Of a DNA stretch of 64,000 bases, positions 1 through 64,000 are shown one piece after another. How positions within the stretch are numbered: position 1 is the first letter of the stretch; each line of letters begins with the position of its first letter. A model generated the notes under the pieces. It was given only the letters and a program-made list of their open reading frames with translations. It ran no database searches and had not been told where the DNA came from. Source of the stretch: Aminobacterium sp. MB27-C1 (GTDB lineage Bacteria > Synergistota > Synergistia > Synergistales > Aminobacteriaceae); NCBI RefSeq assembly GCF_030908405.1, contig NZ_CP133089.1:186001-250000 (forward strand). The letters are read 5' to 3'. A program made the translations under genes and the position numbers.

Positions 1-1
1 C

Positions 2-940
2 GAGAAAATTTTAGATTTCTCAAATCAGACTGGTGGTTTTTATAGCTCTGAAGATCTTGAGCGACATTCCCCAGAGTGGGTTGATCCCATCTCTGTGCAG
101 TACAGAGGATACGATATATGGGAGATTCCTCCTAATGGCCAGGGAATTATAGTCTTGATGGCCCTCAATATGTTGAAGGGATTTTCCTTCTCTCAGCGAA
201 GTGCTGAGACCTGTCATAAACAGATTGAGGCAATAAAGCTGGCTTTTGCTGATGCCCATCGTTATGTGGCCGATCAACGGTTTAGCCATGTTCCTGTAAC
301 AGAAATGCTTTCTGATCATTATGGTGATGTACGGCGCAATTCCATTCACGACCAGGCGTCTATACCTGAAGCAGGAAATCCTGAAGCGAGCGGAACGGTT
401 TACTTGTGTACTGCTGATGAACAGGGAAATATGGTTTCATTTATACAGAGTAACTACACCGGTTTTGGGTCAGGTATTGTGATTCCGCAAACTGGCATTG
501 CCTTAAATAACAGGGCAAAGGGCTTTTCTCTCGATCCGGCCCATCCCAATGTATTAGCTCCTGGTAAACGTCCTTATCATACGATTATTCCTGGCTTTAT
601 AACGAAAGATGGAGACCCCTTAGGTCCCTTTGGTGTGATGGGGGGATATATGCAACCGCAAGGGCATGTTCAGGTTGTAATGAATATGCTGGATTTCGCA
701 ATGAATCCTCAAGAGGCTCTTGATGCTCCACGATGGCAGTGGGTTGGCGATATGGATGTAGCTATTGAACCGGGGTTTCCCGTTTCGGTAGCGCAAAAAT
801 TACAACAAATGGGGCATCATATTCGTATGGCTCTTGATTCAAATACCTTTGGGCGGGGAGAAATTATCTTGAAAACCTCTGAAGGAACGTTGATAGGAGC
901 AACCGAGCCTCGGGCTGATGGTTCAATTGCTGCTTGGTAA
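2..940 (+). CDS. gamma-glutamyltransferase family protein, 3' part (5' end outside window)
   Basis: The frame is open from base 2, so this is the C-terminal ~313 residues of a gene that begins upstream. The Ntn-hydrolase self-cleavage site of gamma-glutamyltranspeptidases is visible: the stretch SGTVYLCTADEQGN places the new N-terminal, catalytic Thr at codon 395-397. It is followed by the family blocks GFGSGIV, LNNRAKGFS and GPFGVMGG. The family hydrolyses or transfers gamma-glutamyl groups of glutathione and gamma-glutamyl peptides, usually after maturation into two subunits; only the end of the large subunit and the whole small subunit are seen. The variant motif (TVYLCTAD rather than TTHYSVVD) suggests the YwrD-like branch, so the true substrate may differ. 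Signal peptide cannot be judged because the start is missing. Confidence 0.88.
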   Translation, partial: EKILDFSNQTGGFYSSEDLERHSPEWVDPISVQYRGYDIWEIPPNGQGIIVLMALNMLKGFSFSQRSAETCHKQIEAIKLAFADAHRYVADQRFSHVPVTEMLSDHYGDVRRNSIHDQASIPEAGNPEASGTVYLCTADEQGNMVSFIQSNYTGFGSGIVIPQTGIALNNRAKGFSLDPAHPNVLAPGKRPYHTIIPGFITKDGDPLGPFGVMGGYMQPQGHVQVVMNMLDFAMNPQEALDAPRWQWVGDMDVAIEPGFPVSVAQKLQQMGHHIRMALDSNTFGRGEIILKTSEGTLIGATEPRADGSIAAW

Positions 941-946
941 AGAAAT

Positions 947-979
947 AAAGCCAGGTCTCTTAAAAAAGACCTGGCTTTT
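947..979. terminator. Rho-independent terminator between convergent genes
   Basis: A 12-bp stem (AAAGCCAGGTCT / AGACCTGGCTTT) with a short A-rich loop lies between the stop of the gamma-glutamyltransferase gene and the stop of the convergent PucR-type gene; the 3' arm runs into TTTTG on the plus strand. Confidence 0.8.
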
Positions 980-986
980 GTCTTAA

Positions 987-2600
987 CTATTTGCTTGATA
1001 GATCTTTAAGCTTTAAAGCAAGATCCAGCAAAAGGCGCTGATCGCTTGTATTTATATTTATGTCAAATAATTCTTCTATTCGGGCAATTCGATATGCAAT
1101 AGTGTTAGGATGAACGTGCATTTTATGGGCTGTTTCTTTCATATCCCAGTTGTTTTTTTGAAGATTGGAAAGGGTTTCGAAATAGTGACTTCGGTAAGTA
1201 TTATCGTTTTTTATTATCTTTTCTAACATAGATCTCCAAAAGCGCTCTCCATCTGCTGTTGCAGAGAGTTTTATTAATACTTGATATGCTCCCATTTCAT
1301 CCCAGAAAGTGAACGGAGCCGTATCGGAATGTTCCTTTTTCTCAGAATATAACAATGCTTGAAAAGCTTCTTTATAACTTGCATGAGTAAGGTTTGAAGA
1401 TTGTTTATAGCCTCCAATTCCGACATTAAGATAACAGTGTTGACGTTGCGCAATACTATCGATTTCATGTTGTCGTTTTTTTAGTGTTTGCTTGAAATGA
1501 GAGTAGTCTTCTTTATGTAAGGAGATGACAAATAAAATGGTCTGGTTGACGATTGTGTAATAAGAAGCTTCCCACACTTCTTTCATAATACTTTTGATTT
1601 TTGAGAAACAGGCGTTTCGAAGGCCTCGTAAAATATCTTCGTTTATATTTGAATAGGGGTGTATTGATGGTTTGAAGTTGATCGCGACAACAACAACTCC
1701 TTTATCTAAATCCCATCCGAAACATTGGCCTCTCAGTTTTATTCCCTCAAGTTCTATCGTTTCAGAGAATATAAGGTCCAGAAGAAATTCATCTCGGTAT
1801 TTTTGTTCATTTTGCTGTATTGATATCCGTTTTTGAATGTCGAATTTTAGAAGAGTACTTGCGTGATTGAGAGTATTTTTAACCAATACCTCACTTAAAT
1901 TGCTTTCTTTTGATGAAGAAAAAAGAATGTCACCAACATGTTTTCCCCCGATATATAGAGGCTCACGAGGATATCCACTGATTATCTTTTCTAAGTTTGT
2001 CTCTGAATTTGACATTCTGTTTATAAGATGAGGAAAGGAATCCTTACGAAAGGATGAAAGAAAAATTTTATCAAAATGTCTGTCAAAAAAAGCTATAGGG
2101 CGCTGCAAAATTTTTTCTAGCGCTGTCAATATTTCTGTGGTGTCATTTGTTTCGATAGCGAGATTTGAAAGATACGAATGTATAGCTATAGATTTATTAA
2201 GTGTCTCTGCTTGCGAATTAACGAGTCTTGTGAGGACAGGAGAAATTATATTGACAAACCGAAGATGCATTGGAAAAGAGAAAAGGGGAAAGTTGAGTGC
2301 TTCGGTGAAAGTTAGAATTTCTTCAGGAATTTCTTCTATAAAGCGTCCGAGCTTTATTCCAAGGCCGGCAGCTTCATTTTCAGATATTTTTTTCAAAAAC
2401 TTATTTATTTCTTCTATATTGGGATTTTGATACCAAATGTATCCAGTTGTTAAAACAAGATCACCTTTTTTAATCCATGAAGCCTGATCTGGCGCATCAA
2501 AAATTGTGACCGATTCAATATTGCGTTTTAACCCCTTTGTTCCAGAGAGGAGTTTGATTCCTTTTAATTCGGGAATATCAAAAAGATTTTTTACTTGCAT
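987..2600 (-). CDS. PucR-family transcriptional regulator
   Basis: 537-residue regulator with the PucR layout: an N-terminal sensor domain (residues ~1-120, with the 'LFDIPELKGIKLLSG' opening typical of PucR domains), a long middle region, and a C-terminal HTH_30 helix-turn-helix (last ~70 residues, with 'NNWDMKETAHKMHVHPNTIAYRIARIE'-type sequence). Proteins of this family usually activate purine, amino-acid or other nitrogen-compound catabolic genes. The ATG at 2600 is preferred over an upstream TTG because GGGGAGG lies just 5' of it. It is transcribed away from the symporter/deacylase genes that start at 2740 and is their likely regulator (inference from position). Confidence 0.85.
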   Translation of the reverse strand: MQVKNLFDIPELKGIKLLSGTKGLKRNIESVTIFDAPDQASWIKKGDLVLTTGYIWYQNPNIEEINKFLKKISENEAAGLGIKLGRFIEEIPEEILTFTEALNFPLFSFPMHLRFVNIISPVLTRLVNSQAETLNKSIAIHSYLSNLAIETNDTTEILTALEKILQRPIAFFDRHFDKIFLSSFRKDSFPHLINRMSNSETNLEKIISGYPREPLYIGGKHVGDILFSSSKESNLSEVLVKNTLNHASTLLKFDIQKRISIQQNEQKYRDEFLLDLIFSETIELEGIKLRGQCFGWDLDKGVVVVAINFKPSIHPYSNINEDILRGLRNACFSKIKSIMKEVWEASYYTIVNQTILFVISLHKEDYSHFKQTLKKRQHEIDSIAQRQHCYLNVGIGGYKQSSNLTHASYKEAFQALLYSEKKEHSDTAPFTFWDEMGAYQVLIKLSATADGERFWRSMLEKIIKNDNTYRSHYFETLSNLQKNNWDMKETAHKMHVHPNTIAYRIARIEELFDININTSDQRLLLDLALKLKDLSSK

Positions 2601-2739
2601 AGGTAACCTCCCCAAATTTATTTTTTTGAATAAAAAAACTAAACTTTTTTGTTTATTTTAACAAAATTTTTTTGATTATTCTTGAGTAATATGTAGACAT
2701 TGTTGTTTTTATTTAAATATTTAGACGGGAGGGGAAATA

Positions 2740-3051
2740 ATGAACAAAGAAGAATTCTATGACCGGAATTACAGTTTCGATGACATTGAAGTTGACCCTC
2801 GTTTCATTCGTTGCGCCAAAGAAATGAAAATTACTTTTCTTGTTTGGATTCTTTTCGCAGTAATTTCCATTGGAGTTTCGTATTTGTTAGGACGTGGAGA
2901 TGTGCAAGATTATACATATGTTGCAGGTCTACCTCTCTGGTGGTTTATGGCTATTCTGATAAGTTTGCTTTTTACAGCTCTGGTTATATTCATTACAAAA
3001 TTTGTTTTTCAAGATATGGATTTAACAGACGAAGGATCTCTTAATAAATAA
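2740..3051 (+). CDS. small membrane protein, YhdT/DUF997-like symporter partner
   Basis: 103 residues with a hydrophilic N-terminus (~30 aa) and two hydrophobic helices (~31-51 and ~66-88). A GGGAGGGG Shine-Dalgarno sits 5' of the ATG. Small proteins of this shape commonly precede sodium:solute symporters of the pantothenate-permease branch and are thought to be accessory subunits; here the symporter gene begins 14 bp downstream. No catalytic motif is visible. Assignment to YhdT/DUF997 is from size, topology and neighbour. Confidence 0.7.
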   Translation: MNKEEFYDRNYSFDDIEVDPRFIRCAKEMKITFLVWILFAVISIGVSYLLGRGDVQDYTYVAGLPLWWFMAILISLLFTALVIFITKFVFQDMDLTDEGSLNK

Positions 3052-3065
3052 GGAGGAGCATTGCA

Positions 3066-4568
3066 ATGGAATTCACAGTAAATAACGAAGCTAGATTTGC
3101 GATTATAGCTGCTTTTGTTTTGTATTCTGCTGCTATGCTTGCAATTGGCCTTTATTCCAAGCGAGCAATGGATAAAACATCTGTGGATAAGTATGTTGAA
3201 GAATTTTATACGGGAGGCCGGGGAATGGGAGCTTTGGTCATTGCTCTCATGATAGCCGCAGGGTTATGTAGTGCCGGTACTTTTCTTGGCGGTCCGGGGC
3301 TTGCTTATAGTGCCGGCCTGACTTGGGTTCTTGCGGCTCTTTCTCAAAATTTTATGAACTTTTGCGTTTTGGGAGAGATAGGGAAAAAGGTAGGAATTGT
3401 TGCTCGTAGAATCAATGCGCAATCTTATCTGGATTTATTTTTGTATCGTTATAACCATAACAAAATGGTAGGAATTGGCGGCGTTATTGCTATCGTCCTT
3501 TTCTTGGGAAGCTATGTTGTGGCTCAATTTGTGGGAGGGGCCCGACTTTTTGAATCGATGACGGGGCTGTCATATCTGCTGGGACTTGTCTTGTTTTCAG
3601 TTGTTGTTCTTGTTGTAGCTGCATTTGGTGGAATTAAGGGCGTAACGACGGCTGTTGTTCTTCAGGGAATTGTTATGACGGCAGCTGTATTTGCTTTATT
3701 CTTTGGGGCCCTCGCTCACATAGGTCCTCTTGAGCCAGCTATTCGGAGCATAGGAGAGCTAGATCCCAAGCTTATATCTCCATGGACATGGAATATTAAA
3801 ATCCAGTCTTCAATGTGGATTATTTTTGGTCTCGTCTCAATAGGAATGCCTCATGCGGCTATGAATACCCTTCTTTATAAAGATACAAAGGCTATGCACA
3901 AAGCTATTATTTTAGGTGTCATTTTCGTTGTTCTCTGGACAGTAATGCTTATTTGGATGGGGAACATGGTTCGCGCAATTTATCCTGACCTTAAAGTGGT
4001 AGATCATGCTGTACCTATTCTTGCCATGACAGTGTTGCCCCCTTGGCTCGCTGGTATTGCTCTTGCCGGAGTTGCTGGTGCTATTCAGTCAACAGTGGGA
4101 GCAATGATTATCGTTATTAGTTCAAGCATTGTGAGAGACGCATATCAGGCTTATATAAACCCCAATGTCTCGCATGAAAAGTTGAAAAAAGTGACAGTGC
4201 TTACGACTGTAATAACCTGCATTCTCATTTTCATAGCTGCTATAAAGCCTCCTCATGCATTAGAGTGGATGATTGCTTTCTCTATGGGAGGTCTTGCCTC
4301 TGCCTTTTTCTGGCCCCTTCTTTTAGGTTTGTATTGGATGAGAACCAATGAATATGGAGGAGCTGCAGGTATGCTTGGTGGGTTGCTTACATATATTTTA
4401 GCTGCCGGGAAATATCTTCCTATTACTTTTGGAATGCATGCAATCGTTATATCTCTTATCGTTTCGCTTGTTCTTACTGTGGGAGTAAGCCTCATAACGC
4501 CGAAACCTCCTAAGGGAATTATTATGCAGTGGTTTGGTCGAGTTTATCCCAAAGAAATAAAAATGTAG
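3066..4568 (+). CDS. sodium:solute symporter (SSS family)
   Basis: 500-residue polytopic membrane protein with the usual SSS size and about 12-13 hydrophobic segments. The first-helix region followed by 'FYTGGRGMGALVIALM' is the typical SSS N-terminal signature, as are the glycine-rich segment near residue 75 ('GTFLGGPGLAYSAG') and the later 'AGVAGAIQSTVGAMI'. It should couple Na+ influx to uptake of an organic anion or amino-acid derivative; it resembles the PanF branch, but pantothenate need not be the substrate. Good RBS (AGGAGG). Lies between the small partner and an N-acyl-D-amino-acid deacylase, which suggests import of N-acylated amino acids (inference). Confidence 0.87.
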   Translation: MEFTVNNEARFAIIAAFVLYSAAMLAIGLYSKRAMDKTSVDKYVEEFYTGGRGMGALVIALMIAAGLCSAGTFLGGPGLAYSAGLTWVLAALSQNFMNFCVLGEIGKKVGIVARRINAQSYLDLFLYRYNHNKMVGIGGVIAIVLFLGSYVVAQFVGGARLFESMTGLSYLLGLVLFSVVVLVVAAFGGIKGVTTAVVLQGIVMTAAVFALFFGALAHIGPLEPAIRSIGELDPKLISPWTWNIKIQSSMWIIFGLVSIGMPHAAMNTLLYKDTKAMHKAIILGVIFVVLWTVMLIWMGNMVRAIYPDLKVVDHAVPILAMTVLPPWLAGIALAGVAGAIQSTVGAMIIVISSSIVRDAYQAYINPNVSHEKLKKVTVLTTVITCILIFIAAIKPPHALEWMIAFSMGGLASAFFWPLLLGLYWMRTNEYGGAAGMLGGLLTYILAAGKYLPITFGMHAIVISLIVSLVLTVGVSLITPKPPKGIIMQWFGRVYPKEIKM

Positions 4569-4588
4569 TCTGAAAGGAGAAACGATTT

Positions 4589-6190
4589 ATGAGATTCGAT
4601 ATCTACATAAAAAATGCACGAATTGTTGACGGCACTCGTTCTCCATGGTATCGAGGGGGGGTTGGCATTACAGATTCCAAAATCAGATATGTAGGCAGTG
4701 ATCTTCCTGAGTATGCAGCAGATGCGTTTGAAGTTATCGATGCTAAAGATCATATTGTTGCCCCTGGATTTATTGATGTTCATACGCACTCTGATTTCCT
4801 TTTGTTGAGAGATCCGGTAATGCAATCAAAATTGAAACAGGGAGTAACGACACAAGGGATCGGTCAATGTGGAATAAGCCCAGCTCCCATTTCTTCAGAG
4901 CAAGTTGAAAAACTTGATATTTATTCTGGATTCATTAAGGCGGGAACTCACGCTGACTGGAATTGGAGAAGTTTCGGTGAGTGGCTGGATGTTTTGGAAG
5001 ACCTGAATCTGGGAACAAATATAGTTGCTTTTGCAGGGCAGGGAACTATCAGAATAGCTGTTATTGGTTTTGATAATAGAGAGCCTTCTTCCGATGAAAT
5101 GGCAGAGATGAAAAAATTAGTCTCTGAATCTATAGAGCAAGGGGCTTACGGTATAACGAGTGGACTTGTTTATCCTCCCGGAGTCTATTCTTCAACAGAG
5201 GAGCTTGTTGAGTTATGTTCTGCTATGACCTCGAAAAATGGTTTGTATCAATCACATATGAGAAATGAAGGACGAGATGTTGTAAAGGGAGTTGAAGAAG
5301 TTATTCGTATTGCAGAAGAAAATCGGATTCCAGCCCAGATTTCTCATCATAAAGCATTGGGAAGAAGTGCTTGGGGACTTGTGAAAAAGACACTTGCTTT
5401 AGTTGAAGATGCGCGGAAACGTGGTGTTGATGTGACTGTAGATCAATATCCCTACACATCTGCCAGTACAACTCTACGGGCAATTTTACCTCCATGGGTT
5501 CATGAAGGGGGAGTTATGAACGTTATTGAAAGATTGGCAGATAAGTCTCTTCGAAGTCGAATTATTAAAGAGATAGAAGAAGATGTCACTTGGGATAATT
5601 ACTACCAAAATTCTGGAGGAGCTAGCGGAGTGACAGTTATATATTCTCCTCAGACTCCAGAGTATGAAGGCAAGTCGTTGAAAGAAATTGCAGAAATGAC
5701 AGGCGTAGATCCTCTTGACATAGCAATGGATATTATTGCTGCCAATAAGGGAGACGATGCAGCTTGTTATTCGATGATGTGTGAAGATGATGTGGAATAT
5801 GTTCTGAAAAACAACAATGTCATGGTTATTTCAGACTCTATTCCACCGGCACCAGGAGCAAAGAGCCATCCCAGAACCTTTGGAACTAACCCTCGAGTTT
5901 TGGGAAAATACGTAAGAGACAAACATTGTATTTCTCTGGAAGACGCAATATGGAAGATGACAGCCTTTCCGGCATCCCGTTTAGGGCTTCAATTTAAGGG
6001 CATTCTCAGAGAGGGAATGGATGCTGATATCGTTATTTTTGATCCAGATACTGTTGATGATAAGGCAACCTTTGAACATCCTTTCGAAGAGCCGGTGGGA
6101 ATTGAATATGTAATTGTCAATGGAGTAAAAACAATGGAGTTTGGCAATTTTACCGGACATACGAATGGAAAGGTGCTGCGCAAAAGATAG
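4589..6190 (+). CDS. N-acyl-D-amino-acid deacylase (amidohydrolase superfamily)
   Basis: 533-residue amidohydrolase. The metal-binding HxH motif is at H65/H67 ('GFIDVHTHSD'), followed by 'GIGQCGISPAP' (Cys94), matching the conserved GNCG-like block of D-aminoacylases. The C-terminus has the family's closing beta-sandwich ('GILREGMDADIVIFDPDTV'). The family hydrolyses N-acyl-D-amino acids, or related D-configured ureido/amide compounds, to the free D-amino acid plus a carboxylate. RBS AAAGGAG. It follows the symporter by 20 bp, so the three genes form one unit. Dihydropyrimidinase-like function is a possible alternative, but the length and Cys block favour D-aminoacylase. Confidence 0.85.
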   Translation: MRFDIYIKNARIVDGTRSPWYRGGVGITDSKIRYVGSDLPEYAADAFEVIDAKDHIVAPGFIDVHTHSDFLLLRDPVMQSKLKQGVTTQGIGQCGISPAPISSEQVEKLDIYSGFIKAGTHADWNWRSFGEWLDVLEDLNLGTNIVAFAGQGTIRIAVIGFDNREPSSDEMAEMKKLVSESIEQGAYGITSGLVYPPGVYSSTEELVELCSAMTSKNGLYQSHMRNEGRDVVKGVEEVIRIAEENRIPAQISHHKALGRSAWGLVKKTLALVEDARKRGVDVTVDQYPYTSASTTLRAILPPWVHEGGVMNVIERLADKSLRSRIIKEIEEDVTWDNYYQNSGGASGVTVIYSPQTPEYEGKSLKEIAEMTGVDPLDIAMDIIAANKGDDAACYSMMCEDDVEYVLKNNNVMVISDSIPPAPGAKSHPRTFGTNPRVLGKYVRDKHCISLEDAIWKMTAFPASRLGLQFKGILREGMDADIVIFDPDTVDDKATFEHPFEEPVGIEYVIVNGVKTMEFGNFTGHTNGKVLRKR

Positions 6191-6241
6191 TTATAGTTAG
6201 GATTAGGGAAAATATATATTCCAATACATTCCAACACTAAA

Positions 6242-6274
6242 GGGGCAGGATGCCATTTTGTGGCTTCCTGCTCC
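6242..6274. terminator. bidirectional terminator
   Basis: Stem GGGGCAGGATGCCA / TGGCTTCCTGCTCC (one mismatch plus wobble) between the convergent deacylase and ortB genes; only a broken T-tract follows (TTCTATTATT). Confidence 0.6.
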
Positions 6275-6297
6275 TTCTATTATTGAATCTGTACAAG

Positions 6298-7704
6298 CTA
6301 AAGGACAAATAGCTTTTTTATATGTTCTTTTGTTGATTTTGTGTCTTCGGCGATAAATTGTATATCCTCCTCTGTCAATTGTTCTTTTGACATATTATTC
6401 ATCTTCAAAATGTTTTTGCAGTACGAGCGTTTGAGGTCGTCAAGATCAACATTTTGAGCTTTTACGAGTTCGGGGCCTTCTGGAATGATAATATTTTCTC
6501 CTGGAATCTGTTCTTTCGGATTCCCTCTTCTTACATTGATACCTAATTTTTCCCGTGCAAAAGAGAGCTGGGCTGTTACGTGTTTTCCTGCACCAGTGTA
6601 TTCAGTTTCTTGAACGACGATTACCTGATCTCTATCCATTTCCTGTGCAAGCGAAAATGCTGCTGTAAGAGAGGTGTTGCCTGCAGGGCCTCTTTCCAGA
6701 CCTTCTATTTGGGCCAGAGCTTCTGTCATATAAAAAACTTCACCTTGGGTAACTGTAACGTATCTGTCTGTATAGCGAAGACTCCGTGCTGCGTTTCTTG
6801 GAACGTCTGTTCTATCTGGCCATGTAGAGAAGGGCATGCCAAAACCAGTGTGTCCTGTGGTGAACGATTTTCTGTTAAAAGCCTTGTCACTTGCCATATG
6901 GAGTCCTGTAATGTCTACGCTGGCTGCTATGACCTTCGTGTTTGTACACCCAGCTTTTTCAAGGCCTCTGGCTGTTCCCGTCAGGTTTCCTCCGCCGGCA
7001 TTTGTAATAACGACAGCGTCGGGATCTCTATTACACATACTTCTTACCTGATCTGCTATTTCGTGTCCCAGTGTTTCTATACCCGCTATAGCGAAGGGGG
7101 AATATAGCGAGGCGCTGCAATAACTCGTTTCATCAAGAAGGCGTAAAAATTCTATGAAAAGTTCAGGTCCTACTGTCAACTGAACAACTTCTGCTCCGAA
7201 GGCTTCGCAAATTCTGCCTTTTTCTAGAATTTCAGGTTGTCCGACATGATGGCTGTCGAAGAGTTCCTGTACGATAATGGCTTTTAGATTCCTCATGTTT
7301 GCTTGAGATGCAACAGCTGCTCCGTAGTTTCCGCTTGACGCTGCTATAACACCGGCATATCCTCTTTGTTGAGCGTAATGACATGACATGGCCGCACGTC
7401 GTGCCTTGAAACTGCCAGAAGGGTTTGTTGCTTCATCTTTTACAAAAATGCGGGCTCCTTTGCCTGGTCCAGCTAGAGCTCGGGCTGCTGCTGTAAGGTT
7501 GCGTAGCTCCAGCATGGGAGTATTACCAATATTTGTCTCGGCTTGAATAGATCGAATTTCATCGAGTGTATATCCTATTTTCCCCATCATGCCTTCATAG
7601 TCGAAAGCGACACCGGGAAGTTCAAATTCAGAGTAATCAATTCCCAGAGCCTTTTTTAGTATTTCGTTCTTTCTCTCAGCAACAGAGTCGAATACGGAGT
7701 TCAT
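6298..7704 (-). CDS. ortB: 2-amino-4-oxopentanoate thiolase, large (PLP) subunit OrtB
   Basis: 468 residues, fold-type-II PLP enzyme. 'NPSGSFKARRAA' (residues ~92-103) carries the PLP lysine, 'SSGNYGAAVAS' is the substrate/phosphate loop, and 'NAGGGNLTG' is the PLP-phosphate glycine loop. Length and pairing with the 105-aa OrtA identify it as OrtB of the clostridial ornithine pathway, which with OrtA cleaves (2R)-2-amino-4-oxopentanoate with CoA to acetyl-CoA and D-alanine. It overlaps ortA by 4 bp (ATGA), indicating translational coupling. The ornithine aminomutase and 2,4-diaminopentanoate dehydrogenase genes usually found beside it are absent here. Confidence 0.88.
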   Translation of the reverse strand: MNSVFDSVAERKNEILKKALGIDYSEFELPGVAFDYEGMMGKIGYTLDEIRSIQAETNIGNTPMLELRNLTAAARALAGPGKGARIFVKDEATNPSGSFKARRAAMSCHYAQQRGYAGVIAASSGNYGAAVASQANMRNLKAIIVQELFDSHHVGQPEILEKGRICEAFGAEVVQLTVGPELFIEFLRLLDETSYCSASLYSPFAIAGIETLGHEIADQVRSMCNRDPDAVVITNAGGGNLTGTARGLEKAGCTNTKVIAASVDITGLHMASDKAFNRKSFTTGHTGFGMPFSTWPDRTDVPRNAARSLRYTDRYVTVTQGEVFYMTEALAQIEGLERGPAGNTSLTAAFSLAQEMDRDQVIVVQETEYTGAGKHVTAQLSFAREKLGINVRRGNPKEQIPGENIIIPEGPELVKAQNVDLDDLKRSYCKNILKMNNMSKEQLTEEDIQFIAEDTKSTKEHIKKLFVL

Positions 7705-8018
7705 GCCTTTTCACCTGCCTTCGATATGAGGGCGTGTAATTCTTTTCCTACAGAAAGAAGTTCTGGAATCTGGCGTCCGAAGGTATGAGTATACGGAGGA
7801 TTTTGAGAAACGAGGGTTCCTTGCACTTTCCTATCTGTCATTGTTGTTATTGTGACGTTGCTCCCTATGGGAGCGTCATTATCTAAATAACCTTTGACCC
7901 AGAGTTCAAGAGGAACTTGTTTAGTATCTTGGGGTACATTGTCTGCCCGCTCAGATGGTTGAAGAACGATATAATGAATTTGAACCCAGCTTCCTTTTTT
8001 TATAATTTTTTCATCCAT
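7701..8018 (-). CDS. ortA: 2-amino-4-oxopentanoate thiolase, small subunit OrtA
   Basis: 105 residues, matching OrtA in size and in the family pattern 'KKGSWVQIHYIVLQPSERA', 'VPLELWVKGYL' and 'YTHTFGRQIPELLSVGKEL'. It is the small partner of OrtB in the thiolytic cleavage of 2-amino-4-oxopentanoate. It lies 6 bp after the class-III PLP enzyme gene and overlaps ortB, so the three are co-expressed. No other protein family of this size fits the sequence. Confidence 0.87.
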   Translation of the reverse strand: MDEKIIKKGSWVQIHYIVLQPSERADNVPQDTKQVPLELWVKGYLDNDAPIGSNVTITTMTDRKVQGTLVSQNPPYTHTFGRQIPELLSVGKELHALISKAGEKA

Positions 8019-8024
8019 TTCCTC

Positions 8025-9380
8025 TTACCAACCTTTCACTGTCTCCAATACACTATCAGGTATAATTCCAGATTCATAATCTTCAAAAGCCTCTTCTATC
8101 TTTGAAAGTGCACTCTCCATTTGATCTTTCGAAATAACGAGCGGAGGTTGTATTCTCAACACAGAACCACTAAAGAAAGAGAGTAGAAGCCCCTTTTGCC
8201 ATGCTTGGTAACATATTTTTGCGGCAGCTTCTGTATTCCTTTCTTTTGTCTCTCTGTCTTTTACGAGGTCTACTCCAATGGAAAGCCCGATCCCTCGTAC
8301 ATCTCCAATAAATTCGAAACGATTCTGCATTTCCTTCAATCTTGCGAGAGCATAGGCTCCTATAGCTGTTGCATTTTCTCTTAACTTTTCATCTCTGATG
8401 ACGTCGACAGTTGCACATGCTGCAGCACAACATACGGGATTTCCAGCTGCAGTGAAAAGGTGTGCAGGAGCTTCCCATTGTTCCATCAATTCTGCCTTTG
8501 CAACCACTGCCCCCAGAGGCATTCCCGAAGCAATAGCTTTACCCATAACAACAACATCAGGAACTACATCGAAGTTTTCTATACCAAACCATTTCCCGGT
8601 ACGTCCGAAGCCTTGTTGCACTTCTTCCGAGACGAAAAGAATGTTGTAGGTATCACAGATTTGTCTTAGGGCTTTAACATAGCTTTTAGGAGGAACAATA
8701 AGACCGGCGTCCCCTTGTATAGGCTCGAAGAATATGGCTGCGACCTCTTCAGCTGGTACACATGTTTTAAAAAGTTCGTTTATTCTTTCTACGCAATACT
8801 TCGTTACATCATCTTCATCCATTCCACTGTACGGAGTACGATATACATCTGGATATGGGATGTGGTGAATTTCGGGAAGAAGTGGTCCGAGCCCTCGGTG
8901 CATGGGCAGACTGACGGCACTTAAAGAAAGAGCACCATATGTGCTTCCATGATAGGCGCGGTAGAAAGAGATGATTTTTTTCCTTTTTGTAGCTGTTCTG
9001 GCCATTTTTATTGTTCCGTCATTGGCGTCAGAACCACAAAGACCATAAAAGACCCTTTTCCTATATTCTCCAGGTGTTATGTCAAACAGCTTTTGCGAGA
9101 GTTGTATAAGTGGTTCATGATACATATAGACAGGGGTATAAAGTATAAGATTTTCAGTTTGTTTCTTTATGGCATCGACAATTCTAGGGTGGCAGTGTCC
9201 TGTGTTTACGGCTCCTGCGCTGGAAAGTAGGTCTATATAGTGATTCCCGTCAACATCTATAACAGTTGCACCTTTCCCCCGATCAACAACAAGGGGGTAG
9301 TATGGAACTTTTGCAGCAGGAGATGTCATTCCCTTATCAATATTCACGAGCTCTAAACATTTGGGTATATTCAAAGCCAT
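8025..9380 (-). CDS. class-III PLP-dependent enzyme (aminotransferase or amino-acid racemase/epimerase)
   Basis: 451 residues, class-III aminotransferase fold. The PLP lysine is K281 in 'VVMGKAIASGMPLG'; 'GSDANDG' is the phosphate-binding turn and 'GTGK/GRTGKW' the usual downstream block. Two positions deviate from standard transaminases: the motif is SEEVQ instead of xDEVQ (the Asp that holds the pyridine nitrogen), and 'EPIQGDAG' has Asp where GABA-type enzymes have Glu. The latter resembles isoleucine 2-epimerase-type racemases. The ATG at 9380 is preferred over 9389 because AAGGGG is 9 nt upstream of it. It sits between TRAP and ortAB; possible roles are to produce 2-amino-4-oxopentanoate by transamination or to racemise the D-alanine that OrtAB yields. 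Undecided. Confidence 0.8.
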   Translation of the reverse strand: MALNIPKCLELVNIDKGMTSPAAKVPYYPLVVDRGKGATVIDVDGNHYIDLLSSAGAVNTGHCHPRIVDAIKKQTENLILYTPVYMYHEPLIQLSQKLFDITPGEYRKRVFYGLCGSDANDGTIKMARTATKRKKIISFYRAYHGSTYGALSLSAVSLPMHRGLGPLLPEIHHIPYPDVYRTPYSGMDEDDVTKYCVERINELFKTCVPAEEVAAIFFEPIQGDAGLIVPPKSYVKALRQICDTYNILFVSEEVQQGFGRTGKWFGIENFDVVPDVVVMGKAIASGMPLGAVVAKAELMEQWEAPAHLFTAAGNPVCCAAACATVDVIRDEKLRENATAIGAYALARLKEMQNRFEFIGDVRGIGLSIGVDLVKDRETKERNTEAAAKICYQAWQKGLLLSFFSGSVLRIQPPLVISKDQMESALSKIEEAFEDYESGIIPDSVLETVKGW

Positions 9381-9406
9381 AATATTCATCCCCTTATATA
9401 TGTTTT

Positions 9407-9445
9407 AGAGAGCTTTACAGTCTATATTTCACTGTAAAGCTCTCT
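9407..9445 (-). other. intercistronic stem-loop after TRAP binding-protein gene
   Basis: Perfect 15-bp inverted repeat (AGAGAGCTTTACAGT / ACTGTAAAGCTCTCT, 9-nt loop) between the dctP stop (9469) and the next gene's start (9380). No long T-run follows, so a partial terminator or 3'-end stabiliser is more likely than a full stop. Confidence 0.75.
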
Positions 9446-9468
9446 TGTTAAAATGGGGTTACGGATTT

Positions 9469-10506
9469 CTACTTACGAGAAACTCCTGATCCCTCATAAA
9501 CACGATCCATTATTTCTTTACCTACAAGTTCTTCCATTTCAGGCCAAACTTTTTCTCTTATCGCAGTAGCACATGTATCTAATTCTTCCGGCGTTAACAT
9601 AACGATTTCCCAGCCGTATTCGTTTTTTAGCTTTTGACGGTATTCTTCGTCTTCTTTAGCTACGTTTTCCCAACGAATAACAGACTCTTCATTGGCCGCT
9701 TGTTGTAAAATTTCCTGTTCTTCGGGAGTTAATTTATTCCATACATCCATATTGATGGCTACCCACCACGATTCAAAGTAATCGTTGTACTGAATCCATA
9801 CTTTATTGACGTCTTTGAACTGCCAGGCCTGGAAGGGAGGTCCTCCCATCTGCCCATCTGCTATTCCTGTCTGAATAGCACTATAAGCTTCTGCATAGGG
9901 TATGGGGGTAGGAATATATCCTAAAGCTTCATATGTTGCCTCGCAGGGTTTTATTGGCATTACTCTGACTTTCATGCCTTTGCTTTCTGATGGATCTGCA
10001 TAATTTGCAGGTTTTGTTTTCAGAGATACACCAGACATCCCTATAGGCATGACGGCTAGAGCTTTTATGTTATGTTCTGCCCAGAGGTCTTTAATAATGT
10101 CGAAAGCCCATCCATCTGGTCCATATACTTTCTTTGCTTCTTCAATGTCTTTGACGATGTATGGGAAGTAGTATGCAAGATTGAGTTTGGGATCGAAGTT
10201 AGCATTGGCTTGGGCCATGTTGAGTTCTATTGTTCCCCGCATGAGCATTTCAAAAGTTTCTGTCCAATCTCCGAGAACGCCGCCAGAAAAAACATCAATT
10301 TGAATCTGGCCATTTGTCCTTTCTGAAACCTTTCTTGCAAATTCTTTTGCGCGAATGTCAAAATCACTGTCTACTGGGTGAACCTGGGCCATGCGCCAAC
10401 GATATTTAGGTTTGGCTGCTTCAGCTTGTTGCGTGTAAACTGTAAAGATAGTGGCAACGACAAATAGTAAAACGAAAAGAAGACACCAACGTTTCCTGTG
10501 GGCCAT
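9469..10506 (-). CDS. TRAP transporter solute-binding protein (DctP family), system 1
   Basis: 345 residues with an N-terminal signal peptide (~1-30, ending 'TQQAEAAKPKYRW'). DctP-type features: 'MKVRVMPI' holds the carboxylate-binding Arg, and the hinge block 'YAEAYSAIQTGIADGQ' is present. The usual 'DGQENP' is replaced by 'DGQMGGPPF', so the ligand pocket differs from the other three systems in this window. It delivers an organic acid or amino-acid-like ligand to the DctQM permease encoded upstream. RBS GGAGGTG. The last TRAP gene in the order Q-M-P, followed by a hairpin. Confidence 0.88.
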   Translation of the reverse strand: MAHRKRWCLLFVLLFVVATIFTVYTQQAEAAKPKYRWRMAQVHPVDSDFDIRAKEFARKVSERTNGQIQIDVFSGGVLGDWTETFEMLMRGTIELNMAQANANFDPKLNLAYYFPYIVKDIEEAKKVYGPDGWAFDIIKDLWAEHNIKALAVMPIGMSGVSLKTKPANYADPSESKGMKVRVMPIKPCEATYEALGYIPTPIPYAEAYSAIQTGIADGQMGGPPFQAWQFKDVNKVWIQYNDYFESWWVAINMDVWNKLTPEEQEILQQAANEESVIRWENVAKEDEEYRQKLKNEYGWEIVMLTPEELDTCATAIREKVWPEMEELVGKEIMDRVYEGSGVSRK

Positions 10507-10599
10507 AATCGCACCTCCGTTTCATCTTGTGAAATTGCCTATTGGTTACGAGCCGCGTTAGAATCTTTTTATGCCCTATACAGAGAGCAACCACCTCCT

Positions 10600-11901
10600 T
10601 TATTTAATTCCCATAATTAATTTAGGCAGGAACATAGAGAGTTCGGGAAAATATGTTGTAAGGAGAACGATGGGTACAGATCCGAAGATCATGAAAATGA
10701 GAGCTGGCTTAATATATTCATCGATGTTGACTCCTCCTATACGACCGCCAAGATAAAGGATGGGAGCTGTTGGAGGCGTAACGTTCCCCAGCCCGAGGTT
10801 GGTTCCCAGTATTGCTGCAAAGTGTATAGGATGGACCCCGATTTTCAGCATGAGAGGCATGAGAAGGGGAGCGACGAGCATTGTTCCGCTCAAATCGTCC
10901 ATAAGCATTCCTATGATGATGAGGAAAATATTGACCATGAACAAAATAACGTATTTATTATCAGAAACACCGAGAAGAAAGTCTGCAATGAGCATGGGGA
11001 CACGTTGCATTGTATAGAGGCGTCCAAGTATGGTGACGAAGAAGAGCATAAGAATAATAACGCCGCTCGTAGTTGCAGAGGAATGGAGGGCATCACTTAA
11101 GATGTTTTTGTTAAGTTCCCTATGGATAAAGAACCCAACGATGATGGCATAAAGAACGGCAACTGCTGCAGATTCGGTAGGTGTTGTAATGCCGCCATAT
11201 ATACCTCCCAATATAATGAAAGGCATGAGTAAACTCCAGAATCCACGTTTCGTTGCTATGAAAATTTCCTGATTGCGTTCTTTTCGTGGAACCTTACCTT
11301 TAACTTGCAGATTGGGAAATTTCTTACACATGAAATAGTTGATAATACAGAAAAGGGTCATGGTGAGGATACCCGGAACCACTGTTGATAAGAAGCAAGC
11401 AGCTACTGATTGTTGAGTAACCCAGCCATAAAGAATCATGGGGACACTCGGTGGTATAAGTTGCCCAAGAACGGCAGAACAACTGACCATGGCTGTGCTG
11501 TATTGTCTTGGATAGCCTAATTCTTCTAATCGCGGAATCATTATTGTTCCAATACAGGCGACAGCGGAGGATGCTGTTCCGGAAATGGCTCCAAATATTG
11601 CACAAGCTACGATTGTAGCGGCTCCCATTCCACCTCTGATACGCCCAAGCATTGAATTGGCAAAGTTAGTTAACCTTTCGGCTATTCCAGCAGATCCCAT
11701 GAGGGCTCCGGCCATTATGAAAAAGGGAATGGAGAGTAACGTTAGCGAATTAAGACCTCTGAATCCCACTGTCATTAAAAAGGAGAAATCGGGGAAAAAG
11801 ACAAGCCCCATATAAAGAGCTGCAGCCATAAAACAGAAGGGAACAGGAATACCAATAATGATCGTTACTATAAGAATAAGCAGGTCTATTATGATGTGCA
11901 T
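10600..11901 (-). CDS. TRAP transporter large permease (DctM family), system 1
   Basis: 433 residues, hydrophobic throughout with the ~12 helices of DctM. Family signatures: 'LLSIPFFIMAGALMG', 'GAISGTASSAVACIGTIMIP', 'GQLIPPSVPMILYG' and 'NLGLGNVTPPTAPILYLGGRI'. Uses the Na+ gradient to move the DctP-bound solute. Its start overlaps the dctQ stop (TAATG). A 93-bp gap separates it from dctP. Confidence 0.9.
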   Translation of the reverse strand: MHIIIDLLILIVTIIIGIPVPFCFMAAALYMGLVFFPDFSFLMTVGFRGLNSLTLLSIPFFIMAGALMGSAGIAERLTNFANSMLGRIRGGMGAATIVACAIFGAISGTASSAVACIGTIMIPRLEELGYPRQYSTAMVSCSAVLGQLIPPSVPMILYGWVTQQSVAACFLSTVVPGILTMTLFCIINYFMCKKFPNLQVKGKVPRKERNQEIFIATKRGFWSLLMPFIILGGIYGGITTPTESAAVAVLYAIIVGFFIHRELNKNILSDALHSSATTSGVIILMLFFVTILGRLYTMQRVPMLIADFLLGVSDNKYVILFMVNIFLIIIGMLMDDLSGTMLVAPLLMPLMLKIGVHPIHFAAILGTNLGLGNVTPPTAPILYLGGRIGGVNIDEYIKPALIFMIFGSVPIVLLTTYFPELSMFLPKLIMGIK

Positions 11902-12503
11902 TAGTATGTTTCCTCCTTTTCACAGAAATTACTGTCAAGGTTGTTTTCCATAGCAATTTCTTTTTTAAAGGCCTGCCAGTCATAATTTTCGTTAGGGAGA
12001 CATAGCGGGGGCTTTCCTAATGCACGGCGCGCGAAATCGATGGTTATGATTAAAAAATAAAAACTCATGAGCGATGCGCTGATCAAAAGACTTGCTTGTG
12101 CAAAAATCATGGGAATCATTAAGGCAGGAGAGCGTTCCCAGCTTTTAAAAGACCATGAAACATAGTTCCATGCCCAAGATGTCATGATAAATGCGAGAAT
12201 AGTGACGAGAGTGGATGTAAAAGTTTTGGCCCAGGCAAAAGCGCGAGAATTTTTAATGAGAACGTGAAGCAAATCAGCTTGAATATGGCTTCTTTCTCTT
12301 GAACCATTAGCGGCCCCAGTCATATACATCCAGAAGCCGACCAAACAGGCAAGCTCTTCAATTCCCATAATTGGCAGTTTAAAAATATAACGCAATAGAA
12401 CTTGTGTAATGACGAGGCCGACGAGAACAAGAGATGTTAAAACCATAATGTAACGTTGTATTTTCCCCAAAATAAACCAAATAAAATAAAATACCCCTCT
12501 CAT
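11901..12503 (-). CDS. TRAP transporter small permease (DctQ family), system 1
   Basis: 200 residues with four hydrophobic segments and the DctQ-type region 'MGIEELACLVGFWMYMTGAANGSRERSHIQADLL' (the acidic/aromatic stretch between helices 2 and 3). It is somewhat longer than the usual ~160-180 aa because of a C-terminal hydrophilic tail (~40 aa). Follows the IclR gene by 20 bp, so regulator and transporter are co-transcribed. Confidence 0.85.
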   Translation of the reverse strand: MRGVFYFIWFILGKIQRYIMVLTSLVLVGLVITQVLLRYIFKLPIMGIEELACLVGFWMYMTGAANGSRERSHIQADLLHVLIKNSRAFAWAKTFTSTLVTILAFIMTSWAWNYVSWSFKSWERSPALMIPMIFAQASLLISASLMSFYFLIITIDFARRALGKPPLCLPNENYDWQAFKKEIAMENNLDSNFCEKEETY

Positions 12504-12522
12504 TTCTTTCCCACGCCTCCTT

Positions 12523-13317
12523 TTAAAAAATAAGATTGTCTCCCATATAGCTCAGGTCGAGAGATAAGGACCGGGCGGCAGTACAAATTAAATGGGCAAA
12601 TCGTTGTTCTTCTTCAGGGTTATTTACATATCGAGCACGTGGATATGCAATACTTATAGAGGCAATAACTTCTCCTCCTGCATTTATTATTGGAGCAGCA
12701 ACACACGCTAAGCCCTCTTCATATTCGCAGTTGTCATAGGCGTAACCACGTTTCTTTGTTTCGTCGAGGTCTTTTTTAAATAATTTTTGAGAAGTGATTG
12801 TCGTGGGAGTAAAACGAACGAATTCAGCGTTTACAAGCAGTTTTTCTTGTTTTTCTTTAGACATAAAAGCCAGAATAGCTTTTCCTAGCCCCGTGCAATA
12901 GGCAGGTATTCTCTTGCTTGAACCATACCCTACTCTGATGGCATCGGGGCTTTCAATTTTATCTATGTATATTAAGTGCATTCCAGATAAAACAGCCAGG
13001 TTTATGGTTTCTTTTGTTTCGCAGGCTAAATGTTTCAAATATGGTTGTGCCATTCGTCGCACTCCTAACCGTTCGACTTCTCTGTTCCCCATTTCAAAAA
13101 GTTTTAATGTGTTAACATAGCCAGCATTACGAGATATTTTTTGTGTATAGCCAAGTTCAGTAAGAGTGTTTAGTAGTCTGGATATAGTGCTTTTATTGAA
13201 GTGAAGAGTGGAGTGAATCTGAGAGATGGTTAAAGAGCCCTTTTGATTTAGTAGCTCTAAAATCTGAAAAGCTTTGATGACAGAAAATACAGATTGATTT
13301 CTTTTTTCCTTTGTCAA
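12523..13317 (-). CDS. IclR-family transcriptional regulator
   Basis: 264 residues: N-terminal winged HTH (~10-75, 'LTISQIHSTLHFNKSTISRLLNTL') and C-terminal IclR effector domain (~85-260, including 'GSSKRIPAYCTGLGKAILA' and 'GLACVAAPI'). A TTG start at 13317 is chosen because GGGGGTG lies 5 nt upstream; the further upstream ATG (13341) would leave the RBS inside the gene. Heads the operon TRAP-PLP enzyme-ortAB and is its likely ligand-responsive regulator. Inverted repeats in the divergent promoter region are candidate operators. Confidence 0.85.
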   Translation of the reverse strand: MTKEKRNQSVFSVIKAFQILELLNQKGSLTISQIHSTLHFNKSTISRLLNTLTELGYTQKISRNAGYVNTLKLFEMGNREVERLGVRRMAQPYLKHLACETKETINLAVLSGMHLIYIDKIESPDAIRVGYGSSKRIPAYCTGLGKAILAFMSKEKQEKLLVNAEFVRFTPTTITSQKLFKKDLDETKKRGYAYDNCEYEEGLACVAAPIINAGGEVIASISIAYPRARYVNNPEEEQRFAHLICTAARSLSLDLSYMGDNLIF

Positions 13318-13344
13318 TGATTCACCCCCTTTGATATGCAAAAA

Positions 13345-13440
13345 AGAATTTTGCCATAGTAAACAAAATTCTGTATTGTAGAGATACTATATTATGCAGA
13401 TAATTGTGTCAATATAAATATTTGTAAAATTCTGCATAAT
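13345..13440. promoter_or_regulatory. candidate IclR operator region: two inverted repeats
   Basis: In the 168-bp gap between iclR and the divergent phosphoesterase gene there are two clean inverted repeats: AGAATTTTG (13345-13353) with CAAAATTCT (13364-13372), and ATTATGCAGA (13391-13400) with TCTGCATAAT (13431-13440). A further AAAATTCTGCA overlaps the last arm. Autoregulation by the adjacent IclR protein is the simplest reading (inference). Confidence 0.5.
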
Positions 13441-13485
13441 CTCGAGGGCCCATATGTTTTTTGAGTTCCTTTGGGGAGGAGTTCT

Positions 13486-14625
13486 ATGATTCGTCTGTGG
13501 CTAGTTGTTGCTCTTTATTTAAGCATTTATGGAGGAATGACCTGGGTTACCCTTTCTTCACTCATTCGTGCTTTTCGTATTCGTGGTTTCGGTTTAATTT
13601 CAGCAAGCTTCTTATGGGGAGTGCTTATGGTTTTGTCTCCTTTATTTCTCAGAATATGGGAGGGAGAAGGATACAGTGAGATTCGTCATTGGCTTGCTCT
13701 CATTAGTTATGTGTGGATGGGATTTGTCTTTTTTGCCTTCTGTATTTTCCTCTTTTTTTCTGTGCTGCGATTTATTTTTTGGATATTAGGAATAAATCTT
13801 AGTGATTTTGCAGGTAGATTCATTTCTTGCATGGTGATATTGATAGCTTTTGTTTGCAGTCTTTTTGCGTATAGACAGGCCCTCACTATTCATCCTCTGC
13901 ATATGGAAATGGAAACATGGAAATTGCCCTCTGAATGGCCGGTTCTTCGTATTGTCCACATTTCTGATATTCATCTTGGCCTTCTTGTTCGTGAAGAACA
14001 GTTGCTTAAAATTGTTGAAGTTATTGAGGAAGCCAATCCTGATCTTGTGGTTTGCACAGGCGATTTTGTAGACGGCATAATGAATGGACGAGAGAAAGAA
14101 GTTGAACTTTTTAGTCGTCTGACACCCCCTCTTGGGAAATATGCGGTAACAGGAAATCACGAAGTTTACGCTGGGCTTGACCAGGCAATATCTTTTATTG
14201 AGGCGTGTGGTTTTCGTATGCTTCGAAATCAAGCGGTAGATGTAGGGCCCGTCATTTTAGCAGGTATTGATGATCCTGACATAAAAATGGTTGAAGAGAT
14301 TCTTCCTTTTTCTGAAAGGGATATTCTTTCTGCTCTTCCTTTCGATCGCTTTCGTCTGTTTTTAAAACATCGACCGGTTATTATGCAAGAAACGATGCAT
14401 CTTTATGATATGCAGCTGTCTGGTCATGTGCATGGAGGGCAAATATGGCCTTTCACACTCATTACGAGAATAGTTTATCCTATGCATGCGGGATTTCATT
14501 CTTTGCCTGGAGGGGGCTCCCTTTGGGTTTCCAGTGGTTCAGGAACATGGGGACCTCCAATGCGTTTTTTGACATCGTCTGAAGTTGCCATTATTGATAT
14601 TTTTCGAAAGAAAGACAAAAAATAA
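13486..14625 (+). CDS. membrane-anchored metallophosphoesterase (YaeI/YkuE-like)
   Basis: 379 residues: four hydrophobic segments in the first ~140 residues, then a calcineurin-like phosphoesterase domain. Metal-ligand motifs appear in order: 'ISDIHLG' (DxH), 'VVCTGDFVDG' (GDxxD), 'VTGNHEVY' (GNHE), 'KHRP' and 'LSGHVHGGQ' (GHxH). Related proteins cleave UDP-2,3-diacylglucosamine-like or other phosphodiester lipids, or are of unknown substrate. The ATG at 13486 follows GGGGAGG; the upstream TTG in the track frame is itself inside that RBS. Monocistronic. Confidence 0.87.
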   Translation: MIRLWLVVALYLSIYGGMTWVTLSSLIRAFRIRGFGLISASFLWGVLMVLSPLFLRIWEGEGYSEIRHWLALISYVWMGFVFFAFCIFLFFSVLRFIFWILGINLSDFAGRFISCMVILIAFVCSLFAYRQALTIHPLHMEMETWKLPSEWPVLRIVHISDIHLGLLVREEQLLKIVEVIEEANPDLVVCTGDFVDGIMNGREKEVELFSRLTPPLGKYAVTGNHEVYAGLDQAISFIEACGFRMLRNQAVDVGPVILAGIDDPDIKMVEEILPFSERDILSALPFDRFRLFLKHRPVIMQETMHLYDMQLSGHVHGGQIWPFTLITRIVYPMHAGFHSLPGGGSLWVSSGSGTWGPPMRFLTSSEVAIIDIFRKKDKK

Positions 14626-14626
14626 T

Positions 14627-14653
14627 CAGAGGCCCTTGGGGGGTGGGCCTCTG
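14627..14653 (+). terminator. stem-loop at end of phosphoesterase gene
   Basis: CAGAGGCCC / GGGCCTCTG, 9-bp stem just after the stop codon. It is followed by CAAAAAA rather than a T-run, so termination is likely but not certain. The remaining ~220 bp to the racemase gene contain a TATAAT at ~14829 and a short AGGAGG with no convincing ORF behind it. Confidence 0.5.
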
Positions 14654-14875
14654 CAAAAAAGGGAGATTTATTAACTTATAGGGCACACACAACAGGAGGA
14701 TTAAAACTATTGTGTTACTGTGCGACTATATATTACACTGACAGCACCAAAGTACATCCGTTACTTTTACGGTAGTTTCTCTCAGCTAAACTACGTATTT
14801 ATGGGTTTTGTTCGTGGTTTTCGCAGGTATAATATCCAAAGTTGCTACAAACTTGAAAGATAAGGACGTGACCAA

Positions 14876-15580
14876 ATGAGTTCTTCAAAGAAACCTTCTA
14901 AAGTTCTTGGAATCCTTGGCGGGATGGGGCCAGCGGCAACAGCAGAATTCTTGAGGCTTCTTGCAGTTAAAGCACCAGCTGCATGCGACCAGGAACACCC
15001 TAAATTATATGTGCTTTCAAATCCTCAAATTCCTGATCGCAGTAGTGCCATTCTTGGGAAGGGGGAAGATCCTACTCCAGTATTGAAAGAAGGATTACGT
15101 ACCTTAGCTGATTGGGGATCTGATATATTAGCTGTTCCATGTAATACGGCTCATTATTTTATTGACAGATTTCGTCAAGAGTTACCTGTTCCCTTAATAC
15201 ATATAATTGAGGCAACTGTTGGATTGGCAGCAGAAAAAAGTCCTGAAGGAGCCTGGCTTTTGGCAACTAGTGGAACAAAGCAGAGTGGGATGTACGAGCG
15301 ATATGCTGAGAAAGTTGGTTATCCGTTTCTATTTCCAACAGATGAAGATCAGGCAAAAGTTCAGGAGAGTATTGTTTTGGTAAAGGCGAATCGTTTAAGA
15401 GAAGCCGGTACGTTATTGCAAGGAGTTGTAGAGAAGCTGTGGAAGGAGCGAGAGGTTCCTATTGTTGCAGCGTGTACTGAGTTGCCTTTGGCTTACGATG
15501 CTTCCGATTTACCAGAAGAAGGTATGGTTTCGAGTTTGGGAGCGCTTACTGAAGCGTGTTTGAGATGCCTTTATAAATAG
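14876..15580 (+). CDS. aspartate/glutamate racemase family protein
   Basis: 234 residues with the cofactor-independent Asp/Glu racemase fold. The nucleotide/phosphate-like loop 'GILGGMGPAATAEFL' opens the protein, and both catalytic cysteines are present in 'VPCNTAHYF' and 'AACTELPLAY'. Such enzymes interconvert L- and D-aspartate (or glutamate) by two-base proton transfer in the cytoplasm. Start ATG follows a weak purine stretch. Located alone between the phosphoesterase and the folate riboswitch. Hydantoin racemase or a broad-specificity amino-acid racemase are alternatives. Confidence 0.85.
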   Translation: MSSSKKPSKVLGILGGMGPAATAEFLRLLAVKAPAACDQEHPKLYVLSNPQIPDRSSAILGKGEDPTPVLKEGLRTLADWGSDILAVPCNTAHYFIDRFRQELPVPLIHIIEATVGLAAEKSPEGAWLLATSGTKQSGMYERYAEKVGYPFLFPTDEDQAKVQESIVLVKANRLREAGTLLQGVVEKLWKEREVPIVAACTELPLAYDASDLPEEGMVSSLGALTEACLRCLYK

Positions 15581-15614
15581 AACTGATGCTATAATATGCT
15601 GAACAAGAAAATAA

Positions 15615-15712
15615 GGCAGAGTAGGGGCTTTGCGTGAAGTGCTTAAGGATGGGACGTTGCCTTGAGACGAAAAGTTCAAAAGAACTTGCGGTGAAGCTCC
15701 GCGTTCGCTGTC
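15615..15712 (+). promoter_or_regulatory. tetrahydrofolate (THF-I) riboswitch
   Basis: The sequence fits the THF-I aptamer. P1 pairs GGCAG (15615-15619) with CTGTC (15708-15712). The conserved AGTAG follows. P2 pairs GGGGCTTTGC with GCGGTGAAGCTCC. P3 pairs CTTAAGG with CCTTGAG, and the conserved GGGACGTTG and GCGGTGAAG segments are in place. It lies upstream of a folate-type ECF S component, the usual THF-riboswitch target. Recognised by comparison with the known consensus from memory, not by a covariance search. Confidence 0.88.
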
Positions 15713-15735
15713 ACGTCGATAGCAGAAAATAAAAT

Positions 15736-15780
15736 CTCCTATGATGTGGCAGAACTGCCCATATCGTAGGAGGTTTTTTT
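15736..15780 (+). terminator. riboswitch expression platform: terminator hairpin that also contains the RBS
   Basis: A long stem (CTCCTATGATGTGGCAG, 15736-15752, with CTGCCCATATCGTAGGAG, 15755-15772, wobbles included) is followed by seven T and then the ATG of the S-component gene. The Shine-Dalgarno TAGGAGG is inside the 3' arm, so the hairpin can block both elongation and ribosome binding. Confidence 0.8.
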
Positions 15781-16308
15781 ATGCAAAAGAGTCGTTTTTC
15801 TGTGCAGGAAATTGTCTGTTTTTCCCTTCTTATCGCCTTGAATATTGTATTGACGCGAATGGCAAGCATACGAATTCCAATTGCTGGCATCGAAACAATT
15901 CGTATAGGTTTTGGCGCTGTACCTGTTATTTTGGCAGGTTACTATTTTGGTGCGAAATCGGGAGGGGTAGTAGGTGCCGTTGGAGATTTTGTCGGATTCT
16001 GGATCAATCCCATGGGAGCCTACATGCCTCATTTCACTCTGACAGCTGCTTTGACGGGGATTATTCCAGCTCTTATTTTAAAGATTTTTAAAAGTAGAGG
16101 GCAGTATCATTTCTGGCAATTGCTAATTGCTATAGGAATTGGACAGTTTATAACGTCTGTTCTTCTCGTTCCATATTTTTTACACATGCTTTACGGAATA
16201 CCCTTTCTGACGACGATTCCAGCTCAAATACAGGCACAAGTAATTCAAGTACCTCTTTATGCCATGTTCGTTAGAGGGATCGCGAAACGTCTTACTCTTG
16301 CCTTCTAA
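15781..16308 (+). CDS. folT: ECF transporter S component, folate type
   Basis: 175 residues with six hydrophobic segments, the size of ECF S components. 'IPIAGIETIRIGFGAVPVILAGYYFGA' followed by 'GAVGDFVGF' and 'GAYMPHFTLTAALTGIIPALI' is the FolT-like pattern. The S component binds the vitamin in the membrane and needs the shared EcfA/A'/T module, which is not encoded here. The upstream THF riboswitch independently supports folate as the substrate. Confidence 0.87.
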   Translation: MQKSRFSVQEIVCFSLLIALNIVLTRMASIRIPIAGIETIRIGFGAVPVILAGYYFGAKSGGVVGAVGDFVGFWINPMGAYMPHFTLTAALTGIIPALILKIFKSRGQYHFWQLLIAIGIGQFITSVLLVPYFLHMLYGIPFLTTIPAQIQAQVIQVPLYAMFVRGIAKRLTLAF

Positions 16309-16322
16309 AGCGTGTACAAACC

Positions 16323-16365
16323 AAAGTGGTCAGAAGATTAGATATTAAAAACTGACCACTTTTTT
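16323..16365 (+). terminator. Rho-independent terminator of folT
   Basis: Stem AAAGTGGTCAG / CTGACCACTTT, 18-nt loop, followed by TTTTTT. Confidence 0.85.
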
Positions 16366-16375
16366 CTGCAATGAT

Positions 16376-16403
16376 TTGACAAAACGGAGATCCACTTTAT
16401 AAT
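16376..16403 (+). promoter_or_regulatory. consensus sigma-70-type promoter
   Basis: TTGACA (16376-16381), 16-bp spacer, TATAAT (16398-16403). It drives a ~410-nt leader that contains the micro-ORF at 16475 before the ABC binding-protein gene at 16823. Confidence 0.8.
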
Positions 16404-16474
16404 CCTCTTATTAATAAATTTAAACTCTTAAAATATATAAAAATAAATTCACATCTGAAAGAGAGGTCTTCCCA

Positions 16475-16642
16475 ATGAGGCACAATGATATAGCGGGTTG
16501 CAATGTGTTCCTCCAAAGAAATGAAATACAGTTTCTCGAACGTTTATCCTTTTCAGGTATTACCCTTTCATCAGGTACCACTTCATCAAGTATTTCTTCA
16601 TGCACGTGCACATCAACATCAACATCAACAATAACTAGATAG
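16475..16642 (+). CDS. micro-ORF, 55 aa, Ser/Thr/Cys-rich C-terminus (leader peptide or RiPP-like precursor; function unknown)
   Basis: ATG preceded by GAAAGAGAGG and a consensus promoter. The first ~27 residues are ordinary (MRHNDIAGCNVFLQRNEIQF...). From residue 28 the sequence is almost only Ser, Thr, Gly, Cys and Ile, ending 'SSCTCTSTSTSTITR'. The end is encoded partly by an (ATCAAC)n-like repeat. Position between promoter and an amino-acid-type ABC operon fits a leader peptide, like the Thr-rich thrL peptide, but no terminator hairpin with a T-run follows. The tail also resembles cores of Ser/Thr/Cys-modified peptides, but no modification enzyme is in the window. An antisense frame (16420-16611) also exists and is less well supported. 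Confidence 0.4.
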   Translation: MRHNDIAGCNVFLQRNEIQFLERLSFSGITLSSGTTSSSISSCTCTSTSTSTITR

Positions 16643-16822
16643 TTTCCCCCTTAATCAATTTATTTAGCATTTATCTTTTTCAACAGTTGCATTTATTGTA
16701 ATTCAATTTAATAGAAGCTTTCGTATTTTGTGCAGAAGCTTGTTCCATAGAGCTTTATACTCCCTGTTTTTATGAGAGGGTGTGTATCGTTGTATATATT
16801 ATTTTATGGAGGTGCTTTGTCT

Positions 16823-18046
16823 ATGAAGCATTCAAGAGTCTTTCAGTTTATGGTGGTATGTTTTGCTTTTATCTTTTGTTTTATCTGTGTGCCAGAAGCC
16901 TTTGCAGAGAATGAATCGATTATCATTGGGTCAATTTGGAGCCAGGTTGGTGTAGCGGCGCCATTAGGTCAGGCGGGTCTTCGTGGAAGCCAACTTGCTG
17001 TAAAGTTGGCAAATGAACGTGGTGGCGTAGTCGGGCATAGTGTAGATCTGAAGAATATCGATGGGCAGAGTGACCCTACTGTCATATCAAATGCTTCCAT
17101 AAGATTGGTTGAAGAAGTTGGGGTAATTGCTGCCTGCGGATTGACTGACGATTCGCTTGTTTCTGCAGCTGGTCCCATTTTTCAAGAGGGTAAAACTGTT
17201 TTTCTTGATGGAACGGCGACCACACCCACCATACCTCGAATCGGAGATTTTATTTTTATGACTCCTTTTGGAGATAATTATCAAGGACAGGCTGTTGCTA
17301 AATATTGTGTCGATACTCTGGGATGGAAAAAAGTGGCTGTTATCTGGGACAATGCCAGTGCCTACAGCACAGATTTGTCCAATTTTTTTATGGAATCTTT
17401 TAAAGCATACGTAGGTGATGAAAAGGCTATAGCCCATCAGGAAATTTACCAGACAGGCGACGTAAATTTTATGGCTCAACTTACCCGTTTAAAGATGAAA
17501 GTACAAAAAGAAAAAATTGATGGGATTGTCATTACTCCTCCTTTTCCCCAGGATGGTCCTATCATTGCGAAACAGGCTGATAAGTTAGGAATCAAACTTC
17601 CTATCGTTCTTACCGATGGCGCAGATGACCAGTCTGTTATTGAAGTCGGTGGTCCTTCTATAGAAGGCGCCCTTGTTTCTACTCACTTTGCGGCTGAGTA
17701 TCCCCTTACAGAGAATGCCAAGAAGTTTGTTGAAGCCTATAGAGCTGAATATGACAGTGAACCAGGCGCATTCGAGTGTCTCGGATTCGATGCTGTTCAG
17801 ATGATGATTGAATCTATTGAAGTAATAGGAAAAGAAAAATGGGATGCTATGTCTCTTGAAGAGCAGCGTGTTGCTTTGAGAGATACCATTCAAAACCATA
17901 AGTTTACAACAACCACAATGCCTATTTCCTATCCAGATCCTTCCATGGTGGAGTATCCGCGCGTGCCACTAAAACCTGTTGTCTTTAAAGAGTTTAAGAA
18001 CGGCCAGCGGGTTTATAAGGGCATACTCTATCCAGAGGAACTGTAA
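16823..18046 (+). CDS. LIV-type ABC transporter substrate-binding protein
   Basis: 407 residues with a signal peptide (~1-30, '...CVPEAFAENES'). Peripla_BP_6/LivK fold: 'IIIGSIWSQVGVAAPLGQAGLRG', 'GVIAACGLTDD' and 'VDGxxSDPT'-like segments line the cleft. The family binds branched-chain amino acids, amides or urea. The ATG at 16823 is used because GGAGGTG lies just upstream; an ATG at 16772 has no RBS. First gene of a livKGFHM-amidase operon; the amidase at the end suggests a short amide or amide-containing ligand (inference). Confidence 0.87.
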   Translation: MKHSRVFQFMVVCFAFIFCFICVPEAFAENESIIIGSIWSQVGVAAPLGQAGLRGSQLAVKLANERGGVVGHSVDLKNIDGQSDPTVISNASIRLVEEVGVIAACGLTDDSLVSAAGPIFQEGKTVFLDGTATTPTIPRIGDFIFMTPFGDNYQGQAVAKYCVDTLGWKKVAVIWDNASAYSTDLSNFFMESFKAYVGDEKAIAHQEIYQTGDVNFMAQLTRLKMKVQKEKIDGIVITPPFPQDGPIIAKQADKLGIKLPIVLTDGADDQSVIEVGGPSIEGALVSTHFAAEYPLTENAKKFVEAYRAEYDSEPGAFECLGFDAVQMMIESIEVIGKEKWDAMSLEEQRVALRDTIQNHKFTTTTMPISYPDPSMVEYPRVPLKPVVFKEFKNGQRVYKGILYPEEL

Positions 18047-18062
18047 GTTATAAGGGTCCGTA

Positions 18063-18093
18063 GTGCAGAGGGCGCTTTGTGCGTTCTCTGCAC
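18063..18093 (+). other. intercistronic stem-loop after binding-protein gene
   Basis: GTGCAGAG / CTCTGCAC, 8-bp stem, whose loop can extend with GCGC/GCGT pairs. Lies 17 bp after the binding-protein stop; no T-run follows. Confidence 0.7.
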
Positions 18094-18119
18094 ATATTAC
18101 TACGTTTGGAGCTGATACT

Positions 18120-18923
18120 ATGCTGAAAGTTGATAATTTGACAAAAAGCTTTGGCGGACTCTGTGCTGTTAATAATCTAAGCTTTTCGCTGAATAAAAAA
18201 GAGCTTCTGGGCCTCATTGGTCCTAATGGGGCAGGAAAGACGACAGTTTTTAATTTGCTAACTGGTGTTATCAAAGCAACATCAGGGAGTGTTACCTTAG
18301 AAGGGAAAAATTTGACGAACAAAGCTCCCCATGTGATTACATCACATGGAATTGTTCGTACCTTTCAAAATTTGAGGCTAATGAAGGGACTTTCTCTTTT
18401 AGAAAATATGAAAATAGCCTTTCACGTTTCTCTTGATTATGGTTATAAAGATGCTTTTTTCTTTTCCTCTCGTTATAAGAAAGAGGAGAAAGAAATAGAA
18501 GAATCCATATTTCAGACTCTGGCTATGCTTCATATGGAAGACCATGCCTCTATTTCAGTTGATGATTTACCTTATGGCGTTCAAAAAAAGGCCGAGTTGG
18601 CCAGGGCTCTTCTCTTTAAACCACAAGTTCTTTTGTTGGACGAACCGGCCGCAGGCTTAAATCCTACGGAAACAGACGAGATTATAGAGATCATACAGTC
18701 AATTCACGAGCATTCTCAAATGGGAATCATTATTGTAGAGCACAATATGAAAGTTGTTATGGGAATGAGTGAACGTATTCTTGTCATGAATCAGGGAGCT
18801 CTTATTGCAGAGGGAATTCCGTCGGAAATACAAAACAACGAAGAAGTAATTACAGCATACCTCGGACAGAAAGCATGGAAAAAACAGGCTGTTCAGGCTG
18901 AAAAGGGGGAAGAGGTATGTTAA
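18120..18923 (+). CDS. livG: LIV-type ABC transporter ATP-binding protein LivG
   Basis: 267 residues. Walker A 'GPNGAGKTT' (~38-46), Q-loop 'RTFQNLRL', ABC signature replaced by a weaker 'YGVQKKAELARAL', Walker B 'VLLLDEPAAGLNP', H-loop 'IIVEHNMKVV'. The C-terminal extension with 'IPSEIQNNEEVITAYLG' is typical of LivG. ATG at 18120 with GGAG upstream; the GTG at 18063 would lie in the stem-loop. Overlaps livF by 7 bp. Confidence 0.9.
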   Translation: MLKVDNLTKSFGGLCAVNNLSFSLNKKELLGLIGPNGAGKTTVFNLLTGVIKATSGSVTLEGKNLTNKAPHVITSHGIVRTFQNLRLMKGLSLLENMKIAFHVSLDYGYKDAFFFSSRYKKEEKEIEESIFQTLAMLHMEDHASISVDDLPYGVQKKAELARALLFKPQVLLLDEPAAGLNPTETDEIIEIIQSIHEHSQMGIIIVEHNMKVVMGMSERILVMNQGALIAEGIPSEIQNNEEVITAYLGQKAWKKQAVQAEKGEEVC

Positions 18924-19624
18924 AGATCAAAAATGTCGTTGCGGGATATGGGAAAGCGGAAGTGCTTCATGGTATAGAGTTGTATGTTGATGCTGGAGAA
19001 GTTGTGGCTCTCGTTGGTCCCAACGGAGCAGGAAAGACGACGACGATTCGTTGTGTTACAGGACAGCTTCCAATAAAGCAAGGCTTGGTAACGTATAAGG
19101 AAAAAGATATTTCTCAAATACCGGCGTATCAGATTGTAAATTTGGGGATTTGTTGTTCGCCTGAAGGACGAAACGTTTTTGGAAACCTCTCCGTCTATGA
19201 AAATCTAAAAATGGGCGGGTATCTCATACATGGAAAGCAACTCTATAAAGAGCAACTAGAGTGGGTATACAGTCTTTTCCCCAAGCTTTGGGAGAGGCGT
19301 GACCAGTTGGCGGAATCTCTTAGTGGAGGAGAACAGCAGATGCTGGCTATCGGTCGGGCTATTATGTCAAAACCAAGTCTGCTGCTTCTTGATGAACCCT
19401 CATTAGGACTTGCCCCTGTTGTAGTTGATCAGATTTACGAAAAGATAGAGGAAATAAGTCATGAGGGTGCTTCTATTCTGCTTGTTGAGCAAAATGTTCG
19501 TCTTGCCCTTGAAATATCTTCTCGTGCCTATGTGATGGAGAGTGGACAGATACGTCTCTGCGGAAAAAGTTCTGAGCTCGAAAAAGATTCGTATATTGAA
19601 CAGACCTATTTGGGGGTGAAATAG
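18917..19624 (+). CDS. livF: LIV-type ABC transporter ATP-binding protein LivF
   Basis: 235 residues. Walker A 'GPNGAGKTTTIR', signature 'SLSGGEQQMLAIGRA', Walker B 'LLLLDEPSLGLAP', H-loop 'LLVEQNVRLAL'. Length and the 'EGRNVFGNLSVYENL' segment are those of LivF. Partner of LivG in energising the LivHM channel. RBS GGGGAAGAGG lies within the end of livG. Confidence 0.92.
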   Translation: MLKIKNVVAGYGKAEVLHGIELYVDAGEVVALVGPNGAGKTTTIRCVTGQLPIKQGLVTYKEKDISQIPAYQIVNLGICCSPEGRNVFGNLSVYENLKMGGYLIHGKQLYKEQLEWVYSLFPKLWERRDQLAESLSGGEQQMLAIGRAIMSKPSLLLLDEPSLGLAPVVVDQIYEKIEEISHEGASILLVEQNVRLALEISSRAYVMESGQIRLCGKSSELEKDSYIEQTYLGVK

Positions 19625-19627
19625 CCA

Positions 19628-20530
19628 ATGAATGTTCTTTACTTTCTTCAACAGCTAATCAATGGTCTTTCATACGGCAGTATCTTGGCGCTTCTTGCCA
19701 TTGGCTACACCATGATCTACGGTATTTTAGGGCTCATTAACTTCGCCCACGGAGAAATCTTTATGATTGGTGCTTTTTGTTCATATCTCTTGGTGAGCTT
19801 TTCGGGAGCCAGTTTCTGGACAGGGCTTCTTGGGGCTGTTGGTGGATCCGTTCTTATAGGTCTTCTCATTGAAAAGTTGGTTTATGATCCGTGCCTTAAA
19901 AAGAACCCTGAAGTTTTAACCGTTTTTATCGCTTCCTTTGGAGCCTCATTAGGGTTACGGAATCTTTTTGTCATGATTTTTGGGGATGGACGGAGGGCTT
20001 TCCCGACGCCAGAATATCTTGAAGGAATAATTATTACAGAAAGTGGACTCTTTTTAAATGTTAAGGATCTTCTTATCTTGGCAGTAACGCTTATATTGCT
20101 GGTTGTCGTTACCCTCTTTATAAAATACTCCCGAATCGGAACCGCTATGCGTGCTGTTGCCTACGATCCTACTGCTGCTCAGCTCGTTGGCGTCAATAGC
20201 AAAACTGTAGTATTACTGGCTTTCATTATAGGTTCTGCCCTGGCTGGTATTTCTGCCGTTTCATATGGTATCAGTTTTGGTATCGTTAATCCGAGCATGG
20301 GCTATCTTATCGGCCTAAATGGTTTTATAGCGGCAGTTTTAGGAGGAATCGGAAACGTTCCTGGGGCAGCTATCAGCGGATATATCATTGGTTTGGGAGA
20401 GATATTGTTTGTTGCCTTTCTTCCTCCTGCCTGGTCGGCTGTTCGTCCTCTTTTTGTGTGGGCATTGCTTTTTATCATCCTTTTTATAAAACCGTCTGGT
20501 CTCTTCCGACCAAACGTGAAAATCCAATAG
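19628..20530 (+). CDS. livH: LIV-type ABC transporter permease LivH
   Basis: 300 residues, about eight hydrophobic segments. Opens with 'LQQLINGLSYGSILALLAIGYTMIYGILGLINFAHGE', the LivH family signature, and ends with 'KPSGLFRP'. Forms the transmembrane path with LivM. Starts 3 bp after livF. Confidence 0.92.
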   Translation: MNVLYFLQQLINGLSYGSILALLAIGYTMIYGILGLINFAHGEIFMIGAFCSYLLVSFSGASFWTGLLGAVGGSVLIGLLIEKLVYDPCLKKNPEVLTVFIASFGASLGLRNLFVMIFGDGRRAFPTPEYLEGIIITESGLFLNVKDLLILAVTLILLVVVTLFIKYSRIGTAMRAVAYDPTAAQLVGVNSKTVVLLAFIIGSALAGISAVSYGISFGIVNPSMGYLIGLNGFIAAVLGGIGNVPGAAISGYIIGLGEILFVAFLPPAWSAVRPLFVWALLFIILFIKPSGLFRPNVKIQ

Positions 20531-20542
20531 GAGGCAGACGAG

Positions 20543-21586
20543 ATGAATAAGAAAACATATACTCTTATTGGCTCTCTATTGTGTTTGGCTATTTTGCTTT
20601 TTCTGGCTAATACTTTTTTACGAGGGTACTATTTGCGTCTTGTTATCCTTTTTGCTATTACATCAATTGTAGCTTTAGGTGTTAACGTGACAAATGGATA
20701 TACAAATATCTTTTCTCTAGGTTTTGGCGGAACCATGATGGTTGCTGGTTATGCTACGGCATTGATGACTCTTCCTCCAGCCTATAAAAAGGCAGTGCTT
20801 CATTTGCCTCTATGGCTTGAGCAACTTCAGGTCGCCTTCCCTTTGGCCTTAGTTATTGCCGGGTTATTGGCTGTTGTTGCAAGTATCATTTTGCTTCTTC
20901 CAGCTTTTAGGCTTGAAGGGCAGTACTTTATATTGGCATCTATGGGAATTAATATAGTGATGGGAAACCTGGCGGAGAACCTTAGGGGAATTACCCATGG
21001 AGACATGGGGCTTCGCAATATTCCTGCCTATACGAACATATGGTGGGCGTATGGAATTCTACTGCTCGTCATTTATGCTATTCATAGGCTTGTCCATTCT
21101 CGATTCGGCCGAGGACTTATAGCGATTTCTAAAGATCAGCAATTAGCAAGTGTTATGGGAGTTCCAGTTGTTAAATACAAAATCATTTCATTTGCGATAG
21201 GAAGCTTTATCACAGGTGTAGGAGCTTCTTTATGGGTTCACTTAGTGTTGACCATGAATCCCAAAGCTTTTAGCCTTGTTTATGTTTTCCAGGTTGTAGC
21301 AATGCTTGCTATTGGTGGAATCGGTACTCTTTCAGGTCCACTTATTGGCGCAGCCATACTCACCATTGGAACGGAACTTCTAGCCCCTGTGCAGGAAGGT
21401 TTCACTTTTTTAGGGTGTACCGTTCCGCCTATTTTCGGCTTCGTGAATGTATTTATGGCTCTTTTGCTTATTGTTATTATGATATTTAAACCTCGTGGTC
21501 TTATGAATGGAAGAGAAATTGGCAGCTTTATATGTTTTTCCAAAAAGGAGGGTAACAGTAATGGTAATTCGAATATCAAGGGATAA
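20543..21586 (+). CDS. livM: LIV-type ABC transporter permease LivM
   Basis: 347 residues with 8-9 hydrophobic segments. 'ALGVNVTNGYTNIFSLGFGGTMMVAGYATA' and 'AIGGIGTLSGPLIGA' are LivM family blocks. RBS AGGAGG. The 3' end overlaps the amidase start by 26 bp, and the Asn/Ser/Gly-rich C-terminal tail is unusual but probably only reflects the overlap region. Confidence 0.9.
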   Translation: MNKKTYTLIGSLLCLAILLFLANTFLRGYYLRLVILFAITSIVALGVNVTNGYTNIFSLGFGGTMMVAGYATALMTLPPAYKKAVLHLPLWLEQLQVAFPLALVIAGLLAVVASIILLLPAFRLEGQYFILASMGINIVMGNLAENLRGITHGDMGLRNIPAYTNIWWAYGILLLVIYAIHRLVHSRFGRGLIAISKDQQLASVMGVPVVKYKIISFAIGSFITGVGASLWVHLVLTMNPKAFSLVYVFQVVAMLAIGGIGTLSGPLIGAAILTIGTELLAPVQEGFTFLGCTVPPIFGFVNVFMALLLIVIMIFKPRGLMNGREIGSFICFSKKEGNSNGNSNIKG

Positions 21587-22430
21587 AGTTGTTTATGCCA
21601 TGTCGAATGCTAACGAAGCTGTGGCGTCTGTTAAGGCAGGAAGTCAGGTTGTTTTTGAAACAGAAGATTGTTTCAGCCATAAGATTACCCGACCAGATCA
21701 AAAGCTTTCAAGTGATTTTGATTATTCTATTGTCAATCCGGCGACAGGCCCTCTTTGGATTGAAGATGCAGAGCCTGGCGATGTTTTAAAAATTCATATT
21801 GATAAAATAACTCTTGATAAACAGGGAGTTGTAGAAGTGTTTCCGGGCTGGGGACCTTTAGGTGGCGATGTAGTTGAGAGTCATACAGAAATTGTTCCGG
21901 TCTCTGACAGGAAAGGATTTTTTTGCGGCATGGAATTGCCTCTTCGCCCAATGATTGGAGTTATTGGTGTTGCTCCTGAAAAAGAGGAAATTGCCTGTGG
22001 AATTCCTGGTGTGCATGGCGGTAATCTTGATACTATTCAAATGACGGAAGGCGCAACTCTGCGCTTGCCTGTCTTTGTTCCAGGGGCTAAATTGGCCTTG
22101 GGAGACCTTCATGCCATTATGGCAGATGGAGAAGTCTGTGGCACAGGAGTGGAAATACGAGGAGAAGTGACTTTGAGCATTGATCTGGAAAAAAGAGTTA
22201 ACCAGGCAACCCCTGTATTAGAAAATGAAGAGGCTTTCTTTATCTTGGCAAGTGGGGAAACTCTGGAAGTAGCTATTCAGAGGGCTCTCAAAGAAGCAGT
22301 TCCCTTTATAATGAAGCTTAAAAATTTATCGTGGGCGCAAGCATATATGTATGCCAGTGTAGCCTGTGATCTTTCTATCAGTCAGGTAGTCAATCCTCTC
22401 AAAACAGTAAAAGTAAAAATTTGTAAATAA
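21561..22430 (+). CDS. acetamidase/formamidase family amidohydrolase
   Basis: 289 residues, FmdA/AmdA family. Blocks seen: 'NPATGPLWIEDAEPGDVLKIHI', 'MIGVIGVAP', 'GNLDTIQMTEGATLRLPVFVPGAKLALGDLHAIMADGEVCGTGVE'. The family hydrolyses formamide, acetamide or other short amides to ammonia and the acid; it is a metal enzyme. ATG at 21561 with AAAGGAGG upstream; longer frames begin inside livM. Its co-transcription with the LIV-type importer suggests that the transported compound is its substrate. Confidence 0.87.
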   Translation: MVIRISRDKVVYAMSNANEAVASVKAGSQVVFETEDCFSHKITRPDQKLSSDFDYSIVNPATGPLWIEDAEPGDVLKIHIDKITLDKQGVVEVFPGWGPLGGDVVESHTEIVPVSDRKGFFCGMELPLRPMIGVIGVAPEKEEIACGIPGVHGGNLDTIQMTEGATLRLPVFVPGAKLALGDLHAIMADGEVCGTGVEIRGEVTLSIDLEKRVNQATPVLENEEAFFILASGETLEVAIQRALKEAVPFIMKLKNLSWAQAYMYASVACDLSISQVVNPLKTVKVKICK

Positions 22431-22443
22431 AAAGGCTAATTAG

Positions 22444-22499
22444 GTCTCACATCGGCTGTTATGTTTTTGTATGCAAATATGGCTGATGTGAGACTTTTT
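22444..22499 (+). terminator. Rho-independent terminator of liv-amidase operon
   Basis: 13-bp stem GTCTCACATCGGC / GCTGATGTGAGAC with a 25-nt loop and a TTTTT tail. Confidence 0.85.
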
Positions 22500-22598
22500 C
22501 AGCATATCCATTGCATTGAGAAAAAAACGTATAGAGAATAATGTTTAAAAAAGCAAAAAATGCACATTTTTTACAAAATATTCATAAATATAATATTC

Positions 22599-22627
22599 TT
22601 GACAGCCTATCCCCCTTTACTTATACT
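22599..22627 (+). promoter_or_regulatory. strong sigma-70-type promoter
   Basis: TTGACA (22599-22604), 17-bp spacer, TATACT (22622-22627), preceded by an A/T-rich stretch resembling an UP element. Confidence 0.82.
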
Positions 22628-23054
22628 GTTCCCGTCACTGAATGTAGAGCTTAGAAAAATGAGTTTTACACAGTCTATTTTTAATACGGGCGATCGATGA
22701 GGTTTGTTTTCCATGTAAAGAGGTTTTTGTTGAGAGAGTTCTATGTGTTAAGAGAGAAGTGCCTCTTCAGAAAGTAGTGCCTCTTAAGCAAGTGTTCCCC
22801 AGGCTGTGTTCCCAATTAAAGTCGCTTTTGATCGATATTCCCTAAACTGTGAAGGTTTTGCGCCATGTAAAACCGCAGGTTGTCTATGTTCATGCCTTCG
22901 TACTTTAAACGAAGAGAGGATAGTGAGGGGGGTGATTGTCGCCTGATATGTGAATAAAATATCTTGTCATTGCTATTTTGTAACAGATCACACGTAGTAT
23001 GCGTAATTTTTGATTCATATTTCTTTTCAAACATTATCCTATGGGGGTGTTAGT
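22628..23054 (+). other. long untranslated leader of the membrane-protein/M20 operon, unidentified
   Basis: About 420 nt between the promoter and the first gene with no convincing large ORF. It holds repeated words: AGTGCCTCTT at 22758 and 22776, GTGTTCCC at 22792 and 22806. Small stems include GGTTTT/AAAACC (~22854-22874) and CTTCGT/ACGAAG (~22894-22913). Two tiny frames (22659-22700, 13 aa; 22697-22777, 26 aa) overlap as ATGA but lack clear RBSs. I do not recognise a known riboswitch class here. Confidence 0.45.
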
Positions 23055-23786
23055 ATGCCGGAAGCAGTACTCCGCGCAGCGAATGACTGGGTCGTATGGG
23101 CCATAGCCATCGCAATCGTAGTTATAGTTCTTATTCAGTCTCTTCTGTACATACGCCTTTCTTTTAGTACAGCCGAGAGAATCGGTTTTCCAAAAGAAAA
23201 ATGTGTTCAGGGCCTTCGTGCTGGTGCCATTTCAGCTATTGGTCCTTCTATTGCCGTTTTTATCGTTATGGTTGGTATGATGTCCGTTGTTGGTGGACCT
23301 ATCACATGGCTTCGTCTTTCCATTATCGGTGCTGCTCCCACAGAGCTCACCGCTGCAACAGTTGGAGCTGAGGCTCTCGGTGTTAAATTCGGTTCTGCAG
23401 ATTATGATATTCAGGCCCTGGCTACCTCTTGGTGGACCATGACCATTAATGGAACAGGCTGGCTTCTTGTTACAGCCCTGTTTACACATAAGCTCGAAGG
23501 CCTTCGAGAAAAAATCGGCGGTGGAGATGCCAAATGGCTTGCCATCGTTTCTGGTGGAGCCATGCTCGGTTGCTTCGGATTCCTCAATTCCAGAAATATC
23601 ATGGCTGGATTCAAGGGCCTCCAGGCTGGTACTGTTGGTGGCGGCGGCCCTCTTTATGCAGCCATCGGCGGTCTTCTCGGTATGGTCTTAATGCTTTGCC
23701 TTGCCAAGAAGCTGACCTGGCTCAGAGAGTATACTCTCGGAATAGCCATGCTTATCGGAATGGCTGTAGCCGTCATTCTTGTTTAG
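23055..23786 (+). CDS. DUF5058-like integral membrane protein, putative transporter subunit A
   Basis: 243 residues with about six to seven hydrophobic segments. Contains 'GGPITWLRLSIIGAAPTELTAATVGAEALGV' followed by KFGSADYDI (motif at residues 105-119). The second gene downstream has a matching segment, so the two look like distant homologues. ATG at 23055 preceded by GGGGGTG. Function is not established for this family; operon context with two M20 amidohydrolases suggests uptake of an acylated or peptide-bonded amino acid (inference). Family name is from memory. Confidence 0.72.
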   Translation: MPEAVLRAANDWVVWAIAIAIVVIVLIQSLLYIRLSFSTAERIGFPKEKCVQGLRAGAISAIGPSIAVFIVMVGMMSVVGGPITWLRLSIIGAAPTELTAATVGAEALGVKFGSADYDIQALATSWWTMTINGTGWLLVTALFTHKLEGLREKIGGGDAKWLAIVSGGAMLGCFGFLNSRNIMAGFKGLQAGTVGGGGPLYAAIGGLLGMVLMLCLAKKLTWLREYTLGIAMLIGMAVAVILV

Positions 23787-23805
23787 TTGAAGGAGGGATC
23801 TCATT

Positions 23806-24492
23806 ATGGTATCTCACGACGAATTTGAAAATATATGGAAAAAACCAGCAGTTAAAATTGGTTTTATCACTGTTATTATCCCGACATTAATGTGCTTCTT
23901 GCCAAATATCTATCTCTATTTACGTTACGGAGCATTTCCACCCGTTTCTGTGGCATTGAAGTCATGGGGCATGATTGCAGCTATCTTCGGCGCTTTTTAT
24001 GTTGTTGAACCTGTTTCATACTATCCTATTCTCGGTCTGACAGGAACATATATTTCCTTCTTGAGCGGAAATATCGGTAACCTTCGTGTTCCTTGTTCCG
24101 CAGTAGCTCAGGAAGTTGTTGGCGTAGAAGCCGGTTCGCCTGAGGCTGAAATAGTTTCTACATTGGGGCTTACCGGTTCTGTTGTTACCAACCTTTTCTT
24201 CACAACGTTGGCAGCTATTGCTGGTACAGCTCTTTTGGCTGTCTTCCCCGAACCTATCGCTATCGCCTTTAAACAGTACACTGTAGCCGCTATCTTCGGT
24301 GCTGTTTTTGGACAGTTCACCCTGAAATATCCCAAATTGGCAGTTGCTGGAATTGCTATTCCTCTGCTTATTTATATAGTAGCGCCTAAAATTGGTCTCG
24401 GTTTTTTGACTCAGACTTGGATTGTTATCGTTGCTTCCGTTTTTGGAACGATAGCAGTAGGCCGTCTTCTCTACAAGAAGGGCCTGCTTTAG
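23806..24492 (+). CDS. integral membrane protein, putative transporter subunit B
   Basis: 228 residues with a hydrophilic N-terminus and six to seven hydrophobic segments. Residues 102-117 (QEVVGVEAGSPEAEIV) parallel 'AEALGVKFGSADYDI' of the preceding protein, and the flanking helix spacing is similar, so it is probably the second half of a two-subunit carrier. AAGGAGG RBS, 19 bp after subunit A. I do not recognise a named family. Followed by a strong stem-loop, then M20 genes. Confidence 0.65.
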   Translation: MVSHDEFENIWKKPAVKIGFITVIIPTLMCFLPNIYLYLRYGAFPPVSVALKSWGMIAAIFGAFYVVEPVSYYPILGLTGTYISFLSGNIGNLRVPCSAVAQEVVGVEAGSPEAEIVSTLGLTGSVVTNLFFTTLAAIAGTALLAVFPEPIAIAFKQYTVAAIFGAVFGQFTLKYPKLAVAGIAIPLLIYIVAPKIGLGFLTQTWIVIVASVFGTIAVGRLLYKKGLL

Positions 24493-24508
24493 GAATTTAA
24501 ACATCAAC

Positions 24509-24543
24509 CGCAGCGCCGCATCCTTGAAGGATGCAGCGCTGCG
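24509..24543 (+). other. intercistronic stem-loop
   Basis: CGCAGCGCCGCATCCTT / AAGGATGCAGCGCTGCG, 16 of 17 positions complementary, right after subunit B. Followed by ATTCTTTCG rather than a T-run; partial terminator or mRNA-processing/stability element. Confidence 0.7.
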
Positions 24544-24632
24544 ATTCTTTCGTTGCCTTTTGTTTGTTACGGTACGTATCATGAGTGTGTGATGCGTCAC
24601 AATTTACCAACGTATAAAGGGGGTTTTCCCTT

Positions 24633-25841
24633 ATGGAAACCATGAAAGAACAAGCACTCGCGTTGCAGGAACAGATCGTAGCCTGGAGACGGGATCTGCA
24701 CCAGATGCCAGAGACACAGATGGATACAGTGCAGACCGAGGCCTATATTTGTGCCCGTCTTGACGAAATGGGTATTCCCTATCGCAAGGGTGTAGCCGGT
24801 CACGGCGTTGTCGCCGTACTTGAAGGAGCGAAACCTGGCAAGGTTTTCGCCGTCAGAGCCGATTGCGACGGTCTCCCCATTAAAGAAGAGACAGATCTTC
24901 CCTTTGCCTCCAAGAATGGTTGCATGCACGCCTGTGGACATGATGTCCACACAGCCATGGCCCTTGGCACAGCCAAGATCCTGGCTGACAATAAAGACAA
25001 GCTTGAAGGAACAGTCAAGTTCATCTTCCAGCCTGGCGAAGAGGGATGCAAGGAAGGATACGGCGGAGCCAAACGTATGCTCGACGACGGTGCTCTCGAC
25101 AATCCACGTCCCGACGTTATCGTCGGCCTTCACACTGGAGCCATCTGGAAAGAAGACTTCAAACCTGGAGATATCGGCTATCATTACAGCGGCATCATGG
25201 CCTGCATGGATCGCTTTGACCTCCTCGTGAAGGGGAAGGGCAGCCACGGTGCCTATCCTCACGGATCCATAGATCCTGTCAGCATTGCCTGCCAGATTAT
25301 CAGCGAACTTCAGACCATTGTCAGCCGTGAGATGAATCCTGTAGAGCCCGCAGTTATCTCCATCGGTGAGATTCATGCAGGAACAGCCTTCAACGTCATC
25401 CCCGGCGAGTGCCGTATCAGCGGAACGGTTCGCGCTCTCACCAACGATACCCGTAAATTCCTGGCAACACGTATCGAAGAGATCGCCCGTACAGTCGCTC
25501 AGGGCATGCGTGGAGACATCGAGTTCCACTATGGCTGGGAAGGACCAGCTCCAGTCGTCAACAATGCCGAGGTCACAGAGGAGCTTCGCAAGGTGGCCGT
25601 AGCCATTCTTGGCGAAGAGCATGTGAAGGAAATCAAGAATCCCTCCATGGGCGGAGAAGATATCGCCTTCTTCCTTGAAGAGGTTCCCGGAACCTTCTTC
25701 TTCCACCCCAGCTGCAACGAGGAGAAGGGACAGACCTATCCTCACCACAACTCTCGTTTCGCCGTTGACGAAGACGTATTGTGGATTGGTTCGGCTGTAA
25801 TGTCCACCATGGCTATGGAGTGGCTGAAGAACCATAAATAA
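24633..25841 (+). CDS. M20-family amidohydrolase (amidohydrolase/aminoacylase-like), copy 1
   Basis: 402 residues. M20D-type metallohydrolase: 'GCMHACGHDVHTAMALG' (~98-114) holds Cys/His metal ligands, 'FQPGEEG' the catalytic Glu pair, and 'GSHGAYPH' the dimerisation-domain His. The C-terminal 'MGGEDIAFFLEEVPGTFFF' and 'HHNSRFAVDED' complete the site. These enzymes hydrolyse N-acyl amino acids, hippurate-like compounds or dipeptides in the cytoplasm. Base composition is markedly GC-rich (37 of 60 G+C in 25381-25440). Shares ~60% identity by eye with the next gene. Confidence 0.88.
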   Translation: METMKEQALALQEQIVAWRRDLHQMPETQMDTVQTEAYICARLDEMGIPYRKGVAGHGVVAVLEGAKPGKVFAVRADCDGLPIKEETDLPFASKNGCMHACGHDVHTAMALGTAKILADNKDKLEGTVKFIFQPGEEGCKEGYGGAKRMLDDGALDNPRPDVIVGLHTGAIWKEDFKPGDIGYHYSGIMACMDRFDLLVKGKGSHGAYPHGSIDPVSIACQIISELQTIVSREMNPVEPAVISIGEIHAGTAFNVIPGECRISGTVRALTNDTRKFLATRIEEIARTVAQGMRGDIEFHYGWEGPAPVVNNAEVTEELRKVAVAILGEEHVKEIKNPSMGGEDIAFFLEEVPGTFFFHPSCNEEKGQTYPHHNSRFAVDEDVLWIGSAVMSTMAMEWLKNHK

Positions 25842-25852
25842 AAAGTGATTAC

Positions 25853-25883
25853 AGGCAGGCTTTACACAGCCTGCCTCTTTTTT
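25853..25883 (+). terminator. Rho-independent terminator between the M20 genes
   Basis: AGGCAGGCT / AGCCTGCCT, 9-bp stem, 6-nt loop, then CTTTTTT. Copy 2 must therefore depend on read-through or its own promoter; ACTATACTG near 25893 could be a -10. Confidence 0.8.
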
Positions 25884-25939
25884 ATCCGAACTATACTGTA
25901 TTCTACATTGAAAACTTTGGGAAAGGAGAATACTGTATC

Positions 25940-27130
25940 ATGACAAACATCCAAGACGAAGCGAAAGCGATTTTGTCTGAGATCATAGAGTGGAGGCGCC
26001 ATATTCATGCCAATCCGGAACTTGGTCTCGAGACCCCCGAGACGGAGGCTTACATTGTACAGGCTCTTGAGGGGATGGGATTTCCTTCCACGTCTATTCG
26101 GAAGGGAATCGGAGGGCATGGAGTAGCCGCCCTTCTCGAGGGAGACGAGCCTGGTCCTGTTCTGGCTATTCGAGCCGATTGTGACGCTCTGCCCATCAAG
26201 GAAGAGACGGGACTTCCCTTTGCAGCCACCAACGGTTGCATGCACGCCTGTGCTCACGATGTCCATACGGCCATGGCATTGGGGGCGGCACAGCTGCTTA
26301 TGAAACACCGTCACGAACTGAAGGGAAGCGTGAAGTTCATCTTCCAGCCGGCGGAGGAAAATGTTGTGGGAGCGAAGGCCATGATCGATGATGGCGTGCT
26401 TGAGAATCCTAAAGTGGATGCCCTGATCGGTCTTCATTCGGGACTCCTCTGGAAGGGATATGCGGCAGGGGAGATCGGGTATTCACACGGTGGCATGATG
26501 GCTTCTGCCGACCGCTTCCTTATTACCCTGAAAGGGAAGGGTGGGCACGGTGCCACACCTCATCTTACAGCAGACCCCATCGTTATGGCTGGGCATCTTA
26601 TCTGCCGTCTTCAGACGATTCTGAGCCGCGAGGTCAACCCTGTAGACCCAGGTGTTCTTACCATAGGGCGTGTAACTGGCGGATCCGCCTATAACATTAT
26701 TCCTGGCGAATGCGTTCTTGAGGGAACAGTTCGAGTTCTTGACGTGGAGACGCGGAAGATGATGGAGGAACGTATCCGTGAGCTGGCAGAATCTACGGCC
26801 GCCAGCATGCGGGGCGAAGCTGTAGTGGAATATATTCCTGGACCGCCACCTGTCATTAACGACAGTGCCATGACCGATAAACTTCTTGCCACAGTGGCAG
26901 AAGTGCTCGGCGAGGAAAAAGCCAAGGAGATTCCCGAACCATCAATGGGAGCCGAGGATGTTGCTTATTTCCTCGAACGTGTTCCTGGAACCTTCTTCTT
27001 CCATGCCGGAAGCAATCCTGAAAAGGGACAGACCTATCCTCACCACAATTCGAAGTTTGATATCGATGAAGATACGTTGTGGATAGGGTCAGCTCTTTTT
27101 GCACATTTCGCTTTGAACTGGCAGAAATAA
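25940..27130 (+). CDS. M20-family amidohydrolase, copy 2
   Basis: 396 residues with the same architecture as copy 1. The metal site reads 'GCMHACAHDVHTAMALG' (Gly to Ala in ACGHD), 'FQPAEEN' replaces FQPGEEG, and 'GGHGATPH' and 'MGAEDVAYFLERVPGTFFF' follow. The paired substitutions may shift specificity. GC-rich like its neighbour (38 of 60 in 26101-26160). RBS AAAGGAG. Likely a tandem duplicate, with a substrate related to that of copy 1. Confidence 0.88.
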   Translation: MTNIQDEAKAILSEIIEWRRHIHANPELGLETPETEAYIVQALEGMGFPSTSIRKGIGGHGVAALLEGDEPGPVLAIRADCDALPIKEETGLPFAATNGCMHACAHDVHTAMALGAAQLLMKHRHELKGSVKFIFQPAEENVVGAKAMIDDGVLENPKVDALIGLHSGLLWKGYAAGEIGYSHGGMMASADRFLITLKGKGGHGATPHLTADPIVMAGHLICRLQTILSREVNPVDPGVLTIGRVTGGSAYNIIPGECVLEGTVRVLDVETRKMMEERIRELAESTAASMRGEAVVEYIPGPPPVINDSAMTDKLLATVAEVLGEEKAKEIPEPSMGAEDVAYFLERVPGTFFFHAGSNPEKGQTYPHHNSKFDIDEDTLWIGSALFAHFALNWQK

Positions 27131-27165
27131 GTATTTAAACTAATAAGGCTAGGTATTATAAATAA

Positions 27166-27204
27166 AAACAAGCAGGAATTCTTTATTTGATTCCTGCTTG
27201 TTTT
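27166..27204. terminator. bidirectional terminator
   Basis: AAACAAGCAGGAAT / ATTCCTGCTTGTTTT between convergent M20 and phoR genes; A-run on one side and T-run on the other serve both strands. Confidence 0.85.
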
Positions 27205-27211
27205 GTATTTC

Positions 27212-28963
27212 CTATTTTTTCGGAAGAGTGATTTCAAAGATGGTTTGACCGCCATTCGGAGAAATTAAAACGATGTCTCCATCGTGTGCTGTAAAAATTC
27301 GTTTCGCTATAGCTAACCCTAATCCATAGCCGCCAGCACCCCATTGTCCCCGAGCTCGATGGCTGTCTCCTCGTCGAAAACGATCGAAAATAGAAGCAGC
27401 AGCTTCTTCTGAAATTCCGATGCCATTATCTTCAACTCGAAGAACCCACAGCGCATCTTTTTCTGAAAGGTCGATTCTGATATGACCTCCATGCCCATCT
27501 CCATATTTTTCTCGCACATATTTTATTGCGTTATCGAGAATATTTCGTATTGCTCTTGATAAATCTCCGCTTTGCCCCACCATGAGCGCTTTTTCAGGAA
27601 TCTCTTTTTCTATGAGTATCGATCTCCCTAATGGATGATGTGCATATTCCTCAAGAAGTGTATTTATGATAAGAGATAAATCTAGTTCTTCCTTTTTTTC
27701 CTGAGGAAGTTGGCTTTCTAGGCGGGAAAGTAAAAGAAGATCATCAACTAATTGTGTCATTCTTTCCTGTTGCTGAATGATGGATTGCAGATGATTTTGA
27801 ACCTCTTCGTTTTCTTGAAATTCTTCCTGTAAATATTCAGCTGTAAGACGAATGGTCGTTAAAGGTGTTTGAAATTCATGCCCAGCATCTGCAATAAAAT
27901 CTCGTCGTGCCTCTTCTAGCCGAACTTCTTCTGTTAAGTCTGTAATGACAAGCAACGGTCCGCTTACTGTTTGGCGTGCATAGAGATTCAGGTGGCGACC
28001 TCCTGAGCCAAGCTCGGGCATTTCCACCGTTATTGCATGTTCAATCCCTTCCTTGGATTCCTGAATAAGGGGGTAGATATCACCACAAGTAAGGAAACGT
28101 TCTATCGGCTGACCTTCTTCCATCGTTGTTTTGATACCAAGTAAGTTGTGGGCTTCATTATTTGCATACCGTAAACGATTGTCATTATCGAGCAAAATAA
28201 CACCTACAGGTAGAGAGGAAACAATGCGGGAAAGAGTTGTTCTCTCTATGTTGAGCTCTTCCAGCGCACCTTTCAGACGAGATGACATCGTTTGAAGAGA
28301 TTCAGAGAGACGTTGAAGCTCAGTATCTGCCATAAGAGGGAAACTTGCTTCTTTCCCTTCGGTAATTGAATGAGCAGCAGAGACAATGCGTTCAAGAGGA
28401 GCAAAAAAACGTCGTATAATCCATAGCTCAAGCCCAAAGATAAGAAAGGCCGCGATAATAATGTACGATAGAAAACGAAGACGTACATTCAAGAGAGCTT
28501 CTTTCAGGGAATTCAGGGGACGTGCAATACGAATAAAAAGAGGTCCCTCGTCTCCCTCTATTTTGCGCACTACATACACGAGATGAGTTCCCAACGTTTG
28601 ACTGTACCGAGATATTGTTCCGACGCCCTCTTGGTCAGCTTGTCGAACTTCCGGACGATTTTTATGGTTGTCGAGGGTCTCTGTGTCCGTAGCGCTATCG
28701 AGTATTACACGTCCGTTAGTGTTAATAATTGTAACTCGGCTTCCAAGTGTTTCTTGCCATTGTTTAAAATCTCTTTGGAAAACGTTGTATCCATCACTGC
28801 GTATTATGTGAGCGACAACGGCAGTCTCTTTCGTAAGTTGATCAGTGGCGTCATCTATGAGCTGTTGTTTCATTATGCCTGATACCAAAAACCAACTGAT
28901 AGCAAAGGCTGCGATGGTAACGATGGCGAGTACTGCTGTAATTTTTCCCTTTAAGGTGTTCAT
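27212..28963 (-). CDS. phoR: phosphate-regulon sensor histidine kinase PhoR
   Basis: 583 residues. TM1 ~9-29, extracytoplasmic domain ~30-162, TM2 ~163-183, HAMP ~184-237, PAS ~243-345, HisKA with phospho-acceptor H362 in 'DAGHEFQTPLTTIRLTAEYL', then HATPase_c with N ('RNILDNAIKY'), G1 ('VEDNGIGI') and G2 ('GYGLGLAI') boxes. The H-box has F-Q where most kinases have L-R/K. The layout equals PhoR of Bacillus type with a periplasmic sensor loop. Last gene of the pst-pho operon, 3 bp after phoB. Confidence 0.92.
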   Translation of the reverse strand: MNTLKGKITAVLAIVTIAAFAISWFLVSGIMKQQLIDDATDQLTKETAVVAHIIRSDGYNVFQRDFKQWQETLGSRVTIINTNGRVILDSATDTETLDNHKNRPEVRQADQEGVGTISRYSQTLGTHLVYVVRKIEGDEGPLFIRIARPLNSLKEALLNVRLRFLSYIIIAAFLIFGLELWIIRRFFAPLERIVSAAHSITEGKEASFPLMADTELQRLSESLQTMSSRLKGALEELNIERTTLSRIVSSLPVGVILLDNDNRLRYANNEAHNLLGIKTTMEEGQPIERFLTCGDIYPLIQESKEGIEHAITVEMPELGSGGRHLNLYARQTVSGPLLVITDLTEEVRLEEARRDFIADAGHEFQTPLTTIRLTAEYLQEEFQENEEVQNHLQSIIQQQERMTQLVDDLLLLSRLESQLPQEKKEELDLSLIINTLLEEYAHHPLGRSILIEKEIPEKALMVGQSGDLSRAIRNILDNAIKYVREKYGDGHGGHIRIDLSEKDALWVLRVEDNGIGISEEAAASIFDRFRRGDSHRARGQWGAGGYGLGLAIAKRIFTAHDGDIVLISPNGGQTIFEITLPKK

Positions 28964-28966
28964 GCC

Positions 28967-29659
28967 CTAATCCTCCCAAACGATTCGATATCCTCGGCTG
29001 CGCAATGTTTGTATTTCGAGAACAGGACGTTTCTCATCGTCTATTTTTCTTCGAAGCCTAGAAATATGCACGTCTAGTGTGCGCGTGTCACCGCCATAAA
29101 GATTCCATATTTTCCCTAAGAGCTCATCTCGACTGACAGTTTTTCCGAAACGTCGAGTGAGCAGTTCAAGAATACGAAATTCTGTAGGGCTTAAATCCAG
29201 AGTTTTTTCCCGTAAAGTAACTGACTGACTCTCTAAATCCAAGGCTAACTCTCTATTTGTAATCTGCCGCATTTCTTGACTTGTCTGGTTTCTGCGCAGA
29301 AGTACTCCGACCCGTGCAACAAGTTCTGCCAGAGAGAAGGGCTTTTTCATATAATCATCAGCGCCAAGTTCCAGACCTTCAACAACATCCATTTCTCCTC
29401 GCCTGGCAGTGAGCATAATTATGGGAATAGTAGCAGTTTCTTTGCTGCTCTTAAGTCGTCGACAGACTTCCCACCCATCCATGCGAGGAAGCATAAGATC
29501 AAGAATAATAAGGTCAGGGCGAGAGGCAAAAGCCAAATCTAAGGCTGTATCACCATCAGAGGCGACCAGTGTTTCATATCCGCGTCGTTTGAGAGCTTGA
29601 GAAACTATATCTTGAATGCCTTTCTCATCGTCAACGATTAAAATTCTGCTATCATTCAC
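28967..29659 (-). CDS. phoB: phosphate-regulon response regulator PhoB/PhoP
   Basis: 230 residues: receiver domain (~4-118, phospho-acceptor D54 in 'IILDLMLPRMDGW', switch residues 'LTAR' and 'KPFSLAEL') and C-terminal winged helix of the OmpR/PhoB class (~130-228, 'GDTRTLDVHISRLRRKI'). Start overlaps the phoU stop. Should bind the repeats upstream of pstS. Confidence 0.93.
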   Translation of the reverse strand: MNDSRILIVDDEKGIQDIVSQALKRRGYETLVASDGDTALDLAFASRPDLIILDLMLPRMDGWEVCRRLKSSKETATIPIIMLTARRGEMDVVEGLELGADDYMKKPFSLAELVARVGVLLRRNQTSQEMRQITNRELALDLESQSVTLREKTLDLSPTEFRILELLTRRFGKTVSRDELLGKIWNLYGGDTRTLDVHISRLRRKIDDEKRPVLEIQTLRSRGYRIVWED

Positions 29660-30351
29660 GGTCTATGCTCCTTTGGACGTCTATATGCAGATGCTTTTAC
29701 AGTCTTTCCTGTAATGATATAGACGACTCTTTCTGCCACGTTTGTAATATGGTCGCCGGCACGTTCCAAAGTTCTTGCTACATTGAGAAGTAGTGTAGCT
29801 TGTTCTATTCTTTGAGGTCGTTCCATCATGAGAAGCAGGAGTTCCCGCATGATCTGCTTTTCAAGATCGTCAATAATATCGTCAAGAGGAAAGACCCGAT
29901 AAGCCATAGCGTCATTTTTGTTTTCTAAAGCTTCAAGACTTTTTTCGAGCATATCAGAAAGAATATCAACCATACGAGGAATATCGATAAGAGGCTTCAT
30001 AAGCTCTTTATCTGCAACTTCGATGGCTGCTTTGGCAATATTACTTGCATAATCTCCTAATCGTTCGAGATCAACGGCCATGTGCATCAAAGAAGAGACC
30101 GTGCGCAGATCTTCTCCGAGAGGCTGAAAACGCGCTGTAAATTGCATACAGGCCATGTCTATATCGGCGGCGAGGTCATCTATGGCGTCATCTCTTTTTA
30201 TAATTTCTCGTGCCACATCAGCATTTTGGTTTTTTAGAGCCCAGACTGCTCTGGCAAGAGATTCTTCTGACATTTTCCCTAACCGTGTCAACATCCTAAT
30301 AAGTTCTGTCAATTCAGTTTCAAGTTGTCTTCTGGTATTAATCTGGTTCAT
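29656..30351 (-). CDS. phoU: phosphate transport regulator PhoU
   Basis: 231 residues, two PhoU helical-bundle repeats (~20-110 and ~125-215) with the acidic metal-binding segments 'IIKRDDAIDDLAADI' and 'DLERLGDYASNIA' / 'LERAGDHITNVAERVVY'. Links Pst transport state to PhoR signalling. Overlaps phoB by 4 bp. Confidence 0.93.
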   Translation of the reverse strand: MNQINTRRQLETELTELIRMLTRLGKMSEESLARAVWALKNQNADVAREIIKRDDAIDDLAADIDMACMQFTARFQPLGEDLRTVSSLMHMAVDLERLGDYASNIAKAAIEVADKELMKPLIDIPRMVDILSDMLEKSLEALENKNDAMAYRVFPLDDIIDDLEKQIMRELLLLMMERPQRIEQATLLLNVARTLERAGDHITNVAERVVYIITGKTVKASAYRRPKEHRP

Positions 30352-30387
30352 CCTTAGTCACTTCCTTCCCTCAAGGGGCTTTCTCGT

Positions 30388-31146
30388 TTAACCAAATCGT
30401 CCAGTAATGTAATCTTCTGTGCGCTTGTCATCTGGAGATGTAAAAAGTTTTGGAGTTTTTCCATATTCAATAAGATCACCCATAAGGAAAAATGCCGTGT
30501 AATCTGAGATACGAGCTGCTTGCTGCATATTATGGGTAACAATAATAACAGTGTATCTTTCTTTAAGGGTTCTCACAAGTTCTTCAATCCTGGCTGTAGC
30601 CATTGGGTCAAGAGCACTCGTCGGTTCGTCCATAAGCAGAACCTCTGGCTCTGTAGCAATGGCTCTCGCAATACAAAGACGCTGTTGTTGTCCTCCTGAG
30701 AGACCCAGCGCTGAAGATTTTAACTTATCTTTTACTTCACTCCAGAGAGCTGCTCCTAAAAGGCTTTTTTCTACAATATCATCAAGCTTTTCTCGTGATT
30801 TTATTCCATTGAGGCGAGGTCCATATGCAACATTATCGTATATTGACATAGGAAAAGGGTTAGGTTTTTGAAAGACCATGCCGACTTGGCGGCGTAGTGT
30901 AATAACGTCAGTGGATAGGGCATAAATGTCTTTCCCTTCAAGAAAAATTTTTCCTTCGATTTTTGCTCCTGGTATAAAGTCGTTCATTCTGTTAAGGCAA
31001 CGTATGAAACTGCTCTTTCCACATCCGGAAGGGCCAATAAGAGCTGTTACTGTTTTGCTGAAAATGTCGATGTTGATGTCGTGTAAAACTTGGTTATTGC
31101 CATAATATAAGTTAAGATTTGAAACGACAAGTTGTGGTTTTGTCAT
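30388..31146 (-). CDS. pstB: phosphate ABC transporter ATP-binding protein PstB
   Basis: 252 residues. Walker A '[12 protein letters not shown]', PstB-specific '[20 protein letters not shown]', signature '[14 protein letters not shown]', Walker B '[13 protein letters not shown]', H-loop '[10 protein letters not shown]'. Energises PstCA. Standard length; start ATG preceded by AAGGAG. Confidence 0.95.
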
Positions 31147-31170
31147 CTATACCTACTCCTTGCTTGCAAT

Positions 31171-32022
31171 TTAGCGTCCGCTTTGTCTTAAACGGGCGCG
31201 CATTATAACTCCAATGGCACTTATTCCAAGAACAAAAGCCAGAAGTACGAGTACTGTTCCATATTGTATAGGCCGTGTGAGTGTAATGTTCGTACCTTCT
31301 GTAGCGAGTACCATAATATGATAGGGCAAGGCCATAACTTCATCGAAAAGGCTTGTCGCAACACTTGGAGTGAAATAGGCTGCTCCGGTAAAAATGATAG
31401 GAGCCGTCTCTCCAGCTACCCGTCCGATGCTTAAAATCCCTCCTGTAATGATGGTGGAAGAAGCAGAAGGAAGAACAACTTTCCAGATAGTTTGCCATTT
31501 GGATGCTCCAAGAGCATAGGAGGCGTCTCTATAATCTTGAGGCACAGCGAGAAAAGCCTGCTCCGAAGCGGTTACTATAAGGGGCAAAGCCAGACAGCCT
31601 AATGTGAGGCCAGCTGAGAGCAGAGAAGAACCAAATCGTAGCAATATAACGAAAAGGGATAGACCGAAAAGGCCAAAAACGACAGAAGGCACGCCGGCAA
31701 GAGATCGTATTGCCAGGCGTAGAAGCGAAGTAAAACGTCCTCTCTTCGAATATTCCGCTAAATATAGACCTGTAGCAATTCCAACAGGAAGAGCAAAGAA
31801 CATAGAGACAAGAACAAGTTGCAATGTGCCTATAAGAGGGGTGCTGATTCCTCCACGAGTCATATTATCCCTGGGAGATTCTGTTAAGAAACTCCACGAA
31901 AGAACCTGATATCCGTTAACGAATATATATGTAATAATCGCCAGGAGCAAAAAAACAATAAGCCCTGTTGCGCTCCATAGCAGGATCGTCATAAGTTGGT
32001 CTAAAGCCTTGCGTTTGGTCAT
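31171..32022 (-). CDS. pstA: phosphate ABC transporter permease PstA
   Basis: 283 residues, six hydrophobic segments and the BPD-transport EAA-like loop 'DYRDASYALGASKWQTIWKVVLPSA'. 'GEARTAPIIFTGAAYF'-type region ('GETAPIIFTGAA') is PstA-specific. Overlaps pstC by 4 bp (ATGA). Confidence 0.94.
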   Translation of the reverse strand: MTKRKALDQLMTILLWSATGLIVFLLLAIITYIFVNGYQVLSWSFLTESPRDNMTRGGISTPLIGTLQLVLVSMFFALPVGIATGLYLAEYSKRGRFTSLLRLAIRSLAGVPSVVFGLFGLSLFVILLRFGSSLLSAGLTLGCLALPLIVTASEQAFLAVPQDYRDASYALGASKWQTIWKVVLPSASSTIITGGILSIGRVAGETAPIIFTGAAYFTPSVATSLFDEVMALPYHIMVLATEGTNITLTRPIQYGTVLVLLAFVLGISAIGVIMRARLRQSGR

Positions 32023-32894
32023 GATGATTTCACCTTCCTTTTACTTTCAATCCAGCTTGAAAGAAGGTTTATTCCGAGTGTAATGAGTAAAAGTATCAGT
32101 CCTGCGAAGAAAAGCGCATGATAATGAGTGGATCCTACCGGGGTTTCTCCCATTTCGGCTGCAATAGTAGAGGTCAAGGGACGAACGGGGTCAAAAAGAG
32201 AGATAGGGATAAGTGCTGCTCCTCCCGCAGCCATGAGGACGACCATCGTTTCTCCCATTCCGCGCATAATTCCGAGTAAGCAGGCAGAAAGAATGCCTGG
32301 AAGAGCTGCGGGAAAGACGACTTTGCTGATTGTTTCCCAGCGAGTAGCTCCCAGAGCGAATGACGCGTTACGTATCTCTCGTGGTACTGCTGAAAGAGCT
32401 TCTTCTGCAAGGGATCCGACGATAGGAATGATTAAAAAACCCAATAGTATTGATGCGTTTAAGAGATTGAGACCTGAGAGAATAGCAAAACGGCTTTGAA
32501 GCCAAGGGGCAATAACGACCATGCCAAGAAATCCAAGAATAATCGAAGGGAGGAAGCCCAGAAGTTCCAGAATCGGTTTTAATATATTTTTCATTTTTTG
32601 AGAAGCTATTTCTGAAATAAAAATAGCAATGAACAAACTTATTGGAAGGGCTATGAGTGATGAAAGAAGAGTTACTGCTACGGAGCCGGCAATAAGGGGC
32701 AACATCCCCAGTGCTGGTGGCGTTTCTGTAGGATACCAGTCTGTTCCAGCCACTATTGATGATAATGTTGTTTCTTTCAACACGGGAAGTCCTTCCTTTA
32801 TAAGAAAAAGAAGGATAAACAGCATAACAAAGATGCCGACAGATGAAATTGACATAATAATGATAGCTGGTGTTCGTTCTTTTTTCATAGGCAT
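32019..32894 (-). CDS. pstC: phosphate ABC transporter permease PstC
   Basis: 291 residues, six hydrophobic segments; EAA-like loop 'EIRNASFALGATRWETISKVVFP' and 'GIMRGMGETMVVLMAAG' are PstC hallmarks. Three in-frame starts are close together (GTG 32897, ATG 32894, ATG 32888); 32894 has the best spacing to AAAGGA. Confidence 0.94.
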   Translation of the reverse strand: MPMKKERTPAIIIMSISSVGIFVMLFILLFLIKEGLPVLKETTLSSIVAGTDWYPTETPPALGMLPLIAGSVAVTLLSSLIALPISLFIAIFISEIASQKMKNILKPILELLGFLPSIILGFLGMVVIAPWLQSRFAILSGLNLLNASILLGFLIIPIVGSLAEEALSAVPREIRNASFALGATRWETISKVVFPAALPGILSACLLGIMRGMGETMVVLMAAGGAALIPISLFDPVRPLTSTIAAEMGETPVGSTHYHALFFAGLILLLITLGINLLSSWIESKRKVKSS

Positions 32895-32935
32895 CACAAA
32901 TCCTTTTTTGAGAATATATTCTCTTGAGAATCAGG

Positions 32936-32970
32936 CAAGAATTCGCCTGCCGGGAACAGGCGAATTCTTG
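32936..32970 (-). other. intercistronic stem-loop between pstS and pstC
   Basis: Perfect 14-bp stem CAAGAATTCGCCTG / CAGGCGAATTCTTG with a 7-nt loop (32936-32949 and 32957-32970). No T-run on the transcribed strand. Confidence 0.8.
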
Positions 32971-32986
32971 TTGTGCTTATTTATGA

Positions 32987-33796
32987 TTAACGAAGAGGCA
33001 CAAAACCTGCTTCTCCGACTATTTTTTGTCCGTCATCGCTAAGAACGAAATTGATAAAGTTTAGGGGCTCCCCTGTCGGCCACCCTCTGGTGAACATGTA
33101 CAGATAGCGAGATACAGGATATGTTCCATTTAGTGCATTTGCTTTATTACCTTCAATTCCCTCTACTTTGATAGGTTTAACGGAGTCGTTCATATATCCT
33201 AAACCGATATATCCAATAGCATTCTCATTTTTAGCGACAGTTTGTACCATAGCTCCGTTGGATGCGACGACGAGTGCTCGTTTGTCCACTCGTTCTTTGT
33301 GAAGAATTTTTTCTTCCCACGTTTCATATGTTCCAGAGCTCGTATCTCTGCTAACAACTGCTATTGGTTTGTTGGGGCCGCCGACTTCTTTCCAGTTTTT
33401 GATTTTGCCCATATAGATTTTTTTGAGTTGTTCTATAGAAAGGTCTTGAACAGGATTTGATGTATGAACTACAGGAATAAGTGCATCCATCGCTACAGCG
33501 AAGGGAACAGGATAAGCACCATTCTCAACAGCTGCTTTGACTTCTGTGTCTTTTATGAATCTTGAAGAATCAGCTATATCTGTTGTTCCATCAATTATAG
33601 CTTTAATACCATTACCGCTTCCACCACCAGAGACAGTAATGGCTACTTCTGGGTGCGCTGTCATATACTTTTCAGCTGCGGATTGAGCAATGGGAAGAAC
33701 TGTTGTGGAACCTTTGATAACAAGTTCTGCGGCTAAGGCTGCACCACTTACGGCTAAAACAGCAACAAGTGCTGCACCGGCTATTAATTTCTTCAT
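32987..33796 (-). CDS. pstS: phosphate-binding protein PstS
   Basis: 269 residues with a signal peptide cleaved after '...VSGAALA'; no lipobox Cys, so probably soluble in the periplasm. Phosphate-contacting blocks: 'IKGSTTVLPI', 'GGGSGNGIKAIIDGTTDIADSSR' region, and 'VSRDTSSGTYETWEE'. First gene of the operon, with GAGGAGG RBS. Some PstS homologues bind other anions, but the full pst-pho neighbourhood supports phosphate. Confidence 0.94.
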   Translation of the reverse strand: MKKLIAGAALVAVLAVSGAALAAELVIKGSTTVLPIAQSAAEKYMTAHPEVAITVSGGGSGNGIKAIIDGTTDIADSSRFIKDTEVKAAVENGAYPVPFAVAMDALIPVVHTSNPVQDLSIEQLKKIYMGKIKNWKEVGGPNKPIAVVSRDTSSGTYETWEEKILHKERVDKRALVVASNGAMVQTVAKNENAIGYIGLGYMNDSVKPIKVEGIEGNKANALNGTYPVSRYLYMFTRGWPTGEPLNFINFVLSDDGQKIVGEAGFVPLR

Positions 33797-33847
33797 CTCT
33801 TAAAGACCTCCTCGTATGTCTTTTTTCTTTTTGTTACGTTGAGACAT

Positions 33848-33901
33848 AGTATAAGGACCTTATGTAACGAACGTGTCTCGCATTTGTAACAATAATGTTA
33901 A
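33848..33901 (-). promoter_or_regulatory. pstS promoter with Pho-box-like direct repeats
   Basis: On the minus strand, TTAACA (33896-33901), GTTACA (33885-33890) and GTTACA (33863-33868) are spaced 11 and 22 bp apart, as in PhoP/PhoB binding sites. A TATACT -10 lies at 33848-33853 with no good -35, as expected for an activator-dependent promoter. Confidence 0.5.
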
Positions 33902-34019
33902 GAACATAGGTGTCTTTTTGCCTTTTTCCCCTTGATTTTTAACCATAAGCATGTCTTAATAGCATATAAGGTTCACATGACGGCTAGTTGGTCCTCAATG
34001 CGGAACGAGGTGTTTGGGA

Positions 34020-35498
34020 ATGGGGTCTTTTCAAGGTTTAAAGTTAGGAATTAATGATACGATTTCGGTTACAACACATGAACTTCATAAAGGTGATTCA
34101 CTCTTCATAAACGATAGTTTATCCATTCAGATTCAAAAAACTATTCCAGCGGGACATAAAGTAGCGTTAAAAAAAATAGAATTGGGCGAGAACGTTATAA
34201 AATACGGTCATTCTATTGGTATAGCCACAAAAAACATTGAGAGCGGAGATTGGGTCCACACCCATAATCTTTCTACGGCTCTCGAAGTTGAATGGTCTTC
34301 ACGATGGCATTATGTTCCCCCTCAGATCACTCCTCCTTTTCAGACAAAAAATTTTATGGGATATCGACGTTCTACAGGTCGCGTTGGAATTCGAAATGAA
34401 TTATGGGTTATTCCTACAGTAAGTTGTATCAACGATGTTTTACGAAATCTTATTCCTCAGTACGAAGCTCCTCAATGGGTTGATAGAGTCAGAGTTTTAG
34501 CTCATCCATATGGTTGTTCTCAACTTGGTGATGATTTTGAATATACGTTACGTGCCCTTTCTGGCCTGGCTTTTAATGGGAATGCTGCTGGAGTTTTAGT
34601 TGTAGGTATGGGATGTGAAAATTTACAGATTTCTTATATGAAAGATCGTCTTTCTAATCATCCTAACGTTGAATATACCGTTTTGCAAGAAGAAACAGAT
34701 GATCAAGAAGCTCTTTTTTCACGTCTTGATTTGTTAGCAGAGAGAAGTCAGGTTTTGAGGCAGGAATGCCCTCTTTCAGATCTCGTGGTAGGCGTGAAAT
34801 GTGGAGGTAGTGATGCCTTTTCGAGCATTACAGCCAATCCTCTCGTTGGGCTTTTCTCTGATTATCTTACATCTTGGGGTGGAACTCTTCTTGCTACAGA
34901 AATTCCTGAAATGTTTGGAGCAGAGGATATCCTTACTTCTCGTATAGAAGATGAAAGTGTTTATCTGCGTTTCGTAGAAATGATCAATTGGTTTAAAGAA
35001 TATTTTACGTCTTATCATCAGCCGGTTTATGAAAATCCTTCACCTGGTAACAAAGAAGGCGGAATTACAACTTTGGAGGAAAAATCTTTGGGTGCAGTCG
35101 AAAAAACTGGGTCAGGTCTCATTTCAGATGTTTTAGGATATGGAGAACAATATAAACGTCCAGGTGTAAATATTGTTTTTAGCCCCGGTAATGATCCCGT
35201 TTCTGTTACATCTCTTGCTGCCAGCGGAGCTGTTTTAACTCTCTTCACAACGGGACGGGGTACGCCATACAGTTCTGCTGTTCCGTCGATAAAAATTGCT
35301 ACGAATACAGCTCTTTACAACAAGAAGAAAAATTGGATGGATTTTAATGCAGGTCGTCTTCTTGAAGGGGAGGAGTGGCAACCTTTACTTGGAGAGTTAA
35401 TTGATATGGTTATTAATGTTTCAAATGGCCGACCAACCTGTAATGAACATTTGAATATAGGAGAAATCGGTCTTTTTAAGCACGGAGTGATTTTATAA
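34020..35498 (+). CDS. UxaA-family hydro-lyase (altronate/galactarate dehydratase-like), fused form
   Basis: 492 residues: SAF domain (~1-95, including 'IPAGHKVALKKIELGENVIKYGHSIGIA' then 'GDWVHTHN') fused to the large UxaA domain (~115-490, 'GYRRSTGRVGIRNELWVIPTVSC', 'HPYGCSQLGDD', 'KCGGSDAFSSITANPLVG'). Fe-dependent family dehydrating D-altronate or galactarate to 2-keto-3-deoxy acids. ATG at 34020, with GAGGTG upstream. First gene of the TRAP-2/sugar-acid cluster; the altronate product (KDG) could feed the kinase and aldolase encoded downstream. Confidence 0.85.
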   Translation: MGSFQGLKLGINDTISVTTHELHKGDSLFINDSLSIQIQKTIPAGHKVALKKIELGENVIKYGHSIGIATKNIESGDWVHTHNLSTALEVEWSSRWHYVPPQITPPFQTKNFMGYRRSTGRVGIRNELWVIPTVSCINDVLRNLIPQYEAPQWVDRVRVLAHPYGCSQLGDDFEYTLRALSGLAFNGNAAGVLVVGMGCENLQISYMKDRLSNHPNVEYTVLQEETDDQEALFSRLDLLAERSQVLRQECPLSDLVVGVKCGGSDAFSSITANPLVGLFSDYLTSWGGTLLATEIPEMFGAEDILTSRIEDESVYLRFVEMINWFKEYFTSYHQPVYENPSPGNKEGGITTLEEKSLGAVEKTGSGLISDVLGYGEQYKRPGVNIVFSPGNDPVSVTSLAASGAVLTLFTTGRGTPYSSAVPSIKIATNTALYNKKKNWMDFNAGRLLEGEEWQPLLGELIDMVINVSNGRPTCNEHLNIGEIGLFKHGVIL

Positions 35499-35584
35499 AA
35501 AGAGGAAGGGGGTTCTATTCTTTATTAGGGGAATAACGCAGTAGGGTAGGCTTTTGTACACTATTTTTAAGGAGGATGTTTTTC

Positions 35585-36586
35585 GTGAAGATGATGAAAT
35601 TCGTTCGTACTATGATTCTTACAGCATTAGTGATGGTCATGTGTTCCTCCATGGCTTTTGCCGCAACCACATTGAAAATAGCGAATTATTTTCCTGTGGA
35701 TCATCCAGCCAATAAAGTACTTGCTGAAGTCTTTAAGCCTATGGTTGAAGCTAAAACCAATGGCTCTTTGCAGGTTCAGGTTTTCCCAAACAATCAGCTT
35801 GGTGCTGAGCAGGAGTTTGTAGAGGGAGTACAGCTCGGAACTATTGAAATGGCTCTTACAGGAAATCTTTGGGAAAATACTGTAGATCTTTTTAAGCTGC
35901 TTCAGCTTCCCTATATGTTTAATAGCTACGAACATGCAGACGCTGTCTTTAACGGCCCCATCGGAGAAAAAATTTATGAAAGCCTTAAGCCCCTCGGTGT
36001 AAAAATACTTGGTGCTTTCCCGAGAGGATTCAGAGTGATTTCTAATAACAAAAAGCCCATTAATTCCATCGAAGATTGTAAGGGCATCAAAATCAGAGTT
36101 TGGCAGGGTGAAGTTATTATTAAATTAATGCAGGGTTTTGGATTCAGCACTGTCGTTATGCCTATGAGTGAGGTCTTCACTGCTTTGCAGCAGGGTGTTG
36201 TTCATGGACAGGATAACCCTCTCATGACCTCCTATTATGCAGGTTGGTACGACGTTCAGAAATATGTTGCTATGACAAATCACATTTTTGGTTTCCAGTA
36301 TTTTGTAATTAACCAGAAAGTTTGGGATAAGCTCTCTGCAGAAGAGCAGGCTGCCGTTAATGAAGCAACAAAAGCTTCTATCGCAGAGATCACAAAACTG
36401 ACAAAAGCTGAAGAAAAGGATGTTTTACAGAAAACTATAGATAAAGGCCTCGAAGTAACATATCCTGACCTGAAGCCTTTTGTGGAAAGTGCACAGCCTA
36501 TTATCGACAGTTATGTTAAGAGTTGCCCAGAAGCAGCTCCCTTCATTGAGCAGATTCGAGAGGTAGGCAAACAGTTCGAAAAATAA
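35585..36586 (+). CDS. TRAP transporter solute-binding protein (DctP family), system 2
   Basis: 333 residues, signal peptide ~1-25 ('...CSSMAFAATTLK'). DctP motifs: 'IKIRVWQGE' with the carboxylate-binding Arg, and 'VHGQDNP'. A GTG at 35585 is chosen: AAGGAGG ends 9 nt upstream, while the ATG at 35576 directly abuts the RBS; ATG 35591 is also possible. Expected ligand is a sugar acid such as galactonate, given dgoD, kdgK and aldolase genes in the same operon (inference). Confidence 0.88.
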   Translation: MKMMKFVRTMILTALVMVMCSSMAFAATTLKIANYFPVDHPANKVLAEVFKPMVEAKTNGSLQVQVFPNNQLGAEQEFVEGVQLGTIEMALTGNLWENTVDLFKLLQLPYMFNSYEHADAVFNGPIGEKIYESLKPLGVKILGAFPRGFRVISNNKKPINSIEDCKGIKIRVWQGEVIIKLMQGFGFSTVVMPMSEVFTALQQGVVHGQDNPLMTSYYAGWYDVQKYVAMTNHIFGFQYFVINQKVWDKLSAEEQAAVNEATKASIAEITKLTKAEEKDVLQKTIDKGLEVTYPDLKPFVESAQPIIDSYVKSCPEAAPFIEQIREVGKQFEK

Positions 36587-36609
36587 GATGTAAATAAACG
36601 TCACTTTTC

Positions 36610-36648
36610 CCGGCAGAAAATAGGTGAGTTGCATATCTTTTCTGCCGG
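36610..36648 (+). other. intercistronic stem-loop after TRAP-2 binding-protein gene
   Basis: Perfect 11-bp stem CCGGCAGAAAA / TTTTCTGCCGG with a 17-nt loop, then AATTTTCT. Lies between dctP and dctQ. Confidence 0.75.
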
Positions 36649-36692
36649 AATTTTCTATTAGGGAGAATATGGCGAGAGGAGCTCGTTTTTAT

Positions 36693-37178
36693 ATGAAGAG
36701 TGTTATAAATGCCCTGTATCGCTTAATGTATCGCTTCGCAGATGGTATGGCGATCTTCATGCTTGGGGTCATGGTTTTTTCTGTTTTTACAAATGTCATT
36801 TTTCGCTTTTTTTATATGGCCTTCCCATGGGTGGATGAGGTGAGCCGTTTTGCTTTTGTATGGATGTCTTTCATGGCTATAGTTTCTGGACTCCGCATAG
36901 GTCTTCATCCTGCTTTTGATGTTCTTGTCACAAATACGCATGGTGTTGCGGGAAAGATTTTGCGAACGGCTATATCTGTTTGTATTGTTGTTTTCCTTGG
37001 CTTCTTGTTAAAGGGTGGAATTGATTATATTTCAAGAATCTACGTTCAGAAGACGTCTATTCTTGTTATTTCCGTAGCGTGGCAGTATTCTGCTGTTCCC
37101 ATTGCAACAGTGATGATGCTTTTAGAAATGGTTCGTCAGATTATGCGTATTTGGACTTCGAAAGTGGAGGAAGCCTGA
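36693..37178 (+). CDS. TRAP transporter small permease (DctQ family), system 2
   Basis: 161 residues, four hydrophobic segments, and the DctQ block 'WVDEVSRFAFVWMSFMA'. ATG at 36693 is preferred for the AGAGGAG upstream; ATG 36669 is an alternative. One base separates its stop from the dctM start. Confidence 0.87.
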   Translation: MKSVINALYRLMYRFADGMAIFMLGVMVFSVFTNVIFRFFYMAFPWVDEVSRFAFVWMSFMAIVSGLRIGLHPAFDVLVTNTHGVAGKILRTAISVCIVVFLGFLLKGGIDYISRIYVQKTSILVISVAWQYSAVPIATVMMLLEMVRQIMRIWTSKVEEA

Positions 37179-37179
37179 T

Positions 37180-38454
37180 ATGGTTGTATTGTTAGCTTTT
37201 CTTGGTTCGTTATTAGGATTTACTATTGTTGGTGTTCCCATTGGTTTTGGAATAGGACTTTCTGCGTTGGTACTTATGTTTGTAACGGGAACAGTTGAGC
37301 CTATGGTTCTCGCGCGCAGAATGATTACTGGAGTAGATGTGTACACCCTTTTGGCTATTCCTTTCTTTATGCTTGCAGGGGAGATTATGAACAAGGCTGG
37401 ATTAGTTCATGATATTTTGCTTTTTGCCAATGCCCTTGTTGGTCGAGTTAAAGGGGGCCTTGCCTATGTCAATGTTGTGGCAAGTATGCTTTTTGCTGGC
37501 ATAAGCGGTTCTGCTGTTGCCGATACTGCGGCTTTGGGATCTCTGGAAATTCCCATGATGGAAAAAGGCGGATATGACAGAAATTTTTCAACAGCCATTA
37601 CTGCTGCCTCTTCTGTCATAGGTCCTATTATTCCACCGAGTGTTCCCATGATTATTTTGGGATCTATAGCTCAAATTTCTATTGCAAAACTTTTTCTTGG
37701 TGGTGCCATTCCAGGACTTCTTATCGGTATTGCCCTTTTAACTGTTTCTTATTTTGTTGCCCGTAAAAATAATTACCCAGTAAGTGAAAAGGTAGGGTTC
37801 CGAGATTTCCTAAAAGTTTTCAGAAAGACCATATGGGCGTTGATTCTTCCCCTTATTATTTTAGGGGGGATTTTGGGGGGAATATTTACAGCAACGGAGG
37901 CGGGAGCTGTTGCCGTCGTTTATGCTGTTGTCGTATCATATTTCCAATACAACGTAAAATGGTCTGCTTATCCGGAAATATTGAAAAGAGCTTCTTTGAA
38001 TACTGGTGTCGTTATGTTGGTTTGTGCTTCAGCTATGGCTTTAACATGGTTTCTTGCTGTAGCGCAAGTTCCTCAACTTCTTACGAATATAATAATGAAT
38101 ATCACAGAAAACAAGTTGGCATTTTTGCTCATCCTTAACATCCTTCTCTTCCTTGTTGGCATGGTTATCGATTTAACACCTGCATTGTTCCTTCTTGTTC
38201 CTATCCTTTTGCCGGTGTGCAGAAGTTATGGAATTGACGATATTCACTTTGGTGTCATTATGGTTACTAATTTATGCGTAGGACTTATAACTCCTCCAGT
38301 CGGAACGGTTCTTTATGTAACAAACTCCATTTCAAAAGTATCTTTAGGAGCATTGGTGCGGTCTCTTCTCCCTATGTATATTGCCCTTTTTGCCGTTGTG
38401 TTGTTGGTGACGTATGTGCCTCAGATTGTTCTGTGGCTTCCCTCTCTGATGTAA
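37180..38454 (+). CDS. TRAP transporter large permease (DctM family), system 2
   Basis: 424 residues, about 12 hydrophobic segments; 'LLAIPFFMLAGEIMNKAG', 'FAGISGSAVADTAALGSLEIPMM', 'GPIIPPSVPMIILG' and 'NLCVGLITPPVGTVLYV' are DctM signatures. Cation-coupled uptake with DctQ and DctP. Confidence 0.92.
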   Translation: MVVLLAFLGSLLGFTIVGVPIGFGIGLSALVLMFVTGTVEPMVLARRMITGVDVYTLLAIPFFMLAGEIMNKAGLVHDILLFANALVGRVKGGLAYVNVVASMLFAGISGSAVADTAALGSLEIPMMEKGGYDRNFSTAITAASSVIGPIIPPSVPMIILGSIAQISIAKLFLGGAIPGLLIGIALLTVSYFVARKNNYPVSEKVGFRDFLKVFRKTIWALILPLIILGGILGGIFTATEAGAVAVVYAVVVSYFQYNVKWSAYPEILKRASLNTGVVMLVCASAMALTWFLAVAQVPQLLTNIIMNITENKLAFLLILNILLFLVGMVIDLTPALFLLVPILLPVCRSYGIDDIHFGVIMVTNLCVGLITPPVGTVLYVTNSISKVSLGALVRSLLPMYIALFAVVLLVTYVPQIVLWLPSLM

Positions 38455-38478
38455 GTGAGAGATAAAGGGGTGATGTAA

Positions 38479-39267
38479 ATGTCTGAAAAAAACAGGGTAC
38501 AGGTTCTTCAGAAAGCAATAGCCGTTTTAGAAGACCTATCAGATCGACGAGAACCAGTAGGATTGACAGAAGTAGCAAAAGCGACAGAGCTTTCTAAAAC
38601 CACAGCTTATCGCATTCTTTCAACTTTTGTAGAGAGTAATATCCTTATGAAGGATATTCATGGGCGCTACCAGATCGGGCCTGCTGTAGTGAAGTGGGCT
38701 GCGACTTATAACAGACGATCGGGATTGCTTGAAATGTCTCGTGATGTTTTAGAAATCATGAGGGACTATTCAGGGGAAACAATCCATCTTTTCGTTTTTG
38801 AAAATGGGAGAGCCTATTATCTCGAAAAACTTGAAAGTCCAAGTCCATTGGTTATGCGGTCTAAGGTTGGAGCGGAGCTTCCTCTGTATAGTACAGCAGG
38901 AGGAAAAGCTATTCTTTCAGCCTTACCTCTTGAGCGTATAGAATCGTATCTCAAAAAAACTGTTTTAATAGAGCGAACGACAAATACTATCACCGATCCT
39001 GAAGAGTTAATTCAGCAACTTAAAATATATAAAACACGTGGATATAGTGAAGAAAATCAGGAGAATGAAGAGGGAATTCGTTGTGTTGCGGTTCCTATTG
39101 TTGATAGTAATGGTTTCCCTCTGGGAGCAGTGAGTGTGTCTGCACCGGCATATCGTTTTGATGATAAAAAGGCCGTAGTTTTAGGCCGTAAACTGGCACA
39201 AGAGACAGCGAAAATATCTCTTCGTATCAATCGGCGTCATTTAGAAACTATTAAGGAGGGATTCTAA
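38479..39267 (+). CDS. IclR-family transcriptional regulator
   Basis: 262 residues: winged HTH ~8-70 ('VGLTEVAKATELSKTTAYRILSTF') and effector domain ~80-255 ('LPLYSTAGGKAILSALP', 'EGIRCVAVPIVD'). Overlaps the aldolase gene by one base (TAATG). Likely controls the sugar-acid operon in which it is embedded; the family often binds keto-deoxy sugar acids (known for KdgR). Confidence 0.88.
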   Translation: MSEKNRVQVLQKAIAVLEDLSDRREPVGLTEVAKATELSKTTAYRILSTFVESNILMKDIHGRYQIGPAVVKWAATYNRRSGLLEMSRDVLEIMRDYSGETIHLFVFENGRAYYLEKLESPSPLVMRSKVGAELPLYSTAGGKAILSALPLERIESYLKKTVLIERTTNTITDPEELIQQLKIYKTRGYSEENQENEEGIRCVAVPIVDSNGFPLGAVSVSAPAYRFDDKKAVVLGRKLAQETAKISLRINRRHLETIKEGF

Positions 39268-39929
39268 TGACATGTATTAAAAAGTATGAGGTCCTTTCGG
39301 CAGTAGAGGAACAGGGAATAGTAGGAATTATACGCACAGAAAATATAGAAAAAGGCATCGCAATGGCTGATGCCATGTTTGATGGAGGATTAAAGGTCGT
39401 TGAAGTTTCTATGACCTTTCAGGGCGCTTTGGATATAATGCGCACGACAGCTGAACGACATAAAGGAAAAGATCGCTTTGTGGGGGCAGGAACTGTTGTA
39501 GACGAGGCGACTGCCAGAATGTGCATTGTTAGCGGGTCTGAGTTTGTTGTTTCTCAAAGCCTTCACGATGATGTTGTTCGGACATGTAATAGATATGGTT
39601 TGCCTTGTATGCCTGGCATTGGAACGGTTTCAGAATTAATGCATGCCATGGAGCTTGGTGTAGATGTTGTCAAGGCTTTCCCTGGAAGTGTCTTGGGGCC
39701 ACAGTTCATTAAGGCTGTTCACGGCCCGGTTCCTTATGCCAATATTATGCCAGTGGGAGGCGTGTCTCTCGATAATATGAAAGATTGGTTTAAGGCCGGA
39801 GCATTTGCTGTCGGGTTGGGAAGTGCTTTGACTAAACCCTCTGGAACTGATGGCGGTTACGATGCTGTACGAGAGACTACCGAAAAAGTTTTAGAGGAAA
39901 TAGCTAGGATCAGAGCGAGTTTAAAGTAA
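39267..39929 (+). CDS. KDPG/KHG aldolase family protein
   Basis: 220 residues, class-I aldolase TIM barrel. Catalytic Glu46 ('VVEVSMTF') and Schiff-base Lys136 ('VVKAFPGS') are in place, as is 'GAGTVVDEATA'. Cleaves 2-keto-3-deoxy-6-phosphogluconate or -galactonate to pyruvate and glyceraldehyde-3-phosphate. Precedes the matching kinase, so the phosphorylated intermediate is the expected substrate. Good RBS (AAGGAGG). Confidence 0.88.
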   Translation: MTCIKKYEVLSAVEEQGIVGIIRTENIEKGIAMADAMFDGGLKVVEVSMTFQGALDIMRTTAERHKGKDRFVGAGTVVDEATARMCIVSGSEFVVSQSLHDDVVRTCNRYGLPCMPGIGTVSELMHAMELGVDVVKAFPGSVLGPQFIKAVHGPVPYANIMPVGGVSLDNMKDWFKAGAFAVGLGSALTKPSGTDGGYDAVRETTEKVLEEIARIRASLK

Positions 39930-39947
39930 GAGGAAGGGTGAGTTTTT

Positions 39948-40976
39948 ATGGCTAAGTTTGTTACTTTTGGGGAAATAATGATGAGGTTAACGCCTCCTGA
40001 TCATGAAAAAATTCTGCAGACACCTAAGTTCGTAGCAACTTTTGGAGGCGCAGAGGCCAATGTTGCTGTCGCTTTATCCAACTATGGTGAGGATGCTGCC
40101 TTTGTAACAGCTGTTCCAGATAACCCCATCGGAGAGGGCGTTATTCACGAACTACGTGGCTTTGGTGTAGAGACTTGCTTTATTCGTAAAAGCGGAGATC
40201 GCCTTGGAATATATTTCACAGAAACTGGCTCGTGTATGCGTCCCTCAAAAGTTATTTATGACCGAGCGCACTCTGCTATCGCAGAAGTAAAACCTGGCGA
40301 TTTTAATTGGGACACTATTCTGGAAGGAACCAAGTGGTTCCACGTAACAGGTATTACTCCTGCTATTGCTGAAGGAACAGCCGATGTGACCCTTGAGGCA
40401 CTCAAAAAATGTAAGGAGAAGGGGATTACAGTTTCTTGCGATTTGAATTATCGTAAAAAGCTGTGGAAATGGGGCAAGAAGCCTATAGAAGTTATGCCTG
40501 AACTCATGAAGTATGTAGATGTAGTAATTGCCAACGAAGAAGATTGCCAGAAGTGTTTAGGCATAGAGGCAGACGTAGATGTAACTTCCGGATCCCTTGA
40601 TGTCGATAAATATAGAGTTCTAAGTCAGAAAATGTTGCAGCAGTTTCCCAGCGTTAAATATCTTGCCGTAAGCTTGCGCGAGAGCGTTAGTGCTGATTGG
40701 AATAACTGGTCAGCTATCTTGGCTGAGCCAGGAGAAGTGCATGTGAGTAAAAAGTATGAAATTCGCCATATCGTAGATCGTATAGGCGGAGGAGATTCCT
40801 TTGGCTCAGGCCTGATTTACGGGCTCAATCACTTTGAGACTCCACAAGAAGCGCTGGAGTTTGCAGTAGCAGCTTCGGCATTGAAACATACTATTTATGG
40901 AGATTTCAACAGAGTATCAGTACAGGATGTTATGACGCTTGCTGGGGGAGATGCCAGCGGGCGAGTTCAACGTTAA
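39948..40976 (+). CDS. PfkB-family 2-keto-3-deoxygluconate/galactonate kinase
   Basis: 342 residues, ribokinase fold. N-terminal 'FGEIMMRLTPP' and 'FGGAEANVAVALSNYGEDAAFV' substrate block, C-terminal 'IGGGDSFGSGLIYGL' with the catalytic Asp. Typical KdgK length and order of motifs. Phosphorylates the 2-keto-3-deoxy acid made by the dehydratases for cleavage by the aldolase encoded just upstream. Confidence 0.87.
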   Translation: MAKFVTFGEIMMRLTPPDHEKILQTPKFVATFGGAEANVAVALSNYGEDAAFVTAVPDNPIGEGVIHELRGFGVETCFIRKSGDRLGIYFTETGSCMRPSKVIYDRAHSAIAEVKPGDFNWDTILEGTKWFHVTGITPAIAEGTADVTLEALKKCKEKGITVSCDLNYRKKLWKWGKKPIEVMPELMKYVDVVIANEEDCQKCLGIEADVDVTSGSLDVDKYRVLSQKMLQQFPSVKYLAVSLRESVSADWNNWSAILAEPGEVHVSKKYEIRHIVDRIGGGDSFGSGLIYGLNHFETPQEALEFAVAASALKHTIYGDFNRVSVQDVMTLAGGDASGRVQR

Positions 40977-40991
40977 TAAACGGAGAGAATA

Positions 40992-42143
40992 ATGAGTAAA
41001 ATCGCACGCCTTGAACTGTTCAAAGTTCCACCACGTTGGCTCTTTTTGAAGATTACCACAGATGATGGTGTTGTTGGCTGGGGAGAACCTGTCGTAGAAG
41101 GTCGAGCCTCAACAGTGGCTGCAGCCGTTCGGGAGATGGAAGAATATCTTGTGGGGCGGGATCCTACGGAAATAGAAGACCTCTGGCAAGTGCTCTATCG
41201 GGGAGGGTTTTATAGAGGTGGGCCTGTTCTTATGAGTGCTATTTCTGGAATAGAACAAGCACTATGGGATATTACCGGAAAAATATATGGGCTGCCCGTC
41301 TATAAAATGTTAGGTGGTGCTGTGCGCCAAAAAATTCGTGTCTATTCATGGATTGGCGGAGACAGACCATCAGATGTGGCAGCTGAGGCCCGGGAAAAGT
41401 ATCAGGCAGGAATGACAGCCATAAAAATGAACGCGACAGAAGAGATGGGCTGGATAGATTCTTATAAAAAGGTAGACGATGTTCTGGCTAGAGTTCAGGC
41501 TATACGAGACGTTCTTGGCGAGAAAATCGACATAGCTCTTGATTTTCACGGTCGTGTTCACAAGGCTATGGCCAGAATATTAATGAAAGAGCTTGAGCCT
41601 TATCGACTTATGTTTGTGGAAGAGCCGGTACTTATAGAGAATAGAGAGGCATTTTTGGAATTACGTCGCCATGCAACGATGCCTATTGCTACGGGAGAGA
41701 GAAATTTTGGGCGATGGGATTTTAAAACTCTTATAACAGATGGAGCAGTGGATATTATACAACCTGATTTAAGCCATGCTGGCGGAATCTGGGAAGTCCG
41801 TAAGATTGCTGCAATGGCAGAGGCGTATGATGTTGCTCTGGCTCCTCATTGTCCGTTGGGCCCCATTGCATTGGCAGCGTGCTTACAAGTGGATTTCTGC
41901 ACGCCGAATGCTGTTATTCAGGAACAGAGCTTAAGCATTCATTATAATGTGGGAGCTGATTTGCTCGATTATCTTGAAAACCCAGCTCTCTTTGAGTATG
42001 AGAATGGATATGTAAAACTTCTTACGGCTCCAGGTTTGGGAATAGAGATTAACGAAGATGTTGTTCGAAAACGAGCTGACGAGGCTCTCGCTTGGAAAAA
42101 TCCGATCTGGAGACTTGAAGACGGTACTATTGCCGAATGGTAA
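40992..42143 (+). CDS. dgoD: D-galactonate dehydratase (enolase superfamily)
   Basis: 383 residues, closely following DgoD along its whole length: 'PPRWLFLKI', '[13 protein letters not shown]', 'YSWIGGDRP', '[13 protein letters not shown]' (metal Asp and base His), 'FVEEPV', '[13 protein letters not shown]', '[10 protein letters not shown]', '[16 protein letters not shown]' (acid His), '[10 protein letters not shown]'. Dehydrates D-galactonate to 2-keto-3-deoxygalactonate. With kinase and aldolase it forms a De Ley-Doudoroff branch. Last gene of the operon. Confidence 0.92.
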
Positions 42144-42170
42144 ATTTATATTAACTATGTTGTATTTGCA

Positions 42171-42201
42171 GAGCGAGGCACCCATTTGAGGCACCTCGCT
42201 C
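42171..42201. terminator. bidirectional terminator
   Basis: Stem GAGCGAGG / CCTCGCTC, extendable with CACC/GGCA pairs, followed by TTTTCTCTTTT on the plus strand, between convergent dgoD and metQ. Confidence 0.8.
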
Positions 42202-42210
42202 TTTTCTCTT

Positions 42211-43011
42211 TTAGAAAGTTGGAACGACTCCGCCATTGTATTTTGAAAGAATAAATTCAGCGACTTTTTCCGAGCGTAGATATTTGATAAGAACCTCAAA
42301 TTTTTTATCATTTTTGTGATCTTCCCGTACAGCTACTATATTAACGTAAGGAGATTCGCTCCCCTCTATTAGAAGTGCGTCTTTTGTCGGATTGAGACCG
42401 GCCTCCAGAGCATAATTACCATTAATGATAGCTCCATCTACGTCAGGAAGAACTCGTGGAAGCTGTGCTGCCTCTATGGCTTTGAAACGAAGTTTCTTGC
42501 TGTTTTCAACAATGTCGAGTTCAGTAGCTTCTAAGCCTGCTTTATCAGAGAGCTTAATAAGCCCGTGTGACTGAAGAAGCAGCAATGCTCTCCCCCCGTT
42601 TACGCTGTCGCTGGGTATGGCGATAAGTGCTTTTTCTTTAAGATTTTCAATAGCTTTTATTTTTTCTGAATAGAGCCCTAAGGGTTCTACGTGTACTGCC
42701 CCAATTGAAGCCAGTTTAGTTCCATGAGAGGCATTAAAACTTTCGAGATAAGGTAGATGCTGATAAAAGTTAGCGTCGATCTCTCCGTCATCAAGAGCGA
42801 GGTTGGGCTTTACATAATCAGTAAATTCGATGATTTCAAGCTTTATCCCTTCTTTTGCAATATCATCTTTAATAACATTCAATATTTCCGCATGGGGAAG
42901 GGGTGTTGCTCCGATTTTAATAACTTCCTCTGCAGATACGGCTGTAGGTGCGAGAGTTACGCATAAAGAAAAGAGTACTGTTAAAAGAAGAATACCAATA
43001 TGTTTTTTCAC
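42211..43011 (-). CDS. metQ: methionine ABC transporter substrate-binding protein MetQ
   Basis: 266 residues, NlpA family: 'IKIGATPLPHAEILN', 'EIIEFTDYVKPNLALDDGEIDANFYQHLPYLESF' and 'NGNYALEAGLNP' are diagnostic. The signal peptide ends '...APTAVSAEE'. The single Cys in the signal region is in FSLC, not a proper lipobox, so it may be a soluble periplasmic form. GTG at 43011 chosen because GGAGG is 9 nt upstream; the upstream ATG overlaps that RBS. Confidence 0.92.
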   Translation of the reverse strand: MKKHIGILLLTVLFSLCVTLAPTAVSAEEVIKIGATPLPHAEILNVIKDDIAKEGIKLEIIEFTDYVKPNLALDDGEIDANFYQHLPYLESFNASHGTKLASIGAVHVEPLGLYSEKIKAIENLKEKALIAIPSDSVNGGRALLLLQSHGLIKLSDKAGLEATELDIVENSKKLRFKAIEAAQLPRVLPDVDGAIINGNYALEAGLNPTKDALLIEGSESPYVNIVAVREDHKNDKKFEVLIKYLRSEKVAEFILSKYNGGVVPTF

Positions 43012-43070
43012 GTTCCATTCCTCCATTTTGTATGTTGTTATAAAATTTTTTGCGCGCGCAGTTTGCTGAT

Positions 43071-43733
43071 CTAGCGATGACGGGCTACATGTTGGGCTAT
43101 TTTATTGCCTGCTCCCTGAATCACTTGAACCAGCAGAATAATTACTATGACAGCTGCCACAAGTACATCTGTTTGAAAGCGGTGGAATCCGTAACGAATG
43201 GCCAGATCGCCCAGCCCGCCGCCTCCAATAGCACCAGCCATGGCCGAATAGCCGATGATATTGATAATAGTAAGAGTTTCTCCCAGTATGAGAGAGGGAA
43301 GAGCTTCGGGTATCATAACTTTTAAAATAATATCCTTAGGATGAGTCCCCATAGAAACCGCTGCTTCTACAAGTCCTTTTTCAACTTCTTTTAGAGAGCT
43401 TTCCACAACTCGTCCAACAAAAGGCGCAGCTCCTATTGAAAGAGGAACAATAGATGCTGTTGTTCCAATGGTGGTTCCCACAATAATTCGAGAGAGTGGA
43501 AAGAGAACAATCATAAGAATAATGAATGGGAATGAACGACATATGTTTACGATGCTGTCGAGGGTGCGATAAATAGTTTCATTCTCTAATAATCCTCCTT
43601 TTTCGGTGACAACAAGGGCTACCCCTAAGGGGAAACCTAATAGAGTGGCAAAAAGAGTAGAGAAGAGAACCATGTAAATTGTTTCTAATGTTGGAGAAGC
43701 AATAAGGTGTGTAAGAGCTAAAATTTTATCCAT
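43071..43733 (-). CDS. metI: methionine ABC transporter permease MetI
   Basis: 220 residues, five hydrophobic segments; 'VMIPEALPSLILGETLTIINIIGYSAMAGAIGGGGLGDLAIRYG' region is the MetI signature. Start ATG 43733 overlaps the end of metN (ATGGATAA). Confidence 0.93.
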   Translation of the reverse strand: MDKILALTHLIASPTLETIYMVLFSTLFATLLGFPLGVALVVTEKGGLLENETIYRTLDSIVNICRSFPFIILMIVLFPLSRIIVGTTIGTTASIVPLSIGAAPFVGRVVESSLKEVEKGLVEAAVSMGTHPKDIILKVMIPEALPSLILGETLTIINIIGYSAMAGAIGGGGLGDLAIRYGFHRFQTDVLVAAVIVIILLVQVIQGAGNKIAQHVARHR

Positions 43734-44748
43734 TCCAAACCACATCCACTTCTACACTTTTAGATTGAATGAAAGAGAGTGCGTTGTTAATTTCAGAGGG
43801 GGTTCCTGAAAGCTGAACAGTAAGATTTCCAATTCTGCTGCTATGCAGATGATCAATCTCTCCCGATAAAATATTGATTTCAACGCCGCTTTGTTTTATG
43901 GCTTGAGAGATAACGGGGTGATTTGCCGTCTCTCCATTGAAAGAGAAGGTCAAGACCGGTTTCCCAGCTTCATGAGGAAGTTTTTCATGATCGTATGTTG
44001 TGCGCGGAAGGTGACTTAAAAATTCCCGGGCAGTTTTAGACTGCGGCTTCATAAAGACATCTTTTACCGTTCCTAATTCCACAACTTCTCCCTGTTCTAA
44101 TACGGCGACCCTATGGCAAATTTGACGAATGACGCCCATTTCGTGAGTAACGAGAACAATAGTTATGCCGAGCTTACGATTAATTTCATCAAGAAGGCTG
44201 AGTATGGATTGAGTCGTTTTGGGATCAAGAGCACTTGTTGCTTCATCGCAGAGTAAAACACTTGGATTGTTTGCTAATGCTCTGGCAATACCAACCCGTT
44301 GCTTTTGTCCCCCGCTGAGTTGCGATGGGTAGCTTTCTGCCTTGTCTGAAAGGTCAACAATGTCAAGCATTTCAGTTACTCTTTTAGAGATAGCATCAGA
44401 AGACCATTTTTCTATTTCAAGTGGAAATGCTACATTTTGAGAAACTGTACGTGATGTAAGCAAGTTGAAATGCTGAAAAATCATTCCTACATGACGTCGA
44501 AGTTTGCGGAGTTCAGGGGTTGAAAGACATGTAATATCAGTGCCTTCTATGAAGATATTTCCCGAACTGGGCTCTTCAAGTCTGTTAAGTGTGCGAAGTA
44601 ATGTTGATTTTCCTGCCCCACTTAAACCGATAATGCCGAATATTTCTCCTTTTTGAATAGTGAGAGTTATATTGCGTAAAGCTTCAAAATCTCCTCTTTC
44701 AGAGCTATACGTCTTGTGTAGATTTTGGATGTTAATCAATAGATTCAT
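43726..44748 (-). CDS. metN: methionine ABC transporter ATP-binding protein MetN
   Basis: 340 residues: ABC domain (Walker A 'GLSGAGKSTLLR', signature 'LSGGQKQRVGIARA', Walker B 'VLLCDEATSALDP') plus C-terminal NIL ligand-sensing domain (~260-340), which gives trans-inhibition by methionine in characterised MetN. ATG at 44748 is close to AGGAG; the TTG at 44739, 9 nt from it, is also possible. Longer frames run through the attenuator and are rejected. Confidence 0.93.
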   Translation of the reverse strand: MNLLINIQNLHKTYSSERGDFEALRNITLTIQKGEIFGIIGLSGAGKSTLLRTLNRLEEPSSGNIFIEGTDITCLSTPELRKLRRHVGMIFQHFNLLTSRTVSQNVAFPLEIEKWSSDAISKRVTEMLDIVDLSDKAESYPSQLSGGQKQRVGIARALANNPSVLLCDEATSALDPKTTQSILSLLDEINRKLGITIVLVTHEMGVIRQICHRVAVLEQGEVVELGTVKDVFMKPQSKTAREFLSHLPRTTYDHEKLPHEAGKPVLTFSFNGETANHPVISQAIKQSGVEINILSGEIDHLHSSRIGNLTVQLSGTPSEINNALSFIQSKSVEVDVVWNG

Positions 44749-44775
44749 CTCCTGTAATAATAGCGATAAAAGCAT

Positions 44776-44810
44776 AAAAAAAACCGGAGCCTTCAATAAG
44801 AAGGCCCCGG
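44776..44810 (-). terminator. attenuator terminator upstream of metNIQ
   Basis: On the minus strand CCGGGGCCTTC / GAAGGCTCCGG (one G-U pair) with a 5-nt loop is followed by TTTTTTTT, 35 nt after the leader-peptide stop and ~30 nt before metN. Confidence 0.9.
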
Positions 44811-44834
44811 CCTGAAAGTCAATCGACAGCAGCA

Positions 44835-44930
44835 CTAAACTGCGTCGACCACGTCAGGAGGGCCGCCGCACATGCACATCATCATGCTATTCAAAACTGT
44901 TGCCGCTGCTGCTCTATTTTTTGCGTGCAT
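44835..44930 (-). CDS. Met/Cys leader peptide for transcription attenuation of metNIQ
   Basis: 31-codon ORF with an excellent RBS (AAGGAGG, 7 nt before ATG) and its own promoter upstream. Residues 15-23 read SMMMCMCGG: four Met and two Cys in six codons. The stop is followed by an inverted repeat (TCGAC-GCAG / CTGC-TGTCGA) and then the terminator. The leader GGCCC (44860-44864) can pair with GGGCC in the terminator's 5' arm, giving a competing structure. This is the layout of ribosome-mediated attenuation: scarce charged tRNA-Met or tRNA-Cys would stall the ribosome and favour read-through. Regulation is inferred; the ORF, codons and hairpins are seen. Confidence 0.85.
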   Translation of the reverse strand: MHAKNRAAAATVLNSMMMCMCGGPPDVVDAV

Positions 44931-44977
44931 GCTGGTTCCTCCTTGCTCTTAATATGGTGGTGCGCAGATTGTGGCAT

Positions 44978-45006
44978 ATGATATCTAAAAAAAGGTGTAG
45001 TGTCAA
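44978..45006 (-). promoter_or_regulatory. promoter of met leader-metNIQ operon
   Basis: Minus strand: TTGACA (45001-45006), 17-bp spacer, TATCAT (44978-44983); ~50 nt before the leader-peptide ATG. Confidence 0.82.
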
Positions 45007-45152
45007 CTGCTTAATAAACTCGTTGCTATATGTTTGATTAAACTAAAGAATATCCGCTCTCGTCGCGCTGATGTTAATTAAGCTTATTAGCTTGGATTTG
45101 TTTTGTTGCTTCCAATTACTTTATTTAAAGCGAAATCAACAATTTCACTTTA

Positions 45153-46535
45153 TTACCAGCCCGTAAAAAATTCTAAAATATTATCTGGAACCTTGTTGCC
45201 TACTACGTCTTTTATAGCTTCTTCTATTATGGAAATACCGTGTCTTAACTGATCCGTTGGAATATTTAAAGGTGGTGCTATGCGCAATACGTTGCCATGT
45301 TTCCCAAAAGTTATGAGAATGAGTCCTTTTTCCCAAGCTCTCCAACATATTTTTTGTGCGGTTGCTTTATCAGGGTCTTTGGTTCCTGGTTTGACAATAT
45401 CTATCCCAATTAAAAAACCTTTACCGCGAACATCTCCAATTAACGGGTAACGTTTTTGCATGTTAATGAATTGAGCCAGTACTTTATTTCCTAAATTACT
45501 GGCACGTTCTGGTAGCTTCTCATCTTCTACTACATTGAGAGTAGCTATAGCGGCCTCTGAATTTACTGCATGGCCTATATGTGTGAATACGAATAGAGGC
45601 TGAGGCACACTATCCATTATTTCACTTCTTCCAACAAGTGTAGAGATTGGAAACCCTCCACCAATTGCTTTTGCGGTAACAAGCATGTCCGGTTCTACAT
45701 TAAAAAGTTCAGTAGCCCATAATTTCCCAGTCCTTCCTGTCCCTACTTGTACTTCTTCGTCGACGTAGAGAATATCGAATGCTTCTGCTAGTTCTTTGAG
45801 TTCTTTAAGAAAATTTTGAGGAGGGATAATAGCGCCAGCATCGCCTTGAATTGGCTCAACAATTATGCATGCTGGTTTTTCTTTTAAATTGACTATTTTT
45901 TGTTCGATTGATTCTAGTATTGTTTTAGTTAACTTTTCTGGGTGTTCATATCCATCAATTCCAAAAGAGTTTCTGTAGGGATCTGGAAATTCAACATACT
46001 CAACTTCGTTGACACCAACTTGCTTTTTAATATTAGGGTCTACTATTCCTGTTGCCGAAAGAGCGCCATATGTCATCCCATGGTAAGAATGTTTAAAGGC
46101 GATAATTGGTTTTCTACCAGTATAAGCTCGTGCTGCTTTAATAGCAGAGTCTACTCCGTCAGAGCCAGAAAATCCAAAAGTTACCTTTTTTGAAAATTTC
46201 CCGGGAGTAATTTCTACAAGTTTTTTAGCAAGTTCTATAGGGGGTTTCTCATAAAAATAAGCGATAGTATAGTTTAAAACTTTATCCATTTGCTTTTTTG
46301 CTGCGGCTACTACTTTGGGATGTCTATGCCCTATATTATAAACAGCAGCGCTTGTTAAAAAGTCTATAAATTCATTTCCATCGGCGTCTTTAACAATTGA
46401 ACCAGATGCTTCTGTTATAGCAAGAGGATAATATTTAAGGGCACAAGCTTGCGGTATGTAAAGTTTTTCTTGCTTGACTATTTCCAAATTAGCATCCAAT
46501 TTTTTGTTGGTATATTTTTTTATTTTTTCCCACAT
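45153..46535 (-). CDS. class-III PLP-dependent enzyme (aminotransferase or amino-acid racemase/epimerase), paralogue 2
   Basis: 460 residues, clearly related to the enzyme at 8025-9380. PLP lysine in '[14 protein letters not shown]'. It shows the same two unusual positions: '[14 protein letters not shown]' (EEVQ instead of DEVQ) and '[13 protein letters not shown]' (QGD instead of QGE). Ends in 'ILEFFTGW', like the other copy's 'VLETVKGW'. RBS AAGGAGG is 15 nt from the ATG, longer than ideal, but an in-frame stop excludes longer forms. Followed upstream in the same orientation by a permease gene, so it probably acts on the imported amino acid. Confidence 0.82.
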
Positions 46536-46721
46536 GGCTTTTAATCAATACCTCCTTATATTTCTAATAAAATATAAAAGTATACAATTTATAGGAATAT
46601 GAAAGTAGGGCTTGGGAGTGTTGCGAAAAACTTGGGTAAGAAAGATTAGTATTTGAGAAAAATCGGGTGGAAAATAGCGGAATGACTGAAAAATACAGAA
46701 GGGAGTTTTTCTAGATAGTTT

Positions 46722-47909
46722 TTAAATAGCTTGTTTTTGAAATGTATCTTCATCAGAAAGGTGGCTTTTACCTGGATATTTATCTTTTTTTATAATTTTG
46801 TATAGCCCAACGGTAATTAAGGGAATAATAAAAGAAGCAATTAAACCATATGACATTAGTGTGTAACCTTTAGCAATAAGGTCAATTATGCCAATTTTAG
46901 ACAAGAAAACTGATCCAATTAAGTAGGCAGTAGTGATAATGGCTTTTTGTGATCGTGAAAGAGATTGTTTATTGTTTTCTAAAAGTTGCTTATCGAGTCT
47001 GTCTATAACAGCGTTCATTATACCTACAGCTGTGGCTACCAGTGTCCAACCGCATACGATAGAAAATAACACAACTACCCATGATCCAACATTTTGCATC
47101 ATTGCTAGCCATGGAACTGGGGCTCCAAAAACTTCTTTTGAAGGATAATATGCCATCAAAGCGAAATAAGTGAGTAGCCATGGAATAATGACCATACAAC
47201 CTGCTATTAATCCTGACCATAATGCTTCTTTTCGCTTCTTTTGTCTACGTAAAACAAAGAAACATGTTGTTAAGGTTAATGAATTGTAACCTACATACAG
47301 AAGCCCAACCCAAAATAAAGCTAGAACATTGATGTTGGTTCCTGGCTTTAAGAAGTGAGTATCTGCTTCTGCAAACACTCGAATAATGTTATCTGTGCGC
47401 CCAGAAATAGCTAAAAATGCAAATATTATGTAGCTTATATATAAGAGTAACCCGCCCCAGACTTCTACCTTTTCAATAAATGATTGACCAAAAAATATTA
47501 CTATTGCAGCCAGTATTACAATAAGGATGACGCCAGCATAGTAGGGGAGCCCAATTGTTTCTTGTAAAATATTTCCTGTTGCAGAAGACATGACAGATAA
47601 AATCAGCAGAGAGAGAATAAAATATATAATATCAAATACAATAGTTAGTGGACCTGCATAAATTTTGAGATGAGATCTGTAGTCATATACTCTGTATAAA
47701 CGAGCAATTTCAAAAGATAACATAGATAGAACAGCAAACCCGATGGCGATTGCTACACCGACTATCCATCCTTTTGCTCCATAGATACCACCAAATTGGA
47801 GAATTTCTCGTCCAGTTGCAAATCCTCCGCCAATCATGACAGACATAAGCACAAATCCTGGATTGAAATAAGTTTTAAAGAATCCAGCTTTCTCCTTGTC
47901 TTGTTTCAT
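46722..47909 (-). CDS. YkvI-like amino-acid permease-fold membrane protein
   Basis: 395 residues, about ten to eleven hydrophobic segments. The start 'YFNPGFVLMSVMIGGGFATGREILQFGG' has the unwound-helix glycine motif of the APC/LeuT fold and is typical of YkvI-type proteins (COG3949). No substrate has been established that I know of; the PLP enzyme downstream suggests an amino acid. ATG at 47909 follows AAGGAGG; the longer frame is rejected. Confidence 0.75.
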   Translation of the reverse strand: MKQDKEKAGFFKTYFNPGFVLMSVMIGGGFATGREILQFGGIYGAKGWIVGVAIAIGFAVLSMLSFEIARLYRVYDYRSHLKIYAGPLTIVFDIIYFILSLLILSVMSSATGNILQETIGLPYYAGVILIVILAAIVIFFGQSFIEKVEVWGGLLLYISYIIFAFLAISGRTDNIIRVFAEADTHFLKPGTNINVLALFWVGLLYVGYNSLTLTTCFFVLRRQKKRKEALWSGLIAGCMVIIPWLLTYFALMAYYPSKEVFGAPVPWLAMMQNVGSWVVVLFSIVCGWTLVATAVGIMNAVIDRLDKQLLENNKQSLSRSQKAIITTAYLIGSVFLSKIGIIDLIAKGYTLMSYGLIASFIIPLITVGLYKIIKKDKYPGKSHLSDEDTFQKQAI

Positions 47910-48405
47910 ATTGCAATCCTCCTTAAAAATTGAACGTGTTTTGAAAAATGTTTGTGGCAATATTTAACTTTTTAAAAACGCGACAAGAGCGGATTTTTGA
48001 ATTAATAAAACAAGGAGACTTTTTCTTGGAGCTCATGCAAAACGATTGTCAAGGTGCGAAATAGAAACACGTAAATCAAATAATTCTTAATTTATCATAT
48101 ATATTAAATAATAAATAAAAAGTAGGTATTTTATAAATAAAAATAACTATAAATTTAAATAAAATATTTATAATTCAAATTATTTTATACTTTTTAACAT
48201 ATGAATATAAAAATATCAAGCGATATTCGTGGGTAGTGAAGGATTCGATAAAAATATCTTATTTATTCTGAATAAAAGCGTGTGAGATAAAAATTTTTGA
48301 TAAAAACAAAATTTAGTAAAAAGGCTTTTCTATTATTTATATAAGTTATCTTTGCAAAGAAATTGAAATCATGAAAATAGTAAAAGATATATAAAATATA
48401 TAAGT

Positions 48406-48455
48406 AAAAGGCAGGGGAACTGTTTGTTTTTATAGACAGTTTCCCTGCCTTTTTT
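48406..48455. terminator. orphan bidirectional terminator
   Basis: AAAAGGCAGGGGAACTGT / ACAGTTTCCCTGCCTTTTTT, ~17-bp stem with T-runs on both strands. No gene lies immediately before it on either strand. Confidence 0.82.
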
Positions 48456-48531
48456 GATAAAGACCCAAATATCAGCTTCGTTATAATTCGTTTTAAGGAG
48501 AAAAACCAAAGTTTTAACGTAATGACTCTTG

Positions 48532-48560
48532 TTGTCTTTTAACTGTCATAGTGGTATGAT
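48532..48560 (+). promoter_or_regulatory. promoter of gntR gene
   Basis: TTGTCT (48532-48537), 17-bp spacer, TATGAT (48555-48560). This puts transcription start near 48567, so the ATG at 48566 cannot be the start codon. Confidence 0.6.
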
Positions 48561-48604
48561 ACAGCATGACAAAGACAGGCTTCCAGAAAAGGGTGGAGAT
48601 TAGA

Positions 48605-49597
48605 GTGAATTTATTATTAGACGCTAATAGTGATATCCCGTTAAACCAGCAGATAAAAGTTCAATTGAGATATTTAATCCTTAGCGGAGAATTAGCTCCT
48701 GGTATGCAAATTCCCAGTGTAAGAGAGCTTGCTTCTTTTTTGAAAACAAATCGCAACACTGTTGCTAAGGCTTATAAAGAATTAGGGGAAGAAGGGTATC
48801 TTGATATTAGGCAGGCTTCAGGAACTTATGTGGCACAAACTCTTGATATTCCGCCTCGTAAAGATACAAAAAAGTTTGTTTCTGTTTTAAAAAAAGCCAT
48901 GCAACAGTCGTTGGAATTAGGTTTTAGCGCTGAAGAGTTTGTGAACATGGCTCAAATGATTATGTTGAAAGGAAAAAAGAATAGCTCTAACGTAAAGGCT
49001 CTTTTTGTCGAGTGTAATTCTTTTGCCTTGGAGCAATATGTAAAAGATCTTGCGGAGGCTCTTTCAATTTCTGTTGAAGGAGTCCTTTTAGATGATCTTG
49101 AACAAGGAAAGGTAAGTAAACAGTTTTTACATTCCTTTGATTTTGTTGTTACCACAGCAGGACACTACCCCAGAGTTTTAGAGCTCATTGGAGACGAATT
49201 AAATATATACGGAATTAATATAGGTCCTTATCTAAAAGTTTTGGAGCAGCTGCTTTCATGCCCCAGAGACGCGAGAATCGGGATTGTCTGCATGTCTTCG
49301 CGTAGTGGAAGTGAAGGATTGAAACAGGTTTTGTTTAATTTAGGAGTGAGAAGCGATTCCATTATTGAGGCAGATGCGACTGAAGATGAAATTTATAAGA
49401 TTGCTCAAGATGTGGATATCATAGTTGCCTCTAAATTTGCTCTCAAAGCTAATAAAGAAACTTTTGAAAAGATCAATAAGAAAGTTATCGAATATGAAAA
49501 CGTTTTATCGGAAGCCTCTATAGAAATTTTGAGAAAAGTTATAGAAAAGATCCTCTCTAAAAAAGCCATTTCTGTTGATTACGTTTCTAACGAATGA
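48605..49597 (+). CDS. GntR-family regulator with uncharacterised C-terminal domain
   Basis: 330 residues. N-terminal winged HTH of YtrA type (~1-75: 'SDIPLNQQIKVQLRYLI', 'IPSVRELASFLKTNRNTVAKAYKEL', 'GTYVA'). The C-terminal ~240 residues do not look like a MocR aminotransferase or a UTRA domain; alternating beta/alpha pattern with 'FDFVVTTAGHYPRVLEL' and 'RIGIVCMSSRSGSEGLKQVL' suggests a ligand-binding or receiver-like fold. GTG at 48605 preceded by GGTGGAG. Probably regulates the TRAP-3 cluster that starts 51 bp downstream. Confidence 0.8.
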   Translation: MNLLLDANSDIPLNQQIKVQLRYLILSGELAPGMQIPSVRELASFLKTNRNTVAKAYKELGEEGYLDIRQASGTYVAQTLDIPPRKDTKKFVSVLKKAMQQSLELGFSAEEFVNMAQMIMLKGKKNSSNVKALFVECNSFALEQYVKDLAEALSISVEGVLLDDLEQGKVSKQFLHSFDFVVTTAGHYPRVLELIGDELNIYGINIGPYLKVLEQLLSCPRDARIGIVCMSSRSGSEGLKQVLFNLGVRSDSIIEADATEDEIYKIAQDVDIIVASKFALKANKETFEKINKKVIEYENVLSEASIEILRKVIEKILSKKAISVDYVSNE

Positions 49598-49648
49598 TGG
49601 ATGCAATTTTTATCTTGTTGATTCACATATAAAAGGAGGAAATGGATT

Positions 49649-50668
49649 ATGAATGGTAGCAGTCGTCGCAACAGATTTCGCGTGTCTTTAGTTATTTTAT
49701 CTTGCATTATGGCAGTGGGTCTTGTTTTTGGCGGTTCTGGTATATGTGAAGCTAAGGCCAAATATGTTTTAAAGGTTGGGCACGTATTTACGTCGTCGCA
49801 TCCGTGGCAGAAAGCATTGGAAGGAATGGCTTCTGATGTTGCTGAAGCAACGAATGGAGAAGTAGAAATAAGGGTTTTCCCCTCATCTCAGCTTGGTGGA
49901 GACCGTGACATGGCAGAAGGACTTCAAATGGGATCAATCGAGATGGCTCTTATCGGAACTGGTGCATTGCAGTCTCTCGATAAAGTTATGATAGTTGAAG
50001 AACTTCCATATGCTTGGGTAAAAAGAGAAAATGCATATAAAGCCTTGGATGGAGAATTAGGTGAAATTTTAAAAGATCGTATGAAGAGCAAAGGTATTAT
50101 TGGGCTAAGTTTCTGGGCAAGTGGCTATCGTCATATTACCAACAATGTAAGACCAATAAATACAGTTGATGATTTAAAAGGTTTGAAACTTCGTGTTCCA
50201 GAAGCAGAGATGAGAATAGATACATTTAAAGAATTAGGAACATTACCTACCCCCCTAGCATTTTCCGAAGTTTTCACAGCTTTACAGCAGAGAGTCGTTG
50301 ATGGTCAGGAAAATCCTCTCGCAACAATTTATTCCTCCAAGTTTTTTGAAGTTCAAAAATATCTTTGTATTTCCAGACATATTTGGGGTTCCGCTTTCTT
50401 AGCTATAAGTGAGAAGACTTGGAATAATCTTCCAGAAGAATATAGAACTATCATCTCTGACAAAGCGGAAGTATGGAAAGAAAAAGAGCGCCAGATGATC
50501 GTTGATTCGGAGAAAAGCATCCTTGAAGATCTGAAAGCAAAAGGGATGGTTGTTACTGAACCTGAACTCGGTATTTTTAAAGAGAAAGTAGCACCTGTAT
50601 GGACAAAATACGAAAGTGTCTTTGGTAAAGATATTATTGATGTAGTGCGCAAATATTCCAACCTTTAA
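49649..50668 (+). CDS. TRAP transporter solute-binding protein (DctP family), system 3
   Basis: 339 residues, signal peptide ~1-35 ('...GSGICEAKAKY'). 'LKLRVPEAEMR' contains the carboxylate-binding Arg, and 'RVVDGQENPLATIYSSKFFEVQKYL' is the DctP hinge block. RBS AAAGGAGG. First structural gene of the cluster; ligand unknown, expected to be a hydroxy or sugar acid. Confidence 0.9.
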   Translation: MNGSSRRNRFRVSLVILSCIMAVGLVFGGSGICEAKAKYVLKVGHVFTSSHPWQKALEGMASDVAEATNGEVEIRVFPSSQLGGDRDMAEGLQMGSIEMALIGTGALQSLDKVMIVEELPYAWVKRENAYKALDGELGEILKDRMKSKGIIGLSFWASGYRHITNNVRPINTVDDLKGLKLRVPEAEMRIDTFKELGTLPTPLAFSEVFTALQQRVVDGQENPLATIYSSKFFEVQKYLCISRHIWGSAFLAISEKTWNNLPEEYRTIISDKAEVWKEKERQMIVDSEKSILEDLKAKGMVVTEPELGIFKEKVAPVWTKYESVFGKDIIDVVRKYSNL

Positions 50669-50701
50669 ATTCCATATTTGAAATTGTTTTGCTAATAGAA
50701 T

Positions 50702-50730
50702 CTGCGGGATGGTTAACAACCATCCCGCAG
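50702..50730 (+). other. intercistronic stem-loop after TRAP-3 binding-protein gene
   Basis: Perfect 11-bp stem CTGCGGGATGG / CCATCCCGCAG with a 7-nt loop, 33 bp after the dctP stop; no T-run. Confidence 0.8.
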
Positions 50731-50748
50731 TGCCCAGAGGTGAAAGCA

Positions 50749-51228
50749 TTGTATCAGTTATTTAAGAAAAAACTAATGTCTTTGTTGAAATTTGCTGTTT
50801 GTTCGCTTCTTTTTCTTATGACAGCGGATGTGTTTACCGGGGTCATATTCAGATATGTCTTAAAAAAGCCACTTGTGTGGGTAGATGAATTAGCTCTTAT
50901 TAGTGCTGTATGGCTGGCCCTGTTAGGAGCTAGCGTTGTATATGAAGATAATCAGCATCTTTGTGTAGATTTTCTTATGGAGAGACTATCAGAGCGAGGG
51001 AAGGTCCGCTTAGAGTTAATAATAAATATATTAATTATGCCTCTTTTTGTGGTTATGCTTAGAGGTGGGTTAGCTTTAATAGGAACTACATATACATCTA
51101 TTACCCCCGGTTTAAAGGTGAGTGTAGCAATAGAGTATTTACCTGCATTTATAGGTGGTTCGTTACTTTTGTTATTTAACGTAGAGAAAATAATTAATAA
51201 CATTAAAACATTATCTTTAGGAAAGTAA
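50749..51228 (+). CDS. TRAP transporter small permease (DctQ family), system 3
   Basis: 159 residues with four hydrophobic segments and 'PLVWVDELALISAVWLALLGASVVYED'. TTG at 50749 is preferred (AGAGG 8 nt upstream); ATG 50776 is possible. Frames starting at 50689 would cross the stem-loop. Confidence 0.85.
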   Translation: MYQLFKKKLMSLLKFAVCSLLFLMTADVFTGVIFRYVLKKPLVWVDELALISAVWLALLGASVVYEDNQHLCVDFLMERLSERGKVRLELIINILIMPLFVVMLRGGLALIGTTYTSITPGLKVSVAIEYLPAFIGGSLLLLFNVEKIINNIKTLSLGK

Positions 51229-51241
51229 GGAGGGGTGTTCC

Positions 51242-52522
51242 ATGGTTATTGTTTTGCTAGGTGCTTTATTTGTTCTTATTGGTCTTGGTGTTCCTATTGC
51301 CTTTTCTATAGGACTTTCATCACTGCTCTATCTGACGTTGTGTGGTTACCCCTCTTTTCTTGTTGCACAGAGAACTGTACAGGGCATTTATAGTTATCCT
51401 TTTTTAGCGTTGCCGTTCTTTGTCTTTGCTGGAATGTTAATGGATTCCGGTGGAATAACTGAAAGATTAATGAAGCTCGCAAGTGCTTTGGTTGGGCATT
51501 TTAAGGGTGGTTTGGCAGCTGTTACTGTAACTGCAAGTGTACTTTTTGGTGCATTGTCTGGATCTGGTGTAGGGGATACAGCGGCAATTGGCTCTATTAT
51601 GATTCCTGCCATGAAGAAAAAGGGGTACGATGCGTCTTTCGCTGCAGCCCTAATGGGGTGTTCCGGAGTGTTGGCATCATTGATTCCTCCAAGTCTTACT
51701 ACCGTTATTATAGGTGCTGTAGGTGGAATTTCTATTGGCGGGCTTCTCTTAGGTGGACTTGTTCCTGGACTTCTCACGGCTTTCTCTTTAATAGCGGTGT
51801 CAACAATTATTTCTATTAAAAAGGGATACGGTGGAGAAAAGAAAGCTACATTTCAAGAACTTTGTTTAGCGATTAAGGGGAGTCTTATCCCAATGATGGC
51901 TCCTGTAATTATTTTGGGAGGAATACTTACTGGAGTTTTTACAGTAACAGAAGCAGCTGTCGTAGCAGTAGTTTACTCTCTTTTTGTTGCTTTGTTTGTA
52001 TATCGGGAAGTCTCTATTAAAGATTTACCAGATGTTGCTTTTAAAGCTGTGAAAATTTCTGTATCAATAATGATTATTGTTGGCTTAGCCTCTCTTTTCG
52101 GTTGGGTGTTAACCGCAGAACAGATTCCACTTATTTTAACGAAATTTTTTATAGCTATTTCTCCAAACAAATGGGTTTTCTTATTGATTATAAATTTGTT
52201 TGTTCTTCTCTTAGGAACATTTATGGAAACTACGGCAATAGTTATTATATTAATTCCTGTCCTTATGCCTGTAGTTGCTGCCTATGAACTCAATCCCATC
52301 TATTTTGGAATAGTTTTCTTGCTGAATACATGCGTTGGAGCAAATACACCTCCTTTAGGAGTAACCCTTATGACAGCGTCTAAAATCGCAGATGTTTCAT
52401 TTACAAAGGCGTCTAGAGCAGTATGGCCTTTCCTTGGTGCTACTGTCGTAGCTTTGATTCTTACTGTTATATTCCCTGCACTCACCACCACGTTACCTGC
52501 GTTGGTCTTAGGAAGTCATTAG
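51242..52522 (+). CDS. TRAP transporter large permease (DctM family), system 3
   Basis: 426 residues, ~12 hydrophobic segments; 'FLALPFFVFAGMLMDSGG', 'GALSGSGVGDTAAIGSIMIPAM', 'ASLIPPSLTTVIIG' and 'NTCVGANTPPLGVTLM' fit DctM. RBS AGGAGG. Confidence 0.92.
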   Translation: MVIVLLGALFVLIGLGVPIAFSIGLSSLLYLTLCGYPSFLVAQRTVQGIYSYPFLALPFFVFAGMLMDSGGITERLMKLASALVGHFKGGLAAVTVTASVLFGALSGSGVGDTAAIGSIMIPAMKKKGYDASFAAALMGCSGVLASLIPPSLTTVIIGAVGGISIGGLLLGGLVPGLLTAFSLIAVSTIISIKKGYGGEKKATFQELCLAIKGSLIPMMAPVIILGGILTGVFTVTEAAVVAVVYSLFVALFVYREVSIKDLPDVAFKAVKISVSIMIIVGLASLFGWVLTAEQIPLILTKFFIAISPNKWVFLLIINLFVLLLGTFMETTAIVIILIPVLMPVVAAYELNPIYFGIVFLLNTCVGANTPPLGVTLMTASKIADVSFTKASRAVWPFLGATVVALILTVIFPALTTTLPALVLGSH

Positions 52523-52546
52523 GGGAGAAAGGAGGATGGGCAGATA

Positions 52547-53359
52547 ATGAAATTTGCGTACATGATTGCAACACCTGAAGTTAAAGGAAAACATATAACA
52601 GCGCTAAGAGGGGATTACGATAGTCTCTTTAAATTGTTGAAATCTCAAGGTTACGACGGAGTCGAATTTATGACAAAAAATCCATTTGAGGCAAACCTTG
52701 AATTGTTAGCTGAAAAAGCTGTGCAATATGAATTAGAAGTTCCTGTTATTTGTACTGGGGAAATGTACGGGGAGGATAAGTTGTCTTTTGCCGATCCTGA
52801 TGACGAAGTACGTAAAGAGGCTGTGAGAAGAACTAAAAAACTAATGGAAATAGCCTCTGATTTGGGAGCTCATGTCAACGTTGGTCGGTTGCGAGGGCGC
52901 TTTTTAGAAAATATCCCCAAAGAAAAAACGTTACAGTGGGTTCAAGAGTGTTTATGCGAATGTGCTTCTGTGTCGAGAGATGCGCATCTGTTGATTGAAC
53001 CCATATGTAAAGATTATGAAAATTTCATATTAACTACATCTGAAGGTGTTGATTTTCTTAAATTGTTGGGGGTAGCAAATGTTCGCCTCATGCTTGATTA
53101 CATACATATGATTTCGGAAGATGAAGATATTCCTCATAGTATCGATATGGCAATGAGTTGGGTTGACCATGTACATGTCTGTGATTCAGACCGCTTACCT
53201 CTGGGATATGGTTCTTTTGACCTTTCTTCATTCTTTAATTTATTGGGAAAAGCGTCATATGATCGATTCGTATCAGTAGAATCCTTCCCTACTGATAATC
53301 CTGAAGAAGATGTAAGAAGTAGCATTGAGGCATTACATCGATTTGCTTCCATTGATTAA
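52547..53359 (+). CDS. sugar phosphate isomerase/epimerase-like TIM-barrel protein
   Basis: 270 residues, AP-endonuclease-2/xylose-isomerase-like barrel. Metal-ligand pattern: 'IEPICKDYENF' (Glu), 'LMLDYIHM' (Asp/His), 'DHVHVCDSDRLPLGYGSFD' (HxH...D) and 'VSVESFP' (Glu). Family members isomerise hydroxypyruvate, keto-sugars or inosose; substrate not assignable from sequence. Follows dctM by 24 bp and precedes butyrate kinase. Confidence 0.8.
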   Translation: MKFAYMIATPEVKGKHITALRGDYDSLFKLLKSQGYDGVEFMTKNPFEANLELLAEKAVQYELEVPVICTGEMYGEDKLSFADPDDEVRKEAVRRTKKLMEIASDLGAHVNVGRLRGRFLENIPKEKTLQWVQECLCECASVSRDAHLLIEPICKDYENFILTTSEGVDFLKLLGVANVRLMLDYIHMISEDEDIPHSIDMAMSWVDHVHVCDSDRLPLGYGSFDLSSFFNLLGKASYDRFVSVESFPTDNPEEDVRSSIEALHRFASID

Positions 53360-53379
53360 AAAGTAAAGGGTTGATATTC

Positions 53380-54453
53380 ATGGCATTTAAGATTCTAGCC
53401 ATTAATCCGGGATCTACTTCAACGAAAGTAGCAATTTATGAAGATCGCTCATGTCTATCAGAGGTTTCATATGAGCATGATCAAGAGATATTATCCCTGG
53501 GAATATGGGAGCAATATGGAGAAAGAAAACGAGTAATCATGAAAGCGCTTTCTGAGGCCGATATTCCCTTAAGTGAAATTAATGCAATAGCTGCACGTGG
53601 AGGGCGGGTACGGCCAGTTCCTTCTGGTGTGTATTCTGTGAATAATGCTCTTCTTGAAGATTCTAAAAGCAGCATTAATGGAGCACATGCATCTTCGCTT
53701 GCAGTCTTTTTAGGAGAAGATTTTGCAGAAGTTGCAAAGTGTCCTGTCTATATAGTTGATCCGGTTTCTGTAGATGAGATGGTACCTGAAGCAAGATATT
53801 CAGGTACCCCTCTCATTACGCGTAAAAGTTTAAGTCATGCTCTTAATTCTAAGGAAGTTGCACGTAAAGCTTCTTTGAAGTTGGGTATGAATTATGAGAA
53901 CCTCAACCTTGTAGTTGCCCATTTAGGTGGTGGAACAACTATTAGTGCCCATAAAAATGGACGCATGATTGATGTTATTAATGATTTTGAAGGGAGCTTT
54001 ACGCCTGAACGATCTGGAGGATTACCGACTTTAGATTTAGTTAGTCTTTGTTTTTCCGGAAAGTTTTCTAAAGATGAGGTAATGCGCATGATAGAGGGAG
54101 ACGGTGGGTTTAAAGCATATTTGGGAACCAAAAACTTGAAGCAGATTGAAGAACAAATTTTAGCTGGGGATGAAAAAAGTTCCCTCTTGATGCAGGCATA
54201 TCTTTATCAACTGACAAAGACTATTGGAAGTATTGTTGCCATTTTAAATTTCAAAGTCGATGCTTTATGTATTACTGGTGGAATTGCAAAGTCACAAAGA
54301 ATTTGTTCTGCTTTAAGCGATAGATTTTCAAAAATGACGCAAGTTTTATTTTTTCCAGGATCCTTTGAAATGGAAGCATTAGCTTTGCGTGTTTTGAATG
54401 TTATGGAAGGCAAAGAGCGGGCTCGTGTTTATCCAGAAGGAGATTTTATATGA
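53380..54453 (+). CDS. buk: butyrate kinase
   Basis: 357 residues, acetate/butyrate kinase (ASKHA) fold. 'INPGSTSTKVAIYED' (phosphate-1), 'AARGGRVRPVPSGVY', 'VAHLGGGTTISAHKNGRMIDVIND' (phosphate-2) and 'GDEKSSLLMQAYLYQLTKTIG' are butyrate-kinase blocks. Converts acyl-phosphate plus ADP to acid plus ATP. ATG at 53380 with AAAGGG upstream. Overlaps ptb by 4 bp. Branched-chain or propionyl substrates are possible. Confidence 0.9.
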   Translation: MAFKILAINPGSTSTKVAIYEDRSCLSEVSYEHDQEILSLGIWEQYGERKRVIMKALSEADIPLSEINAIAARGGRVRPVPSGVYSVNNALLEDSKSSINGAHASSLAVFLGEDFAEVAKCPVYIVDPVSVDEMVPEARYSGTPLITRKSLSHALNSKEVARKASLKLGMNYENLNLVVAHLGGGTTISAHKNGRMIDVINDFEGSFTPERSGGLPTLDLVSLCFSGKFSKDEVMRMIEGDGGFKAYLGTKNLKQIEEQILAGDEKSSLLMQAYLYQLTKTIGSIVAILNFKVDALCITGGIAKSQRICSALSDRFSKMTQVLFFPGSFEMEALALRVLNVMEGKERARVYPEGDFI

Positions 54454-55343
54454 TGGCCCAGTTTGCAGATTTTGAAACAAAAGCATTGCACCAAAACAAA
54501 GAGAATGTTGTAGCGGTACCTTGTCCGTATGACATAGAGATTTTAAAAGCATTGGATAGGGCTCAAAAAAAAGGTATCTGCAACGGTCTTCTTTTAGGTG
54601 ATACCACTCTAATTGCTAAATATTTGAGAGCATCGGAACTAAAAGAAAGCGATTTTGCTACTTTTGACATAAAAGATGAGCAGGATTCTGTTGATGAAGC
54701 CTTTAAAAAGCTTGTTTCTAATGACGTTCAGATTGTAATGAAAGGGATTGTTCACACAAATACTTTTATGCATTGTTTGTTGAAAAAGAAGAAAGAGCTT
54801 CTCTCGAGTTCTCTTGTTACTCATGTCGTTGCTTTTGAAATACCGACTCGTGGGTTACTTTTTGTATCGGACCCAAGCATTTTGATTGAGCCAACTGTTG
54901 AGCAGAAACAGATCACTATTCAAAATGCAATATTATTATTGCAACGTCTTGGAGTGGAAGAGCCCAAAATAGCAATTATATCGAGTGTCGAGACTCCGAC
55001 TCAAACAATATCATCTTCATGGGATGCTCAAATTCTCTCTGATAGCTTCCGTTCAAGTCAAACTATGGCATTAGTGGATGGCCCATTAGCTGTTGATAAT
55101 GCTTTTTCACTGGAAGCAAAGGAAAAGAAAAACATAAAAAGTGATGTGGCAGGACGGGCAGATGTATTTATAGTTCCATCTCTTGATGCAGGGAATATCT
55201 TTTGTAAAGGCTTAACATATATCGCTGGTTTCCCTTCTGCTGGAATACTTGCCGGTACAACTAAGCCAGTTATCCTTACTTCAAGGTCCGCAGGGGCTGA
55301 AGAGCGCTATCATTCACTCCTTTTAGCTCTTGCCATGCTTTAA
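54450..55343 (+). CDS. ptb: phosphate butyryltransferase (Ptb)
   Basis: 297 residues, phosphate acetyl/butyryltransferase fold. N-terminal half with 'VAVPCPYDIEILKALDRAQKKGICNGLLLGD', then 'DVQIVMKGIVHTNTFMHCLL', 'RGLLFVSDPSILIEPTVEQK', and C-terminal 'DGPLAVDNAFS', 'AGRADVFIVPSLDAGNIFCKGL'. Transfers acyl groups from CoA to phosphate for Buk. Buk before Ptb is the reverse of the common ptb-buk order. Confidence 0.9.
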   Translation: MMAQFADFETKALHQNKENVVAVPCPYDIEILKALDRAQKKGICNGLLLGDTTLIAKYLRASELKESDFATFDIKDEQDSVDEAFKKLVSNDVQIVMKGIVHTNTFMHCLLKKKKELLSSSLVTHVVAFEIPTRGLLFVSDPSILIEPTVEQKQITIQNAILLLQRLGVEEPKIAIISSVETPTQTISSSWDAQILSDSFRSSQTMALVDGPLAVDNAFSLEAKEKKNIKSDVAGRADVFIVPSLDAGNIFCKGLTYIAGFPSAGILAGTTKPVILTSRSAGAEERYHSLLLALAML

Positions 55344-55386
55344 ATAGTGAATTTACGTTGTAGTTATATTTTAAGGGGGATTAGTG

Positions 55387-56640
55387 ATGAAACTTCTTGA
55401 AAACATGCCAATGGAGGGTGCTCCTTATTTCGGAGAAAAGAAATGGGTTTCACCTTTAAATTTTATGCCTGAGGTGAAAGGAGAAGAAACTTCTTCTAAA
55501 GTATACATCCATGATGTAACTTTGAGAGATGGCGAACAAACATGTGGCTTGAATTGGACAGAAGATGAACGTGTAGATATCGCTGTCGCATTGAATGATT
55601 TAGGCGTAAAAAGTATCGAGGTAGGAATGCCTATTATATCGGAAGATATAGGAAGGGCCATTAAACGTTTAGTAAAAATGAATTTAACGTCAGAACTCAT
55701 TCCTTTTTGCAGAGCAAGGAAAGATGATATCGAATTTGCTGCTAAAACAGGAGTCGAAAAAATAATAGTTGAGCACGCAGTTAATCCATATACAAACTAT
55801 TATGCCTATCATGCAGATACTGAAAAGCTTCTTGATCGTGTTATTTCAAATGTAAGTTATGCTCAGTCACTTGGTTTGAAAGTTACTTTTATGGGTTGGG
55901 ACGTAACACGAGGAACTTTGGATTATGCCAAAAAGGTTTACAAAACAGTTGTCGATGCGGTCCATCCAGAAGCAGTGGTTTTTACTGACAGTTTTGGAGT
56001 GGCAACTCCTCAAGCAATATACCATTCTATTAAGGAATTAAAGAAAGTACTTGGAGATACGCCGATAGAATTTCATGTTCATAATGAGTTTGGAATGGCC
56101 ATGGGATCAGTTATGGCTGCTGCATATGCAGGTATTTCTGGAATACACTCATCGATTAATGCTTTAGGAGAGAGAACGGGTAACGTAGCTACTGAAGAAG
56201 TTGCCGCAGCTCTTGAACTATTGCTTAATATCGATACGAATATCAACCTTGACAGGATCAACGATGTTACCCTCATGGTTGAGAAGATTACAGGAATTCC
56301 TATTCATTACAACAAACCTGTGACTGGAAAAAGACTTTTTTGGATGGAATCAGGAGTAGTTGTACAGGCAAAAAGCAGGCTTGAACAAGCTGGAATTCAA
56401 GCAGCAATGTTTCCTTACATGCCCGAATTAGTGGGAAGAGAACCTGCTAATGTTGTTATCGGGGGATCAAGTGGAAAAGACAGTATTATGCAGTATCTGG
56501 ATAAGATGGGTTTGGCATATGCTGAAGATGACTTGCAGCCTCTTACCGATAAAGTTAAGGAATTGGGAAGAGCTAAAAGAGATGTTGTTACTGTTGAGGA
56601 ATTTGAAAATATTTATAAAGAGTATATGAATAATAAATAA
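55387..56640 (+). CDS. HMGL-like enzyme, isopropylmalate/homocitrate/citramalate synthase family
   Basis: 417 residues. 'VYIHDVTLRDGEQTCGLNWT' (metal Asp43), 'SIEVGMPI', 'FTDSFGVATPQAIYHSI', and 'EFHVHNEFGMAMGS' (His pair) are the TIM-barrel signatures; 'IHSSINALGERTGNVATEEV' fits citrate-type synthases. No LeuA allosteric domain (the C-terminal ~110 residues are shorter), so it is not a biosynthetic LeuA. It could run as a Claisen condensation or in the cleavage direction producing acetyl-CoA for Ptb/Buk (inference). Confidence 0.83.
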   Translation: MKLLENMPMEGAPYFGEKKWVSPLNFMPEVKGEETSSKVYIHDVTLRDGEQTCGLNWTEDERVDIAVALNDLGVKSIEVGMPIISEDIGRAIKRLVKMNLTSELIPFCRARKDDIEFAAKTGVEKIIVEHAVNPYTNYYAYHADTEKLLDRVISNVSYAQSLGLKVTFMGWDVTRGTLDYAKKVYKTVVDAVHPEAVVFTDSFGVATPQAIYHSIKELKKVLGDTPIEFHVHNEFGMAMGSVMAAAYAGISGIHSSINALGERTGNVATEEVAAALELLLNIDTNINLDRINDVTLMVEKITGIPIHYNKPVTGKRLFWMESGVVVQAKSRLEQAGIQAAMFPYMPELVGREPANVVIGGSSGKDSIMQYLDKMGLAYAEDDLQPLTDKVKELGRAKRDVVTVEEFENIYKEYMNNK

Positions 56641-56650
56641 AGATATAAAT

Positions 56651-56687
56651 GCAGCCTCCCTTTCTTTAGAGGGGGGGCTGTGCTTTT
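56651..56687 (+). terminator. internal stem-loop/partial terminator
   Basis: GCAGCCTCCCT / AGGGGGGGCTGTGC (G-U pairs) followed by TTTTT, between the HMGL-like gene and the UxaA pair; may reduce expression of the last two genes. Confidence 0.65.
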
Positions 56688-56716
56688 TGAGGCTTCATTG
56701 TGGAAGGATGAGAAGA

Positions 56717-57013
56717 ATGACTCCAAACGCCATATTGATAGATAAAAAAGATTCAGTTGTTACGGCAGTAAAAGATATAGCGGCAGGGGACGCTGTAATA
56801 GCTAAAGACTATTGTGGAGAAGAATTACTGGCTAAAGAGCCTATCCCAAGAGGTTTTAAAGCTGCATTGTCTTATATCCCAAAAGGAGCGTTTATTTATA
56901 AATATGGGAAGCCTGTCGGAGTTGCTACTCAAGATATAGAGGCAGGAAAAGTTGTTCATGTGCACAACATTAGAAGTAACAGAGGCAAGGAGTATAGGGA
57001 GGAACACAAATGA
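56717..57013 (+). CDS. UxaA/SuyA-like small subunit (SAF domain)
   Basis: 98 residues, a stand-alone SAF domain: 'TAVKDIAAGDAV', 'IPRGFKAALSYIPKGAFIYKYGKPVGVATQDIEAGKVVHVHNI'. This equals the N-terminal domain of altronate dehydratase and SuyA of (2R)-sulfolactate sulfo-lyase. ATG at 56717 (GGAAGG upstream); frames from 56687 lack an RBS. Overlaps the large subunit by 4 bp (ATGA). Confidence 0.83.
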   Translation: MTPNAILIDKKDSVVTAVKDIAAGDAVIAKDYCGEELLAKEPIPRGFKAALSYIPKGAFIYKYGKPVGVATQDIEAGKVVHVHNIRSNRGKEYREEHK

Positions 57014-58182
57014 ACTCGATTTCTCTAAAAGGGTATAGACGGGCAGATGGAACGGTAGGTATCCGCAATCATATACTCGTGCTTCCGACAGTTATTTGTG
57101 GTAATTCTGTAGTAGAGGAATTAGGGCGTAGGTACCCTGATATCATTGCTATTTCTCACCCTTATGGCTGTACCTTTGATCCTTTAAGTAATAGGGAAAT
57201 TACAGATATTTTTGTAGGCTTAGGTAAAAACCCTAACTTTGGAGCTGTTCTGATTGTAAGTTTAGGATGCGAAACAGTTAAACTTCTTGAAGTAAGCCGT
57301 GCCATTAAGAGGACGGGAAAACCGGTTGAAATATTATCAATTCAAAAATGTGGAGGAACACGAAAGACGATAGAAGAAGGGGATAAGATTATCCACCGTT
57401 TCTCCGAAATTTTAAAAAGGGAAGAGAAAGTAGATGTTGCTTTATCTGACCTTATCATTGGCACAGAATGTGGCGCTTCCGATAGCTATTCTGGGCTTTC
57501 CGCAAATCCCGTGGTTGGTAATGCCTGTGATAGATTTGTTGATGAAGGGGCTACTGTCTTTTTAACAGAAGTGACAGAATTTATCGGTGCGGAAGATATT
57601 TTAAGGCGACAGTGTAAAAATGAAGAAGTAGGTTCTCAGCTTATGGAATTAGTGGCAATGACTGAACATTTTATGGCACGTGTTGGACATAGTGATATTG
57701 CAGACATTTCCCCAGGGAACATTGCTGGGGGGCTGAGTACGATAGAGGAGAAGTCCTTGGGGTGTATTCGTAAGGGAGGTACCAGGCCTATTGTAGAGGT
57801 TGTTGGTCATGGCATTCGTCCTCAACAAAAAGGATTGGTTGTTATGGATGCACCGGGACATGACGTTGAATCTATGGTTGCTATGGCAGCTGGCGGGGCA
57901 AATTTGATTTTTTTCACTACTGGCAGAGGAACTCCAACGGGCTGTCCAGGGATACCTGTCATTAAAGTTTCAAGTAATTCCCAGGCGTTTGCAAATATGA
58001 GAGATAACATTGATTTCAATGCAGGTTTAGTAATTGACGGAGATAAGAGTATTTCTGAGCTGGGAGAAGATCTTTTTAATTATGCCGTTACTGTGGCAAA
58101 TGGCGAGGAAACTGCTTCCGAGCGATTACGTTGTCGAGAATTTGCTATACGCAGGCGTGGTGTTGATGCTTACATTATTTAG
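57010..58182 (+). CDS. UxaA/SuyB-like large subunit (hydro-lyase or sulfo-lyase)
   Basis: 390 residues, UxaA core: 'GYRRADGTVGIRNHILVLPTVICGN', 'HPYGCTFDPLSN', 'LGCETVKL', 'GTECGASDSYSGLSANPVVGN', 'GAEDILRR' and 'TTGRGTPTGCPGIPVIKVSSN'. Split gene arrangement as in SuyAB and some galactarate/altronate dehydratases. Distinct from the fused homologue at 34020. Removes water (or sulfite) from a 2,3-substituted acid; exact substrate unknown. RBS GGGAGGAA. Confidence 0.85.
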   Translation: MNSISLKGYRRADGTVGIRNHILVLPTVICGNSVVEELGRRYPDIIAISHPYGCTFDPLSNREITDIFVGLGKNPNFGAVLIVSLGCETVKLLEVSRAIKRTGKPVEILSIQKCGGTRKTIEEGDKIIHRFSEILKREEKVDVALSDLIIGTECGASDSYSGLSANPVVGNACDRFVDEGATVFLTEVTEFIGAEDILRRQCKNEEVGSQLMELVAMTEHFMARVGHSDIADISPGNIAGGLSTIEEKSLGCIRKGGTRPIVEVVGHGIRPQQKGLVVMDAPGHDVESMVAMAAGGANLIFFTTGRGTPTGCPGIPVIKVSSNSQAFANMRDNIDFNAGLVIDGDKSISELGEDLFNYAVTVANGEETASERLRCREFAIRRRGVDAYII

Positions 58183-58184
58183 TA

Positions 58185-58222
58185 AAAAATAGGGCCTTGA
58201 GAAAACTCAAGACCCTATTTTT
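58185..58222. terminator. bidirectional terminator
   Basis: AAATAGGG-CCTTGAG / CTCAAG-ACCCTATTT with AAAA loop and TTTTTTT, between convergent UxaA large-subunit and aldolase-VOC genes. Confidence 0.88.
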
Positions 58223-59179
58223 TTACTCTACAAGATGTATGGCGAAACCTGATATTTCAATATCGAGGTAAGCAACTTTTAACCGCCCATCTTTTCTTTT
58301 TTCTGTTTCTGGTCTGGTCTTTATTCCCATTTGTTCAAAATAGGCTACGGCACGTTCAACGCTATTCGTATGAATGGCGATATGTCCTTTGCTGCCAAGA
58401 TAGGGAGATTTCATTATTTCAAAAGATTTGCCGGCAAAAACCGAGCTATTTCCGTTTTTTACTGGCATATTGAAGAGCTTTTCGAAGAGCTGAGCACAGC
58501 GTAAAGCTTCTTCTTCCGAACTTTCATTGATCCCTATGTGAACCAGAGAAAAATTATGCATTGTAAAAACAGCTTCGCGTACAAGTTTTGTTATTTGATC
58601 GAATGCTTTGGCCGCCACTAAGTCTCCTTTTACCATCCAGCTGCCGCCGCATGCGTGCACTACAGGTAAAGCGAGATAGCTATTCAAGTTCTCGGCATTT
58701 ATGCCCCCTGTAGGAATAAATTTCACATTTCGATAGGGGCCGGCCAGGGCCTTGAGCATTGCGACACCGCCTGATGCTTCGGCAGGAAAGAATTTTAATA
58801 TAGAAAGTCCTCGTTCTAATCCCATTTCAATTTGAGATGGAGAGTTAACTCCAGGTGTTATGGGAATATTGTTGTCAATGCAATAATCTACAATCGTAGG
58901 ATTAAAACCTGGAGAGACAATAAATTGAGCTCCCGCATCAACTGATCGTTTCACCTGATCGATTGTCAGTACAGTTCCAGCACCAACAAGAAGGTTGGGA
59001 AGGTGTGTTGATATTTGTCGTATGGATTCTTCTGCTGCATCTGTTCGGAATGTAACCTCAGCTACTGGAAGACCTCCATCAATAAGGGCTTGTCCCAAAG
59101 GAAGGGCATCTTCGGCATGGTCAAGTTTTATTACAGGAATAAGACCACATTTCCCAATAGTTTCAAGAACAGCGTTCAT
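58223..59179 (-). CDS. KDPG/KHG aldolase fused to a VOC (glyoxalase-like) domain
   Basis: 318 residues. Residues 1-~205: class-I KDPG aldolase with Glu41 ('VAEVTFRT') and Schiff-base Lys129 ('ILKFFPAEASGG'). Residues ~208-318: a VOC fold ('FSLVHIGINESSEEEALRCAQLF', 'GHIAIHTNSVERAVAYFEQMG', 'YLDIEISGFAIHLVE'), whose His/Glu residues could bind a metal. Normal aldolases are ~205-220 aa. The VOC domain may act on the same keto acid or be regulatory; unknown. Follows the IlvD-like gene by 35 bp. Confidence 0.87.
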   Translation of the reverse strand: MNAVLETIGKCGLIPVIKLDHAEDALPLGQALIDGGLPVAEVTFRTDAAEESIRQISTHLPNLLVGAGTVLTIDQVKRSVDAGAQFIVSPGFNPTIVDYCIDNNIPITPGVNSPSQIEMGLERGLSILKFFPAEASGGVAMLKALAGPYRNVKFIPTGGINAENLNSYLALPVVHACGGSWMVKGDLVAAKAFDQITKLVREAVFTMHNFSLVHIGINESSEEEALRCAQLFEKLFNMPVKNGNSSVFAGKSFEIMKSPYLGSKGHIAIHTNSVERAVAYFEQMGIKTRPETEKRKDGRLKVAYLDIEISGFAIHLVE

Positions 59180-59214
59180 ATATACCCACTTCTTTCTTTA
59201 AGTTTTCTTGTTTT

Positions 59215-60942
59215 TTAGTTTTCAAAATCCATATAGGCTCCCAACATTGCCGAACTTGCATGGCGACTGTAAAGAGCGAGGATTCCTTTTTTCTTTTTCG
59301 TCATTGGAGAGATATATTCTTCTCTGCGTTTTTTGATAACGTTTTTCATTTCTTCTTCAGTATATTTTTCTCCATGGACTCCAACAAGAGAGAGTCGACG
59401 TTCAGGAATGTTTATCTCTATAAGGTCTTCCTCTTCAACGAAAGCTATTGGACCTTGCTGCGCCGCTTCAGGCGAAATATGTCCGATTGCTGGTCCTCGA
59501 GTAGCACCAGAAAATCTTCCGTCAGTGAGTAACGCAATAGAAGACGCTAATTCAGGATCTGAAGCTACTGCTTCTGTTGTATAGAACATTTCTGGCATTC
59601 CAGAGCCACGAGGTCCTTCGTAGCGTATAATGACAATATCTCCAGGCTGTATAACCTTGTCAATAACAGCTTGATATGCCTCTTCTTCGCTGTTGAAAGG
59701 ACGTGCTCGTCCGATCATGACATTCATTTCTTTAGGAATAGCGGAGTGTTTAACAACAGCTCCCTCTGGAGCCAGGTTTCCTTTTAGAATGGAAATTGAG
59801 CCAGAAGCGTTGAGAGGAGCAGTTTTGCTTCTTATAATCTCTTCTTTTTCAAAGCCACGTTCGGCAATAAGTTCTTTATGATGTTCAAAGTATCCTGCCT
59901 TTTCCAGCTTTTCAAGGTTTTCTCCCAGTGTTTCTCCAGTTACGGTTTTTACGTCAAGGTTCAGAGAGTCTCTAATTTGTCTCATAACTTCTGGAACTCC
60001 GCCTGCTAACCAGAAAAGCTCTGATGGATGCTTCCCACTGGTTTTTATATTAACAAGCCATGGAATATTACGGTTAATACGGTCAAAAATATCTGCATTA
60101 AAGGAAATTCCCGCTTCATGAGCAATAGCAGCGATATGCATTACGGCATTCGTAGAACCTGCAATTGCAGCATGAACCATAACTGCATTTTCGAATGCCT
60201 TTTCGTTTAAAATCTGACGTGCACATATATCTTTTTCCACAAGGGATAGAAGAGCCTTACAACTTTCTTGAAGCATTTTTTTCAGCTCTGGTCTCACCGT
60301 TGGTATGAGGGCAGAGCCGGGAAGGGCCATACCAAGAGCTTCTCCCATGACTTGCATTGTTGAGGCTGTTCCCATGAATTGACAGGCACCACACGTAGGG
60401 CATGCGTGCTGTTTATACCATGTAAATTTTTCTTCTGAAATTTCCCCTCTTTTATATTGTGCAAGATATGTTCCTATCTGTTCGAGGGTTAAATTCTCAG
60501 GGCCTGCCGACATAGCTCCACCTGGCATAAAGATTGCGGGCAGATCGAGTCGAGCCATAGACATGAGATGGGCAGGAATAGCTTTATCGCACGATGAAAT
60601 ATAAAGAATCCCATCAAAGGGCGTCGCCATAATTTGTGTTTCAACCATAGCTGTTATGAGGTCACGAGAAGGGAGAGAATAGTTCATCCCATCATGTCCC
60701 TGTGCTATGCCATCACAAATATCTGTAACTGTGTAAACGGCACCTCTGGCTTGCTTTTCTCGAAGAGTATGTTGTGCCTCTTCTACGAGCAAATGAAGAT
60801 GGGCGCTTCCAGGATGACTTTCACCCATCGTACTTTGAATCATAATTTGTGGCAGTGCCAATTCTTCTGCGGTCCAGCCAGATCCCATGCGAAGGGAGTC
60901 CATTTCTGCTGCGACGGACCGCATTTTCTGACTTCTTAGCAT
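59215..60942 (-). CDS. IlvD/Edd-family dehydratase (likely sugar-acid dehydratase)
   Basis: 575 residues. Fe-S cluster and active-site motifs: 'TDICDGIAQGHDGMNYSLPSRDL' (Cys76), 'SSCDKAIPAH' (Cys118 with the modified Lys next to it), and 'CPTCGACQFMGTASTMQ' (Cys181/184/187). C-terminal 'TDGRFSGATRGPAIGHISPEAA' is the active-site serine block. The family includes dihydroxy-acid, xylonate, arabinonate and gluconate dehydratases. No ilvBC/leu genes nearby; TRAP, LarA-like and aldolase neighbours favour a sugar-acid role. Confidence 0.87.
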   Translation of the reverse strand: MLRSQKMRSVAAEMDSLRMGSGWTAEELALPQIMIQSTMGESHPGSAHLHLLVEEAQHTLREKQARGAVYTVTDICDGIAQGHDGMNYSLPSRDLITAMVETQIMATPFDGILYISSCDKAIPAHLMSMARLDLPAIFMPGGAMSAGPENLTLEQIGTYLAQYKRGEISEEKFTWYKQHACPTCGACQFMGTASTMQVMGEALGMALPGSALIPTVRPELKKMLQESCKALLSLVEKDICARQILNEKAFENAVMVHAAIAGSTNAVMHIAAIAHEAGISFNADIFDRINRNIPWLVNIKTSGKHPSELFWLAGGVPEVMRQIRDSLNLDVKTVTGETLGENLEKLEKAGYFEHHKELIAERGFEKEEIIRSKTAPLNASGSISILKGNLAPEGAVVKHSAIPKEMNVMIGRARPFNSEEEAYQAVIDKVIQPGDIVIIRYEGPRGSGMPEMFYTTEAVASDPELASSIALLTDGRFSGATRGPAIGHISPEAAQQGPIAFVEEEDLIEINIPERRLSLVGVHGEKYTEEEMKNVIKKRREEYISPMTKKKKGILALYSRHASSAMLGAYMDFEN

Positions 60943-60965
60943 TTTTCACCCTCCCTTGCAAAAAA

Positions 60966-60990
60966 GGGGAAAGGGTTTACCCCTTCCCCC
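60966..60990 (-). other. intercistronic stem-loop after TRAP-4 binding-protein gene
   Basis: On the minus strand GGGGAAGGG / CCCTTTCCCC with a short loop, followed by TTTTTTGC; terminator-like, between dctP and the dehydratase gene. Confidence 0.7.
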
Positions 60991-61012
60991 CTTATCAAAT
61001 GTATTTTTCTAC

Positions 61013-62014
61013 TTAGTCTTTATATTCAGCAATGAGATCCTGAACCTGCTTAATCAGATCTGCACCAATTTCGTTAGCATATTCGTCATATACCGGCTGT
61101 ACGGCTTTCTGGAATTCGGCTTTCTGCTCAGGGGTAAGAATGGTTACAGTCATTTTCTCTTTAAGCTTTTCAAGATATTCTGCATTCATTTGGCGGTTCA
61201 ATTTTCTATTGTGAACCTTTGCTTCTAATGCGGCGTCTTTTACAACCTTCTGAAGATCTGCGGGCAGACCATCCCAGAAAGATTTAGAAATGAGAAGAAC
61301 GAAAGGAGAGTAGACGTGACCTGTATCAGTAGCAAAGTCCTGGACTTCAAAGAAGTTCTGAAGATAGATTGTTCCCCATGGGTTTTCCTGTCCATCGACG
61401 ACGTGCTGTTGCATGGCTGAGAAAAGTTCTCCAAATGCCATTGGGGTAGGGTTGGCTCCCATAGCGCGCCAGGCAGCAAGGTGAATGGGGTTTTCCATGG
61501 TACGAATTTTAAGCCCCTGTACATCTGCAGGAGATTTAACAGCATGACCGTTATTTGTCAGCATTCTATAACCGTTCTCCCAGTAAGCAAGACCAATGAG
61601 CCCCTGATCTTTAAGCTGATCAAGAAGACTCTGACCAACTGGTCCGTCAAGAATGTAGTCTGCAATTTTTTCGTTCGGGAAGAGGAAAGGCAAATCAAAA
61701 ATTTTGAAGCCATTTACGAAGGTGCTGATAGGAGCTGTTGAAGGGCATGTCATTTCCTGAGTTCCCATTTTCAATGCTTCCATCATTTCTCTGTCATCGC
61801 CAAGCTGGCTTGAATGGTAAAGTTCGACTGTTATTTTGCCAGCGCTATTTTTCTCTACGAGTTCTTTAAAGTACTCTAGTGATTTGTATTGAGCAGACTT
61901 ATCGTTCAGTCCAATGCCTGCCGTGATGGTATACTCTGCAGCAGCGGCTGCAAAAGCGAATGCAGTAAGAAGAGCCAATGTCAATACAAAGGTTGAAAAA
62001 ATCTTTCTTCTCAT
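61013..62014 (-). CDS. TRAP transporter solute-binding protein (DctP family), system 4
   Basis: 333 residues, signal peptide ~1-26 ('...AFAAAAAEYTITA'). 'LKIRTMENPIH' includes the carboxylate-binding Arg; 'QQHVVDGQENPWGTIYLQNFFEVQ' is the hinge block. RBS AAGGGGTG. Transcribed after dctM and before the dehydratase; ligand likely a sugar acid. Confidence 0.91.
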   Translation of the reverse strand: MRRKIFSTFVLTLALLTAFAFAAAAAEYTITAGIGLNDKSAQYKSLEYFKELVEKNSAGKITVELYHSSQLGDDREMMEALKMGTQEMTCPSTAPISTFVNGFKIFDLPFLFPNEKIADYILDGPVGQSLLDQLKDQGLIGLAYWENGYRMLTNNGHAVKSPADVQGLKIRTMENPIHLAAWRAMGANPTPMAFGELFSAMQQHVVDGQENPWGTIYLQNFFEVQDFATDTGHVYSPFVLLISKSFWDGLPADLQKVVKDAALEAKVHNRKLNRQMNAEYLEKLKEKMTVTILTPEQKAEFQKAVQPVYDEYANEIGADLIKQVQDLIAEYKD

Positions 62015-62080
62015 AAATAATTCACCCCTTTTTAAAATCAGCGCTTAATAACGCTGTCTTGATGCCATATTTGTTTCCAA

Positions 62081-63367
62081 CTAGTTCATCAACACATTAG
62101 GTATGAACATAACCAACTGTGGGAAGAAAATAAACAAAATAAGAGCCACAATCTCTGCTATGAGGAACGGTAAAATAGACCGAACGAGTTCCTCGAATTT
62201 GACGTTAGCAACTCCACATGCCACGTATAAAACTGTTCCTACTGGAGGTGTTATGAGCCCCAGCCCGAGGTTGATAGACATAATGACTCCGAAGTAAACA
62301 GGGTCAATTCCCACAGACTCCATAACGGGAAGAAGAATAGGAGCCAAAATGAGCATGGCTGGAGTAAGATCCATAACGAATCCGACAAGGAAAAGCAAGA
62401 TATTAGCAATGATCAAAACGCCAAGCCGAGCATCTGTTATTGAGCGTATAAGCTCTGCAAGGGCGAAAGGAACACGTGCTCTTGTAAGGAGCCAGGCGGT
62501 TGCCATGGCCATTCCGCAGAGGAAGAGAACAATGGCTGTTGTCTTGGCAGTGTTCAAAAATATATCAGGAAGATCGCGGAATGTGATTTCTTTGTAGACA
62601 AATAAGCCAAGAATGAGGGCTACGAAGGCAGAAACTGCTCCTGCTTCAGTAGCTGTGAATATACCTCCGAGTATGCCTCCAACGACGATAACAGGAATGG
62701 AAAGAGCAAGCCAAGCTCCTTTAAAGGTTTGAGCAACCCTTTTAATATTAAACTTATGGCTGCTTCCTTTCATTTTCCCATAGCCATGCTTTTTGGTTAG
62801 GAACCAGGTCGTGACCATGAGCGAAAGGCCCACTATGATTCCTGGTATGATTCCTCCAAGGAAAATACGAGCTATAGATGTGTTTGTAACGATCCCAAAG
62901 AGAATAAAGGGGATGCTCGGAGGAATAATAATGCCGATTACAGATGCAGAAGCTGTAACAGCAGCGGCAAAAGAAGGAGGATAGCCTTCCTCTTTCATCG
63001 GGGGAACAAGAAGTCCGCCTATGGCTGCTGCTTCTGCTACGGCAGATCCGGAAATACCTCCAAAGAACATGCTGCTTAAAATGGCGACATGTCCTAACCC
63101 TCCGGTTATATGACCCACCAGAGAGTCTGCAAAGTCAACAAGACGTTTAGCGATGCCACCTCTGTTCATGACTTCTCCTACAAACATAAAAAAGGGTATA
63201 GCTAGAAGTGGAAAGCTGTTCATTCCAGAAATAATTTTGGCTGGGAGTACCATGAAAGGAATATTCATAACATGGAGCATAGCAATATTAGCAAGGCCCA
63301 AGCAGAAAACAATAGGTAACCCGAAAATAATAAAGAAGAAAAGGATTCCTAAGAATAACCAAAGCAT
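62081..63367 (-). CDS. TRAP transporter large permease (DctM family), system 4
   Basis: 428 residues, ~12 hydrophobic segments; 'LLAIPFFMFVGEVMNRGG', 'FGGISGSAVAEAAAIGGLLVPPM', 'IGIIIPPSIPFILFG' and 'NLGLGLITPPVGTVLYVA'. Start overlaps the dctQ stop (TAATG). Close in style to system 2. Confidence 0.93.
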   Translation of the reverse strand: MLWLFLGILFFFIIFGLPIVFCLGLANIAMLHVMNIPFMVLPAKIISGMNSFPLLAIPFFMFVGEVMNRGGIAKRLVDFADSLVGHITGGLGHVAILSSMFFGGISGSAVAEAAAIGGLLVPPMKEEGYPPSFAAAVTASASVIGIIIPPSIPFILFGIVTNTSIARIFLGGIIPGIIVGLSLMVTTWFLTKKHGYGKMKGSSHKFNIKRVAQTFKGAWLALSIPVIVVGGILGGIFTATEAGAVSAFVALILGLFVYKEITFRDLPDIFLNTAKTTAIVLFLCGMAMATAWLLTRARVPFALAELIRSITDARLGVLIIANILLFLVGFVMDLTPAMLILAPILLPVMESVGIDPVYFGVIMSINLGLGLITPPVGTVLYVACGVANVKFEELVRSILPFLIAEIVALILFIFFPQLVMFIPNVLMN

Positions 63368-63855
63368 TAGGCTTCACTCCTTTTCCAGCCAAGTAGCAAT
63401 GCAAGATGCTCATATATCTTGCAAATATTGATAATGAGCATCATGAATGCGCTGACAGGAGCGATGATGTAAACCCACTTCATGGGAATGTAGAGTGCTG
63501 GAGAAAGGTTTGTAGCTGAATTTGCCACGATAAGACCATAGCGAAGAAGAATAACGATAACCAGAAGAATGAAGAAATCGGCAGCAAGGCGAATAAAACG
63601 TTTGATAGTTGGAGAAGGAATACGATCTACAACGAAATCCAATCCGATATGTTCGTTATATCCATAAGCAAGAACAGCTCCAAGAAACGAAACCCAGATA
63701 AAAATAAAACGAGAAAGTTCATCTGCCCAACTGAGGGAGCTGTTAAGAACGTAACGACAAAAAACATTAACTCCTACTATAATGAAAAGAGAAAGGGTAA
63801 GAATGATGAGAAAAGCTTTATAAGCTTTTAGTAGCGTTTGAAATATCTTTTGCAC
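63367..63855 (-). CDS. TRAP transporter small permease (DctQ family), system 4
   Basis: 162 residues with four hydrophobic segments and 'LSWADELSRFIFIWVSFLGAVLAYGYNEHIGLD'. GTG start at 63855 with AAGGAGGG upstream. Starts 12 bp after the LarA-like stop. Confidence 0.9.
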   Translation of the reverse strand: MQKIFQTLLKAYKAFLIILTLSLFIIVGVNVFCRYVLNSSLSWADELSRFIFIWVSFLGAVLAYGYNEHIGLDFVVDRIPSPTIKRFIRLAADFFILLVIVILLRYGLIVANSATNLSPALYIPMKWVYIIAPVSAFMMLIINICKIYEHLALLLGWKRSEA

Positions 63856-63867
63856 AGGTTGCCCTCC

Positions 63868-64000
63868 TTAATCATCAAGTAAGGGGAGGATATCTCCGCC
63901 ATTTTTCAGAACAACAACACTAGCATCTTTCCCTTTCAGTTCAAAAGCCATATCTAATGCTTTTTGTGCTGAAGGAGCCCACATAAATCCTATCTTTTCT
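63868..64000 (-). CDS. LarA-family (lactate racemase-like) protein, C-terminal fragment at window edge
   Basis: The last 43-44 codons of a gene that begins beyond base 64000, ending 'KNGGDILPLLDD'. The pattern 'GFMWAPSAQKALDMAFELKGKDASVVVLKNGG' matches the C-terminus of nickel-pincer racemases/epimerases (LarA/DUF2088), several of which act on 2-hydroxy acids and sugar acids. Only the tail is visible, so the family call is tentative; co-orientation with TRAP-4 suggests the same operon. Confidence 0.6.
   Translation of the reverse strand, partial: EKIGFMWAPSAQKALDMAFELKGKDASVVVLKNGGDILPLLDD

Follow-up and report, generated by a model that had tools for sequence, protein, structure and literature searches.

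A Met-codon leader peptide and a covarying antiterminator precede metNIQ in Aminobacterium and many other Synergistota and very likely form a transcription attenuator

The metNIQ operon of Aminobacterium sp. MB27-C1 is preceded by a short open reading frame (ORF) with a run of Met codons, followed by two alternative hairpins, one of which is an intrinsic terminator. Sequence and comparison establish the ORF, the conservation of its Met run, the mutually exclusive and covarying hairpins and their tie to methionine genes. In the absence of expression data, we consider it very likely that this element attenuates transcription by a ribosome-mediated mechanism, with charged elongator Met-tRNA reporting the supply of methionine.

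Anatomy of the leader region

The window analyzed here is a stretch of 64,000 nucleotides (NZ_CP133089.1, positions 186,001 to 250,000), in which the following features were delineated:

44978..45006, minus strand: sigma-70-type promoter TTGACA-17-TATCAT, 11 of 12 consensus matches
44937..44944, minus strand: Shine-Dalgarno sequence AAGGAGGA of the leader ORF and candidate segment 1, complementary to CCTCCT of segment 2 and folded onto it
44835..44930, minus strand: leader peptide ORF of 31 codons, MHAKNRAAAATVLNSMMMCMCGGPPDVVDAV and stop, with a strong Shine-Dalgarno sequence and including NSMMMCMCGGPP
44868..44885, minus strand: regulatory codons ATG ATG ATG TGC ATG TGC (Met Met Met Cys Met Cys), with an MMMC core kept phylum-wide
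44854..44867, minus strand: segment 2, GGCGGCCCTCCTGA, the antiterminator 5′ strand, directly after the Met/Cys codons (folding)
44819..44849, minus strand: stop-codon hairpin of the leader, nested within the antiterminator (folding)
44803..44815, minus strand: segment 3, TCAGGCCGGGGCC, part of the antiterminator and also of the 5′ arm of the terminator (folding)
44776..44813, minus strand: intrinsic terminator with a 14-bp stem (44813-44781), a 5-nt loop and a run of eight T (terminator call and fold)
43726..44748, minus strand: metN, methionine ABC transporter ATPase (TIGR02314, E 6.5e-117, short of the strict cut-off of that model; the NIL domain scores above its own cut-off)
43071..43745, minus strand: metI, methionine ABC transporter permease (NF008049, over cut-off)
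42211..43026, minus strand: metQ, methionine-binding lipoprotein family (TIGR00363, E 1.5e-63)
46535-45153: class-III aminotransferase-like ORF, named by eye, on the other flank of the leader region, opposite metNIQ

The terminator ends about 30 nt upstream of the first ATG of metN (44748). The TTG at 44739 is the likelier start of metN, because GGAG directly abuts that ATG, which disagrees with Shine-Dalgarno spacing, and relatives begin at the TTG position. The Met density of the leader ORF, 4 Met in 6 codons, is beyond chance: when the 400 nt preceding metN were dinucleotide-shuffled 3000 times, no shuffle contained a Shine-Dalgarno-preceded short ORF with at least 3 Met in 6 codons. Two tests for membership in the trp/his class of attenuators are met here, namely a short ORF in the transcribed leader that has a Shine-Dalgarno sequence as well as start and stop codons, and an intrinsic terminator between the leader and the first gene.

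Mutually exclusive hairpins and their covariation

Folding pairs GGCGGCCCUCCUGA (44867-44854) with UCAGGCCGGGGCC (44815-44803), enclosing the stop-codon hairpin, to give an antiterminator of -35.5 kcal/mol (z -4.6), and the terminator fold has -24.8 kcal/mol (z -5.8). The two are mutually exclusive because segment 3 is common to both. In addition, CCTCCT in segment 2 is complementary to the AGGAGG of the leader, from which a segment 1:2 pairing is predicted when the leader is not translated.

The antiterminator covaries across leaders. Covariation was measured by comparing native with swapped duplex energies rather than by counting alignment columns; column counts from MAFFT alignments were dropped because one-base bulges misregister segment 3. 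All 95 distinct leaders carry a hairpin and a T-run 3′ of the stop codon. The segment 2:3 duplex averaged -22.4 kcal/mol in the native combination versus -15.0 after swapping between dissimilar leaders, and the native pairing beat the swapped one in 80 of 88 leaders. The result persisted when each of 15 clusters with no mutual similarity contributed a single leader (Wilcoxon p = 0.0006), and in this set the native segment 2:3 total was not reached by any of 20,000 permutations. Co-changing arms are seen directly on comparing the metN leader of the window, in which GGCCC..CCTGA pairs with TCAGG..GGGCC, with a metY leader (L251), in which GGCAGAGCC..TCTGA pairs with TCAG..GGCTCTGC. Clear segment 2:3 pairing was not found in a minority of leaders (L149, L186, L228, L236 and L256).

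Segment 2 starts at a median of 21 nt past the first ATG of the run, mostly at 18-24 nt. A ribosome covers about 12-15 nt ahead of its A site, and with this usual footprint and the observed distance, stalling on the Met run would leave segment 2 free. A further test of the trp/his class, an exclusive antiterminator drawn from the sequence just past the regulatory codons, is thus met.

An initial annotation, made from the sequence alone, had claimed the promoter, the 31-codon ORF with a strong ribosome-binding site and SMMMCMC, the stop hairpin, the GC-rich terminator with eight T before metN, and metNIQ downstream. All of these held, at the same positions and on the minus strand, with metN, metI and metQ identified by profile matches. 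Its claim that GGCCC of the leader can pair with the 5′ arm of the terminator held by both folding and covariation.

The Met run is conserved as codons

The Met codons are kept in all three species of the genus, and the N-terminus of the peptide differs. The two other species (G001 and G002) retain NSMMMCMCGGPP, SMMMCMCGGPP, the stop hairpin and the terminator; the N-termini vary in both sequence and length (MHAKNRAAAATVL, MQSNSRTIAIMVQ and MNIIMVIAM).

NIL-domain MetN is present in 121 of 188 Synergistota genomes. A Met-run leader was found at 47 of the 101 metN loci inspected in the phylum (a count that includes a few duplicate loci), lying before metN or, where metQ comes first, before metQ; about half of the metN loci are without one. 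The leaders take the forms MMMCMC, MMMCMY, MMMCSMMMC, MMMCDMMCC and MMMCMGMMMRMC, and there is a subtype M.MxMxRFxDAC. This constancy in the number of Met with a variable arrangement favors codons over an RNA motif. A pattern scan of the 188 genomes (GGAG, start codon and ATGATGATGTG) returned about 100 places in 57 genomes versus 3 for the reversed control. In a search that ignored the reading frame, 74 of the 78 distinct sites proved open and in frame with a start codon, indicating that the Met run is read as codons. The same leaders occur in records labeled 'Synergistota bacterium strain L-13' and 'Candidatus Caccocola'.

Other attenuators within the source organism were sought by pattern only, and its further pattern sites, among them a long coding ORF of 404 aa (L178), were set aside. 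No such Met-run peptide was detected among the phage records searched.

Genes behind the leaders

The Synergistota genes behind Met leaders are metN, metQ, metQ paralogs, metY and metX, which meets the trp/his-class test of a conserved codon run for the amino acid of the downstream genes (metN/metQ/metY/metX). The metY product is an O-acetylhomoserine sulfhydrylase matching over cut-off, as does that of metX. No cysteine biosynthesis gene was observed behind any leader found.

Three further kinds of gene lie under Met leaders, and this position makes them probable methionine or sulfur genes. One encodes a 420-residue protein in three genomes (L196-L198; L196:1706-2965 +) without any match in Pfam, NCBIfam or PDB, which, as inferred from its leader, is likely to be a methionine gene of unknown kind. 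Another is a YeiH/UPF0324-family membrane protein (L185:1678-3045 +, PF03601; L189:1-1359 -), which could be a sulfur or methionine transporter. The last is a family 3 amino-acid-binding protein (L192:1726-2514 +), whose nearest NCBIfam models describe Lys/Arg and cystine binding.

Riboswitches instead of and ahead of the leader

At the leader site no Rfam family was matched at E up to 10, save for two chance matches. In particular, there was no covariance-model match to the SAM-I riboswitch (S-box, RF00162) over the leader even at a permissive E-value, and no T-box match within the window or, at a permissive E-value, over the leader. A THF riboswitch lies elsewhere in the window (RF01831, 15615-15712 +, 76.7 bits). 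A single SAM-I riboswitch was found in the source genome, before metK (G000:C1:2092232-2092335 -, L266), which implies that SAM synthesis and Met import are under different sensors.

In relatives, SAM-I stands at metN in place of the leader at L004 and L006, with weaker matches at L103, L117, L118, L133, L134, L135 and L140. Tandem arrangements also occur: seven loci (L008, L012, L014, L094, L097, L098 and L109) have a SAM-I riboswitch at a distance of 80-115 nt upstream from the start of a Met leader, which has a second terminator and is followed by metQ-metN. The terminator hairpin belonging to SAM-I itself is clear in six of the seven and weak in L109. These loci read as two attenuators in series, in which, by inference, expression would need low SAM and low Met-tRNA together.

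Leaders outside the phylum

Met leaders were also found in Bacillota, before metN (L213, L221, L228 and L236), metQ-like genes (L224, L232, L234 and L239), metA (L217, over cut-off) and an oppA-like gene (L233). In the order to which L221 belongs, the pattern occurs in 6 of 248 genomes, and L221 itself is the only confirmed leader before metN; in the family of L233 it occurs in 5 of 251 genomes, two of them already known; the further sites in both groups are unchecked. So few matches point to a scattered occurrence in Bacillota and not to a general device. The scan of genomes with named hosts required MMMCM and excluded other Met-run arrangements.

Five Paenibacillaceae sites (L202, L204, L208, L212 and L226) were dropped as leaders because they are long Met-rich ORFs, and L207, L214 and L216 were dropped as chance matches. 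The Paenibacillaceae sites L202, L204, L205, L208, L212 and L226 encode proteins of 70-75 residues, mostly Met plus Cys and charged residues (MEKMAMEMMMMMCMDEM...), whose function is unknown; metal binding is one possibility.

Proposed mechanism and alternative explanations

The stalling of the ribosome, the direction of the response and Met-tRNA as the signal are inferred. With abundant Met-tRNA, a translating ribosome would reach the stop codon and cover segment 2, and the terminator would form before metN. With scarce Met-tRNA, the ribosome would stall on the ATG run and leave segment 2 exposed to pair with segment 3; the resulting antiterminator would block the terminator and allow metNIQ to be transcribed. 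Without any translation of the leader, segment 2 may instead pair with the leader Shine-Dalgarno sequence, favoring termination. This predicted segment 1:2 pairing means that total failure of initiation would shut the operon, so that the response must be to a moderate shortage of Met-tRNA. Such an initiation-dependent shut-off, if the predicted pairing is real, is awkward for an amino acid that doubles as the initiator.

The initial annotation had inferred that metNIQ is controlled by stalling at Met codons; the phylum-wide leader family and the covarying antiterminator support this, with no experiment yet done. It had named two observations as refuting: relatives that keep the terminator without the Met codons, and a SAM-riboswitch covariance match over the same bases. 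Neither was made, since Met codons and terminator are kept together with varying N-terminal codons and no such match was obtained. Its suggestion that the Cys codons are also sensed is made plausible by Cys enrichment and remains unproven.

Met sensing alone does not account for the nearly constant Cys that follows the Met run. It is possible, and compatible with the main explanation, that the element is a joint attenuator for Met and Cys as sulfur amino acids, in which a stall at either type of codon would lead to antitermination. In favor of this, 40 of the 46 distinct metN/metQ leaders contain MMMC; beyond the MMMC core, 5.8% of leader residues are Cys (114/1969) versus 3/340 in the MetN of the window; Met and Cys alternate in Bacillota leaders (MCMCCYMCMPC, MMMCMCMC); the metL peptide of Streptomyces lividans ends in CMCRRMCAF (PMC8079986); and most of segment 2, which starts at about +21, would remain exposed if the ribosome stalled as the first Cys codon entered its A site. 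Against it, Tyr, Ser or a different residue frequently stands in place of the second Cys (MMMCMY, MMMCAS), the TGC after ATGATGATG may partly reflect a constraint at the RNA level (78 TGC, 5 TGT), and the leader search itself partly selected Cys after MMM. The lack of cysteine biosynthesis genes behind the leaders also counts against it, yet MetY can overlap cysteine synthase function.

The remaining alternatives fare worse than attenuation by slow decoding of the Met codons. Ligand-dependent arrest peptides exist, such as CGS1 of plants and TnaC, and the MMMC peptide might arrest the ribosome upon binding SAM or free methionine, as its short conserved residue motif, which is more than a count of Met, could suggest. 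We regard this as very improbable: the arrangement is diverse at a constant number of Met (MMMCSMMMC, MMMCDMMCC, MRMSMTRF, MMMCMGMMMRMC), the N-terminal residues that would occupy the exit tunnel are not conserved, and arrest by the end product would need the opposite coupling for antitermination. A ligand-binding riboswitch with a SAM or methionine aptamer and an incidental ORF can be virtually ruled out. Riboswitch control of the operon is known in the phylum, as in the relatives with SAM-I at metN (L004 and L006), but the codon evidence contradicts this reading: the variable N-terminus stays in frame, no conserved fold was seen besides the antiterminator, stop hairpin and terminator, nothing in Rfam other than the two chance matches was found at the site, and the S-box of the organism is located elsewhere, before metK. 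Sensing of methionine at initiation, through charged initiator tRNA and not the Met run, has been proposed for the streptococcal fthC uORF (PMC11109978), and the complementarity of the Shine-Dalgarno sequence to segment 2 does make initiation matter to the fold. This too is highly unlikely, since absence of initiation favors the terminator and the response would have the wrong sign, and this reading would leave unexplained why an internal Met run is conserved and keeps a fixed spacing from segment 2.

Relation to known systems

Bacterial methionine control is usually ascribed to MetJ, S-boxes, other SAM riboswitches and T-boxes. S-boxes (RF00162) and Met T-boxes likewise act by transcription attenuation on the same methionine genes but differ in that the RNA itself is the direct sensor of SAM or uncharged tRNA, with neither a ribosome nor a leader peptide involved. 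The Met leaders resemble the trp/his/thr/leu attenuators of Enterobacteria in having a translated leader, a codon run for the amino acid of the pathway, exclusive hairpins, a terminator just before the genes and a possible segment 1:2 pairing. They differ in the amino acid, which is Met (often with Cys), in the use of the leader's own Shine-Dalgarno sequence as segment 1, in the control of an importer and, in relatives, of Met biosynthesis, and in belonging to Synergistota.

Among leader peptides for sulfur amino acids, the metL leader of S. lividans, predicted to contain Met and to precede metNIQ (PMC8079986), was the only direct precedent for methionine in the open-access literature searched. 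It is leaderless, lacks a recognizable terminator and was described in one genome without comparative support; its likeness to the Synergistota leader in sequence is limited to Met/Cys alternation. Cys leader peptides have been predicted at cys operons of Mycobacterium in a study in which Met operons of Actinobacteria showed no conserved RNA structures (PMC1262725), and a cysS uORF has been described in Rhodobacterales (PMC8632094). These share sulfur amino acid codons within a conserved short upstream ORF but carry runs of Cys instead of Met, and the mycobacterial ones have no conserved terminators. His leader peptides of Firmicutes, at hisS/hisZ (PMC2965389) and his genes (PMC9413887), are similar in that an amino-acid leader peptide replaces another RNA regulator outside Proteobacteria; they differ in amino acid and phylum, and no tandem with a riboswitch was seen in the relevant sections of the two papers.

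No species-conserved terminator-based Met attenuator, Met leader regulon or tandem with an S-box was found described in the open-access literature searched. The main text of a survey of intergenic regions in Thermovirga lienii (Synergistetes) is silent on methionine and metN (PMC6429828), although an unnamed listing in its supplement cannot be excluded. Within that literature, Met specificity and the scale of the regulon therefore appear new, as a methionine version of classical trp/his-type attenuation.

A Met leader regulon would add methionine to the amino acids sensed through ribosome stalling, with a problem peculiar to this amino acid: when it is short, initiation at the leader itself should be slowed as well. 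It also presents orthologous operons in which riboswitch and leader peptide substitute for each other or stand in series. A bolder reading, which we put forward only as a possibility, is that the methionine regulon of Synergistota is controlled by leaders reading both Met-tRNA and Cys-tRNA, in some genera stacked behind a SAM riboswitch. If true, transcription of metQ-metN would require that SAM and both of the charged sulfur-amino-acid tRNAs be low, a serial logic gate made of a riboswitch and a ribosome.
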